From: Macrotrachela quadricornifera | Taxonomy: Eukaryota; Rotifera; Eurotatoria; Philodinida; Philodinidae | Assembly (NCBI GenBank): GCA_022393335.1 | Contig: JAJEKB010001367.1 | Coordinates: 100,482-164,481 of the forward strand | Length of the DNA: 64,000 nucleotides | Direction of reading: 5' to 3' | In this document: positions 1-64,000 of the stretch, piece after piece | How the letters are laid out: every line of letters starts with the position of its first letter | Numbering within the stretch: the first letter of the stretch is position 1 | Program-made: the position numbers and the translations under genes | Notes under the pieces: generated by a model | Database searches by the model: none | Told to the model about the DNA's origin: nothing | Seen by the model: only the letters and a program-made list of their open reading frames with translations

Positions 1-357
1 CTCGGTGTAAATTTGTGATTAATCACATGTCACGAGAAATCATTGATTAAATCAGATAATATCACAATTATATTCGAAAAAAAAAAACGTTTTTTCAAAA
101 CAAACCGATCAATCATGCTTAATCACCGATTTCGATAATTGATTTCTAATAATAGAAAGTTGAAAACATGTCAAATTTCTCCGAAGTTTTTTTTTTATGA
201 TTGGAGAAATTGGTAATTTAAAAAATATTTCATTTTGATAATGAATCTGGCTACTATGACAAGAATGAAATTTGATTATTTTAAAAAGCAATCAAACTAA
301 AATTTCTTGTCAATAAGACTTATTTTATTAAACAAGATGTCCCATAAGTAACAGGAC

Positions 358-429
358 GATAAGAAATTTAAATATCTTCATTGCGGATCGAGCAAACAAG
401 CTGCAATGAAGATATTTAAATTTCTTATC
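358..429. repeat. Perfect inverted repeat (hairpin), 27-bp arms
   Basis: The 27 bases at 358-384 are the exact reverse complement of 403-429, with an 18-base loop (385-402). A transcript would fold into a long, fully paired stem-loop. Perfect pairing in otherwise drifting sequence implies recent origin or selection. It could be a small-RNA precursor, a mobile-element end or a recent inverted duplication. The sequence does not decide. Confidence 0.9.
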
Positions 430-2362
430 ATTCTCTTATTTATAGGTTATTCTGTATGTACATTTTCAAATCAAATTTTTTTTTTCAACTATGATATAAT
501 ATTAGATAACTCTATTGATTTTCGATAAATGTCATATTGAAAAATTCTTTTTTAGGATATTGTCTTCTACTACTATTATTGTATGTAGTTCTGCTTTTTA
601 TTTACCATTTATTATCCTAAATCTCCTACTGTCGCAATGATACTTTATATATACCGTTCGTATTGCTATGATTTAGGAAAAAATACGGTGATTCAATGCT
701 GCTGCTGCTACTATCACTATAGACAGCTTTGATAAGTATTACAAACTTTATCATACATTCAGAATTTTCATTCAAAATCAGACTAAAAAATACGATCTGT
801 CGTTGATTAACTGAATATTTTAATTAATAAAACAAAATATAGAAATACTTCTAATTTTTTTCGTTATCTATAGAAAAATAAATTGTTATATGTATATTCG
901 AAACAAAAATTTAAATTCCTTTATAGAAATATTTCATATTAATTACTTTTTTTTCGATAAATGATTATCATATAATTACATTATAAAATTTCAATGATTT
1001 GGATAGATTTGATAATCAATTTGATAAAAATAATATTGAATCATTTTTCTTTTCAAAAGCAAATCTTTGCTTGTTTTGTTTTTATATCTGATAAAAATCA
1101 AAATTTTTGATCATTTTTATAAAACATATTAATCAAATAATCATAAAGATTTATTGAATAGATTAACAATGCATTATAATATAGATTTAATTAATATTAA
1201 ATAAAATATAATTTTCTTGAAATTTTTATTTGAATATATTCATAGATTTTACTACAAAATATTTTTTATCACAGAAAATATTTCATATGTCGATTCATAT
1301 TTTGACCAATATTAAAAAAATATTCATCAAAGAAATGTTGATTTACAACTGTAATGAATAAAAAAACAACAATAGTCATATCATTTCAAATGGATTAAAG
1401 TTCATCAAAACAAACAAATACAAATGATCTGAATTAATCAATATGTATTTTTTTTTTATTTATGTTTTCTTCATAATGTATTTTATTTCTTCGTTTACTG
1501 TACAGGTAAATATTCGTCAAAAATGACAGTAGTCGGACCATTTTTTATTATCTAACCATTTGCACTGATGATACATTTTTCAACCTACGTAATTTACCTC
1601 GTTTTTTTTTCTTTTAAATTTATGTTTATTATATTGAAAACAATAGTTTATTATTTCTTCTAATGAATTTATTTATTTAAAAAGAAAAAAAAAGATTTTT
1701 CTTTTAAATCAAAATTTGATTAAACATTTATATGATAGTATCAATAGAGATTGATCAGATAAGATATGAATATAATAATTGATCTAAAAGAAAATAAAAA
1801 TTCTTTTTCATTGTGATTAATATATAATGAGATAAAACTAATGATGAATATAACAGATTAATGAAGAAATATCTGACAAAAATATTTTCGTGAAACAAAA
1901 ACAATCGATCTGTCAACTATATTGAAGAATAAAATAAATCATTGTCAACAATGAAAATTTTTTATTATAAGTTCCTAATTAGACATTTGATATATAAACA
2001 GTGATGATCTGTACGTTTACCTTGAAAAATCAAATAAATATGACGAGGTTATCTATTTTGAAAGAAAATAAAAGGATTCATTGTTCACATCCAATCATAT
2101 TATGTATGTTTCTCTATGTTTCACATATGACAAATCAAAGAGACAGATAAATTTTATCTCATCAGAATAGCATCACTTATCACCTTTATAAACAATACGT
2201 CTAGATGTTTTGATGAAAGGATGTTTCGTTTTATTTGTTTTTCATATAGATATATCCTTTTGAATAATGCGAGGTTTCTGTCAATAAGACAAAAGAAAAA
2301 AAAACGGCTATTGACGATGATTTATCAGAGAAAAACAAAAGTGACACACCTACATGCACGGC

Positions 2363-2370
2363 TATATAAA
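2363..2370 (+). promoter_or_regulatory. Possible TATA box of the Rh gene
   Basis: TATATAAA lies 88 bp upstream of the ATG at 2458, in a locally less AT-monotonous stretch. In DNA this AT-rich such words arise by chance, so position is the only support. Confidence 0.3.
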
Positions 2371-2457
2371 ATGAAGGATTATTTTATATAAACATATAAC
2401 GCTTTTTCGATTAACAGATAACTATACATTTATCTTTAATAAAAAAGTAAAGTAAAC

Positions 2458-4075
2458 ATGGATTTTGATGATGTACGAGAACATATTAAAAATTGGTTTA
2501 AACAATTTATGTTTCCAATTGGTTTACTTGTATTTCAAAGTGTTTTTATTGTTTTATATGGTGTTCATGCAAAGTATGGTTTAAAACATGAAGAAATAAC
2601 AAATTCAACAGATGTAACTTCACATGGTAGTGGTGGACCTGCTGAAGGTGATGTAGAATTTTATTATGCATTTTTTCAAGATGTTCATGTTATGATGTTT
2701 ATTGGTTTTGGATTTTTAATGACATTTCTTCGTCGTTATTCATTTTCATCAGTTTCATTTAATTTTTTGGTTGCTGCTTTTGTATTAGAATGGGCAATAT
2801 TAATTCGTGGTTATGTATTTGATTGGCATAGTGATACAAAAACATTTTTAGTTGATGTTAAAAGTCTTCTTCATGCTGATTTTGTTTGTGCATCAGTATT
2901 AATATCATTTGGTGCTGTTCTTGGAAAAACAAATCCTGCTCAATTAGTTATAATGGCACTAATTGAAGTTGTTATACAAGTATGGAATGAATATATTGGT
3001 CTTATTTATTTTTGTACTTATGATGCTGGAGAGTATGTATTAAATTATTATTTTTATAATATATAAAATTATTTCGTTTTTTTATTATAGATCAATATAT
3101 GTTCATGTATTTGGTGCTTATTTTGGTTTAGCTACATCATTTGCTCTTCAACGTAAACGAGAAGTTGAATCACCAAAAGAAAGTTCAAGTTATGCATCAG
3201 ATATATTTTCAATGATTGGAACATTATTTTTATTTTGTTTTTGGCCATCATTTAATGCAGGTGCAGCGTATGGTGATGGAAGATTACGTGCTATTGTAAA
3301 TACATATATAAGTATAAGTGCATCTGTTGTATTAACATTTCTAACATCAGCATTAGTTGGAAAAGGTAAAGAAGAAATTATTCATATACAAAATGCAACA
3401 TTAGCTGGTGGTGTTGCTATTGGTTCAATAGCTGATAAAAATGTTGGTTTATTTGGTGCTATGATTGTTGGAAGTATTGCTGGTGCTTTATCAACATTAG
3501 GTTATAAATATTTACTTGAAGGTTTAAAAAAAATTTATATTCATGATACATGTGGTGTACATAATTTACATGGAATGCCAGGTCTTATATCTGGTTTAGC
3601 TTCAATTGTTGTTGCTAGTATGCCTTGGAGATCACTTTATGAAGAAAATTTATCACCAGTTTGTTTGGGTGGTGGATTACATCGAACATTTAATGTTCAA
3701 GCTGGTTATCAATGTGCTGGTCTTGTATTAACATTAGGTATGGCTATTGTTGGTGGACTTTTAACTGGTGCTTTTCTACGTTTACCAATATTTTCAACAC
3801 CAGATAATGATTCTTATTTTGATGATAGTCTTAATTGGCATGTACCACAAGATTTTGTTTCAGAAGATTCAGCATTAGCTGCTCTTATGAAAAATCTTTT
3901 ACCTAATCCAAATATTTTTTCTGATGCAACTTTTGAACATGGAGGTAATCCAAATACAATTGAAGTTATACAAGAAGTGTCACCTCGAACTTCAATTAAT
4001 TCAAAAGTTTCTACACCAAAATCTACTCAAAATACAGATGCAGCAGTACCTCCTTATTTTACTACACGATTGTAA
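2458..4075 (+). CDS. Rh50: Rh-type ammonium channel
   Basis: Rh family membrane channel for NH3/ammonium (and possibly CO2), expected in the plasma membrane. Two exons, 2458-3032 and 3091-4075, are joined by a 58-bp GT-AG intron; the split codon restores Glu192 and gives 519 aa. Both pore histidines of the Amt/Rh fold are present: His197 in VHVFGAYFGL and His352 in GVHNLHGMPG. Other family signatures are FQDVHVMMFIGFGFLMTFL with RRYSFSSVSFNFL in the N-terminal third and NATLAGGVAIG in the middle. About twelve hydrophobic segments are followed by a roughly 100-residue polar tail. The start is the first ATG, and a membrane helix follows it directly. Complete and ordinary for the family. Which Rh subgroup it belongs to cannot be told by eye. 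Confidence 0.93.
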
Positions 4076-5096
4076 AACAAGAGAAAAAGACTTTTATTTT
4101 ATTTTATTTTATTTTATTTTTTTTTTATTTTCAATTAATAAATGTCATTAAAATATTTTTTTTGTATTATTAATTGGTTTTAATATTTGTTTACCTTCGT
4201 TGATTAAAGATAATAAAAATATATTTCGTATAAACAAAATATTTTATCTTTTGTTCTTTATTATATATATCAAAAAACAAGGACATGTTATATTCATCTA
4301 TTGTTATTAAATCTAATTAACATTTATATATATATAAATAAGAATTAATTTATGACGTCATTCGTTTAATATGCGAATTTCTTTTTTTTTTTTTTTTGTC
4401 TTTTACGTCGTATGAATATTAATGAGACGGAAAATTGGAAATACCTATTTTGTTCATATCTTTGACATAATCTTATCTTTATTTATTATATATATTATTG
4501 TCAATTGAAATTATTTAGATATTATCTTATTGCGTTTAATATATTTATTTTAATTAGATATTTATCTAATCCTTTGTTTCAATAAGTATGAAATAATTTT
4601 CAATCAATTGATAATATCAATTTTTGTTTTTGTCAATCTTTCAATTTATATAGTTTTTTAAATTATTATTAGAGTTAAAAACAACGAATTTTTAACGTAA
4701 ATATTTTTTGATAAAAATAAAAAACCAACTTCTTTATTTATAATATTAATCAGTCATAGAGTACATTTATCTTTATTTCGTATATATAAAGATTAAAATT
4801 CACTTTTTTCAGTTGAAAGTCTAAAGTACAAATTAAATAGAAAGAACAACAAGTAAAATACTCATTAGATAATGATTATCATTGAAATTTTTATCTTAAA
4901 ATATTTGTAATCTACTAAGTTAAATCAATAAATAAACATTTAAATAAAAGATAAGATATATCCTATCCAAAAAAAGAAGAAAATGAGTTAATCAAAAATT
5001 TATCTCTATTTCTTCTTTCAACTATAAATACTCATAGAATTTTCATTTATATAACAAAAAACAAAAAGAATCTTTTTCTGCTTCAAATATTTAACT
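4076..5096. other. Intergenic region
   Basis: No coding signal. It contains (TTTTA)n runs directly after the Rh stop, consistent with a 3' UTR, and the promoter of the next gene at the right end. Confidence 0.5.
5023..5030 (+). promoter_or_regulatory. TATA box of the coiled-coil gene
   Basis: TATAAATA lies 67-74 bp before the ATG at 5097. It is followed by an A-rich leader without upstream ATGs, which places a transcription start near 5055-5060. Of the TATA-like words in the window it is among the best placed, and suggests a strongly or inducibly transcribed gene (inference). Confidence 0.5.
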
Positions 5097-5857
5097 ATGT
5101 CATTTGAATCAAATACTGAAAGTATTAAAAATGTTACATCAACTGGTGTTCAACATACAACAATAAATAAAGAAAATGTTCAAGTATCATCAGCTATAAG
5201 TCATGATGCTACAAATAAAGTAACATTAGCTATTGGTTCAGATAAATTATCAAATTTAATGGATCGTTTATCATCAACACATGCACAACTTGATAATTAT
5301 ACACAACAAAGAACACAACAAATATCTATGGAAACTCAATTAATTATTAATAAAATATTAGAAGAAACAAAAGAAAAACAACGTGAACTTTTATTAGAAG
5401 CACAATTTAAATCTCAACAATTACAAGATCAATATCAAAATGATTTACAATATAAAATAAACCAATTAAATGAAGAAAAAGCACAACAATTAGTACAATT
5501 AGAACAAGCATTAAATGAACAACAAGAATTTATTTTACTTAATGCAAGAGAACAAATTGATTTATTACAAAAAGATGCAAATCAAGTTTGATTTTTTAGA
5601 TTTTAAATTCTATTATTTATTTTTTCTTTTTTTTTAAGCGTAAAATTAATCTTCTTCAACAAGCACAAGAATTAACAAATGCACGTATAGAAAAAATAGC
5701 TGAACAAGTTGTTATAATGGGACAAGAAGATTCAGCTAATCGTTTAGCATCAACAACAACAACTGTTATTACAACACAAGCACTTGCACAAGGACAAACA
5801 GAAATCGCACAACAACCTCGTTTACAATCTTACGCACAAGCTGTTACTAATTCATAA
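5097..5857 (+). CDS. Hydrophilic coiled-coil protein, Cys- and Trp-free, possibly stress-related
   Basis: Two exons, 5097-5585 and 5639-5857, with a 53-bp intron, phase 0; 235 aa. Residues 1-75 are polar and Ser/Thr/Asn-rich. About 75-195 form one uninterrupted Gln/Glu/Lys/Leu-rich heptad-like helix without proline. The last ~35 residues are Thr/Ala/Gln-rich. There is no cysteine or tryptophan, only one proline, and no signal peptide or membrane segment. I do not recognise the family. Length and layout (disordered N-terminus, long amphipathic helix, disordered C-terminus) resemble tardigrade CAHS proteins and some LEA-like desiccation proteins, but the 11-residue LEA repeat is absent and I cannot show homology. 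A structural coiled-coil protein is equally possible. Confidence 0.85.
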
Positions 5858-6455
5858 AAACTTCATATTTATTTAATCAAGCATTTATCTTTTTTTTTGT
5901 TCATATCTCATCTTTGTATTAATAAACCAGCACAGATTTTTCTTTCATCATAAATTAGATTTTTATCTCTTTATTCTATATGACAAATACAACATTGCAA
6001 ATTGTCATTTTTATATATTAACCTTTTGAGTCGTGCCGACGTTTATATACTATCAGCTTATTCTTTTCTTATTTGGAAAAGAATTTTATCCATTAGGTCA
6101 CGAACTGAGCTCGTGAAATTGTTCTGATAGACTATGGTCGCTGTCTTCATAATATATTCTCTTTCGTTGTATCATGCACGAACAGCATGCATCACAAAGT
6201 ACAGAAGATGCGAACTAACTATTATTGAAAAATCATTGAGAGAGAATTCTCTTCGCTCGTCCTTCAAATATCGCAATCAAGACGACTTCAAACAAATTTG
6301 CGTATCTTTCAAGATATGTGTCTCATGTATAATTAATTGTTAAAATAAATAAGCACCTCTTTTCATTTATAAAGAGAAGAAAAAAAATAAAATGTTAAAT
6401 ATCATAAAAGATTTCTTATAAATAATTACATTTGAGAAAAAAAACAGAGAATATA
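5858..6455. other. Intergenic region between convergent genes
   Basis: Nothing convincing is encoded. A 69-codon open frame at 6134-6343 lacks a good start context, domain or splice partners. The region separates the 3' ends of the coiled-coil gene (+) and the membrane-protein gene (-). Confidence 0.5.
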
Positions 6456-7191
6456 TTATCTGAACCGATATATAATCAAATGATAAATTAAAATAATTGT
6501 CCATGTAAATGAAACAATAATTCCACCGGATAATGTATAACTAGAGCTAAAATAAATAAATAAAATTTTTTATTAATAAAAATAAAAAAAATTTTTTTTT
6601 TTATACTGTAAATTTGAATATGTATAACGACAATTTTTAATAACAAGAAACCAATTAAAATACATTTCAGGTGTACATATAGTTGTTAAACATAAATGAA
6701 ATGTATAACAAAATAAGCAAATATTTGATAAGAAATATTTTATTATTAATGCATTTATATTTGAATCAAATTCTTCTTTTGTTTTTCCAAATGGTAAACT
6801 AAATTATTTTATTATTTAAAATTTTAAAAAAAAAAATTAATTTTATATTTTTCTTTTACCAATTAATATATGATTTATTTGTTAATAAACTTAGTTTTTT
6901 ATTATAATAAATAATTAGTATAGTTAAAAGTATAATAATACCTGTTTCCCATGGAAGAATTTCAGCATATGATAATGTAAATAAAAAATAATGAAACAAA
7001 TTATATATTAATGATGAAAAATAATGAGTTAAAAATCTATTAGATTGACTTTTTTCACTTAGTATAAAAATAATATTTATTATTAATATTATTAGAAGTA
7101 ATATTAAATTAATTGATGATATTAATGTTAATAATAATTGTATTAAGAAATAAATTATTATTAAAATAATTAAACGAGTTTTTTTATTCAT
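6456..7191 (-). CDS. Multi-pass membrane protein, family not recognised
   Basis: Three exons on the minus strand, 7191-6860, 6798-6607 and 6546-6456, are joined by 61- and 60-bp introns with matching phases; 204 aa. Nearly every stretch of 18-20 residues is hydrophobic, giving five or six likely membrane helices: two near the N-terminus, one or two around YFLFTLSYAEILPWETGIII, one in the second exon after LPFGKTKEEF, and one at the C-terminus ending in a basic tail. I considered GPI-anchor pathway subunit PIG-F and small ciliary TMEM proteins, but saw no diagnostic motif. The open, phase-consistent exons make it a real gene; its function is unknown. Confidence 0.7.
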
Positions 7192-7401
7192 TTATCTATA
7201 ACTAAAAGTATTCATTATTTATATGTATATAACTACAAGTTTATTTCAAAATGAAAACAAAAATTTTCTTCTTTGGCTATGTCAATATGAAGATATTCTA
7301 CACACACAAACAAAAAGAAAAGAAACTGTTCAATTATATAACTCATTTTTATACATATTAATGAAAATAAAATAACCTGAGAAAATGAGAAATAAAGAAA
7401 A

Positions 7402-10359
7402 TTATTGTTCATTATTTAATGGTTCAACAACTAATAAATCCATACTTGATTTATTTTTATCTTTAAATGATGATGCTATAAATAAAGCAGCTTCTCGATG
7501 TAATAATCCTTTCATTGAATATCCATTTAAACCAATTATTACATGACCAACACGAAGACCACTTGATACATATGCACAACCATCAGGCTTAAAAATAATC
7601 ACATATTTTTATTTAATACATAATCTATGACAAAAGTTTAAGCCAATTTAGTTTTTTTTATTTTATCAAAATTCTCGTGTTCACGAAACTACGAAATATT
7701 GAAAAGCATTTAAATATATTTCTGTATAGGAAAATATTATTTTAATTATAGACAGTCAGAATCTCGCTCTATATTGCATTATGTAGTTAAACTTTCGTAC
7801 TAGTCACATCACAGAAATATCCATTGCGGCTGAAAACCTGTTCCGGTCTTAGAAAGAAAAAAGGCATCCGCGACACGATGATTTTTTAAAAAATTGGTTC
7901 AAACCTGCATATAAACAATTCTTGGTAATGGAATTCTATCTTGAAAACCGCCTTCAATAGCAATACCTAATGTTGGACGAACTTTATGTATTGTTATTGG
8001 ATAAGGTGATGAATAATCCTATATAAAAACAAGAAAAAAATTTTTTTTTTTTTTTTGAAGAAAAAAACAATCTAACTTTAAGAAATTGATCAATTAAATG
8101 AGTTTGTTCAATAGTTAAATTTGTTCGAGATTTATTTAGAGATAAATATTCTTGTTGTTGTTGTTGTTGTTCTTGATCAACATTATGAAGACTTTTTGTT
8201 TTTCTTAATGTATTTATAGAATTATTTGAAATAATTGGTGAAATTTTTTCAAATGATTTATTTATTTGTTCATTAAATAATAATGATTGTGGACGAATTA
8301 AACGTTCATTTGTTTTATTTGTTAAATTTTCAACAGATTTTGACTAAAATATAAATTAAATTTTAATTTAAATTACAATATAAATTCAATCTAACCATAT
8401 TATTTGTTAATAAAGAATTTTGAATAAGACGTTGATGAGATAACTAAAAATAAAAAAAAAAACGAAAAAATATTTTTTTCATTTTCAAATAAATATTTAA
8501 ATATTAGTTAGTGTTTTTGTTTTGTTTTTGTTTTTTAGAATACAAAGCAATATGGACAAAAACACACGAGAGCAATACACACATATATCATTTATTTATT
8601 ACCTTTTTAATAAATGTATTGACTAGAATGAAATATGATCTTTTTCTTAAGATTTAAATATTTTATTTAAACACTAACCTTTAATGTATTTAAATCATCT
8701 TTTAATATATATATATCAAAACGATCAAGATCATTTGGACGAATATATTTTTTTATTGATTCAATTATATCATTCTATAAAAAGAAAATAACGTTTTTTT
8801 TTTTAAAAATAAATATTTATTTTAATACTTTATTTTGTTGATATTGTTTATTTAATATTTGTAATAAAGGTTTTATTAATTGATCAATATGAATTTTTTC
8901 TTCTAAATATTCTTTAAGAATATTTCGTATTTTTATTTTATCATTATTATCATATATTTCATGAAGAAAATTATTTTTTAATAAATAAATATCATTATAT
9001 TGAATATTTTGTTTATCAATTTTATTAATATTATTATCTTTTGGTTTAGGTAATTTATTTATTTGTCTTATATGAAATGACATTTGATTTATATTTCTTA
9101 ATAATTGTACAGCATCTTTATGTGTTATATGACGAAAATCAATTCCATTAACAGATAATATTTGATCACCAATACAAAGACCAACTTGATCACTAAGAGA
9201 ATTTTTATCAATACCAGATATAAATATTCCAAGACCATATTCAGCACCACCACGTATTACTAAACCAAGACGTTTACCTTTTTCAACAGATATTGTTACC
9301 TAAGAATTAAAAATATTAAAAGAGAACAAAAAAAAGACAATAAAGAAAACAAACTGTTTTTTCAAAATAAGGTAATTGAGCATCAATTGAAAGATAACTT
9401 CCAGGTGGTGGAGATGTTGGACGTTGTTCAGTTGGATCATACCAATCATATAATGTTGCATCAAGAGCATTTACACGTAGTGTTCGAATTATTATATCAA
9501 GTTCATATGTTGAATATAATATCTAAATTATATTTAATGTCGAAATTTTTTTTTATCAGGATTTTATGTTCTTTAAAATGGTTTTACTAGAAAATTGCTT
9601 AAAAGTAACAACTGTAGTATTCGATTATTTTAGATTTTATTGATGAAATCCCGACATAAACAATATTTAATAATGCATTTCATCATTATTTGAATTTGAG
9701 CTAAGAGTTTAATAGTATTAAAAAGAAAATGAAGAATACATTTTCAAAATTTTTGTCACTACTATATTGAAGTTTCATAAAATTTTCAAACAGTATAATC
9801 ATTAAAACAGTCTTAACAAGGTCGACTTAATCATCGAATATTAATAACAATGGACTCTATTGATTCAATCTGCTCTCACCTATATCGGACTTTGATTTTT
9901 AACCTATTTTATGTTTATTTCTTTTGTATTATTCTCTTACAAATGAGTAATATGTATTCTATTATTAAAGTGTTCTTAACGCACACTATTTGACATATGA
10001 TCTTTGGACTTTTGATATAATTAAAATTATTTAATAGAAAAAAAAAAATAAAAGAAACAAACTTGAAGAGCTTGTGTATAATTAATATTTTGAAATGAAA
10101 TTCCATTAACAGATATAATTTGATCTCCTGGTCTCATTCCTTGTGAATAAGCTTGTGAAGCCCAAACAACAGAAGCAATTTGTATAGGTTGTATAGAATT
10201 TCCTCCAATTATTGTAAAATCTAATGTACCATCATTTGATTTAAGATGAATTCGTTTTGTTAATAAACGACTTGGACCAAAATAATATCTATCATAAGAA
10301 GATAATGATCCTTCTTCATTTGATAATAATGTTGAAGGATACATTTTATCTAAAATCAT
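7402..10359 (-). CDS. WHRN: Whirlin-like PDZ scaffold protein
   Basis: Eight exons (10359-10063, 9522-9355, 9299-8829, 8774-8679, 8443-8396, 8343-8077, 8018-7905, 7587-7402), every intron in phase 0; 548 aa. Order: PDZ1 (residues ~35-125, with GMRPGDQIISVNG), a DWYDP...PTSPPPG linker, PDZ2 (~156-240, GLVIRGGAEYGLGIFISGI and IGDQILSVNG), a helical block like the second harmonin-homology domain (~250-345, ending near DLDRFDIYILKDDLNTLK), a disordered Gln-run linker, and PDZ3 (~450-540). This order matches whirlin, the actin-bundle and ciliary scaffold of hair cells and photoreceptors. The vertebrate N-terminal harmonin-homology domain is missing; it could lie in an unseen upstream exon, but ECI2 begins nearby. 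Harmonin is the main alternative. Confidence 0.82.
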
Positions 10360-10440
10360 AATAATAATAATAATAATCGTAAATTAAAAAAAAAGAAAAA
10401 GAATAAAAATGAAATGTTTATTATAATAATTAAAAAAATT

Positions 10441-12135
10441 TTATTTTTTTTTTCTTCCTCTCATAAATTCCATCATAGCTTGAACAAATTCTTCTGTTAA
10501 CCAACGTTGTTTTAATGTTTCAACTTCATGTTCATTAATACGATGAAGTGTTTCTTTTGACCATTTTTGTATTAATGTTTTACTTGTTAAAAGACTTCCT
10601 TGTGGTAATGATAAAATATGTTGACAAATTTTATCTTTTTCTTGTTCAAATTCATTTTCATTAATAACACGTGTAACTAAACCACGTTGTTGAGCTTCTT
10701 CAGCTGTTAATTTTCGATCAAATAAAAGTACATCTTTAGCATGAAGTGAACCCATTAATGATGGAAATACAAATGATGAACAACCTTCAGCTGATTGAGC
10801 TGTTCGTGTAAATGGTAATGCAAATGTTGCACGAGATGATGCATAAACACCATCAAATAATCCTAATGTTGATACAGATATACCAACTGCTGGTCCATTT
10901 ATAAATGCTATAAGTATTTTTGGAAAATCTATAAATTTTCCTATATAATTTTGTAACATTTTTTGACCACCTTCAACAGATGCTTTTAAATCAGTTGTTG
11001 TTGATGTCTAAGAAATAGAAATTATGGATATTTTTAAGCTAATTATCGTAAGTAAAGATCATAGATCGAAACTAAGTTGTGTACTTGTTAGATCTATCTG
11101 AGGCAATTAAGTAGAGATCTATTTCTTAAATATTCGGAAAAAAAAATTTTCGGTTAATATAAACAAGAGATGAACGAAATACTTTAACTAATGTGTATAA
11201 TTGAACGTGAAGAGAAATAGAAATTTATACTTTTATCATCGACTACTATTAACTTTTCTTCTACAATACAAAACAAACAAGTTGACAGTTAATAAATGAC
11301 GCAAAATTGTGATCAGTGAGCAACTTTATTTTTAGTAAAGTTACAAGTTTTCTTACTCATTTTAACGATTTAAAATGTAGAAAAAACTGTAAATGAAATA
11401 TTATCTTATTGATTTCATATTGTTAATAATTATCTGATGAACAAAATAAAAATATCTTACAGCCATTTTAGCAAAATCTGCTAAATCTGTTCCAGCTGAA
11501 TAAAATTTTCCTTTTCCAGTAATTGAAAGAAGAACTAATTGTTTATCTTGTGAAGCTTGTTCAAGAATTTCTATAATACGTTCATACATAGGTCTTGTAA
11601 TTGCATTATATTTATCTGGTCGATTAAGTACAAGTTCCCAATGTGCTGGACTCTTTTTAATTAATTCAATATGTTCTATATTTGATTGAGTTTTTTCATT
11701 TGTTATTTCTTCAGTTTTAGATGTTGAATCATTTTTATCTATAGAAAAAAGAAAAAAAAAATTAATTTAAAAAAAAATGAAAAACAATTTACTATTTGAT
11801 GTTAAAGAAGCAAGTAATTGTTGAACAGTTTGAATATACTGCTTTTGTGCATCTTGTTGATTCATTTTTCCTAATGAAGACCAAGCTGTCCATTTTGCTC
11901 GACCAATAAAATCAGTTAAACCAGGTTTTGGTGTTGAACAAATCCCAACTGTTGATTGTTTATATAAACCATAAAGTTTTAATTTTGTTTCATTATCAAC
12001 TTCAATAGATGATGATTCTAATTGAGATTTTGCTTTTTCAAAATCTTTTGATGATGATGATATTTCATTTGATGCATATCGACGAATTACATTATTTAAT
12101 AAACATCTACGAATAATAGATATGGATGAATTCAT
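10441..12135 (-). CDS. ECI2: Enoyl-CoA delta isomerase 2 (ACBP + crotonase domains)
   Basis: Three exons, 12135-11793, 11738-11461 and 11007-10441; 395 aa. The enzyme moves 3-cis/trans double bonds to 2-trans during beta-oxidation of unsaturated fatty acids. Residues ~28-112 form an acyl-CoA-binding domain (YGLYKQSTVG, GRAKWTAWSSLG). From ~135 on is a crotonase-fold domain with GKGKFYSAGTDL and NGPAVGISVSTLGLFDGVYA (oxyanion hole). Glu281 in SAEGCSS fits the catalytic glutamate of the family. The N-terminus is Arg/Ser-rich and acid-poor, like a mitochondrial presequence. The C-terminus ends in RGRKKK, not the SKL-type peroxisomal signal of vertebrate ECI2. The 453-bp second intron is long for this locus. 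Confidence 0.93.
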
Positions 12136-13185
12136 ATCTGAAATATTTTGTTTTAGAATTAATTAGAATATTAAATTAATTTTTCTTTTTTATTAGAATT
12201 TTCGAAAGTTTAAAGAATAATTACTTTCTTCAATTAATTGAACAATTAAAATGAATTCATTTAATAAGAAAATTTTATTTAGAAAGTAATTTTCATTTTA
12301 TGATTTAAATAAATATAACAAAAAAATAATTTATTGAACAAAAATCTAATGAACGATTTATCTTATATTTGTTAACATTTTTATTGAATATATACAATAA
12401 AAAATGAATTGTTTGAATAGAAGATGAAAGAAAGATAATGTTTAAAGTTCAAGGTCCAGTAGAAAACGAATCAATTGCTTATGTTATAATATAATGCAAT
12501 AAAAAAAAAAAAATTTTTTTTATTGGTTTCATATTTTAAACTAATCAAAGAAAATAAAGAATATTTTTTTTTCTTATTGATTTCAATGACATCTATCAGA
12601 TTTTTGTTTTATTTATTAAATAATAAAATATCTTTGATTATGTAAAAATATTTTTACTTTATTTTAAATAAAATCTATTATTTAATAAAACAAAAAAATT
12701 ATTTTATTTATTTTTTAAATTCATTGTTTTAATTAAAAGAAGAATCGATAGAGTTCATTCTTTAAATTTTCTTGTCTACTAGTAAAATTCTTTTATTTTT
12801 TCAATCCGTTTGTTATTTATATATCTATTGCGTTCATTTAACTTCATAAATCTTTTATTTGTATTACAAACATTTTTCTTTATTCAGTATCATATTAATA
12901 ATATTTTACTTTTACGTGGTTTTTTAAAAAACAAAATGAAAGAAATTAGTTTTTAATAAGATAAAGAAAAGGTCAATGAGGACGCTTCTTATTTAAAATA
13001 TTGTGTATCAGTTATATAACGAGCGAACAAAGAAACATGCACTCTCTGCATGATGATACAGAGTATTATTTGGATGGACAGTCTAAATGATAAGAGCTGA
13101 TTTATATATGTGTTTTATTTTGTATAACATTGTTTAATCTTTTGTTTTATATATTATAAGGTGTTAGTTTAAGAAAAAAAAAGTA
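12136..13185. other. Divergent promoter region between ECI2 and glycogenin
   Basis: About 1 kb separates the start codons of ECI2 (-) and glycogenin (+). No open frame of note. Homopolymer A/T tracts dominate. Both promoters must lie here, but no specific element stands out. Confidence 0.5.
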
Positions 13186-15908
13186 ATGTCATCTGAAGCA
13201 TTTGTAACGTTAGCAACAAATGATGGTTATGCTCTTGGTGCCCTTGTTCTTGCTCAATCCATCCGTCAAGTTGGAACAAAACGAAATTTAGTTATACTTA
13301 TATCAAATCATTTATCAGATTTAATCAGGTTATATTATTTAAAAATAAATAAATTAAAATTTCTCTTTTTTTATTATAGACGAACATTAGAAGACAATTT
13401 TGATGAAGTTATTATTGTTGAAGAATTAAATTCAAATGATGATGAAAATTTACATTTATTATCACGTCCTGAACTTGGTATAACATTTACAAAAATAAAT
13501 TGTTGGCTTTTGACACAATATACAAAATGTGTTTTTATGGATTCGGATTGTGTTGTTTTACGTGAAATAGATGATTTATTTGAACGAGATGAATTATCAG
13601 CTGCATCTGATGCTGGTTGGCCTGATTGTTTTAATTCAGGAGTTTTTGTTTATCGACCATCAAAAGAAACATTTAAAAAATTAATGCAATTTGCATCACA
13701 ACAACATGCTTCATTTGATGGTTTGATTTTATTTATTTTAATATTTTATTTTATTTATTTGAAAATTTTAGGTGGTGATCAAGGTCTTTTAAATGGGTTT
13801 TTTTCAAATTGGCGTACAAGTGATATATCACGACATTTACCATTTACTTATAATGTAACAGCAAATGCATTCTATTCATATTTACCGGCTGTTACAAGGT
13901 AAAATTTTTTTCATTTTTTTTAGAAATAAAAAATTTTTCTATTTTATTTAAATAGATTTCGTAATGATATTCATGTTGTTCATTTTGCTGGTGTATTAAA
14001 ACCATGGCATTTAACATATAATTCTGAAAATGAACAATTATCAGGAAATTTAAGTGGACAAAGTGATATTCAAAGAGAATTTTTTCTTTCATGGTGGAGA
14101 ATAATGTATCAAAAATTATGGCCACAATTATCAAAATTTAATCAAGTAAAATTAATTTTATATTAATTTAAATAATATATTTTATTCTTTTAGGAATTAA
14201 ATTCAAATAAATCTTCAAATACAGAACAGGTTAAATAAATATATATTTAATATTTAAAAAATAAAAATAAAAAATTTCTTTTAAATAATATTTAGAATCA
14301 ATATGAAAATAAATTTAATTTATTTAATTATGAAAATTTAACAGATAATAAAGGAGTTGAAGTTGGTTCAGCTGCACATCGTCGAGCATGGGAATCTGGT
14401 CATATTGATTATTTTGGTCGAGATTCATTTTCAAATATTCAACAACAATTAGAACGTAATATAAATGCACAACAAAATCAAATACAATATCATCCATCAC
14501 AACAAAGAGAAACAACACCTGAAAAACCAACAACAAGTATTCTTAAAACTTCACATAAAGAAGTCATTCCATCAAAACAAACAGAATATAATCATAAAAC
14601 TTCTGTAAAAGAATCAACAAATAATATACCGAAAATGCCATTAAAAGAAACAACAACATTAACAGTAAAAACAGAAAAATTATCTCAAACTTCAATCAAT
14701 GAAACAATACCATTACCAATGAAAACAGAAAAATTATCTCAAACGTCAATCAAAGAAACAATACCATTACCAATTAAAACAGAAAAATTATCTCAAACGT
14801 CAATTAAAGAAACAATACCACCAAAACAAACATTTTCTCAAATTGAAAATAATCAGTTTGTTTTATTTATTTTTCTTTTCAAATTAAAAATTTTCAAATA
14901 TTTTCTTATTAATTATAGTTCAATTCTTCCAGTTGAAAATAAAAATTCATTACATGAACATGAATCTAATTGGAAAGTTAAATCAACAATTGTAACTGCC
15001 TATACTCAAGGTAAATTAAAATATTTATATCCTTTTCTTTTTCATTAATTAAAATATTTGATATAGGTGTAGGTGAATTTACTGGACCAACATCAATAAG
15101 TAAAGTAGTTAGTGAAAGTACAGCTACATCATCTGGTAATGTTTCTGTTGTAACATCAACTAATCAAACAACAGGTTAGATATGATTAAATTTAAACTAA
15201 AACAAAAAAAAAAAACGAAAAAAAAATTCCTTTAAAGTTTCAACAGGTTTAGCAGAAAGTAATATAACAGGTGGGTAATTAATTAATTATTTCTATTGCT
15301 TTTTTTCTTTTGTTTTTCAATGCTTAGCTTTATGTTTGATTCTGCTTAATTTATTGTCTAGTTAAAACAGCAAATGATCATATTGCTTGGCTTTTTGATA
15401 AAATTTTTATTGCAATAACATATATGATTAGTTTGTGCTATTTGGTGTTCCTCGTTGCTATTCGACGCTCAAACAACAATACTATTAGTCATGGTAAGAT
15501 ATGGAATTAAATGCGTCATTATACGGGGAACACAAATTAGCACAAATAAAAAATGATTTTCTTGATAGAATGTACTGAGTTTAAAGTATCTTGCTATAAG
15601 TATGTCCGAGGAATTCTAGGGTATTAAAGTACATTTGTAATATGTTGATAGTCAAATTTAATCTTTCATTTTTGTTTCTTGAAGAAAAACAATCTTAATT
15701 TCTTATGTTTTATCGAGTTATTTAAATGAATTCGTGTGTATATCATGACTACTATCAACTCAGTACTTTCTCTAAAGAAAAAAAATTCTTTTATGAATTA
15801 AAATTATAAAAATATGTTAATATTAATATTTGATTAATTATAGATAATGGAAGAACTGTTCGAGAAACAACATCATCAATAAGTAATGGAAACCGAGTGA
15901 AAAAATAA
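13186..15908 (+). CDS. GYG: Glycogenin with a C-terminal membrane segment
   Basis: Family 8 glucosyltransferase that primes glycogen by glucosylating itself. Eleven exons (13186-13328, 13380-13720, 13772-13898, 13956-14145, 14194-14229, 14296-14855, 14919-15010, 15067-15174, 15238-15270, 15362-15493, 15844-15908) join with matching phases into 608 aa. Seen: metal-binding DSD at 102-104, GDQGLLN, Tyr196 in AFYSYLPA at the self-glucosylation position, and HFAGVLKPW. The conserved [14 protein letters not shown] block (~311-325) corresponds to the C-terminal glycogen-synthase-binding motif of known glycogenins. After that come a Ser/Thr-rich linker with three 18-residue repeats, a hydrophobic helix at ~558-577 followed by Arg-Arg, and a 30-residue tail. 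The anchor is unusual for a cytosolic family; the small exons 9-11 are less certain than the rest. Confidence 0.85.
14667..14828 (+). repeat. Three 54-bp tandem repeats inside glycogenin
   Basis: A 54-bp unit encoding [18 protein letters not shown] occurs three times in a row with few substitutions, in frame, in the disordered linker between the catalytic region and the membrane segment. Copies 2 and 3 are nearly identical. Confidence 0.85.
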
Positions 15909-17051
15909 ATTTGATAAAATATATTCTAGTCAAATAGACATCAATTAAAGATAAAATTTATCTCGATTGTTTTTTTTAAAAATCTATTGTTGTTGAATGT
16001 TGTTTTCTAAACTTTTCATTTTATATATAATTCTGCTTATTTGAAGTTCTTTCATTAGTTTTTCTGTTGTTTTTTTTTTTTATATGTATCTCTTAAAGTA
16101 GTTACTTCATTCATTCAACATTAGTCCTAGAAAATTATACGTCAAGCATTTCATTGTTTTTTTTTTTCGTTAGATAAAACTTTTAAAACGTTTTTCTTTA
16201 TTTATATTACAAACATTTGAATAAAACACCAGTTATTATTAATAATAACTTTTTAAAATAGATATCTTTGATATATCCATCAGAAACAAAACAATAGATA
16301 ATAGTGACAGTATCAATGTCTTGTCAGAATAAGATAAGACATTATTTATTCGTTGTTGAATTATAAAAGATTGATAATAAGATATGTCAAAAATATATTC
16401 ATTCTATATTTCGAATGAGATAAACAATATAAAAGAAACTCTAAATCAATATAAATTAAATATTTTTCACCAATTGACGTCACTTTATTGTGAGATCTAA
16501 ATATTTGCCATGAAAAAATTTCTGTAAATTTACAAAATAAGAGGCATATAGTCGGCTCAATATCTAGAAAATAGATAGGATGGATTTAGTTTGAAATTGA
16601 TGAATACTAAGAAACTTTCGGTCATTTTCGAAAAAAAGCTGCGGATTTCTGGATTATTGTCGCCTCGAAACACTGATCGAAACGTATTCATGCCATTAAA
16701 ATCGGTAATTTTTACGCGATTTTCATGACATGGATTATTATTGAAGAAAAACTTCTCATTTTGTCGTAGATGATACTATCTAAGAAATTTAAACATTATT
16801 TATCATTTATTTTTATTTTAGAACATGTAATTCTTTTATTGTATGTTAGTATCATTTGCTTTGTTTATTTATGTATTCAATGTCGAACAATCACTAATCT
16901 GTTTGAAAATTTTTTTCATATATTCAGTTTCATAGTTTGACGAATTCGATTAAACTATGTAAAAATATCCAAGAAAAACATTTCATTCGATTTTTTAATT
17001 ACCAGTACTTTATTTTTCTACTGGAAAAAAAAAGTATAAAATTTGATATTA
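15909..17051. other. Intergenic region between convergent genes
   Basis: No gene seen between the ends of glycogenin (+) and the TIR gene (-). The stretch 16480-16790 is somewhat less AT-rich and may be old repeat DNA, but no open frame survives. Confidence 0.5.
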
Positions 17052-18589
17052 TCAAAAAGATTGAGATTCAGTAAAAATCTGTTTAATAGGTAATGGAATT
17101 ATTTGTTCTGTTAATGATGTACTTGTTTGAATTTTAATACGAATAGCTTGAAGTTTAAAATTTTCATTAAATAAAGCTTTACAATTAATAAATGAATCCA
17201 TAATTCCTTCATGTACGGATAATTCAATTTTTTTTTCTTGTTTAGCTAATTTTTGTAAATTTAAAATATCTTGTTTATTCCATATTGGTGAACGTAAAGC
17301 AGAAAGATCACAACCAAATGAAAATTTAATTAGATTATTATTATTATCATTTAAATAATAAATTAAAGCAAAATATCGGACTTCAATTGAACAATCATCA
17401 GCCGAAATAAAATCAAGAATATTTGATTCAGATAAATTTAATTTAGTACGAATTTTTTCTAATGTTGGTAAATTTAAAGGTGAATTTATTTGTTCTAGAA
17501 TAAGACTAGTATGTTTCATTTGTATATCTTCAATAGAAATTTTTAATCGAAGTGGTTGAGGTAAAAGATGATGTGCTCGAAAACGATGTTGATTATCAAT
17601 ACCTGGTAAACCATTTAATTCAATTTTAATAGTTATTGAACATACAATAAGTTTATTTGATTCAATAGTAATTATATCTTGATTATGATTTGTTATTATT
17701 TGACAAGGAATCCATTTATTATATTTATCTTCATATTCAGCAGATAATTGTAGAATAGATAGTGATTGTGAACTGGTATTATGAAAAATAAAACGAGAAA
17801 ATGTAAATGAATTAAAAAATCGACCATTTCGAGGATATAAATCTTGATTACATTGAATTTCTGTTGATTGATTTATAAGATGAATATATGAATCACCTTC
17901 ATTTAAATATTTTTTTGGATTTATTATTGTTATATTATCATTTATTTGAGGACCTTGTCGAATTATTGATGGAATAATTAAAGATGTATTTATTTGAAAA
18001 TCTTCATCATTTTCTTCTTCTTCTTCATCAATTAATTTTGATTGTTGTGAAGATTTTGATGATACTATTCCAACAATAGAATTTATTTTATCAATTAATT
18101 CTTGACATTTTATATCAAAATTTTTCTCATTAATATCATTAAAATTTAAATAAAGAAGATCAGATATAGTAATACCTAACCATTGTGATGGTTTCCATTT
18201 TATTGTTTTATCTTTAGAACCAATAATACATGGAATTATTGGTTTATGAAGTTCTGATGCATATGTTAATTCTTTTTTACAATTTATTGATTCTTGATAT
18301 TCCGGTGTTAAAAAACAAACAAATACACAACAATTTTCAACACCTTCAGCCATACTAAATTTTGAAAAAACAAAAACATATCATTACTATATTATTTTTC
18401 AAAAAAATAATATTTAATTAACCTTGTACTAAGATATTTAGTCATTCCTCCATGTTTATCCATCCAAATAGGTATTGATTGAGATTTTGTTAAATATGAA
18501 TAGATTTTTGATACTAAATTTTCACTATTCCATTGATATGAAAACATGATATGTTTTGACATTGACTTCTCTTCAATATCAACATTCAT
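17052..18589 (-). CDS. TIR-domain protein with an unknown C-terminal domain
   Basis: Two exons, 18589-18423 and 18354-17052; 489 aa. The upstream GTG is not used here; the ATG at 18589 is chosen. Residues 12-140 are a TIR fold: HIMFSYQW at the first strand, IPIWMDKHGGM, ENCCVFVCFLTPEYQES, and INCKKELTYASELHKPIIPCII. Glu84 in KKEL lies where NAD-cleaving TIR domains such as SARM1 keep their catalytic glutamate, so NADase activity is possible (inference). An acidic linker leads to about 290 residues rich in beta-strand patterns (~190-489) that I do not recognise. No LRR, death domain, NB-ARC or membrane helix is present, so it is not a Toll receptor. A cytosolic signalling or self-defence role is plausible but unproven. 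Confidence 0.85.
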
Positions 18590-19081
18590 CACACGTGCAA
18601 TTTATAAAAATAAACAGGTAACTATATACGATAGAAAAGAACAAAAAAAAACACGAAATAAGGACAATTAATCTATGTACAAACCAATTTATCGAATAAT
18701 CAAAAATACATTTAAATTATATGGAGCGTTATATTGAATAGCGGCATTTCAGTTTTCAATTACTTGATATACTGTATTTAAAAAAGCAAATATTCAAGTA
18801 GAAGATGTAGTGTGAAAATTTGCATAAGATTGCTTTTCTTATAGTTATGCTCTTTTTTGTTAAAGTGATCAAAACTTTTTAGGGTTAAATTTTACCTTCA
18901 TTTAATAAAAAAATAGATCAGTATAAAATATGTTTATTCATCTGTTTTGTTAATATTATTATTAAGATTTTTTTTTTTATTTGAGATGATAATAATGAAA
19001 GAAAGATTTTTTTTTGATTTAATTAAATATATAAAAATTTCAATAAAATGATTAAAAGTTTGTTTTTGTTCGTGTTGATCT
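18590..19081. other. Intergenic region
   Basis: Contains the TIR gene upstream sequence and one copy (18790-18905) of a diverged dispersed repeat whose partner lies near 26137-26265. No coding signal. Confidence 0.4.
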
Positions 19082-20966
19082 TTAATAATAAGTTTTATTT
19101 AATTGAAGATTAATTTCACAATGTTTTCCCGTAAAATAATTTGTACAAATACAACGATTTTCTGTTGCAAGACATGTTCCATTATTTTGACAAAGATTTT
19201 TTGTTTCATCACAAAATAAACTTTTTAATTCACATTTAAGTCCACCATAACCTTTTTCACATTGACATTGTCGTGTTATTGGATTACATGTACCACCATG
19301 TTGACATTCATGTAAAAGACAATAAAGTTCTCCTGTTACATTAACACAACTATCAGCTAAACAAACTTGTTCGGGATATTGACATTGTTGTTCACCACAT
19401 TTAACTATTTCATCACAATATCTTCCACCAAAACCTTGTTCACATCGACATATACCATCAGCACTTGTTGGAGATTCAAGACATGTTCCATTATTCATAC
19501 ATGGATGTGATGAACAAAATGATTGATTTAAATTTTCTGAACAATTTAAACCTGAATATCCATATGTACATAAACATTTATAAGTTTGACTTGCTGTTTC
19601 ATGTACACATATACCATTATTTTCTAAAATAAAAATCATTTTAAAAATAATTATATATATAATTATTTAAAACAAACCACATGGATTAGGTGCACATGGA
19701 TGAAGTGGTGTATCACAATAAGGTCCAGTTACATCTTTTGGACATAAACATCTTCCATATTTATTATCAATTAAAGCACATTTTCCTCCATTATTATGAC
19801 ATTTTTGTTTACATATTGTTGGTGTTATATATTCACAAAAAGGTCCAGCATAATCTGGTGGACATAAACAAAATCCATCACCTGTATGATTTAATACAAT
19901 ACAAGTTGAACCATTTCGACAAGGAGAAAGTGAACAAAATGTTCGTTGTGGATATTCACATAAACGACCTGAATAACCTGGTTGACATAGGCATTGACCA
20001 TCAACACCTGATAATGGTACACATGTACCTAAAAATGATTTTTGTTTTCTCTTATTATTATTATTAGTTTTTTTTTTAAAGAAACAAACCATTATTTCGA
20101 CATGGATTTTCTTGACAAAAAGGAACACGTTTCTCACAAAATTCTCCAACATAACCAGGATCACATAAACATATACCAGCTGGTGATTGAACTAAAATAC
20201 ATGTACCATTATGTTGACATGGTGAATGAGTACAAAATGTTGTATTGCGTAAATCATGTTCACAAAATGGTCCAGTAAACATTAATGGACAAGAACATTT
20301 ATATCCATTATTCGATACTGACAAAAACAAAAAAAAAATAAATATTTAAACTTAATTAAATAATCAAAAAAAAAAATTCTAACTATTATAACAAGTTCCA
20401 CCATTTAAACAAGCACATTCTCCAACATTTTCTTGACAATATCTTCCAGCATGTCGTGGTGGACAAAGACAAATAAAATTATTATATGATGATACAGATA
20501 ATGATGAAGTTTTCGGTGATATTGGTGAACATAAACCTTGATTATAGCATGGATTACTTTCACATGCTTTTTGAACATAATTTAATTTTTCACATAATGA
20601 ACCATGAACATACTAAATTTATATTTTAAATTAAATTAAATTAAATTAAATTAAAATATAAATTAACTTACAGGGATACAATGACAACTAAATGTTAATT
20701 TTGAAACAAGTTCACATGTTCCAGCTCGACATGGATTTGGTTCACATGGATTTGTCCAATTTTGAAGATGAATATCTTAAATATTCTATAATTTTAATTA
20801 ATTTAATTATTTAAATACATACTTGATAAATATTGAGAAGCAACTATTCGTCGAATGCATATAATAAATATTAAAATAAATAATTTATAAAATGAAAAAA
20901 TTTTCCACCTAAATATATTCAGTAATTATAATTATATTAATAAGATATATATATATCTTACTGCAT
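19082..20966 (-). CDS. Secreted EGF-repeat protein
   Basis: Eight exons (20966-20962, 20908-20823, 20775-20672, 20612-20384, 20317-20090, 20028-19678, 19623-19082; the first has only 5 coding bases) in consistent phase; seven coding exons in all, 514 aa. The N-terminus, MQWKIFSFYKLFILIFIICI, is a signal peptide or signal anchor. The rest is about eleven to twelve EGF-like modules (C-x-NPC-x-NGTC...C-x-C-x-GY-x-G-x-C), one of them (KCGEQQCQYP...) irregular. The Asp/Asn calcium-binding consensus is mostly missing. There is no second membrane helix, DSL or laminin domain, so it is neither Notch nor Delta. Likely secreted or a type II surface protein for adhesion or matrix. Ortholog not identified. 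Confidence 0.85.
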
Positions 20967-22257
20967 TGTTCTTGTTTTGCAAATGGATTGATATAACTAC
21001 ATGATGGTCATTTTATTTGATTGTTGATTTGGATAAAGAAAAAAAAAAGAAAGAGAATAGGATTGTCTCGACAATATTGGTCAGAAAAGGAAATGTTTAA
21101 CCACTTGTATCGTATCTTGTCTATATGTGACCTTTCTTTCTTTGTTTTATAATCACTAATTAGAATGAGAACGACAAAACAAACTATCAAACGAAAGACA
21201 ATGAACATAAGCCGAGTGCTAACGAAATTTTCTTCGATATGGACGTGATCGGACAGGACAATAACTAACAACTAAAAACATTCAAAATTAATCGATCAAA
21301 TATTGCCTACATCACTAAGATATTTACCTTCAAATTTCAATAAAACAATCATAATAACAATGATTTTTCTTCTTATATTCGATTTCTTAATTCTCTTTCT
21401 CGTAGAGAAGAGTCTTCCAAACATAAATTGTCTGCTTGGTTGCTTGTGTGTCCGCACAAGGTCAAAAAAACATTCTATTAATATTTTCTATAAAGCTTAA
21501 CCAAAGGGTAATCTGAGTCGAGGAACTCGAATCTGATGTTAGTTTTTCGGATCCACTTTTTTACACAAAGAATCACTTTTTTCACAAAAAAAATTTTTTT
21601 TATAAGGATTGACCGAAGGATAATCGAGGACGAGAAATTCAACTCTGAAGTCAGTTGCATAAAAATTTTTTGAAGCTCAATTTTTGTAACAAACGACAAA
21701 TTTTTAACAAAAAGCGTTTGTTTTTATGAAGTTTGGTCAAAGGCAGTTGAGGTCGAGGAACTTGAATCTGACTTCGGTTTTTTAATTTTACAAATGAATA
21801 GCATGACGGTAGTTTAGAAACATGATTTCTACGAGAAAGAGCTGAGCGAGTCTTTAGACGAGCGTTACTTGTGAAATAAGACAAATATTAAGTACTTAAT
21901 ATTATTTCGAAATTTATTTGCTTCTTATAAAATAAATATGATAAAAATAAAATTATTTTAATTATTTAATTTATTAAAGTAGTTTTTATCAATGTGACCA
22001 TAAAAATAAATACGAATTTTATACCACTTATTCGTAATATACTTCAGTCTTATTTTATTCAATGAAAATAAAACACATTCAGTTTTTTTATTCCTTTTAT
22101 CGCATGAATACACCAATTGTTTTTGTATTCCACATCCCGAAGAAAAAAAAACAGTTATGATAAAACTGGAATTACTAAAGAGTTATATTTACTCATTAAA
22201 TCAATTCAATGCATCACATTTTAACAATGATTAGTTCGAATAATATCTCCATTGATC
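20967..22257. other. Intergenic region with diverged tandem repeat
   Basis: No gene recognised. Contains three diverged tandem units at 21489-21790 and the left target-site copy of the Penelope-like element at 22246-22257. Confidence 0.5.
21489..21790. repeat. Three diverged tandem units of about 115-125 bp
   Basis: Units start near 21489, 21601 and 21725, each opening with TATAA/GG-like sequence, then a block related to CGAGGAACTCGAATCTGA about 30-45 bp in, then T-rich filler. Similarity is clear but imperfect, pointing to an old tandem duplication. Confidence 0.55.
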
Positions 22258-22490
22258 TTGAATTTTTTTTAACAACTTTTCCTGAAATAGATTATTTCGG
22301 AAATCGAAGCCGCTTTCGTTAGACTATTTATTGATGCTAAATGAAAATCAGAAAATTTTACACATATTTTTTATACATACAGTTATTCTTCTAGTGTTTT
22401 CTCTTTCTCATTCTTTCCTGTTTTCTTTTCTTTTCTATTATTGATAGGGTGGGTCGGGAACATGATAATAGCTGGTGGAACCGCCTCAAT
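22258..22490 (-). repeat. 3' pseudo-LTR of the Penelope-like element
   Basis: Shares long blocks with 24847-25052 in direct orientation, for example around TTCTTTCCTGTTTTCTTTTC and ACTATTTATTGATG, with scattered differences. It lies downstream of the endonuclease remnant with respect to the element. Confidence 0.8.
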
Positions 22491-22515
22491 ATTGTTATTT
22501 TCTTCCAACCCACTA

Positions 22516-24347
22516 TTACTGTCTTACTCCCTCTATGATGTTGCCGAATTTCGTTGTTTTTTTAGTAATGAGGTTCTTAATCATCTGTGATGTTTGGTAT
22601 AACGCAGATGTCCATTGTTTGTCTATTTCAATATAATAATTTATGAATTTATTAGCTTTAGAATAAATTGCTTCTTTAATTCTTCTTTTCTTCCAATTAA
22701 TTTCATTACCAATAGTAAAGGTCTTTTTAGTATCGAACATACATTGCAGTTTTTGTGTATGAAAATGTTGAACTATTTCAGAATTTCAATTTTTATGGTC
22801 CTCTTGAATTTTTCGCTAGTATTAATTTATTCTGTTCTGTAAGCCAATCTTAGTCTCACCATTGTATATGGCTCCACAATTACATTCTAGTTGGTAAATA
22901 TTTGGTCTCAATTTTGATTTGCTTAACTGAGTGCATGATGATTGTATCTTATTCTTATAAGAGAAGTAAATGTTTATTCTGTATTTCTCCAATTTTCTTC
23001 TTAAGGTTTCAATTTCAGGAACGTAAGGTAAATAAATCGAATATTCCATTTTAATTTTATCATTTTATTGTTCTAGATTTGATGTATTAGGTGATTTTTT
23101 TACTGTTTTTTGAATTTGTCTTTTGATTTCAAATGATGGAAATTTCGAATTTTTCAATATGTGCTCTACTGTGTTTGTTTATGGTTTGAATAATTCTACT
23201 TGTCATATTGTTTATAGTATTCTGCTTAATGATCTTATGATGACAAGAATGGTAATTAAGTAAACGATCTGAAGCTGTTGCTTTTCTGATCCATCGAATG
23301 CTTATATTTTTATTGTCTCTTCTCGATAAGGTAAATATCAAAGAAATTGATTTTTTCGGATCTTTCATATTCACAAGTAAATCTGATTTTACTTTCTATA
23401 GAATTTAATTGTTGTAAATATTTTTCAATGTCATTCTTATTCGTTTTGGTGATCAATATCATATCATCAAAATATCTTCACAATTTGGACGGTAAGTTGA
23501 TTTCCCTCATATGTGTTTGCATACACTCATTCATGTAAATATCTGCAAGTATTGGGGATAGAGGATTTCCAGTAGGAAGCTCTTGTTTTTGTCCATAGAA
23601 TTTTCCATTGAAGGTGAAGAAGCTTTTGTTTAATGTTATTAATAATAGTTTTCTCGGGTCTTTCTTTGTTAATGATGATGCACAGAAATTTTTCACATCA
23701 AGACTTGCTAGTCTTTCATCAGGATGTGTCTTTATTTCAACTATTTCTTCTAGGAATTTTGATATATTTGATACAATGTTGGTAATGATATTCCTAGCAC
23801 AAGTGATAATACGCATCGAACTACTTTGTTTATGAATTGTAGGTTGTCATCGTACTGTTGATAAATCATCAATTGAGATCAATTCATATTTTGTTGTCTG
23901 AATTATTTTATTCGTTTGAAATAATTTATTAGTTAACTCGGCGATTTTCTTTTTTATATTTTTGGTCGGATCTTTGACTACTTTTTTATACGTATTAGAG
24001 ACATTCAGCTTCTCTACTATTTTCTGGATATAATCATTGCGATTCGTAATAACTGTTTTTCCACCCTTATCTGCTGAAACTACGATAATACTTTTCATTC
24101 TTTTCAATTCTTGTAATGCTTGCCTTTCATCTTTGATTAAGTTCTCTTGTTTTCTTTTTCTTAATTTTAAAATAAAGATGGAAATCTCGGAAATGGCAGC
24201 TTGTCTTATATGTTTTGGAGAAGAACTCATAAAATTTTCGGTGTTTGTGATGGTTTCTATGACATCGATTGATTTCGACATGATTACAAATTTTGAACCT
24301 CTTTCTAATACTTGTTTCTGAGTTTTGGTCAACTGTATATCTGACAT
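22516..24347 (-). pseudogene. Penelope reverse transcriptase / GIY-YIG endonuclease remnant
   Basis: In minus-strand order: an N-terminal block with IVVSADKGGKTVI (24347-23847), typical of Penelope RT; an in-frame TGA; palm and finger motifs with LPTGNPLSPILADIYMNE (to 23478); a second TGA directly before RYFDDMILI, the catalytic Y/F-x-DD motif; then a frame change; RKATASDRLLNYHS (23374-23129); and last a block (23049-22822) with YQLECNCGAIYNGETKIGLQNRI, the GIY-YIG-like endonuclease, its first tyrosine signature altered. The breaks rule out a functional protein. Confidence 0.85.
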
Positions 24348-24846
24348 GTTAACTATATTTGATGTATCATTCGTTCTTTCTGATTCTATGTTAAGCTGTT
24401 GTCTGAATTAATTCATTTATCTTCTTCTTATGATTTTTGATAATTTTATCTCTAATATTCTTGTCATTGTTGTTTATCTAAGCAAAATTTTGTTCAAGAT
24501 TTTTTTCCTGATTATATTTCATCCTATATATTTGTAATATCTTCTCCTATGTAATGATATCTACAATATGTAATCTCAGATTCCTGTACATTGATTCAAG
24601 GATATTATTTCGTATTTCAATCATTGTACCATTAAGAAGTCGTTGATTTTTTGTTTATCATTGTGACATTCTTTAAATGCATTCCTTATGAAATAAGATT
24701 AATTCTCTTGCAGTTGTTCAAGAATAAAATATGTTGTTCAATACTCATTTTTTTTTATATAATTATTCTAATTTTCGAGGAATTGTTGTACTTGTCTCTT
24801 CGTAGAGGTTGTTAAATATGATTTATTAAGGAAAGGTATTTTTATT

Positions 24847-25319
24847 GAATTTGTTTTAAACAACTCTTCCTGAAACAAATTATTTCGATTTTTGTGCCAT
24901 TTCGAAGATCGAAGGCACCTTCTTCAGACTATTTATTGATGATAAATGAAAACTAGGACATTTTACACCCACTTTTTATACATGTATTTATTTTTCTAGT
25001 GCTTTTTCTCTCTCACTCTTTCTTGTTTTCTTTTCCTCTCTATTATTGATAGTAAGTCAGCAGAAAATAACCATAATAAGTCGCTTCTGCCAGTTATCAC
25101 CGTTTTGCCGTCCCCTATCAATGATAGAAAAGAAAAGAAAACAAGAAAGAATGAGAAAGAGAAAGCACTAGAAGAATAAATATGCATATAAAGTGTGTGT
25201 AAAATGTTCTGGTTTTCATTCACCATCAATAAACAGTCTGACGAAAGTGGCTTCGACCTTCAAAATGTCACAAAACTCGAAGTAATTTTTTCCAGGAGGA
25301 GTTGTTTAAAACAAATTAG
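24847..25319. repeat. 5' pseudo-LTR with inverted copy (large palindrome)
   Basis: 24847-25052 and 25115-25319 are inverted copies of each other, about 205 bp each, separated by 62 bp. The outer ends match at AATTTGTTTTAAACAAC. A box CTGACGA near 25239 resembles the hammerhead CUGANGA core, but I could not fold a convincing ribozyme. Confidence 0.85.
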
Positions 25320-26540
25320 TCTCCATTGATCAAGAATAGATTTTAAAAAACTTCAATTAAATTATTTAATATCTAGAAAAGGAGTTGCTTATAGATAAAG
25401 ACATAAAAACAGTTTACTTTGAATTTATCTTCATTAACCGTTCAAGTCTGAAATTATTTTTATATAAAAAAAAGGACGGGGAACGATTGATAGGAAAATC
25501 AACACTGTAAACTTTATTGATTCAAGACTCTAGCTATATTAACAAAGCTAAAGAGCTCAGTGAATTAAGCATTTTTTTATGTTGAAACTTGATCTTTTAA
25601 AATAAATAATGACGAGTTCTGAAAATGATAAAGATCGAAAATGTCCCTCTCATCCTTTTTATTCTATAAAAACAATCGAGAACTCGAAGAATTACGAAAA
25701 ACCAATAATTATAGAATGTATAGACAATCGTAACGCACAAATATCCTAAACGCAAGTCTCCATCCAATTCATATCATTAAGTAACCAATAGACCGTATTT
25801 TTTAAGGTTAATCAGATTTCAAAAACTTAAGACACGAATTCGCATCACTCCGACGGTAAAGGTTAGTGTACTCTCTATCTTCAAACGTCTTAGTAAATTA
25901 TGATCACAGGAATACTATTATATTGTTGAAGAAATAATTCATTAAATCATCTGTATTAACGAGTGACCCATAACGAAAGAGATTCTTCATATTTTCAAAA
26001 GTTTCCCTCTATTATCCTTTAGATTAAAGCATCGTTTTTTCAATCAAAATATAGCGCTTGAAATCATCTACAAAACTGTATATGATTAGACCTCGAAACT
26101 GTATTATCACTTACCGAGCCATACTAGAAAAACAAAATATATTAAAAGATGTAGCATGAAAAGCTTTATAAATTGTATAAGACTGCTCATTTTATAGTCG
26201 CACTTTTGTTTTCAAAATGGACAAAACTTTAAGCAGTCAAATTTCGATCCTGAGGAGATAATGTCATTTTTGGTAGAATATCAATTCATTTTTTTTCTTA
26301 TTTCATCTTTTGTAATTTGTTCTTTGTAAATCGTAGAGCATTTCATGCTGCATATTTTGCTTTTCTAATAGAGCGAATTAATAGTGATAAAAAATGGAAT
26401 GCAAAGCACGGGCATTCATTATGCCAAACCCGTTACTTTTTACAGCTTTTTGTGTGTCGTCATTTTCATCCTTTTTCAAATATATCTAAAACAATTTTGA
26501 GATCTAATCATATATAATTTTGTAGAGAATTTCAAGCGCT
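25320..26540. other. Gene-free region with repeat debris
   Basis: No gene. Holds the right target-site copy of the Penelope element, the second copy of a dispersed repeat (about 26137-26265), and at 26047-26102 an inverted copy of the sequence at 26495-26550 that overlaps the start of the mariner relic. Confidence 0.5.
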
Positions 26541-26544
26541 ATCT

Positions 26545-27015
26545 TACAAATAAAAATATTGAACTAGTACAAGAGATTATCAACACTGATCCATATTCAA
26601 CTTATAATGATATTATCGTTGAGACATCCCCCTCTCTCTCTCTTTCATGGTACGATAGCACGAATTATTCACGATTGTCTTAAGACAAAAAAATTACATC
26701 ACGTTGGGTATTCCATCAACTAATTGATGAACAAAAGCAAGAAAGTGTTAAACTTTGTAGTGAGAATTTGACCAAATTTCGTAATGGTCACTGACGGCTA
26801 TGTGATACTATAAAGATGATGAGATGTGGTTCTACTTTGGGTAGATTGGTCACCAGTCAAGAAATGCAAGCTGGATTAGTGAAAGTGAATCATCAACAAC
26901 TATTCTTCGTCGAAGTAAATTTGAACCAAAAAATTTATTTTGTATATTCTTTAAATCAAATGGTACTATTCTTATACATGTTATCGATAAGGACGACTAT
27001 TTTAAATATTTAATA
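26545..27015 (+). pseudogene. Mariner-type transposase relic (N-terminal half)
   Basis: The conceptual reading gives ELVQEIINTDPYSTYNDI (helix-turn-helix region), then ITSRWVFHQLIDEQKQE (the RWVPH-L-eq motif), then DEMWFYF (the first catalytic Asp in GDEtW), then RRSKFEPKNLFCIFFKSNG. In-frame stops at about 26683, 26792 and 26848 and a frame change near 26815 show it is dead. The last catalytic Asp and the C-terminus are missing. Family: Tc1/mariner DDE transposase. Confidence 0.8.
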
Positions 27016-28811
27016 AAATAAAACTTTCTCTGTCTCTTTGTCTTTATATTATTTTTAACAATCTGGGAACTTTTGGACAGACCTAAGCATATGTGCCACC
27101 TGTTGCTTTATATCTGCAGTAAATTTTATTTATTTAAAAGTATGTATGTTTTATATACTTTTAATATACATATCAAAAAGTATAATAATAGAAAGAAAAA
27201 GAAAAAGCAATAAACAAATTATAATTATCATTCAATAAATGATCCTAAAATAACTATCTGAAAAAAGATATAAATAATATTTGCCAAATGTATTTAATCT
27301 AACAAAAATAGATAAAATATTAAGATTAATCTTAAGAAATTTTCTTAAGTTAACGGAAAATTTTAAACTTTAAATAAATAATTTTGAGAAATTTGTTAGA
27401 TTCTACGTAACACAAATGATGTGATTATGCTTTAAGCATCATTTTTATATTTTAATAAAAGTGAAACTAATTTATCGGAAATTTATCCATTACAATGCAT
27501 TATCATAAGTTAAAATACTATTTTGCCGTTTGAATAAGATGATGTTTTTCTTCAAACAAAATAGGATTTACCATAATTCCCATATGATACAATGCAATAC
27601 TAATGGAATCTTATTCAACATTACTATGATTGAATATGACACGCATTAATAGATAAAAAAAAATGATTTAACAGTGATCAATTAGGTATTATATCAATAT
27701 TGTTTTTGTTTAGTTAAACAGAAAACACGATAAATAATATTCATAGAAAGTTGATGATTTATTCTCGATATTATTTGTTGCATTTGAAATATTCAAAAGA
27801 GTATTACACAATATGATACTAATTACTATTCAAATAATGTACACAGATTAACAAAAAAAAACCTCGACATTGCATACGATTGATTTTATTATATTTTTTG
27901 CTTAAATATGTTCATAAAAAAATCCTAATCAATAGCAAATTTTTTTTTGACTAAATTAATTATTAATAAATTCAATCATGTTAAGTAAATGTTCTATATT
28001 ATTTATTCTTTCTAAAGTATATAAAGCATGAGTATTTTTAAAGAAATAAATAATTATATAAGAGGAAGTTAAGAATTAAAATTATTATTTGTGAATAAAT
28101 ATATTTCTCATATATACATTGTAAAAAAAAACCATTTTGTTTTAAGCGAACTTAAGAAGAAGAATAATAAACTGGTAAATATCGCTCGTTTTGTTTTTTG
28201 TCAGTGATCCATTTTGTATTCTTTTTTTTTCTTTTCTTTTAGATAGAAAAAATAAAAAAAAAAAACAATTGCAAATGATATTTTGTACGTATACTATCTG
28301 AATAAAAATGCATGATTAACATTTATTCAAGAACTTAATCCAAAAAAAGAAGAATCAATTAATTAAAACAAAAAAGAAAAATATTTTATTTTATTATTTA
28401 ATAACTTCATAGATCTAATAGAACCTTCTAAAAGATATTAAATTCTAAAAATCAATATTTGATCAAACATATTTATAGATAATAAATCAATCTAAAATAA
28501 ATATCACATATATACGAAAAGAATCAATATAAAATAAAAAATTGTATTTGTCAAAATGACTTTTATATGTGAAGAAAAAAAAAAAAAAGAAGAATATTAG
28601 TCGTTCGATTTAGCCTTAAGAGAGATAAGAAAAAAAAGTGTGCAGCTGGTTATACAGGTAAAATATTGATTGCAATAGGCATAAAATAGTAAATATATTC
28701 CTTTCTTTTTTTTTTTTTCGTTCGGTTAACAGCTATGCTTCATCGAGTTTGATTCTACTTGTAATGAGGAATACATACATTACATCTAGTCACGTATTAT
28801 AAGTTGAAATT
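27016..28811. other. Intergenic region upstream of the ATPase
   Basis: Nothing recognised except A/T tracts. The ATPase promoter must be in its right part. Upstream non-coding exons cannot be excluded. Confidence 0.5.
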
Positions 28812-31800
28812 ATGGTATAAACATTGTATTATTTTTTTTGTTTTTTTTAAATTAAATATTTATTTAAATATTTTTAGTTTCGCGATAGAAAACCAGCAGC
28901 ACGAACTAATTTAGAAGCACTAAAACATGAAATTGATATAGTTCGTTTTAAATATAATTATTTTTATTTTATTATTATTATTATTTTTTTTTAAGGATGA
29001 ACATAAAGTTCCAATAGGTGAAATTTATCGACGATATGGAACAAATCCTGCTATGGTTATTCAAATTTTTATTTTATTTTAATAATTTTTTGTTTTGTTT
29101 TATTTTAAAGGGTCTTTCAGAAGATCGAGCAGCTGTTCTTCTTGAACGAGATGGTCCAAATGATTTAACACCAGCTCGTACAACTCCTGAAATAGTTCGA
29201 TTAGCAAAAAATATGTTTGGTGGTTTTGCAATGTTATTATGGATGGGTGCTTTCCTTTGTTTTATTGCACATTTTCTTGAATTATATACATTAGAAGATC
29301 CCCAATATGATAATGTATGTAATTTATCTTTAACAACAAAAAAATTTTATGTATTTAATTTTAATAGATGTATTTAGGAATAGCATTAGCTAGTGTTATT
29401 ATAATAACTGGATTTTTTTCTTATCATCAACAAGCTAAAAGTTCAAAAATAATGGAATCATTTAAATATTTGGTCCCACAGGCAGGTATTATTTTAAATA
29501 AAATAATACAAATAAATTTTTGTTTTTATTTTTTTTTAGCAAGCATGTGTTGTACGACATGGAAGATCTCGAAATATAAATCCAGAAAAAATTGTTGTTG
29601 GAGGTTTGTTTTAATTATATTTAATAAAAAATAATGAAATAAAATTCTATTAGATATTGTTGAAATTCGTCGTGGTGATCGTATTCCAGCTGATATTCGT
29701 ATAATTCGTGCACATGGTCTTAAAGTAGATAATTCATCATTAACAGGTGAATCTGAGCCACAATCTCGTGGAATTGAATATACAAATGAAGATCCATTAG
29801 AAACAAGAAATTTAGCTTATTTTGGTACATTTGCTGTTGAAGGTTATTTTATTTATTTTTAATTTTATTTTATAATTAAATTAAAATATAGGTTCATGTA
29901 TTGGAGTTGTTATTCGTACAGGTGATAAAACATTTATTGGACGAATTGCTAATTTAACAGCTGGTTTGTTTGTTTTTTTTTTATTAAAGAAAAGAATATT
30001 ATTTTTAATATAAAATAAATTTTACTAGGTGTTCAACGTGGTAATACTCCATTAGCACTTGAAATAGATTATTTTATTCGTATAATAACAATAATTGCTG
30101 TTGTTGTTGGTGTTATGTTTTGTATAGGTTCACTTTTTCTTGGTTATACATATGTTGAAGCCGTTGTTTTTCTTATTAGTATTATTGTTGCTCAAGTACC
30201 TGAAGGTAATTTATTAAAATTGTTAAAAATTTATTGAATTGAATGTTTATTCTTTTTTTTTTTTTGTTTAAAAGGTCTTCTAGCGACTGTAACTGTAAGT
30301 AAATTTAATTAAAAAAAAAGAAATATTTCTAATTAAAAATTTTCAAGGTTTGTTTAACATTAACTGCTCAAAGAATGGCACGAAGAAATTGTTTTGTAAA
30401 AAATTTAGAAGCTATTGAAACACTTGGTTCAACAACAGTTATTTGTGCTGATAAAACAGGAACATTAACACAAAATCAAATGACTGTTGCACATATTTGG
30501 TTTGATAATCATATTATTGATGCTGATATTGTTGCTTTTCAAACACGTATTTAAAAGAAAAAAACATAAATTTTTTTTTAATTTTTTCTTTTGAATAATT
30601 TAGAATCAAATTATACAAAATTTTCTCAATGTTGGAAAGCATTAACACGAAGTGCTATGTTATGTAATTCAGCTACATTTAAAGATGATCTAGATAATTT
30701 ATCCAAACCAATTTTTCTTCGACAATGTGATGGTGATGCAAGTGAAACAGCAATACTTAAATGTATGGAAGCTGTTGTATGTTATTAAATTAAATTTTTA
30801 TTTCTAAAAACTTTAAATAAAAAAATATTTAGATGAATGGTGTAGAAAATTATCGTTTAAATAATCCAAAAATTTGTGAAGTACAATTTTCATCATCAAA
30901 TCGTTATCAATTTTCAATACATACAACAGATGATCATGATGATAGATATTTACTTGTAATGAAAGGTGCACCAGAAAAAATTCTTAAAAATTGTTCAACT
31001 ATATTTATTGATGGTTGTGAAATTGAATTTAATGATTTTTGGAAAAAACAATATGAAAAAGCATTTACAGAATTATGTAATTTTGGTGAACGTGTTATTG
31101 CATTTGCTGATTATCGTTTACCATTAGATCAATATCCACCTGGTTTTCCATTTGATTGTGATACAATTAATTTTCATGTTAATCCATATTTTGAAAATTA
31201 TAATTTTCCAACAAATGGTCTTAGATTTTTAGGTTTAATTTCATTAATTGATCCACCACGTGTTAATGTTGCAGAAGCTGTTAAAAAATGTCGTACAGCT
31301 GGTATACGTTTATTTATGGTTACAGGAGATCATCCATTAACAGCTGCTGCTATTGCACGTGCAACTGGAATTTTAACAGATCATAAACCAACAGAAGAAC
31401 TTATAGAAGATGTTTATAGTAAAAATAGTCGATCATGTGTTCTTCATGGAAATTTTTTAAAAACAATGAGTAAAGAACAATTAGATGATATTATTAAATA
31501 TCATAAAGAAATTGTTTTTGCACGAACAAGTCCACAACAAAAATTAATTATTGTTGAAAGTTGTCAAAGATTAGGTGAAATTGTTGCTGTTACCGGTGAT
31601 GGTGTTAATGATTCTCCAGCATTAAAAAAAGCTGATATTGGTATTGCTATGGGTATAACAGGATCAGATGTTAGTAAACAAGCATCGGATATGATTTTAC
31701 TTGATGATAATTTTGCATCAATTATAACTGGAATTGAACAAGGAAGAATTATATTTGATAATTTAAAAAAATCTATTTGTTATACATTATCATCAAAAAT

Positions 31801-32793
31801 TCCTGAATTAGCACCTTTTCTTTTTTATATGATTTTTCAAATACCTTTACCACTTGGTAAATTTTTTTTCTTTTAAATTTAATTAAAATTTTGAAAACTT
31901 CTTTTTTTTTTTAGGTACAATTGCAATATTATGTATTGATTTAGGTACAGATATGTTACCAGCTATATCATTAGCATATGAAAAAGCAGAATCAGATATA
32001 ATGCAACGACCACCAAGAGATGCTAAACGAGAACATCTTGCAACAGATCGGTATTGTTTTCTAATTAATTATTTCGTATTGATTTTTTTTTGTTTTTCGT
32101 AGACTAATTTCGATGAGTTATGGTCAATTGGGTATGATTCAAGCTGGTGGAGGATTTTTTGTTTATAGTATTGTTATGGCTGAAAATGGTTTTCTTCCAT
32201 CGAGATTATTAGGATTAAGAAAATCATGGGATTCAAGATTAATTAATGATCTAGAAGATTCTTATGGACAAGAATGGGTTAAATTTTTATATTTACATAT
32301 AATTAAATAAGTAATTCTTTTATTTTATTTAGACTTATGAACAACGAAAAGCATTGGAAGATACTTGTCATACGGCTTTCTTTGTAACTGTAGTTATTGT
32401 TCAATGGACTGTTTTATTATGTTGTAAATCTCGACGAAATTCTCTTTTTCAACAAGGAATGTCGTATGTCATTTTTATTTATTAAATATATGAATTCTAT
32501 TTGATTTTTTGTTTTGAAGAAATCAAGTTCTTAATCTAAGTATTATATTTGAAACTATGCTTGCTCTTATTATTTCTTATACACCATATATTAATCGTGG
32601 TCTAATGATGTATCCATTGAAGTAAGTTTATTTTAATGAATTATTATATTTGATTAAATTTTTTTCTTTCAGATTACATTGGTGGTTTTTACCATTACCA
32701 TTTACTTTGCTTGTTTTTATTTATGATGAATGGCGAAAATGGACAATTAGAAAATTTCCTGGTTCGATTATCGATCAAGAAACTTCTTATTAA
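28812..32793 (+). CDS. ATP1A: Na,K-ATPase alpha-type pump with altered cation sites
   Basis: P2C-type ATPase. Eighteen exons in consistent phase give 1008 aa, the normal length. After a proposed ATG-only exon (28812-28814): 28878-28940, 28996-29055, 29111-29314, 29368-29485, 29544-29603, 29654-29842, 29892-29963, 30029-30205, 30275-30294, 30348-30546, 30604-30776, 30833-31856, 31915-32050, 32103-32277, 32333-32463, 32520-32621, 32673-32793. Phosphorylated Asp357 lies in [10 protein letters not shown]; also seen are [28 protein letters not shown] and the M6 motif CIDLGTDM. The C-terminus ends ETSY (ETYY in most). Unusual: Gln312 replaces the M4 Asn (VAQVPEG), Lys768 the M5 Asn (SSKIPEL), and Val918 the M8 Asp of Na-site III (QWTVL). 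It may therefore have changed ion stoichiometry or selectivity. It would need a beta subunit, none of which is seen here. Confidence 0.92.
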
Positions 32794-35700
32794 TATAATA
32801 TTTTTTATCTTGAACTATTTTACTTAGAATGCTATTTTAGCTTGATAAATGAGCGATTAGAATTACATTTTTCTCTTCAGTGTTGAATAAAAAAAAAAAC
32901 TATTTTGCATGTTTGTTATATTTTAATCCAATCATTGGTATTAATTAAGAATAAAAAACAAAACAAAATAAAATAAAATTGGTTGTTTCATAAAAATTTC
33001 TAAATATCAACTAAAAAATATAGAGAAAGATCTTGAAAGTATTGTCATACAATCAAAATATTTTATCTTTTAGTTATAAATCATTATTTTATATCCTTCA
33101 ACAATCATTTAACGAGACCATTTACTTATCATTGAAAACTAATATAAATATTGACATTTTCAAAGAGTGTACTCACTCTGTATATAAGAGACTGCACAGA
33201 GTTAATGTATATGTTACGGGCATAGTTAGAATTCATCCAGACGAAATCAGAATATTATTTTAATGACTTATGCATCTTATAGAAATAATTGGTTTTGTAG
33301 AAAAAAAATTTAGTACCAAGGGTTTGGTACTAAATCATTTCACGAATCCAATCAAAAGGTTCTGGAGAGACGCTTTTCTGTTAAACCTTTATGATAGATT
33401 GAAATAAAATGTTTCATACATAATAATTTGCACAAAACCTGTTTTTTAATCATTCAACCATCCACTAATTTAGTTTAAATTCAAACTCATTGATGATTTT
33501 CAGATTGAAACCAATCTATAATGGAAGAATAAATAGATTTAGACCATTTTATAAGAGCAGACTCACTCTATAACTTCGGTATTTGAATGAACCTGTAGGG
33601 GAAATGTAAACAGTTTTATTTTATTTAATAAGAGTAAACTTATCGTCTGATTTTGAAGTTTGAATTAATCCATCATAGAAAAATTAATATTAGTTGTTTT
33701 ATATAATGAAACTTACCCATTCGATGTTTGGATAAATCTACTTAGGACAGTTCAAAAGTAGTGAGAGTGACACTTGAATACTGTATATTGAGTTTTGAGA
33801 AACTTTCTTTTTATATAGTCTAATAGAGAAAAGAATGCTCCATTTTTCTATACTATTTGATCATACTTCAACTAATATCATAATAATAAAATCTGGCAAT
33901 TGCTCAAGTCACAAGAATGAGCACACTGGAGAATTTTTAGAATGACTCGAGCAACATTGTTTTGTCCTAATAATAGTGGGGAAAATAACTTCCTAAAGTC
34001 TGATTAGTTGATAACTTTATGACAGAGAAGAAATGAGCAATGAAGAAATACAATTGCGATTCAAGGTAGATCTAACAAGTGTTACGTAGCGGAATCATAT
34101 GTGAACATAAAATTTCAACGTGCTCTCCTCTTTCACACCTTTTTCAACATTGTTGCATTTGTCTCCTGCATACTCTCTATAGCATCCCGCCGCTTTTATC
34201 ATTATCAATGATTCATATATATACGCTTCGATATTATATGGTGTGTATTGTGCGCATCAGTGAAATAAATATACATACTCTAAATGCTTCAGTGCAATTA
34301 TACAAGTTAGCATAGGACGAACATGCAATAATAACTAATAGGCAGAGATCAACGATAAATCGTAACGTGGTTCAGCACAAAAAAAGAGAATGCTTGAGAA
34401 AGTATGATATTCATATAGAAAAAATAAACTTTCAAGGTGAGGTATATGCGTATTTTGTAAGAGCCATTCAGTAGATCAGCAAAATAATACATATAGAAAC
34501 GAACAAAAAAAAAGTACGAATACTAAACACATAAGTTGCTTTTTTATCCATTTTTTTCTATCCTCTGTTGCTTATACAAACCACCTCTTCATAATTTTGC
34601 AAATATTTCAGGCTATTAATACGTAGAACGAATCGAATAGAGTAAGTAAATCGGCTCTTAAACAAGACCTTCAACTTTTAACTGCTTTTCCAAGCGATGA
34701 AAAACTTCGAGAAGCACTTTTCAAATTCAGTTACTTCTCCAAGACGTAGTGCCCCATAAACCGATTGAAATTAGCAGATATTGAACATTAAATTTCAGAA
34801 AAAGTATAAGTACCGAGAATACATCCTATCCTCTGACGTTAAACATTGCAGAATCCGTTTCGCCCGGTTCAGGGATTTTGCCTCATTCTCATCCTCAGTT
34901 TGCTCTATGCAGTTAAAAATAAATATCTGAAATCAGTGAGTAATTCCCGGAATTGTGTAGCGGTATTGAATTCAATAAACAGTGATGATATATAGAAATT
35001 AATGAACGACATTGTAATTTCGGAATTCGACTGAACTCCTAGGAATATCCTTGAATTTCATCGCGCATCGAGTTAATCTAAGAATTTTTCGAAATTGAGA
35101 CTCTATTGAATTGTCGGGAATCCAAAATTACTGTAATTGATTCCGAGGGCGGAACTGATTCTGGAATATTCAACATCGCGGAATGGGATGACTCCTCGAA
35201 ATATCTGTAGTTTTTGCAAAATGAAAGTAGTTGTACTTATATATATTCTATACCTGTAAATTGCAATGAAACGTCTAGGTAGACAAGAAGAAGCGCTTAT
35301 GTATCCATCCTTAAAATACTCTCTTCGACACTTGACATAAATAATTAAAGAAGTCTATAAATGGAAACCTTTTTTTTAGATATATATATATATATAAAAT
35401 ATTCGAATTCGGAAACATATGATAAATAAGATAAAGCCGATCATTGACTGAAAACAATAAATAAAAGCCTATACATCTCCTCTAAGACAGAGTTATAACC
35501 GATCCGGTAGGATTGGATCGGTTGAACTAGTTAGTCCGACCGGTTTTCGCCAGTTTTGCTGATTTAAAAAATTTTTCTGTATTTATAACTTTCTCTGTTG
35601 AATTATGTCGAGAACGAATTTGAATATGTCTATCTAAAAAAGCGAACAACGACGTTTCAGAAACTATCAGTCTTTTGTTTGTATATTTATTTATCTCTGT

Positions 35701-35857
35701 CTATTTGTTGAAACAAACTAAATTTCAATATGAACAAAACACAATCAAATTATGTTAATGAAAATTTATTTTCAAATATAGCTTGATCTTTCAAACATTT
35801 TTATTATTAAAAATACGATGGGAAATAGCATTGATACATAAAGTGTTTCATTTCGCT
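32794..35857. other. Large gene-free region
   Basis: No supported gene over 3 kb. Short open frames such as 33033-33263 and 34079-34315 have no coding character. A small hairpin (arms TTTAGTACCAA, 33309-33334) and a patch at about 34780-35220 with recurrent GGAAT words and less AT stand out weakly. Confidence 0.5.
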
Positions 35858-36495
35858 TACAGCACTGGCCAAAAGTATATGGACAAGATATTTTTGATTT
35901 TTTTTACTATACTATACATTTATCTCCAACCCGAATGGCAATTTTGATAGGCAATCAAGAACTCAATCATGAATACGATATATCATATTTTTATAGATAA
36001 ATTAAGAGCTAAAAATTCTTAAAAAACAAAAATCAACAGTTTTCAAGTCCCAAAAGCATTTGTCAGAGCCATTTTTTAAAAGTGCCATCTAATAGAACCA
36101 AAAATTCTGAGCTAATGAAGGGACGCCGCGTTTTCTACGATCTCCTCGTGCAAATTTTTAAAAGAACAACGAAACAGTGAAATTTTTCATTTTTTGTAAT
36201 GCTATAAAGTTTTCTAGTAAAGGCTGTAGAAAATGCGGGAACTCTTCATTTTGCTCAGAATTTGGCACTTTATAAAAATGACGTCGATCAATAATTCTAA
36301 GACTTGAAAATTGTCGACTTTTGTTTTTTAAGAATTTTTAGCTCTTTATTCATCTACAAAAAATATGATTTATCGTGTTCAGCATAGAGCTTTTGATTGT
36401 TTATTTAAATCATCATTCGGATTTGAAATAATTGTGTAATATAGTAAAAAAGAAATCAAAAATACCTTGTCCTTATATTTTTAGTGAGTATTGTA
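35858..36495. mobile_element. Foldback (MITE-like) element, Tc1/mariner-type ends
   Basis: The ends are imperfect inverted repeats starting TACAGCACTGGCCAAAAGT on the left and TACAATACTCACTAAAAAT on the right, both with ATATGGACAAG-like sequence further in. The arms (about 35858-36141 and 36228-36495) pair over most of their length around a loop of about 85 bp. TA lies at both borders, as expected for TA-targeting transposons. No transposase is encoded, so it is non-autonomous. Confidence 0.75.
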
Positions 36496-36929
36496 TAGAA
36501 AACATTAACAGAATGTGTTAGTGGAAGTTTGTTTTCGACATTTTTTGTAAAGCTTTTTACGGCGCATCTTTTAATAGAAATATCAAGCTTTTTCATCATG
36601 TACCGATAGCGAAACATGCATAAAATAGAAAGTATGGAAAGATTTTGGGACATCCGGTATATGAGATCAAGTTGAAGTTTTGAAGCGAACTGTAGGAACG
36701 AAATATGCATGGGAAAAGTAAATATGCTTATCAACTGTTAAATATGATCGAAAAAGCGTATACATCTGAATAGTTACTTTCACTATCCTGTTGTAACTAA
36801 TTAATTGGAACTGATAATATTCACTGGGGCTTGCCTTTCCCTAGATTGATTACTATTTTGCCATATAATCAAATATCGAATAGCATACTCATTTATTATG
36901 ATCTATAAATTCTAGTTTCAACGAATAAA
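36496..36929. other. Region between foldback element and terpene synthase
   Basis: No gene. The stretch at 36500-36720 is mid-AT and could be part of another repeat. The terpene synthase promoter would be within the last 200 bp. Confidence 0.4.
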
Positions 36930-39900
36930 ATGAACACAATCACTATTGTTTTACCTGATTTAATCACTACTTGTCCATTCAAACTTGAATGTAATCGAGA
37001 GTACGAATCGGTATCAGCTGAGACGGATGCTTGGCTCCGCTCTCATGGTATTCCGCATGACGAATCGACAAGCAAGTACAGTCTTTTGTCGGCACTTTCC
37101 ATTCCACGCTGTAGTCGAGCTAGATTGCGCGATATGTGTGACATTTGGACCTTACTTTTCTTGGTCGATGACGTTACAGACAGTGTTACTATCACGGAAG
37201 GTGATGATCAATTCAAACGACATTTATATAAAAACGTGAGCGAATGTTTGCAACCATCCGGTCTGTTCAAACCACTAACGCCGTTCGCTTCCGCACTTCA
37301 TGAATGGTGGCAGCGAATTCTTGTCAATATTACAAGTGGTTGTAAAGAGCGTGTTATCACTGCCTACCGAGCTGCCAGTGAAACAACTTTTCTTCAAATC
37401 TCTGATGAAAAGAATTCTGAAACTATTCCCGATTTAGAAACATTTATTGAGCTTCGTCGAAATACTGGCCATGCGCGGGTAGTGTTTCCCTTAATTGAAT
37501 ACAGTCTCGAGCTCGACTTACTTGATGAGTGCTGGGCAGACAAGACGTTCAATTGTCTTAATGATTATATGATCGATGCCTCCATTTGGACCAATGTAAG
37601 TAAATATACTCAAAGAAATTTATTTTTGCACACGACGATTCCACAATACTAAGAGGTGTCTAAATAATCAAGAATATCGAGCCACTAGATTATTGAGAAG
37701 CTGAGATCCACACCATAAATAGCATATCAATGCTAGTCTAGTTTATTTTTCAAGAAATGAAGTGTAGAAAATTTAGGCTTACCATGAAGTTTGAAACTAT
37801 TTTCAATGTCGTTTTCAAAGCCTTTTACATGCGATAAAATGTTCGAAAATATTATCGAAATTCTAAAAAATGGAACTAACTCAGCTTTTCATTTCTGAAG
37901 GCCGTATATCATATCGAGTCAGTCTTGTGATCAAGCTGACATCATCTTTTTATTGCAACATTTAGCATTGAAAAGTTTTGGTGTAATTGAAATCCGGAAA
38001 ACATTTCATACTGTTGACGAATGGGAGTTATTTAACATTTGAATATTTAATAAAGAAATTTAAAGCATAAAAAAATGGTTTGAAAAATGTTTTTTGTGAA
38101 ATATTCAACAAAGAAACACAATTGAATGTACTTATTCAAAAAAAATTTTTAAAAGTTCTTAATAGAGATTTTGATAAATATTATAGATTTTAATATTTCA
38201 GTTTCTTTTGTTCAGGTTTGTGAAAAAGAAAAACACACGTTTTCATAGATAAACATAGCGTAGCTGTGATTCACATCGTTTTTATCATTCTTGTCACAGT
38301 TATAAAAAATGATGAATCGTTTCACAACAGGATCGTAGACAATATGCAAGATTTTGTATGAAAAAGCTGAGTATCTCTCATAAATAACAATACTATACTA
38401 GTGTTTCTACCTACTTATCTCTCTGATTGATAATTTTCTTGTTCACGACCACTTTTAGTAGAACCGATTTTCTTCATTTGTCGAGTATACTTCTTTTCTT
38501 CTCAATATACAGTTGTTTTGCAGCTATTTGCAGCAACAAGTATTTAATATTCTGTTTAACTTTGACAATAAAATTCTGCAAAAACATCAATCTTTCTATC
38601 AAAATCATACATATTTTTAATCAATTTTGTAGTCATGTCTCTTATATTGTTTTTGTGACAGTTTTGTTAACAAAAAAACTTTCATTTACATCTCACCAAA
38701 GAAGAAGAAGATAAATAGTGATCAATTAGAGAGACACAATTAGATTGAAACATAAGTGTACTATTTTTATTTGGAATATGAAGTCGGCTCCTTCATAGCA
38801 TATGCTTGTACATTGTCTACGATTCTATTGTGAAAAAATTCATCATTTTTGCAACTCTTACAACATCGACAAAAGCTATTTGAATCACAACAACACTGTT
38901 TATGTATGAAAAAGTGCATTTTCTTTTCTTGTTAGATTTGAACGAGAGAAGCTGAGATATAAAAACTTGTAATTTTCACCAAATTTTCTATCAAGATAAA
39001 ATATTCCTAAAATTGTTTCCAAAGGACACGCTCTACTATGTTTCCGTATCAGATCGATGGCTAGGATTAATGAGCGAACAGTTAATAATCTCTTCTTTTC
39101 ATTAGGACATTTATTCGTTCAACATTGAACAATCACGAGGCTCCCATCATAACATCGTCTCAGTACTCTTGAATGCTGATCCATCGTTGACCATTCAACA
39201 AGCTATGGATCGAGCTGGCCAGATGGTTATTGATCGTTACGTTGACTTTGAACGTGTTCGAGGTGAGTTACGCACATGGAATACTAAAATTGATGCGCAA
39301 GTACAACAATATATGGACGGTTTGGCTACTATGATTATGGGCCACGCGGTCTGGAGCTTTGAAACACCGAGATACTTTGGAGCACATAAAGAAGAAGTGA
39401 AAAAAACGAGATGCATCACGTTATTAGCACACGAAGAAAAGATGCAAGGAAGTATTACTGATTATACAAATGAGCAGAAGGTAAACAAAAAAATCATTTT
39501 CATTTGTAAAATACAATCACTTCAAATTTATTAGATAGATTCAATTGGAAGCAAAGCTGCAACTGTCTTCTCACAACAGGATCTTTGTCAAGGTTAAAAT
39601 ATCCACAAAAATATTATAATTAGTTGATAAAGGAGAGCGATATTTAAGTAAAAGTCAGTCTATGTTTAACTTCTAAATCGAGAAATTTCTTTGAAAAAAA
39701 CGAAGGATAAAAATAATCAATGATTTGTCATCGTATTTAAACATCTTCATTATTCAAAATCAAAAAAATCTTCTTCTACTCCAATAAGAAAAGAAAGAAC
39801 GAAACAAATAAATTAGATATTAGGTGTCACATTTAATATAGGTTCTAATTTCAGAATATCGAACTTATAGTTCTTAATAGAAGTCGTAAGTTACATTTTG

Positions 39901-42717
39901 AGGCATGTATTATAGAAGATAGTTAATAGCACCCTCGCCTAAGAATGCGAAACATAATCTGAACGAAAAGATGTCTCTGATAGCTGTCGAAAATACCTTG
40001 TGTGTTCAATATTTAAAATAATTCTTGTTCAAAACATTTGTTACACTTTATTTCAGACGCAAACTCTCACACTTGCTATGAATATGCTGCAAATCGTGTC
40101 TAAAATAGTTTCATCTCGAGAAACATTTCTATATAAAGTTTTCTTCAAAAAAATATCGGAATATTCATGTAATGTTTTAAGATAAAGATTTATTAGTTAG
40201 TAGGATTGACAGACATTGACTGCAAATGACTTGTGTTAATAATAAAAATGAATTTTTATCCATCTTGTACTATTTTATTGTTTCAGATGGAACGACTTCC
40301 AATAATAACTCGAATTTTAAACACATGGTTTGAAGAATTTTCTGCAACAATAACTAAATATATATATTTTTCTCCAGACCGAGATTTTGCAACCATTTCA
40401 ATACTTGAAATCTTTGCCCAGCAAAAAAGTTCGATCAAAATTGATGAATGCATTCAACTATTGGTTCAAAACACCTAAAGAGAAATTGATCATAATTGAC
40501 GAAGTTATTGACCGACTTCAAAATGCAAGTTTGCTAATTGATGACATTGAAGATAATTCTGTAATGAGACGAGGTGCACCAACCGCTCACATGGTATACG
40601 GTGTTCCCTTAACAATCAATACGGCCGAATTAATTTGCTTTCTCGCTATACAAAAAGCTTTCACACTCGATGATCCACATGTAGGACGTATTATAATTGG
40701 TAAGACTTTTCATTTTTATCCTCATTGATAGAGAAATTACTCGTATAACATATGAATCCATTTTTTCAATAAAAGATATCGTTTGTAAGAAGTATTGAAG
40801 TTTCAAAACCAAAACATTTATCTTTAATTTTTCAAAGTTATTTTTCGTCATTTTGGTCGAAAGAATTATTTAAAAATTTTATAAACAATGCGTATTATTT
40901 TGGGATTTTATGCTCATATGATATGAGCCTAGACCTCCATGGAATTAGATTGCTAAGTGAAGAAGTAAAGTTTTCAGCCCAAACCTATTAACAGTTGAGA
41001 GTCGTATATCAAGCATGGATGATCATTGATTCGAAGTCATATAATAATCTTCGATAAAATATTATTTGAAAAAGTAAGTTGTAGGAAATGCAAAACTTGA
41101 GCAGTTCTTCTTTTTCGATGATTTATATGTAGTTGAATACAGCTTACAAAACTATTTAAGAAAATATAGTTTTAAAAGATTTTCTCTTACTTCTCCTGGA
41201 AAAAAATTACAATACTACGATAATATTATTATATAAGAAAATGATGTCGTTTTATATGACATTGAGTAACTTTGTTTTTATTCAATTCTAATAATTCTCA
41301 AATTAATTCTTTCTTAATCACCATATAAAACTGATTACAAGCTATTGTATCTTATGAACTTATGTAGTATTTTAAGAAGATATAAATTCAAATAACTTTT
41401 TACCTCCAATGGCTAATATAATAGCCATTTATAGGTAGATTACAAAAGCTAAATGACGTATAGAATTCGAAAACCTTTAAAACATATTTTATAGTAAACT
41501 CCATAGGCTGTCGTTTCGTAAAAAAAAGAACATTTTGTTTCACCTTTTCATCTCTGAAATCGAACAATATATAAATCGTTGGAAAATAAAAAATGCTCAA
41601 GTTCTGCACTTCCTGCACCTCACATTAATACATTCTACCATTTTTTAAACTTATATTCCTTCTCAATAATTATTGGTTTAAAAGCTTTAGTGCAAGCTTG
41701 TAAAGAATAGAGCGCGAAAGCGTTTAGTATAAAGTTTAAATCTGACTATTACACAATCAACAATCTTATCTGTCGAATTATGAGAAGAATCTTATTCCTG
41801 GAGCACTAGTATTAGATTTTTTATATCTTCCAGGATTCAAACCGAAAATATAAAGACTATGTAGTTTTGTAAAGAAGTCTACGAAATTGTTTAAAAGAAT
41901 AGCAGTAATATTTAAATATTAACGAAAACCTCATCAACTAAGTCTTCATTGAGCTTTTTATTAATAAAATGAATTGATGAGATGAAGTACTCATATGAGA
42001 AGTAATCAACTCATCATTTGACTAGATCTTATCATAAAAAGGTTTAATTTATATTAGTTTAGCACCAGTACTAATTTGAGCTGTCAGTTACATTAACTTC
42101 TACTCAATCGATCCCTCATATTTATCAATTTAGACCGCCTCGTTGAAATGCACAAAGGTCAAGGATGTGATATTTGGTGGCGTGACAATTATTTTTGTCC
42201 ATCAGAAGAGGAGTATCGTCAAATGATAATCAAAAAATGTGGTGGACTTTTTCAATTGATTGTGGAACTCTTAAGACTCTTTTCACCGATGAAGTTTGAT
42301 GACGAAAAAAACAAGTTGATTGATGATTTGTGGCAGACTCTCACGTTACTCTGTCAAATTCGTGATGATTATTGCAACTTGATTTCGGATGAATATACTC
42401 GAGATAAATCTTACTGTGATGATTTGAGTGAAGGGAAATTCTCATTTCCGATCATTCACGCTTTGAACACTCATCCAAACGATACTCGACTCAGTGACAT
42501 TCTCAAAAAGCGTACAAACGATATGGATCTTAAACGGCAGGCCATCGATTTGCTGCATCAATTTGGCTCGATAGAATATACGCGGAACACATGTCTCAAA
42601 CTGGCAGACGAATGTTATGCACTTACGAATAAACTCGAAGGCAATCTCGACCTAACAATGATTATCTGCTGGATGATGGTTGTTTTTCATGTTCCTACTC
42701 AAGATAAACTCGAATGA
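36930..42717 (+). CDS. Fused terpene cyclase / GGPP-synthase-type prenyltransferase
   Basis: A bifunctional enzyme: the C-terminal half would make a C20/C25 diphosphate and the N-terminal half would cyclise it. Exons 36930-37595, 39106-39480, 39535-39592, 40287-40327, 40378-40699 and 42134-42717 keep frame throughout; 681 aa. The cyclase half has DDVTD (80-84), the NDxxSxxxE triad (222-230) rebuilt exactly across intron 1, and SFETPRYFG. The linker contains GTTSNNNSNF. The prenyltransferase half has VRSKL, DDIED (435-439), HKGQGCDIWWRD and DDYCN (565-569). This order matches ascomycete chimeras such as fusicoccadiene and ophiobolin synthases. No known animal gene has this architecture to my knowledge. 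Exons are clearly less AT-rich than neighbouring genes. The two small linker exons are the least certain; 40057-40168 fits in place of 39535-39592. Confidence 0.88.
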
Positions 42718-43159
42718 CACAAAAGATTCTTGTATTTAATTTTCGAAAAACCACGCTTTTCCTTCGTCATACATTGCATTGGTTTAGTTCTCTAACGCTG
42801 ACTAACACCATTGTTGGCTAGCTAGTTCCTTGGAATTAATTCATTTGCTAAAATAAGTCAATAAATCATAGTCGATCGTTGAATGCTCTTCAATCCACTT
42901 GCGATAAGATTCTGAAAGAGTTGCTTGCAGCTACCTTCTGCAGCATTGTTTATTGAGCTATTTCATATCTTCCAAATGTGCCTATTACAGATGCAATGCA
43001 AGTTTCTATAAATAAGAGAAAGAAAGAAAGATGAACACAGTATAGAAGATTGCGAGAAATATATTTACTGCCAAAAAGTTGGTAATTCAAGAAAATTTAA
43101 ATCGTTTATAACTTAGACATTCATATGTCTCGAATGTGTTAAAGATTTGTACGATCACT
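42718..43159. other. Intergenic region
   Basis: Downstream flank of the terpene synthase gene. No gene or repeat recognised. Confidence 0.5.
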
Positions 43160-44084
43160 CAGGGTGGTCCAAAAATTACCGGACACTATTTGATTGCCAA
43201 TAACTTTTGATAGGAGCAAAATAAAGACTGGCAGTTTTCACTAATCAAAGGAGCAATGGTTGAGCAACAAATACATCTCAAATTCTGCTTGTCAAGTAAT
43301 TGACCGATAGAACAAATTTTTATTGAACATTTTGTAATCAATTTTGTGAACGATATTCTGAAAATATTTTTCATTTTGTTTTTACTTCCAATTTAATCAA
43401 TTAATAGAGAAAATTGTTCTCTTTTCGATCTGATCAAGACTGAACTTTCTAGCGTGTTCCACGCACGACTTATAAGCATTTTCTCGAAAGTATCGAAGTC
43501 GTCCAAATGCCGTCCAACTATTCTAAAATAGATCAAGACAGAGGTAGTGGACCATGCTGAACCGAGCAATGATGTGTAATTTTAGTTCCAAAATGATTTT
43601 ATGTCACAAAATTAGGATCTTCGAAACATTTAATTTATATCCAATATAATGTCAAGATGTCACAATTTCAAAATCTTGATTTAGTGACATAAAATCAATT
43701 TGGAACTAAAACCATACATCACTGCTCGGTTCAGCATGGTCCATCACTTCTATTTTGATCTATTTTAGAATGGTTGGACGGCATTTGGTCGATTTCGACA
43801 CTTTCGAGAAGATGCTTATAACTCTTGAATGGAACATGCTAGAAAGCTTGATCTTGAACAGATCGAAAAGAGAACAATTTTCTCTATTAATTGATTAAAT
43901 TGGAAGTCAAAATAGAATGAAAAATATTTTTAGAATATCGGGCAATTAATTGACAAATAGAGTCAAAAATGTATTATTTGCCTAGACATTGCTCCTTTAA
44001 ATAGCGCAAACTGTAGTTCGCTATCTAGCTCCTGTCAAAATTTATTGGTAACCATTGACTGGCCGGTAACGTTGGATCGCCCTG
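43160..44084. mobile_element. Long foldback element with mariner-like ends
   Basis: Starts CAGGGTGGTCCAAAAATTAC and ends with the reverse complement of CAGGGCGATCCAACGTTAC. The two arms (about 43160-43611 and 43680-44084) pair over more than 400 bp with modest divergence, leaving a loop of about 70 bp. CAGGGTGGTCC-type termini are common in mariner/ITm elements. No transposase open frame is present; open frames inside are by-products of the palindrome. Confidence 0.8.
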
Positions 44085-45386
44085 TATTGCTATAGATTCT
44101 AAGAAATAGAGAAAAATGAAGCTATTCTAGTCAGTTCAGCAGAATCTAGTTATAATTATGTGTGATATAAACATCTACATATTAATATTAGTTTTAAGTC
44201 AAAGCATCTAACGAATCAAAGTATCTGAGTGACACTTGATATTTCGAACTCTAAAATAATAGACATGACATCCTCAACGGATGTCTGTAGTACGATTGCA
44301 TATGTGGTTCTAAGTCTGTTTCCTTATCCCTGTGCTGTGTACTACGGTGAGAAAGTTGTCAACACACCATTAAGTTATGCAATATGGTTACAGCATCTTG
44401 TGGGTGAGTTAGAATTAATAGCTATCACGACAACGGTTGTTTCTATCTTATCAGAACTTCATCAAGTGGTCATTATTGATACTAGAAGAGAACAATTTTA
44501 TCTATAAATTAGTATTTGCATCAATTTAATGTATTGATTCAAAATATTATTTTCATTTTCGAAAAAACAGACATATCAGTTACAAGTAATTGTTTTAACC
44601 TTCACTGAGAAAAAGTTAGGAATCTGTAAGATTTGCTGTTGAAAATAGGTGATGAAGATTCATCAAGTCATGTATCACATGTTTTTGCAATAAGTTTTAT
44701 GAGATTTTTTCTATCGAGCTTTGCAAAAAACAATTTACGTATTACATATAATTGCCAAATTGACCTTTTTGAAAAAGCAAGTAATAGAAAAACTAAACTT
44801 TACAAAATTGTCTTAAGTCTCTAAATAAACTGCTTATAATTTCTAAAAGATTAAAGCCAAAGATGTAAGCTAGATGTAGGTTTCTTGATTATCAATTAGC
44901 AATCATATTACAATCTTAAAATTATGTAATGCTAAAAATGATTATATTGTTGCAAGATATAACATCTTTGCATGTTTTAAATAGTTAGGATTGTCTATTC
45001 AATGTGAACAAGCACGTATTTATTGTTAAATTAAGAACAAAATTGATTGATAGCCCTCTTATACGAAACAATAAATCTTCGTCTCTCTCAGATTATTTAT
45101 TTGAAAAGAAAAATCTAAAGCCTCAAAATCTAGGAAGTTTAAACAAAGAAATCTGAAAAACTCGTGATCGTTTTATAACGTTCTTTGAGGTTTTTTCTTT
45201 TGGATGCTCTTCTATTCTTGAGATAAAATTTAGCATATGCGTGTTGACAACAGCAAAAAAAAAAGTATTATATTATCAGAATACATCTGACATTTTTCAC
45301 ACTAGAAACAAAAACATAAATAGGCATTTTACTTCTACGACTCTTTTTTTTTCATCAGAAGAAATCTTAAATCCTATTTGCTTGTC
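44085..45386. other. Intergenic region with an unassigned open frame
   Basis: An open frame at 44264-44507 encodes a hydrophobic 80-residue peptide (SLFPYPCAVYYGEKVV...), followed after CAGCATCTTGTGG by a GTGAGT donor-like site. It could be a gene remnant, but no partner exon or family was found. The rest holds nothing. Confidence 0.35.
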
Positions 45387-46264
45387 ATGATGATAAGTCG
45401 AATGCCTTTTTTATTTTTCCTGTTTTCATTACTTATTACCATTACAACTGTTGCTGCTGACACTACTTGTACAACAACAGGTTGGTGGGTATTTCAACCA
45501 TTTCCTAAATCTGTTTTACAAAAATTTCTTTCAACTCATGGCGAACAACTTACATTCAATACATCAAATCCATTGGCAACTTTCATGAAACCCGATGAAC
45601 ATCCCGTCTATTTCGAATTCAATCAACAGAATCATTGTCGAGTAAGTTCATTACCACCACCATTGGACAAGCTTATGGAACAAACATTTGTTGAATTCAA
45701 ACTTGAAATTCCCTATTTAATTCGACACAATACCAATGTTATTCTGAAACCGCTCATTTATGAAACTAAATTATTAGATGTCATCGGCTCAAAAGCTGAA
45801 TATGGTCTACCAGCGATTACGGTAAGTAGATACTTATACTTATTGATAGTATAAAACTATTTTATTTAAAAATCTAGGCTAAAGACATGCATGCTGATTT
45901 TGAACATAATACCTATTCAATCTCGTATAAAGGAGGATCGCTTCGTGCTTCATTCGAACCACTTACATCGATGATGATGCCATTGGGTTCTTTGGGTACT
46001 GCTAATTTTTCATCATTTGTTGATGTCAACTATTCACCTTGGCTTGCCTTTCCTCCAGCAGCTTTTCATACACAATGTGCTTCAAATCGATTCAACTTTA
46101 CTCAAGTAGCTCGTGTTCGACCAGTTAAAATGACATTACATCTTGTAGATAATATCATTGAAGGATTACCACCAGGAATGTATACGAATGCAGGTGATCA
46201 ACCTGTTGGTGCCTGGCAAATTGATGTACCCTTAAGGATTACTCCACCATACGAATGTCCATAA
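45387..46264 (+). CDS. Secreted protein, possibly acetoacetate-decarboxylase-like fold
   Basis: Two exons, 45387-45821 and 45878-46264, phase 0, 56-bp intron; 273 aa. The ATG at 45387 is the first in-frame ATG and opens a clear signal peptide (MMISRMPFLFFLFSLLITIT) with likely cleavage after VAA. The mature part is beta-rich. IYETKLLDVIGSKAEYGLPAITAKD followed by SISYKGGSLRASFEP weakly recalls acetoacetate-decarboxylase-like barrels (GRE-yGfPK...), but no catalytic lysine can be assigned, and a secreted location would be odd for that enzyme. Base composition is less AT-biased than the Rh or ATPase genes and similar to the adjacent terpene synthase. Function unknown. Confidence 0.8.
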
Positions 46265-47495
46265 AAATAAAGGACAGTCATTTTACTTATCCGATATTTT
46301 GATGAAATAAAATATGAGAAAAAGAAACAGATTTTATTAAAGATCAGAATTTTATTCTAATTTCTGTGCATTCTTATGTCAAACTTGTCGATATCAGGCC
46401 AACAGCCAATTTTTGAAGGTTGAAATTCTTTAAAAAACCATATATTATTGAGATAAAATAACTATCCTACATATATTTGTTAAATCATGAAAAGTAAAGA
46501 CGTACAAACAGCCGTAAAAAATAAATATGAAAATGGTGACAAACAGGTGAAAATTCATCGTGATTTAGCTGGTGTGGTTTTATGACAAACAATTAAATTA
46601 TGAATAAAAATGACCAACAACACTGATACTATCAATTTATCATCTCTTTCTGGCCATGCACACACAATTCTGCTAGACAGTAAATGAGAGATGAACTTGT
46701 GTGAATTAATTCTATCCAACAATTAAAAAAACTTTTTTTTCTATATCTATTACTCAAAAGCATAGAATGACTTTCAGTTATCTTCTTCAACAATTACGAT
46801 AAAATTTAATTCTTTTTGTTGAATGTTATTTTATATCAATTAAAATTCTAATAAATTCTGAACTCAAATAAAGAATTCATTATTGAGTATGGTACATTAG
46901 TGATTCCTCTTTAATTGCTTCGATACGAAGAAAGAACAAAATTCTGGTTACATGGCAGCGACATAATTATACACTTTAATGGCGCAGTTCGATTAGATGA
47001 AGTCGTTTGATGACTGAATTCAAAGTTGATGCATTGTTCGTTTTTTAGTAAAAAACGTACTAATGAAAATCTTATTAAAATCTAGGTACTTTAATTGGAT
47101 TTGCGTTAATCGAATAGTAGATCATGACTCTGCTATAAAGTTCTTACTTTGACAATTGATGACTCATCAGATTGTCGGTATACATATGAACGGTATTTTC
47201 ATTGCATTTCAACGCACTTTTTCACCAATATTGCATGAATAATTTACAGTAGTAGCAACAACCATACAGTTCACTTATGTTTAGTTAGTGCTAAAATAGC
47301 GTCAATACACTTTTAGCATTTTTTATTTCTACATAATTTCTCTATATTGTAGATATATTGCTTGTCGTTGTATTATTTGGTATTGAGATAAGCTTGTGTA
47401 ATTAATTAGTATAGTAAAAAGTAGTCAACTTGTTTTATACTTTCATCTTTATTTTTCGCTTCATTTTATATATATATGATAGAAGGTTAAGTCAA
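46265..47495. other. Intergenic region
   Basis: No coding signal over 1.2 kb; no repeat recognised. Holds the 3' flank of the secreted-protein gene and the promoter of the next gene. Confidence 0.5.
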
Positions 47496-48710
47496 ATGTC
47501 GAACGATTTAGTCTTTTTTGTACCTTATCATACAGGCTATGCACACGTAGAATTGATTAATTCGTTCGCTTCTTTTGCCGATGTTCATCTTTTTGTTTAT
47601 AAATGGAATCCAGCTCAACAAAACGTACGAGATTATTTTTCTAGATCAAGGAATGTTCATGTGCATGAATTCAGTATTGATAATATTCTCATAGAATTGT
47701 CTCAGCAACAACAACAACAACATCGCGTAGTTGTTCTTCTTACTGCTTCTATTAACTATTCACTTGGACAACTACAATATCGTTTATTTTGTAGCATACA
47801 AAACAAAATACCATCGATTATTGATGTCTATTCCACGGGTCATTGCATGTATGGATGTCAAAGTTGTACTCATGTATATTCATATCGATTACCAATTACT
47901 TTTACTAATTACATACGTACAAAACAGTTATCATCTATTGACATAGACAAAAATGTCGAGGTTATTATCTGTCCAAGTTTTTCTTCAAAAGATGCTCCAT
48001 ATAGTCTCTTGTCGAACAAAAAAGTAGTCGAATTAATTCTTACTTTTTCATTTCCACATGTAATCAAATTACATCCTATGACGTATCAATTGAAAAATGG
48101 TGAAAATCCCTTGTTTACTTTGAGCAATTTGGAGTACGAACATATACGTTATTTTCTCTCCTCGAAAAATACTTTGCCTAACACACAAACGAATACATTG
48201 AAATTGATCGAACATGCTCGTGTTCTCATTTGTGATTCTGACTCGTCGATTCCATTCGAAGCATTGTATTTCAATGATCAGAAACATATCTTAGTTTATG
48301 AAATGCCCGAAAAACATGACAAAGAAGATGATCGAAGAAAGTATTTTCATATATTTCATAATGCTCAACAATTAACTAACTTACTCGAACGTTATTTTGC
48401 CGGCGAACTCGAATGTAAAACAAGAAATAGTCATCAATTCTTCTTGGAAAAATATGAAGAGCCTAATGGGAAAGAAATAGAACGATTAGCTGAACTACGC
48501 CAGTGGATAACGAATTATCATCGAGATTCATATCAAAATTTCGATATTGAAAAAATCAAACAAGAACTAAAAAATCAATTTCAAACACCATTAACACAGA
48601 TGACTCTTTATACATTAGGCGAATATACTACTGCACAAATACATGAACTTTGTTATGTTGATGTCGATGATATATTCAACGTTCTGATATCAAATATTGA
48701 CGAACTTTAG
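47496..48710 (+). CDS. CDP-glycerol-glycerophosphotransferase-like GT-B enzyme
   Basis: Intronless, 404 aa, from the ATG at 47496 (MSNDLVFFVPYHTGYAHVE); a longer frame upstream has no better ATG. The C-terminal half has the pattern of bacterial TagB/TarF-type transferases, which polymerise glycerol phosphate in teichoic acids: a strand plus HVIKLHPMTYQL (K-HP motif), a helix, LIEHARVLICDSDSSIPFEALYFNDQKHILVYE (the D-SS-fda-l-kp-ifY motif), and a tail with RLAELRQW. No signal peptide or membrane helix. An animal substrate is unknown; it may act on nucleotide-activated polyols or sugars. Lack of introns and a bacterial-type family point to acquisition from bacteria (inference). A generic GT-B glycosyltransferase is the alternative. 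Confidence 0.75.
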   Translation: MSNDLVFFVPYHTGYAHVELINSFASFADVHLFVYKWNPAQQNVRDYFSRSRNVHVHEFSIDNILIELSQQQQQQHRVVVLLTASINYSLGQLQYRLFCSIQNKIPSIIDVYSTGHCMYGCQSCTHVYSYRLPITFTNYIRTKQLSSIDIDKNVEVIICPSFSSKDAPYSLLSNKKVVELILTFSFPHVIKLHPMTYQLKNGENPLFTLSNLEYEHIRYFLSSKNTLPNTQTNTLKLIEHARVLICDSDSSIPFEALYFNDQKHILVYEMPEKHDKEDDRRKYFHIFHNAQQLTNLLERYFAGELECKTRNSHQFFLEKYEEPNGKEIERLAELRQWITNYHRDSYQNFDIEKIKQELKNQFQTPLTQMTLYTLGEYTTAQIHELCYVDVDDIFNVLISNIDEL

Positions 48711-51594
48711 ATGGATACTATGATACACAAATATTTATTTTTACATTTCAGCTAACAAGAACTCGAACTTCATCACATTTATTTACAGAAGCTGAATTTT
48801 GTATTTTAATAAAAACAATCTATACTATTTCATGATCTAATCAAAACATCAAGTATTCGTAAAATTGAAATAAAAGAATTTCAGAATAAGTATCGAAATA
48901 AATTATCCGATAGACTTTAATTAGAGCTGATAAAGAGAATCTTATTGGTCTTATTATTTAATATTTCTTTAGATTATGCATATCCAATTATCTAATTTCG
49001 TTCATTAGATGACAGATTGTTTGAGTTCAATCATCATAGCATTGCATAATCTAATGAAAATATGAAGAAGAGAAAGAGTTGTATCCCTGTATTAGACTAC
49101 ATGTTTGTATGAGCAATGAAAATGATGCAACTATATATACTTATTTTTTCACTGAAGAATTTGTCGAATACAGCCCAATAATTATTTTCAAGTAGTTAGT
49201 ATTGCTGATTATATTTGATGAAGACATACACTATTGGAAATTTATTTTTCATAGTTAATAACTGAAGAAATTTTTGTTGAGATAATCAAAATAATACTTT
49301 ATTAATAAATGAAGAGAATAAATCATTAAAAATAAGACGTTATATTTATATATCTCTATCCAAACACACATTCATTTAAATATTCTAATTTAAAACATTT
49401 TATTCATCTTACTATTGAAGAAAATCAGATTTAAATGATATTTTTTTCACTTATTTAATCATTAAATTTTCTTACTCATGATGTATTGGAATTTTAGATT
49501 AACTATAGTTATATGGATATGATTTATCAAGAGAAACAATCATAAAGCTAGAAAATTGTAGATTAAATTTTGTTTTGCTTATATCGCATCTTTTAAAGTT
49601 TGTAAGCCACGATTTCATTTGATAGAACTATGGTTCAAGTTGAAAAGATGGCATCAATGAAAAACATCGAATTATATTCTTTAAAATAAGATAGTATATC
49701 TTTCAAACAAAAAAAATGAATCATAAATTTTTAAAAACTTCTGTAAGTGTCTGATGAAGATAGTCTTTCTTTGCTGAGTGAAATATATATAAATATTAAA
49801 TATGAGTATAACATAATGTCGATTGAATAAACGCAGTTTCTTTATTATTTTAAAATATAACTTAGTTTTGTTTAAATATATATAGAGAATATTTTATCAT
49901 TAGATGCATAACACGAAATAACTCCTTAGAAATAAAATAAACAAATATAATGGGTACAAATCTCATTCAAAATGTATCAGATGAGATTCAATTACAGTTT
50001 TTACAGAGTAGAACACAGAAAACTGATTATTGAGATATACACGCTCGTTGAACTTTCTTTTTCATATCCGCGGAATTTTAAATCGAATATAAAAATATCT
50101 GTTTCTATCACAATAAGCTTATAAAATTATGTATATATATTTGAAAAGTTTTTTTTTTCCATTGTCAGTGACATCTGAAATCAATACATGACATAATTTC
50201 ACATAGAATTAGTTTTGTTAACATAATTATTATAGATTCTTAATCATATTCGATGATAAGAATCAATTTATTTTAATAACTAATTGCACAATAATGAGTA
50301 TTGATTCTACACAAGAACGATATCGTTTCCATAAATGAATAATATTTATATATAAAAGTAAATTTTAAAATGATTTATTATATAGACAAGTCATTTATAT
50401 TATGAATACAATAGTTTTAATTTTATTTTCTAAATAATTTATAAGCGAAAGTTTCAATATTGTTTGTTTGATCGAAGTACATATAGTCAGATTGATTAGT
50501 CTCATCACATTTATACTCACTCTAATGAAATACTTTTCATTACTAGTAGACATCTCTAAAATGTATTTCATGGGTACATAGTTTTAGTTATTTATCTTTG
50601 TCTCTATGATATTCAGGAAGTAATTTTATTAACTGATTCATCTGGTGAATCATCATCTCACTATGACTTTCATTATTCATTAGACAGACTTGTGCTTAAT
50701 GATCCATATCTTCAAATAATTACACACCTTCGATCAGAATATGTGTTAAGGATCTAGTGAAAATAATCATGATATACTTAAACATAATGTTCCAAAAAGA
50801 AAATTATAGGGATTATTTGTAAGAGATCAATATTTGTTATTTATTACAATATACTAAATCAATACGATTAAATCAGACAGTAAATACATAGAAGATTCTC
50901 AATTGATCAAATTTCTCGGAGGAGTTCTATCTGAGATATGTTTATAATGAGAAACAGACGTCTTATTTTAGTAGGAACTAATTGAAATCCAAATGCACAT
51001 CATTATGGTCAACATCCATCTTATCTCGGCTATAACAATAGTTAAAACAAATTTCATAAAAAATACATTTGTCGAAGAAATAGATAAAAAATCAGCCATG
51101 ATCTTAAGCAATGCATCTAAACAACCAATAATTCATTTTTCGGAAAGAGGAACAGCCTAAACATAAAATACGAAAAACTGATAGATTAATTACCACCTCT
51201 ATACCATTAATTTTCAACACTTACCTATATTAACTTTGCAAATAGCTCTTCAATCATGAAAATACATTCGTTACTTAATCAGTCTTTCATCCTATTTAAA
51301 AACCATAACATTAAATAAAATACTTTATCTTTACAGAGATTATTTAAAGACATGTAACATTAATATTACTTGAGAATTAAAAACGAAGAAAGATCAATGT
51401 ATGATCAGTCAATGTTAAAAACGCTATTTAATATAACGTATCTCTATTTTCGATTAGTGTAGCGTACGTGACATAAAAGTGAAAAATAAAACCTTGTATA
51501 TGTAAAACAGAAAGAGGAAAAAACCTTCGCGCTTCGTCGTCAACGTGGTGTCTCATGGTCATAGGTTCGTCATAGTTGATATAACAAAAAAGTG
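48711..51594. other. Large gene-free region
   Basis: No gene or clear repeat over 2.9 kb; stops are dense in all frames. The 5' flank of the next gene at 51500-51594 is less AT-rich, as expected for a promoter or leader. Confidence 0.5.
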
Positions 51595-53337
51595 ATGAGT
51601 TACTATGATGATTATGATGATGAATATTCATCAGAAGATGAAATATATTATCATAATTATAGTGTAGATTATGCCAATCAACTCTTGAATGGTCAACATG
51701 CTATATCTTCATGTTTACCAACTATGCGTCGAAAACATCGACGGTGTACACCGGGATTGGTTCGAGTTTCTACATTGGATAAAATGCCAATGATTACTAG
51801 ACATCAAATTCATCCTTCATTATATAGTCGACCAAAATATGATCATAATTTGGATAATTCATATTCACCATCTCTTCCTCAACGTTTACCATCTTTAGAA
51901 TCAACTAGTGAAGAATTAGAAAGAAGAGTAAGACAAGCAAGTCAATCAATAACTCAAGTAAATAAAATTTTAATTCAAATTTCTTTGTATTTGAATTTAT
52001 TTTTTTAAGGAAAGATCAAATAATGTTTATCCAATTGATAATAACAATCGTTCATCAGAAAATACACATCGACCATTAACTGAAACTGAATTAAGACAAG
52101 TTCAACAACAACAAGAAGCATTTCAACAACATTTATTTAATATGCAACGTCATTTACTTGAACAACAACAACAACAACAACAACCAATTCCGCGATCAAT
52201 ATCATCATCAAATAATTTCAAAAGAAAAACAGAAATAATCTATCATGATCTTGAAGATAATGATGATCAAGATAAAATAGCTGAATTAATTCAAAATGAT
52301 CCATATTTTGCAGCAGCTATGGAAGATTTTGCTCAATCACATGGTTTATTAAATAATTCTAGGCAAAGGTTAGTTTATTTTTATTTTTAAGAAAATATTT
52401 GTTTGTTTTTCTTTTGTAAATTAGAAATCATTCATCTCATGAAGATTATCACCATTTATGTAAAAAACATGAAAAAAAATATTTAAACGATAATATTAGA
52501 TTATCACCATCATCATCATCTTTAACATCAAATAATGATTTGATTTTATTTCGTGAACTTCAAAGAATTCGTCATTTAATGGAAGAATTTGTTCATAATT
52601 CTAATAAAACAACGAATCCAAATCAACCAACAATATCAATATTACCTGTACCTTGGCCAATGTTTCCAGGTCAAATTCCAACAACAATCCCAACACCACA
52701 TATTGTTCCTAATCCATCTATTCCAACTGAAGATGATTTGGGAACATCAATGATTCGACGAGAACCAATAAGACCACCTCAACCTTCAGATCCAGCTCGA
52801 ACAATATATCAAGATGTAGTTAATGTTGTTAAAGATGTTATTGATAGACGTTCACCATCTCAACACGATCAACCATTAAAACCAAGTGATATTGATCCAA
52901 AATTAAAAGGTCATTATAAAAAAAGACCAAAAATTTCATTTTCAAATAATAAAAACATTTCTCAAGATAAATCATCTATTTTATCTAATCAAAAAAAATC
53001 AAAAAGACAAAATTCATCACAAACAACAACATCTCCAAGTATTTTACCTCCATCTTCACCATTATCAAATAATATTTCTGTATAATAAAAATTATTTTTT
53101 TTATAAAAACAATTTATTTTTATTTAAATATTTTAGTCAACACCACCTTCATATGAAAAATTAACTAATGTTTCAACATCTCAATCATCAATAAATAATA
53201 ATCGTAATTTATCTTATGGAAATCGTGAAAAAAAATCTAATATTTATGATACACTTATACCCGGACATTATTTAAGTTTATATACTACTAAAAATAAATA
53301 TATATCGAAAAACAAACAAACAAAGAAAAATAAATGA
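51595..53337 (+). CDS. Disordered Q/S/P-rich protein, unknown function
   Basis: Four exons, 51595-51957, 52010-52368, 52425-53079 and 53137-53337, in consistent phase; 525 aa. If the last intron is retained, translation stops after SNNISV at 53083-53085. Features in order: an acidic Tyr/Asp/Glu N-terminus (MSYYDDYDDEYSSEDE), basic MRRKHRRC, a short coiled coil (SEELERRVRQASQSITQ), a Gln run, NDPYFAAAMEDFAQSHGL (the best-ordered, possibly conserved helix), a Pro-rich middle, DPARTIYQDVVNVVKDVIDRR, and a Lys/Ser-rich tail. No catalytic domain or membrane segment. The family is not recognised; it may be a cytoskeletal or ciliary adaptor, but that is a guess. Confidence 0.8.
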
Positions 53338-56300
53338 CTAGAAAACTCGCATTATCGAATGATAAGATATAATTGGTGAATTTTCTTCTAAATGCACAGC
53401 AGTTGCACCAACATCAACTGATTGTTCAAATTCACCTCGAGCTTCCATTGATAAACTTAATAAATACCTATCAAAAATATATTTTTTATTTTTAAATAAA
53501 ATAAAATTTTCTTTTTTTACCAAGGTTGATAATTTTCAGGTTGAATTGAAATCGCATCACGTGCATATTTTTCAGCTAATGAATAATTTCCTATTTGTAT
53601 TAAAAGTTTAGTTAATTGTATTAATGTTGGAAAATGATATGGATTTATAGCTAATGCATCATTATAATTTTGTTTTGCTAATTTTAATTGACCACGAGCA
53701 TCATGAATTAATCCACGCATATAAAACATTTGATGACATAACGGATTTAATGATGACACTTCTTTTAAACAACGTTCACTTTCATCAATTTTATCTAATT
53801 TTATATAATATCGAACTTTTCATTTTTGAAAAAGAAAAGAAAATTAAATTAAATTAAAAAAAAATATTTTTTTTTAAATGTTTTACCAAGATGTTCAAAT
53901 ATTTGAAGTAAACTAAAATAAATTGGATGAATTGAAAAAAATGATGTTGATGAATAATTATTTCCATTTAAATTTTCATCATTTATTAAACCAGATAATG
54001 ATCGAATACCTAATAAAAACATATTTTTTATTCCATCTTCAACTTTTAATGTTCCTTGTGGAATATTAACCATTTGTTCACTTATATCTGTTTCATTATT
54101 TATTGATGCATTTTGTGATCGACTACTTGGACGATTTCCATCACTAATAAACATAGTTTCTTTCTTTCTTTCCTTTTCTTTTCTTTTCTTTACTTTACTT
54201 TGAATTTGATAATATTCGAATATTTTGATTATTATTTATTAATATTGGTTCAAATTCATTTTTCCATAATATTAAAGCTTCTTTACATGTTTTTATTGAT
54301 TGTTCACATCCATATAATTCTTCTTCTATTGAAGCTTTTGTTAATAATAAACTAAAATTTTATTTTATTTTATTTTATTATAAAATATATTTTATCTAAT
54401 TTAAATATATTTATTCTTAGAATTCTTTTTCTATTTATTTTATAATATGACAAAATAAACATCTTCACAGAATCTATTTATATGATTTTCTATAAACTCA
54501 GTTCTATGGTACAAAGTTCATAGATTTATCACTATGTTTTCAATGTTCTATTTTAAATCTTATACTATAATGAAATATTCATTATTGTATATTTATATAT
54601 GATCTATATCATTATGTATTATTATATGATTTTTGTTTAAATTGATATTCATATAACAATGGATTTATATTATATTTCGAAATTAAATGAAGAAAATTTA
54701 ATAGATCAATCATTTCAAATTGATTTTAGTGTTTAATCTTCAACGATCATATATGATTAATATTATCTGATTTTGTTAAATAAATTATAGAATTTATCTA
54801 ATCTTATTCTAATTCTTATTATATTTTCTATAGACTATTATTCTTAGAACATTTTTTATCTAAATAGTTAGAACAATAAAGATCTAAATAGAAATGTTAT
54901 CAGCAACAAAATAACTAGATGTAGAATCAAATAGATTTAAAAAAAATGATTGAACTTATTTATATTTAAAGTATCTTTGTATGACTTCACTAAAATTCTA
55001 TTTTTAGAAAATTGAAATAAAAATTGATTTTGTTTTTCTTATTACTAATCAAAACAGGAGTGTAATAATTTCTTTAGAAATGCTTAAAGATTTAACTAAA
55101 ATTTTTTTTTCTTTTTCTAACTTTTCTATAAAAATAATAAAAGTGTGAAGATATAAAAATATAAAAATAAAACCTGATATCAGGATAATCATTAATTGTT
55201 TTATATATTTGTGCATAAGCTTGAGGCATTTGTTTTTGAGAAGTTAATAAAAGTGTATATAAATGATGTGCATATTTATCATCTGGTGATAATAATAAAC
55301 ATGTTTCAATTGATTTTAATGCATCTCGAGTCTATTTTAAATAAATTCGAAAATAAATTAATAAATTTAAAAGAAAACAAACTTCATTAAGAAAAGATAA
55401 ATTTTGTGCAAGATGAAAATGTGCAATTGAATCATATGGATCAAGTTGAATACATCTTAAATAATTAAAATAAATTAAAAGATAAAATAAAATAAGATGA
55501 AATTCCATACTCTCTAAGTTCACAAACAGCTGATTGAAAAAGTGCTTGACGATCATTATGAATTGATGTTTGTCGAGCTTTAAATGATTTTGCAAGAGAA
55601 AGAAGAAGAAGTGAACGAGCTAATGGAGGATTTTGAAGTTCTTTTGCTTCTTCACAATAACGAATTGCTTCATCAATCTTAATTTAAAAATTCAAGATAT
55701 TTAAAAAAAAAGAAAAACTAAGATAAACAAACAAGATCAATAAATGGTGGTCGTTGTTCATGTTGATTTAAATAATTTGATGTTTGTTTTAATAATGGTT
55801 GAGCATCTTCACCACTTGATGGAAATGTTTCAAATAATGATGATAACTTTAATTAAATCAAAAAAAGAAAATAAATAAAATAAAATCTTTTCTATTTACA
55901 TCATAAATATATTGAAGAATTGTTTTTGAAAGTTGTAAATAAACTTGAATATTTTTTGGTTGCATTCGAAGACATTCTTTTAAAACAAGATAAGCACGAA
56001 ATGGTTGTCCTGATGATATTAATGATAAACCATAATTATACCACGTTTGAAAATGTTCAAATGAAAATCGAAGAGCTTGTTCATATGACTTTAAAAACAA
56101 AACAAAATTTTTTTTTCTTTTAAATTAATTTAATAAATAAATTTACATCAGCAATTATATGAAATGCTTGTTTACGTGATAAAAAAATAGCAAGAAGTGC
56201 AAGAATATTATAAGCTGATTGATGACTTCTTTCTCTTTGTGCTTCATATTCAGGTTTCCAATCAAGTACTGCTTCATTTAATGTTGATGTTTGGCCTAAT

Positions 56301-57445
56301 AATAATAATAATAAAATCTCTTCATCAACATCTCGAGGAATAAACAATGATCTAAAATTTAGTTTTTTATTATTATTTATTTATTCATGTTAATAAAAAC
56401 TAATTACTCAGAACTTCGACGACGATGATGAATAAGATGGTGATGATTATGATGATGATGTTGATGATCATCATCTAATGTTGTTAATGGTGGATAATTT
56501 CCTTTACAAACACATTTTATTAATAATTGAGCATATTGTTTTATTAATGTCTATGAAATACTTTTTTATATAAATAAAATAAAAATAAAAATAAAAATAA
56601 ACCTGTCTCATTGTTTCTAATGATTTTATATGAACATTTTTAATATATGAACGAAATATTTCAATAGCTGTTGTTATATTACTAAAAAAGATTTATTTTA
56701 TTATATATATATTCAAATAATTCAGAAAAAGAAATAAATTTACTTATTTGAAGCATGTAAAAGTGGTAAACGTTGATAAGCTAATTCAATTAAACAATTT
56801 TCAATATCCAAATTATCATTATTTAAATGTTTTGCTTTTTCAACAGCAGAATAATAAATTTTACTTAATTTACATGAATCATCAAATGATTTTATTATTT
56901 CTAATAAATTTTCATTATTTTTTTCTAATAAAAGACCTTTTAATGAATAAATTTCTGAAAGTAATAATGAAGATCTATGTGGTTGTTCTTTTATATCATT
57001 TGGAATTGAATTAATTGCTAAATCAACATTTATTAAACATTCATCATAACGTCCTTGTGCATAATATAATTTAGATAAAAGACATTGACATTCAAATGAA
57101 TTTGATAATTCACCAGATTTAAGAAGATTTTCAACTTGAATTAAATTTTCTCGAGCATTTTCTATATGATGTGAATCAGTTAATGGATATTGTTGTAAAT
57201 ATAATTCTAATTGAGCTTCTCCTTCCAAAAATTTTGTATATTCTTTTATGAAAAAAATAAAAATTAATAAGATTTCATTTTTTTTCCTTTCTATAAAATC
57301 AAAATCAAAAAGAAAAACCTGAAACTTTTGTTGTTTTTAATTTATCAAGAATTTTAGTCCAATTAAGTTCTAATCGATATTTTTCAATTTCATGATCTGT
57401 TCGATGTTTTCCACTATGAGAATTTGTTGTTTTTGATGTTGCCAT
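53338..57445 (-). CDS. TTC7: Tetratricopeptide repeat protein 7
   Basis: Fourteen exons (57445-57319, 57242-56744, 56681-56603, 56550-56408, 56351-56147, 56088-55900, 55846-55733, 55677-55511, 55455-55383, 55331-55174, 54351-54199, 54143-53887, 53815-53521, 53467-53338) join in frame to 862 aa, the size of vertebrate TTC7A/B. TTC7 is part of the PI4KIIIalpha-EFR3-FAM126 complex that places phosphatidylinositol 4-kinase at the plasma membrane. Matches include the N-terminal HEIEKYRLELNWTKI, TPR helices in SFEHFQTWYNYGLSLISSGQPFRA and DPYDSIAHFHLAQ, TCKEALILWK, and the last TPRs CHQMFYMRGLIHDARGQLK and NYSLAEKYARDA. Intron 10 (822 bp) is the only long one. The stop codon abuts that of the convergent upstream gene. 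Confidence 0.93.
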
Positions 57446-60400
57446 AGAATTTTATTTTGTCAAAATTAATCAAATCAATGAAACTATGATGGTTTTATTT
57501 GTTCTTTTTCTTTTTATGTCATCGTCGTCATATATTGGAAGACGAATTTCAATCAATACGATTTTAACTTTCTTTCCTTTATCTAATAGATGTCACTATA
57601 TTACAAAATATTCTACTAAAAACGAAGTAAAATAGTTCAATTTTGAACTAAATATTTCATCTCATGAAGGAGTGTTTGATCACATGTAGACAAATTCAAA
57701 ATTATATTTAGTAAGAATATTGAAGTCATTTATAGAAAAAATTCTTTATGCTTATGTCAGATTTTCTCTATCTATGTATACAAAGTTTCATGTCAAAATA
57801 AGAATAAGATCCTTCCATTGCATTGTTTCAAAATAATTATTTCTACCTGTTGGTCATCGTTTTTCTTCAACTAATCCATTTTAGAATAAATAATAATATC
57901 AACATATCAAAAAAAAATAAACTTTTTGCAATTTTTTGTCGAACTGATCTCATTAAATCTTTATGAGCAGTTGATTCTGGACTATATTATGCTAAATTCA
58001 TTTTTTTTATGAATATCATTTAGTGGAAACTCCTTTCAAAACCAGCTTTATTATTTTTCGTCCGATTTCAACAAAAACTTTCAAAGCATATTAGTTAAAG
58101 ATATGGTGGATTGTGGACGAAATATTTCCTCCAACTTTCAACATACTAACAAGTTATAGTCAATCTATAGGTAAAAATTACTCTGTAGACGTTCAAGATT
58201 TTTCATAATCAAGGTATGAGCTAATCTTCTATGGAAAATGTTTTCCTAATTTTTTTTCATCTATAATTGTTGACTTGTGTTCAAAGAAATTATGGTTATT
58301 TATGCAATTAAATTTTCCTACTTCAATATATAGTTGAACAGAGCGTTGGTGTTTCTATCGATTTACGTAATTTTGTTAGATTTTTGTAAAATTTTACAGT
58401 TGAATTTTTCCGAAAAATACTGTGGTTGAGTTTTCCATAAATATTCAATACTTTTTTTTACGTCGTTCAAATTTAAGGATTCTCTTTCAAGTAAAGCAAT
58501 TGTGATCACTAATGAATTTAGCAAGACTAGAATATTAGCTTGCAACCTCTTCTTTCTAATACTTTTGAGAATTTACCAGATTTTTCAATACGATACAAAA
58601 TAAATAAAATAAAAACTACATAATTCGATAAAGTTAATGATGTTCTATCCATCTATATCAAAATATCAAATATCTCGGGCATTTTATAAACACAGTAAGC
58701 AGGACTGCTAAATCAAAAAGTTATAAATCGAAACTTTTTAACAAAAATTTGGAATTTTTCTGTATCACTTCAGAAGAAGTTTGAAAAGTAGATGTTTGAC
58801 GTTCAAATACATATATGACCATTTTTTTTTATGGAAATATGCTTTGTTGTATCAACAGTTTGTCCGAAAGTTTTTACTGATACAGCTATTTTCTTCTTCA
58901 ATCTAACTTATATTCATATTCAAATGATCGTATTCATTATTCATGACTAGATTTAATTCAGTATAATCCGAGACTCTTATCATGTGAAAAAGCACCTTCG
59001 TAAAGTTAAACTTCAGCCCGCGTTAAAGAAATTGTCAATTCAAATGAAATCTTTTTAATCAATACAAAGTATTTTATAGTCCCGAAAGGTTTTATATTCA
59101 AGCAATTGTACTTTATAAATAGTCTCAAAACTGTAAAACATAATGATTACAATAGAACAATGACAACGCATGAATTGCTAGTGAAAGTTAAATTAGAAGC
59201 TGTAATCAAACCCATTTAAGCTTGAATCTAGAGAAATAATAGATTTCGGAAAGAACGAAAGCGTTTAGAAAAAGTTCCAAAATTCGAAATTTTCCGAGTA
59301 ATTTGAAAGATCTGGCAACAGTGACAGTAAGGCGCACAAAATTATCAATAACGAGATGAAGCTATATGTAGTTGATTTTTCAATAAATTATCTACTTTTT
59401 TTTTATATGTTATTGAAAACATAATATTGAACGGCATAGATGTTTCAATTTGACTAAAATTAATATCTTGCTATTTATGAAGTGAAATGTTCGAACATTA
59501 AAGAAAATTAATTTATCTATAATCGAAATACCAGAGAAAAGCGATTGATTTGAGATATAACTATAGTTTATAAGGTATACGTTACACCTCTTCATAAACT
59601 GATTCATATGCGTAATACGCTCATTATATCAGACAATGTATCTAAATTGCAATAGGAGTAAAAAAAAGAAACTCACAAAGAGTATGATAATCAACAATTT
59701 TAAAAACACTCTGTAAACTTTTCTTTTACTTTTTTTCTTGTATTATTCTATTCTAATATGAAAAAATTCTGTAGAAATAAGAATTTAGAAATTTATAATG
59801 TGTCCTAAATTTTTCTCAAAATGTTTCAAACTCCATTTATCCCTGTTAGGTAATGGGATATATCTTTCACTCCACCGTCTTGATTCTTCTCTTGTTTTTT
59901 TATATTCATACATTATTCTTTTACTTGATTTATTCCTTTTATTATCTTCGTTGGATGTTTCCTTTTCTGTCTTTTGTATATATAGTTGTGATTTTTGTTC
60001 TCAATAAAAGAGTGAAGAAGAAGAAGATAGAAGAAATATGAATGTCGAAGCTAACAATTCCACTTCTAAGTCTTTTAAAATATCTCAATCCCGAATATTC
60101 TATAGCGAAAAATTTTCAAGATCGCTTTGATCGTCCCATGGAGATAGGACAAATAGCACGTTTCAACAGATCTCAAACTAGTACTAATACTAATATTATT
60201 CAATGATAATATGGACCAATAGAAAATGTCATTGATATTGTTACATACCCACCTATGATCGTTTAAACTTCTTTGTGATCATTATTTTCTTGGTTAAATA
60301 AAAGTAAAAAAATTAGTAAAAATATTTATTATTTAGTAAAACAAAACATTAACTAAATAAAGCTTATGCAGAAGATGAAAATCTTTTACTATCTTTAAAT

Positions 60401-62152
60401 AAAAATTGTTTCATTCGATGAACAAAAAAATGATTAAATCTAATATCTTAGAGAATTTTTTTTTCTTAAAGAACGTTAGTCTTAAATAATGACTCTAACT
60501 TGAAACGATATATAATACTGTTATACATAAAAAAATATTTTTGCTCAATTTTTATTGTTTAATAACATTCGCATAAATAATAATTCTAATATAATCTAAA
60601 CGATCAAATATAATCAAATATCATCATACAATTTTTACAGCTTGTAGATAGATCTATCAAGAATTTTTTTTTAAAATTATTTTAAAACGTCGAAAAATCG
60701 ATAATGAACGAATTATAATTGAAGCTAACCATGGAATTTGACATAAAACTTACTGTAATATGGTAATGTAAGAAGTTTAATAAGAAGATGGTGTCATTAA
60801 AAAATAAACTATAACTAATGATGATTTATCTAATGGTTCAAAATCATATCTAGTTCAAACAAGATTAATCTTTTTATTTTCTTTTGAAAGTATACAAACA
60901 AAAAACGAAAAATTTAGTCATAAATAAAAATTTGTTAAGCTTGAATATATTCAATTGGAATAGGAAGATATTCTTTAAAAGAATATGATCATTTTAATGG
61001 AAAATAAATAAATAGAAAAAGAAGAATATTAGTGATTTCATTAAGTATATTAAATGTAGTGATACGAGATGTTGGTCAGTTTTTTAAACGATTAAGATAT
61101 TGATGTCACTTTTACTAGCTGTTAATTGTTGTTGAATATTATTAAAGAAATTATCTTTATATCTAAAAACCAAAAAAGAAATATATTTGTTTTTATTGAT
61201 CTTATCGAAATTTTAAATGCATTAAGTAATCTCTTATGATTTAATGGACTAACTCTTATTCGAATAAAAAAAAATCTATTTTTATGATATTAATATTTTT
61301 TATTCATTTAAAGAGAGTAAATATCCATTTAATTATTGTTTCTTCATTAAATAGTTAGTTTTTGTGAGGAAAGTTATTATTAACCTCCTACATACTGACA
61401 AATTCTTTCGTTCTGTTCGATAAATTAGAAAATTCGAAAAATCTCTCTTCCTAACGTATTCAACTGACTAACGATATGATAGAACACAAAAGAATATTTT
61501 CGTTCTTCTATTTTGTCTTCAATTTGAAAACAAAGATAAACAAGAGGTTAAGTTATTAAATTATTGAATAGTCAGATCAAATATTATGTATATATAAATA
61601 AAAAAGAAAATAACTTAATGTAAAATATTTAAAATTAATGAAGAAAATAGAAATTTTTTGAAATATTTTTAATAATTTTTAATAAAAATTTTTAATTTCT
61701 AATTTTTAACTTTAATTTTAACAAGTATTAAGTAATTAAAATCTTAGTAATCTTGTTCACAAAAACTTGATGTAACTGATGATTTTCTTTTTAGTGAATA
61801 TATTCTATTCGATTTTATCATTATTTATCTGATATAAGTTCAAACGAACGTGCTAATATTATAGTCAATCAAATACAAATATAATAATAGTTACAATTTC
61901 TATGCGTCTTGAAAATATATGAAATATGATAAAAAAAATATTTATCTTTTTAATAGTAAAACCGTAGTTTTTTTTCTCTATCTTAATGGTTACTTTATCT
62001 TTTCGATTATAACATTTTCATTTGAATATGATTGAAAGGAAATTAATTACTTTTTTAAAATTTTATTAAAAACACAAAAAAAAAAAGAAGATGGGGATGG
62101 GAACAGAGATTAGGACTGGAATAAGGACAGGGATGGGGATAGTTTATTGTCT
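57446..62152. other. Large gene-free region
   Basis: No supported gene in 4.7 kb; all open frames are short, AT-driven and without splice partners. The first 150 bp hold the TTC7 promoter. No long inverted or tandem repeat was noticed. Confidence 0.5.
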
Positions 62153-62317
62153 TTATTGGTGTCGTTGGGAGAGGAGTTCGAGGATTTGCTGTTGTTGTTG
62201 GGAGAGGCGGTCGAAGGATTGTTGTTGTTGTTGGGTGAGGGTGGTGAAGGTTCGTTGTTGGAGTTGGGACATAATGGAGGAGAATTGATGTTGATATTGG
62301 AGGTGGAGGTGGTCGGG
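62153..62317 (-). CDS. Candidate last exon, Gln-rich coiled coil
   Basis: A minus-strand exon opens after a pyrimidine-rich acceptor (TTCTTCAAG, ending at 62318) and stays open to a TAA at 62153-62155; 54 residues. It encodes heptad-like SQLQQRTFTTL and LSQQQQQILELLSQRHQ with Gln runs. The same DNA read one base over gives a Thr/Pro-rich frame with no natural stop, which I judge less likely. The preceding exon could be 62905-62783, which ends in phase 0 before GTATAC. The gene model is incomplete; family unknown. Confidence 0.4.
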   Translation of the reverse strand, partial: PDHLHLQYQHQFSSIMSQLQQRTFTTLTQQQQQSFDRLSQQQQQILELLSQRHQ

Positions 62318-62782
62318 CTTGAAGAAAAAAAAAATTTATTATTCTGACTAGAAAAAAAAAGTAATAAGTGAATGGAAGAATGGTCAAACTTTTGTCTATT
62401 GGATCAACTAAATAATATGGTTCTCTCATTGAAAAATACAGATGAACAATGGTGATGATACTCACATAATCGCAAGAAATAGAAGATGGGTATTTTTCTT
62501 TACACATTAATCTTATTTTCTTCTAACTCAACTGAATGAACGAACTGACACGTTGATTTTATCTAACTTTTTACGCTCTATTCTTATATTTCTATTTATC
62601 TCAATGTGTTCGTTACCATGTCAATTAATTGTGAACCACCCAGGTTGAACGATACGGACCGTATACGGCCTTCACAACATCAAAACGGACCGTGATACTG
62701 ATCGTAATACCTGGCGCAATAATACGGCCCGTTTTGAACCCGTACATAGCCGTATAATAACCGTTTTGATCCATCAGTATAC

Positions 62783-62905
62783 TGATCGTGCTCGAGGTCT
62801 GTTGATAGGTGGGAGATGTTGGTCATAGGGGGGAGGTGGGGTTCGGATATTTGGATCATTAGGATACGGAGGATTGTTGTTGTTGTTGTTGTTAGGGTTA
62901 TTCAT
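62783..62905 (-). CDS. Candidate first exon, Asn/Pro-rich
   Basis: The ATG at 62905 opens a frame MNNPNNNNNNNPPYPNDP... with PPPPYDQHLPP, rich in Asn, Pro and Tyr, up to a GT donor-like site at 62782. It would join in phase to the Gln-rich exon at 62317, giving a small disordered protein, perhaps with an exon in the palindrome-rich stretch between them. Not recognised; could be low-complexity chance. Confidence 0.35.
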
Positions 62906-63499
62906 TTGAAAAAGAAGCAAACATATAAAATAATAATTTACAAATAAAAACACTATATCATTCTATCACTGACTATATATATCTATATATTATATCACAT
63001 GGCTTCTTTGATTCTTTTTTTTTCTCTCTATATTTTCAGTTGAATCCTGGATGGATATAGTAAGGTCATATCGTAGCTAGTGTCCTACTAACCTATGTCG
63101 TAATCTTATAAATTTTATTGTCTCTCCTTCTTTAGTCTACGATTAGCTATGATTCATGATCGTTAGTATATGTGAATGAAAAAAAAAGGTCATTTTTTCG
63201 TCACTACTTTGGTTGCACTAAAAGTTCTAAGATCATTAAATAAAAATATCAAAATACAGAGATATTTTTAATTTTATTTGATAAAATGTTGAGGGTAGTT
63301 GCCATAATTATTTCTATCAAGGTCAATCCTTTTCTTACAATTTATTAAAAGTTTTTTGAGGTCTTTTTCAAAAAAATTTTTACTCTCTGAAAAACCACAT
63401 GAGCTAGTCATGCTTCATTTGATTTATAAATTTAGTGGAATTTTGTTCTTGAATGTCAGTTGCATTCTAACATTACTAATTATGGGATATGAATTTATT
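62906..63499. other. Intergenic region
   Basis: No gene recognised. It separates the candidate Q/N-rich gene from the mariner relic. An open frame at 63356-63604 overlaps the relic and is not credible by itself. Confidence 0.4.
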
Positions 63500-64000
63500 T
63501 TAAATAGGTCAGTCAGAAGTCATCTGATATTAACTGGCTTATTGAAGATGAACTGTTATAGACTATTGGTCATAGAGAAAGATGTGAAGCAAAACTTCGT
63601 TTAGTATATTCATTAAATCTAATAGTCCTGAATGTAGATGAAGGTAAGCCTGTAGATCAAAAATATTATATTGAAAATTATCTGAACCCTTTTGTGAATG
63701 AAATATGGAAACAAACATAGACATCAAATTCAAAATGTACAAAACTGCTTAAAGATGATCGTTGACTTCATACTCATTTGATTTTATTAAGCGTTTGACA
63801 GACGAAGATATCAATACAAAGTTATACAATCACATTTGCCAAGCCTAGTACTATGTAATTTGTGGCTAACTAGTTTTATCGAATGTACTAGTTTAAGTGA
63901 TTAAATAAATGAAATATGATTAGATCATATGGTTTCCAATAGAGTAAAAAATTTTTTTGACAAAGATTTTAAAAAAATTCTTAATAAATTGTAAGAAAGG
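63500..64000 (+). pseudogene. Mariner-type transposase relic (C-terminal half), runs off the window
   Basis: The conceptual reading around 63640-63760 gives DEGKPVDQKYYIENYLNPFV and then KLLKDD...LHTH, matching the mariner blocks EkGktid-yYi-n-L-P and LLHDNARPH that carry the second catalytic Asp. Several in-frame stops follow. Similar in type to the relic at 26545-27015, but a different part of the protein. Confidence 0.7.

Follow-up and report, generated by a model that had tools for sequence, protein, structure and literature searches.

A gene in the window, the 64,000-nucleotide stretch of the Macrotrachela quadricornifera genome analysed here, is predicted to encode a class I terpene synthase (TS) followed by a geranylgeranyl diphosphate synthase (GGPPS)-like prenyltransferase. 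Fungal chimeric terpene synthases (PTTS) have been called unique to fungi (PMC8307374), and the locus raises the question of how a gene of this kind came to lie in an animal genome and what it may produce. Our best explanation, held at a probability of about 0.7, is the fusion of a probably acquired mushroom-type cyclase to a copy of the host GGPPS, likely resulting in a two-step enzyme that proceeds via GGPP to a diterpene. The fungal layout thus appears to have arisen a second time, in an animal, the starting parts being a host GGPPS gene and a cyclase that was probably acquired.

Gene model and motifs

The gene consists of six exons. Its bounds are exact in the window sequence, with the ATG at 36930 and a TGA ending at 42717.

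Exon 1, 36930..37595, + strand: N-terminal part of the class I TS, residues 1-222 (PF19086, E 9.4e-19, exon alone)
DDVTD motif, 37167-37181, + strand: in exon 1
Intron 1, 37596..39105, + strand: 1510 nt, phase 0, splitting the NSE motif between N222 and D223
Exon 2, 39106..39480, + strand: C-terminal part of the TS, residues 223-347, with the remainder of NDIYSFNIE
RY motif, 39370-39375, + strand: in exon 2
Exon 3, 39535..39592, + strand: first linker micro-exon, 58 nt, phase 1 at its end
Exon 4, 40287..40327, + strand: second linker micro-exon, 41 nt, phase 0 at its end
Exon 5, 40378..40699, + strand: N-terminal part of the GGPPS half
DDIED motif, 40540-40554, + strand: in exon 5
Intron 5, 40700..42133, + strand: 1434 nt, phase 1
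Exon 6, 42134..42717, + strand: C-terminal part of the GGPPS half and stop
DDYCN motif, 42364-42378, + strand: in exon 6

Joined, the exons give 681 codons with zero in-frame stops, and all five introns (1510, 54, 694, 50 and 1434 nt in order) are of the GT-AG type. Intron 1 also contains a 46-nt inverted repeat. The frame 39106-39534, which contains exon 2, matched PF19086 (E 6.9e-07), and PF00348 was found on the frames containing exon 5 (40354-40728, E 1.6e-24) and exon 6 (42097-42714, E 7.8e-29). On the whole spliced protein both families were recovered within one predicted chain, PF19086 at the N-terminus (E 1.3e-34) and PF00348 at the C-terminus (E 4.1e-58). The preliminary description had proposed a class I TS fused to a GGPPS-like domain in a frame that holds across six exons, and the spliced model bears out both points.

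The linker micro-exons 3 and 4 preserve the frame and can be aligned with the linker of P0001, an Adineta steineri protein as long as the window protein (681 aa). A four-exon model lacking them also keeps the frame but loses 33 residues; the alignment to P0001 led to its replacement, and two of the protein searches had used this shorter model as query.

All metal-binding motifs are present in the window protein (DDVTD, NDIYSFNIE, RY, DDIED and DDYCN), as had been described. They match the TS motif types DDXXD/E and (N/H)DXX(S/T)XXXE and the Asp-rich prenyltransferase motifs of the fungal PTTS. Animal type III GGPPS are defined by a DDxxD-type motif, DDYxN, HxGQG and EGK; the GGPPS half contains this entire set, with the DDxxD-type motif first, DDYxN second and the HxGQG histidine unchanged. 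Of the 10 proteins compared, only the window protein has Q in place of H immediately ahead of DDIED and C in place of F ahead of QIRDD, and in the fused paralogue on contig C948 several conserved GGPPS residues are gone (RCG, MRIGQG). Because of these changes, the GGPPS half may be altered or decaying in some copies.

Predicted activity

The gene is predicted to let the animal produce its own cyclic terpenes. The GGPPS half would hold Mg2+ at DDIED and DDYCN and join IPP to FPP, and the resulting GGPP would pass to the cyclase by proximity. There, three Mg2+ coordinated by DDVTD and NDxxSxxxE, along with R and RY, would ionise GGPP and cyclise it to a diterpene. The GGPPS halves would form a hexamer with the cyclases arranged around it. 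The role of the product may be defence, a guess by analogy with the reported deployment of acquired NRPS/PKS genes by bdelloids against a fungal pathogen (PMC11258130, in whose main text the string 'terpen' is absent).

Since the mushroom enzymes related to the TS half make sesquiterpenes, the cyclase may prefer FPP. An unlikely extension of this point is that the fusion is real but yields a sesquiterpene from FPP, with a GGPPS half that is inactive or has a different role, e.g. oligomerisation. The closest solved relatives of the TS half, Copu9 and Cop4, would agree with such an activity, as would the window-only changes beside DDIED and QIRDD and the eroded residues in the C948 copy. Against it, DDIED, DDYCN and the HxGQG histidine are unbroken in the window protein, and constraint is stronger on the GGPPS half, with a dN/dS of 0.17-0.20 between the window gene and its three paralogues as compared with 0.24-0.29 for the TS half.

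Related genes in rotifer genomes

The three fused paralogues (C2477, C4980 and C948) share the exons and phases of the window gene and lie on other contigs of the same 450 Mb assembly, with sizes of 0.3, 1.1 and 3.9 Mb. Their linker micro-exons measure 58 and 56 nt, with phases as in the window gene. Across the fused gene and its paralogues, dN/dS ranges from 0.17 to 0.37 over both halves; purifying selection thus acts on both. Proteins co-linear with the fused TS-GGPPS are also found in A. steineri, and among the 52 protein-search matches none of the Rotaria proteins is fused. Frames neighbouring the gene in the window encode Pfam domains of an ammonium (Rh-type) transporter, PDZ, ACBP, enoyl-CoA hydratase, TIR, EGF repeats, a cation-transport ATPase and TTC7, a content that fits an animal. 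Given these animal-type neighbours, the paralogues elsewhere in the genome, their dN/dS of 0.17-0.37 and the co-linear A. steineri proteins, a contaminant origin of the fused gene is very unlikely, and its earlier assignment to an animal genome is upheld.

In A. steineri, some annotated proteins consist of a TS only, which would be expected if adjoining standalone TS and GGPPS genes had been wrongly joined by our prediction. Read-through of intron 2 would likewise yield a TS alone. Three of these entries terminate in SKQEVERN, resembling read-through of the exon-2 donor, and some of the TS-only models are therefore probably cut short; the A. steineri entries may stem from more than one isolate and are not usable as gene counts. 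A wrong joining of two genes is improbable in view of the spliced frame, which runs without an in-frame stop after the TS, the two linker micro-exons with phases conserved in four genes, the alignable linker of the A. steineri fused proteins, and a GGPPS part that carries no recognisable counterpart of the standalone first exon.

Origin of the two halves and comparison with known systems

The GGPPS half scored 312 bits against human GGPPS, 244 against the prenyltransferase domain of a fungal copalyl diphosphate synthase (another fungal fusion with such a domain) and 210 against the top-scoring class I chimera of fungi, and it has the GGPPS fold. The first GGPPS tree comprised 35 rows, namely 30 hand-chosen sequences of the 52 protein-search matches, three fungal chimeras, human GGPPS and the window protein. 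The second tree omitted five rows that aligned poorly or had long branches, and the final one omitted a near-copy as well. The GGPPS half was placed as sister to standalone rotifer GGPPS (100/99) within an animal clade (100/99), and all fused GGPPS halves formed one clade in the final tree. Grouping with the fungal class I chimeras was rejected in two GGPPS trees (p-AU 0.00012 and 0.00056). Intron 5 (after alignment column 152, phase 1) occupies the same site in 7/7 genes examined, i.e. the window gene, the three fused paralogues and three standalone GGPPS genes of the same genome. In the GGPPS alignment, intron 4 lies close to the first intron of the standalone genes without coinciding with it, and their second intron is missing from the fused genes. 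Rotifer kinship and the shared intron, both read from sequence, point to the host animal's own GGPPS, and not to a fungus, as the source of this half. With the fused rotifer proteins set aside, its closest matches are non-fused animal proteins. The preliminary description had named such a result as a refutation, and for the GGPPS half it applies; the gene is not an ordinary one for that, but a case in which the layout originated a second time.

The TS half scored 146 bits against the free-standing mushroom cyclase AcCop4 and approximately 25 against fungal chimeras. Its identity to Cop4/Copu9-type cyclases is about 30%, and this type was also the best structure match in a fold comparison run on the A. 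steineri relative P0001. The profile search had been seeded with four basidiomycete sequences, and its basidiomycete matches are thus partly a product of the seeding. For the TS trees, 18/26 of the matches P0064-P0089, basidiomycetes among them, were used, and eight short, partial or divergent rows, some of them rotifer, were removed between the first and the later tree. The basidiomycete rows formed their own clade (92/93, not starred), as did the four PTTS rows (100/100), and the divergent rotifer cyclases of contigs C5280 and C4631 sat in an open fork. A union of rotifer with basidiomycete TS received a p-AU of 0.44, and so did a union with fungal-chimera TS; neither is rejected. A single clade of fused TS halves was rejected through the A. 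steineri rows (p-AU 3e-64). An intron at the intron-1 site is common to the three paralogues and the standalone TS gene on C5280.

The TS half, mushroom-like in its sequence matches, was probably acquired by horizontal transfer, with a fungus as the probable source. A bacterial donor was considered and is unsupported: a prokaryote genome scan, which depends on motif words and leaves absence elsewhere unproven, returned one relative in 55 pattern matches (Kibdelosporangium, 34% identity over query residues 154-266). A structure search of viral proteins was uninformative, with two matches at E ≤ 0.001, one to a terpenoid synthase and one to a trans-prenyltransferase. The 'Ascomycete-type' label of the preliminary description does not hold as a statement of origin, given the rotifer sister group of the GGPPS half and the bit scores of the TS half. 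Transfer of the whole fused gene from an ascomycete that carries a chimeric synthase would account for the domain order, the motif types, the similar length, the protein-search match to one fungal chimera (P0047, 26% identity) and the p-AU of 0.44 for the TS half alone, but it is highly improbable since the GGPPS half groups with rotifer GGPPS (union with chimeras p-AU 0.00056) and shares its phase-1 intron, and since P0047, a genuine fungal chimera, matches a fungal chimera across both halves at 407 bits, which the window gene does not.

Under the preferred fusion of an acquired cyclase with the host GGPPS, a two-exon cyclase gene resembling the standalone gene on C5280 would have come in front of GGPPS exons, and the two linker micro-exons would then have bridged both parts. 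We lean towards the broader reading that bdelloids, independently of any fungal fusion, joined a mushroom cyclase to their own GGPPS, founding an old duplicated family that would give them their own cyclic diterpenes. If true, an animal gene assembled from resident and probably acquired DNA would both supply its isoprenoid precursor and cyclise it. Until now the TS-prenyltransferase chimera has been regarded as an invention of fungi (PMC8307374); if it arose again from different parts, the reason for the layout (channelling, dosing or assembly) would become testable, because two unrelated solutions could be compared. Our literature search, mostly of open-access papers and partial texts, found neither a terpene synthase from a rotifer nor a TS-prenyltransferase chimera from an animal.

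Class I cyclases are encoded in the genomes of trombidid mites, where lateral transfers are reported (PMC6275457), and of octocorals, where their origin is debated (PMC12685057); compared by description, the parts of these sources consulted do not mention a prenyltransferase fusion. Arthropod chimeric genes arising by horizontal transfer also join a native animal gene to acquired sequence (PMC13389597); the main text of that source is silent on rotifers, bdelloids, geranyl and isoprenoid, with terpene in a reference title only. The Cop4/Copu9-type sesquiterpene synthases (AcCop4, 8gr5/8gr7; Copu9, 7ofl) are the top sequence and structure matches of the TS half, whereas the rotifer cyclase is fused to a GGPPS and about 30% identical to them. 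Animal type III GGPPS (human GGPS1, Rotaria GGPPS) resemble the GGPPS half in sequence, fold and motifs, and the standalone GGPPS genes of the same genome share its intron site; in contrast, the fused gene is led by a terpene cyclase and has no recognisable first exon of its own GGPPS. The PTTS (fusicoccadiene, variediene, stellatatriene and astellifadiene synthases) have the same TS-then-GGPPS-like chain of approximately 700 residues and share its motif types; they make di- or sesterterpenes. They are described as occurring only in Dikarya, and among basidiomycetes in 1/174 species (PMC8307374). The fused gene of the rotifer and A. steineri does not match this distribution, and it differs from the PTTS in its animal GGPPS half, in a TS half nearer to free-standing mushroom cyclases and in its animal host.

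Gene model and whole-gene relatives

The terpene synthase (TS) and the geranylgeranyl-diphosphate synthase (GGPPS) are encoded by one spliced frame:

36930 (ATG) to 42717 (TGA), + strand, fused TS-GGPPS gene, spliced frame of 6 exons, 2046 nt and 681 codons

All five introns of this model are GT-AG, and the linker includes two micro-exons. The spliced protein affiliates with both the TS domain PF19086 (Pfam, E 1.3e-34) and the prenyltransferase domain PF00348 (E 4.1e-58); taken separately, the frames holding the four large exons gave E 9.4e-19 and 6.9e-07 for PF19086 and 1.6e-24 and 7.8e-29 for PF00348. The six exons counted in the preliminary description are borne out by the 681-codon frame, and each motif named in that description (DDVTD, NDxxSxxxE, RY, DDIED and DDYCN) was found in the protein.

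A search with a 648-residue version of the protein yielded 52 matches, the first 12 from the rotifer Adineta steineri, with both Pfam labels on ten of these. Proteins P0001-P0006 are 53-62% identical to the query and co-linear with 99-100% of its length, with a linker that can be aligned. A single fungal chimera (P0047, 26% identity) was among the 52 matches. No fusion was present in the six Rotaria entries of this search (356-386 aa), where annotation gaps are possible; the four sequences inspected are GGPPS alone, including P0015 despite its PF19086 label. Three further A. steineri proteins (P0053, P0055 and P0057) are TS-only and share the ending SKQEVERN, which corresponds to the exon-2 donor site of the fused genes. 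They are probably read-through gene models, or else an intron-retention form yielding a free cyclase.

Ancestry of the two halves

Among solved structures (phmmer), the GGPPS half scored 312 bits with human GGPPS, 244 bits with the prenyltransferase domain that fungal copalyl diphosphate synthase carries fused to a class II cyclase, and 210 bits with the best fungal class I chimera. In a GGPPS tree of 34 rows, the 14 fused rotifer rows formed one clade (100/100) and the six standalone rotifer GGPPS rows another (97/96); both united at 100/99 within an animal clade (100/99), and the four fungal class I chimeras clustered apart (100/100). Forcing the fused rotifer rows together with these chimeras was 32 log units worse (p-AU 0.00056; 0.00012 in another GGPPS tree). 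Among the genes modelled, a phase-1 intron follows the identical alignment column in all three standalone GGPPS and all four fused genes. Close to the site of the first standalone intron the fused genes also have an intron, likewise in phase 0, and the second standalone intron is missing from them.

The best solved relative of the TS half was AcCop4 (E 1e-41, 146 bits), and Copu9 of Coniophora (7ofl) matched at E 7.8e-39, versus about 25 bits for fungal chimeras. Its closest named non-rotifer relative was a protein of the bolete Phlebopus (31% identity), outranked by the environmental proteins P0061 and P0062, which a first TS tree placed among rotifer rows. A profile search, seeded partly with basidiomycete sequences, added basidiomycetes and unnamed metagenome entries only. 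In a second TS tree, the four fungal-chimera halves stayed separate (100/100) and the basidiomycete rows formed a clade (92/93); the rotifer rows formed no single supported clade when the divergent cyclases of contigs C5280 and C4631 were included. Since this tree rejects neither a rotifer-basidiomycete nor a rotifer-chimera union (p-AU 0.44 for each), we only infer an acquisition of the TS half from a mushroom relative.

Genomic setting, paralogues and other terpenoid-type loci

The window covers positions 100482-164481 of contig C897 in an assembly of 450 Mb and 5695 contigs. Neighbouring frames match an ammonium (Rh-type) transporter, PDZ, ACBP, enoyl-CoA hydratase, TIR, EGF repeats, a cation-transport ATPase and TTC7 (Pfam), a content that fits an animal genome. 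Contigs C187, C188 and C964 carry standalone GGPPS genes; the main segments of these share 69-88% identity with one Rotaria GGPPS, and a single 18-residue segment 50%. We infer a bdelloid rotifer as host because the nearest proteins are the A. steineri fused proteins and the Rotaria-like standalone GGPPS. A comparison of 8886 bases surrounding the gene found contigs C896 (207,225 bases) and C897 (206,693 bases) 100% identical there; they may represent either identical haplotypes or an assembly duplicate. Directly downstream of the gene (43176-44069) lie nested inverted repeats, with 284-nt arms 87% complementary and 134-nt arms 73%, probably a mobile element. Penelope-like elements are common in bdelloids; at 23478-24407 (- strand) one of two adjoining frames resembles a reverse transcriptase, its RVT_1 match (E 5e-05) falling short of the Pfam cut-off, and the other had no significant match.

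Searching the contigs with the PF19086 profile gave at least 22 matches on 15 contigs, six of which carry a GGPPS part behind the TS (C897, C896, C1139, C2477, C4980 and C948). The C1139 copy (93-94% identity) has an apparent exon 6 deletion and a stop reported within the TS match. The three copies modelled (C2477, C4980 and C948) have six exons with the phases of the window gene and lengths of 675/372/58/56/322/584; their introns, all GT-AG, measure 49-1214 nt. Against them, the window gene showed dN/dS of 0.24-0.29 (TS) and 0.17-0.20 (GGPPS) at dS of about 0.8-1.0 (Nei-Gojobori); among the three, both halves gave 0.19-0.37 and the linker, of 40 codons, gave 0.6-1.6. Both halves have therefore been kept by selection, the linker not clearly so. 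Several conserved residues are gone from the C948 GGPPS half. C4631 and C4286 encode related TS with no GGPPS match within 5-6 kb downstream, and C5280 a standalone TS of 337 residues whose sole intron lies at the site of window-gene intron 1.

Elsewhere in the genome, loci L020 (C4683), L022 (C4640) and L023 (C1374) hold mutually similar frames of about 400 aa. The L022 frame falls among the trichodiene synthases (PF06330, E 3.1e-14), its closest relatives of solved structure being longiborneol and trichodiene synthases. Each of the three loci has a P450-like frame within a few kb (PF00067, E 8e-17 for that at L022), a second cyclase type next to a P450 in an animal genome. The tandem frames L018 and L019 (C4677, about 220-525 aa), with a weak class I TS match (PF19086, E 1e-07 for the frame searched), would make up a third cyclase-like family, a divergent one. 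At L029-L033 (C5463, C458, C4095, C146, C4424) and on partner contigs, open frames spanning 494-709 aa carry PF00348 towards the C-terminus and are possibly another prenyl-synthase fusion; in L029, PF00348 spans residues 434-676 and the N-terminal part has DD without a Pfam match.

Predicted activity and comparison with fungal chimeras

From the two motif sets and their enzyme families, the GGPPS half would elongate the chain to GGPP, and the TS half would then perform its metal-dependent ionisation and cyclisation. A diterpene is the simplest predicted product, with a sesquiterpene as the main alternative. By their entry titles, 8v0f is a hexameric prenyltransferase in fungal copalyl diphosphate synthase and 9e2i a variediene synthase with six cyclases; the window enzyme may form a hexamer. 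A defensive role of the product might be guessed at from PMC11258130.

No animal TS-prenyltransferase chimera was found in the literature searched, and PMC8307374 describes such chimeras as fungal only, confined to Dikarya. The kind of enzyme encoded in the window is already known; its putative second origin, in an animal, would be new relative to that literature.
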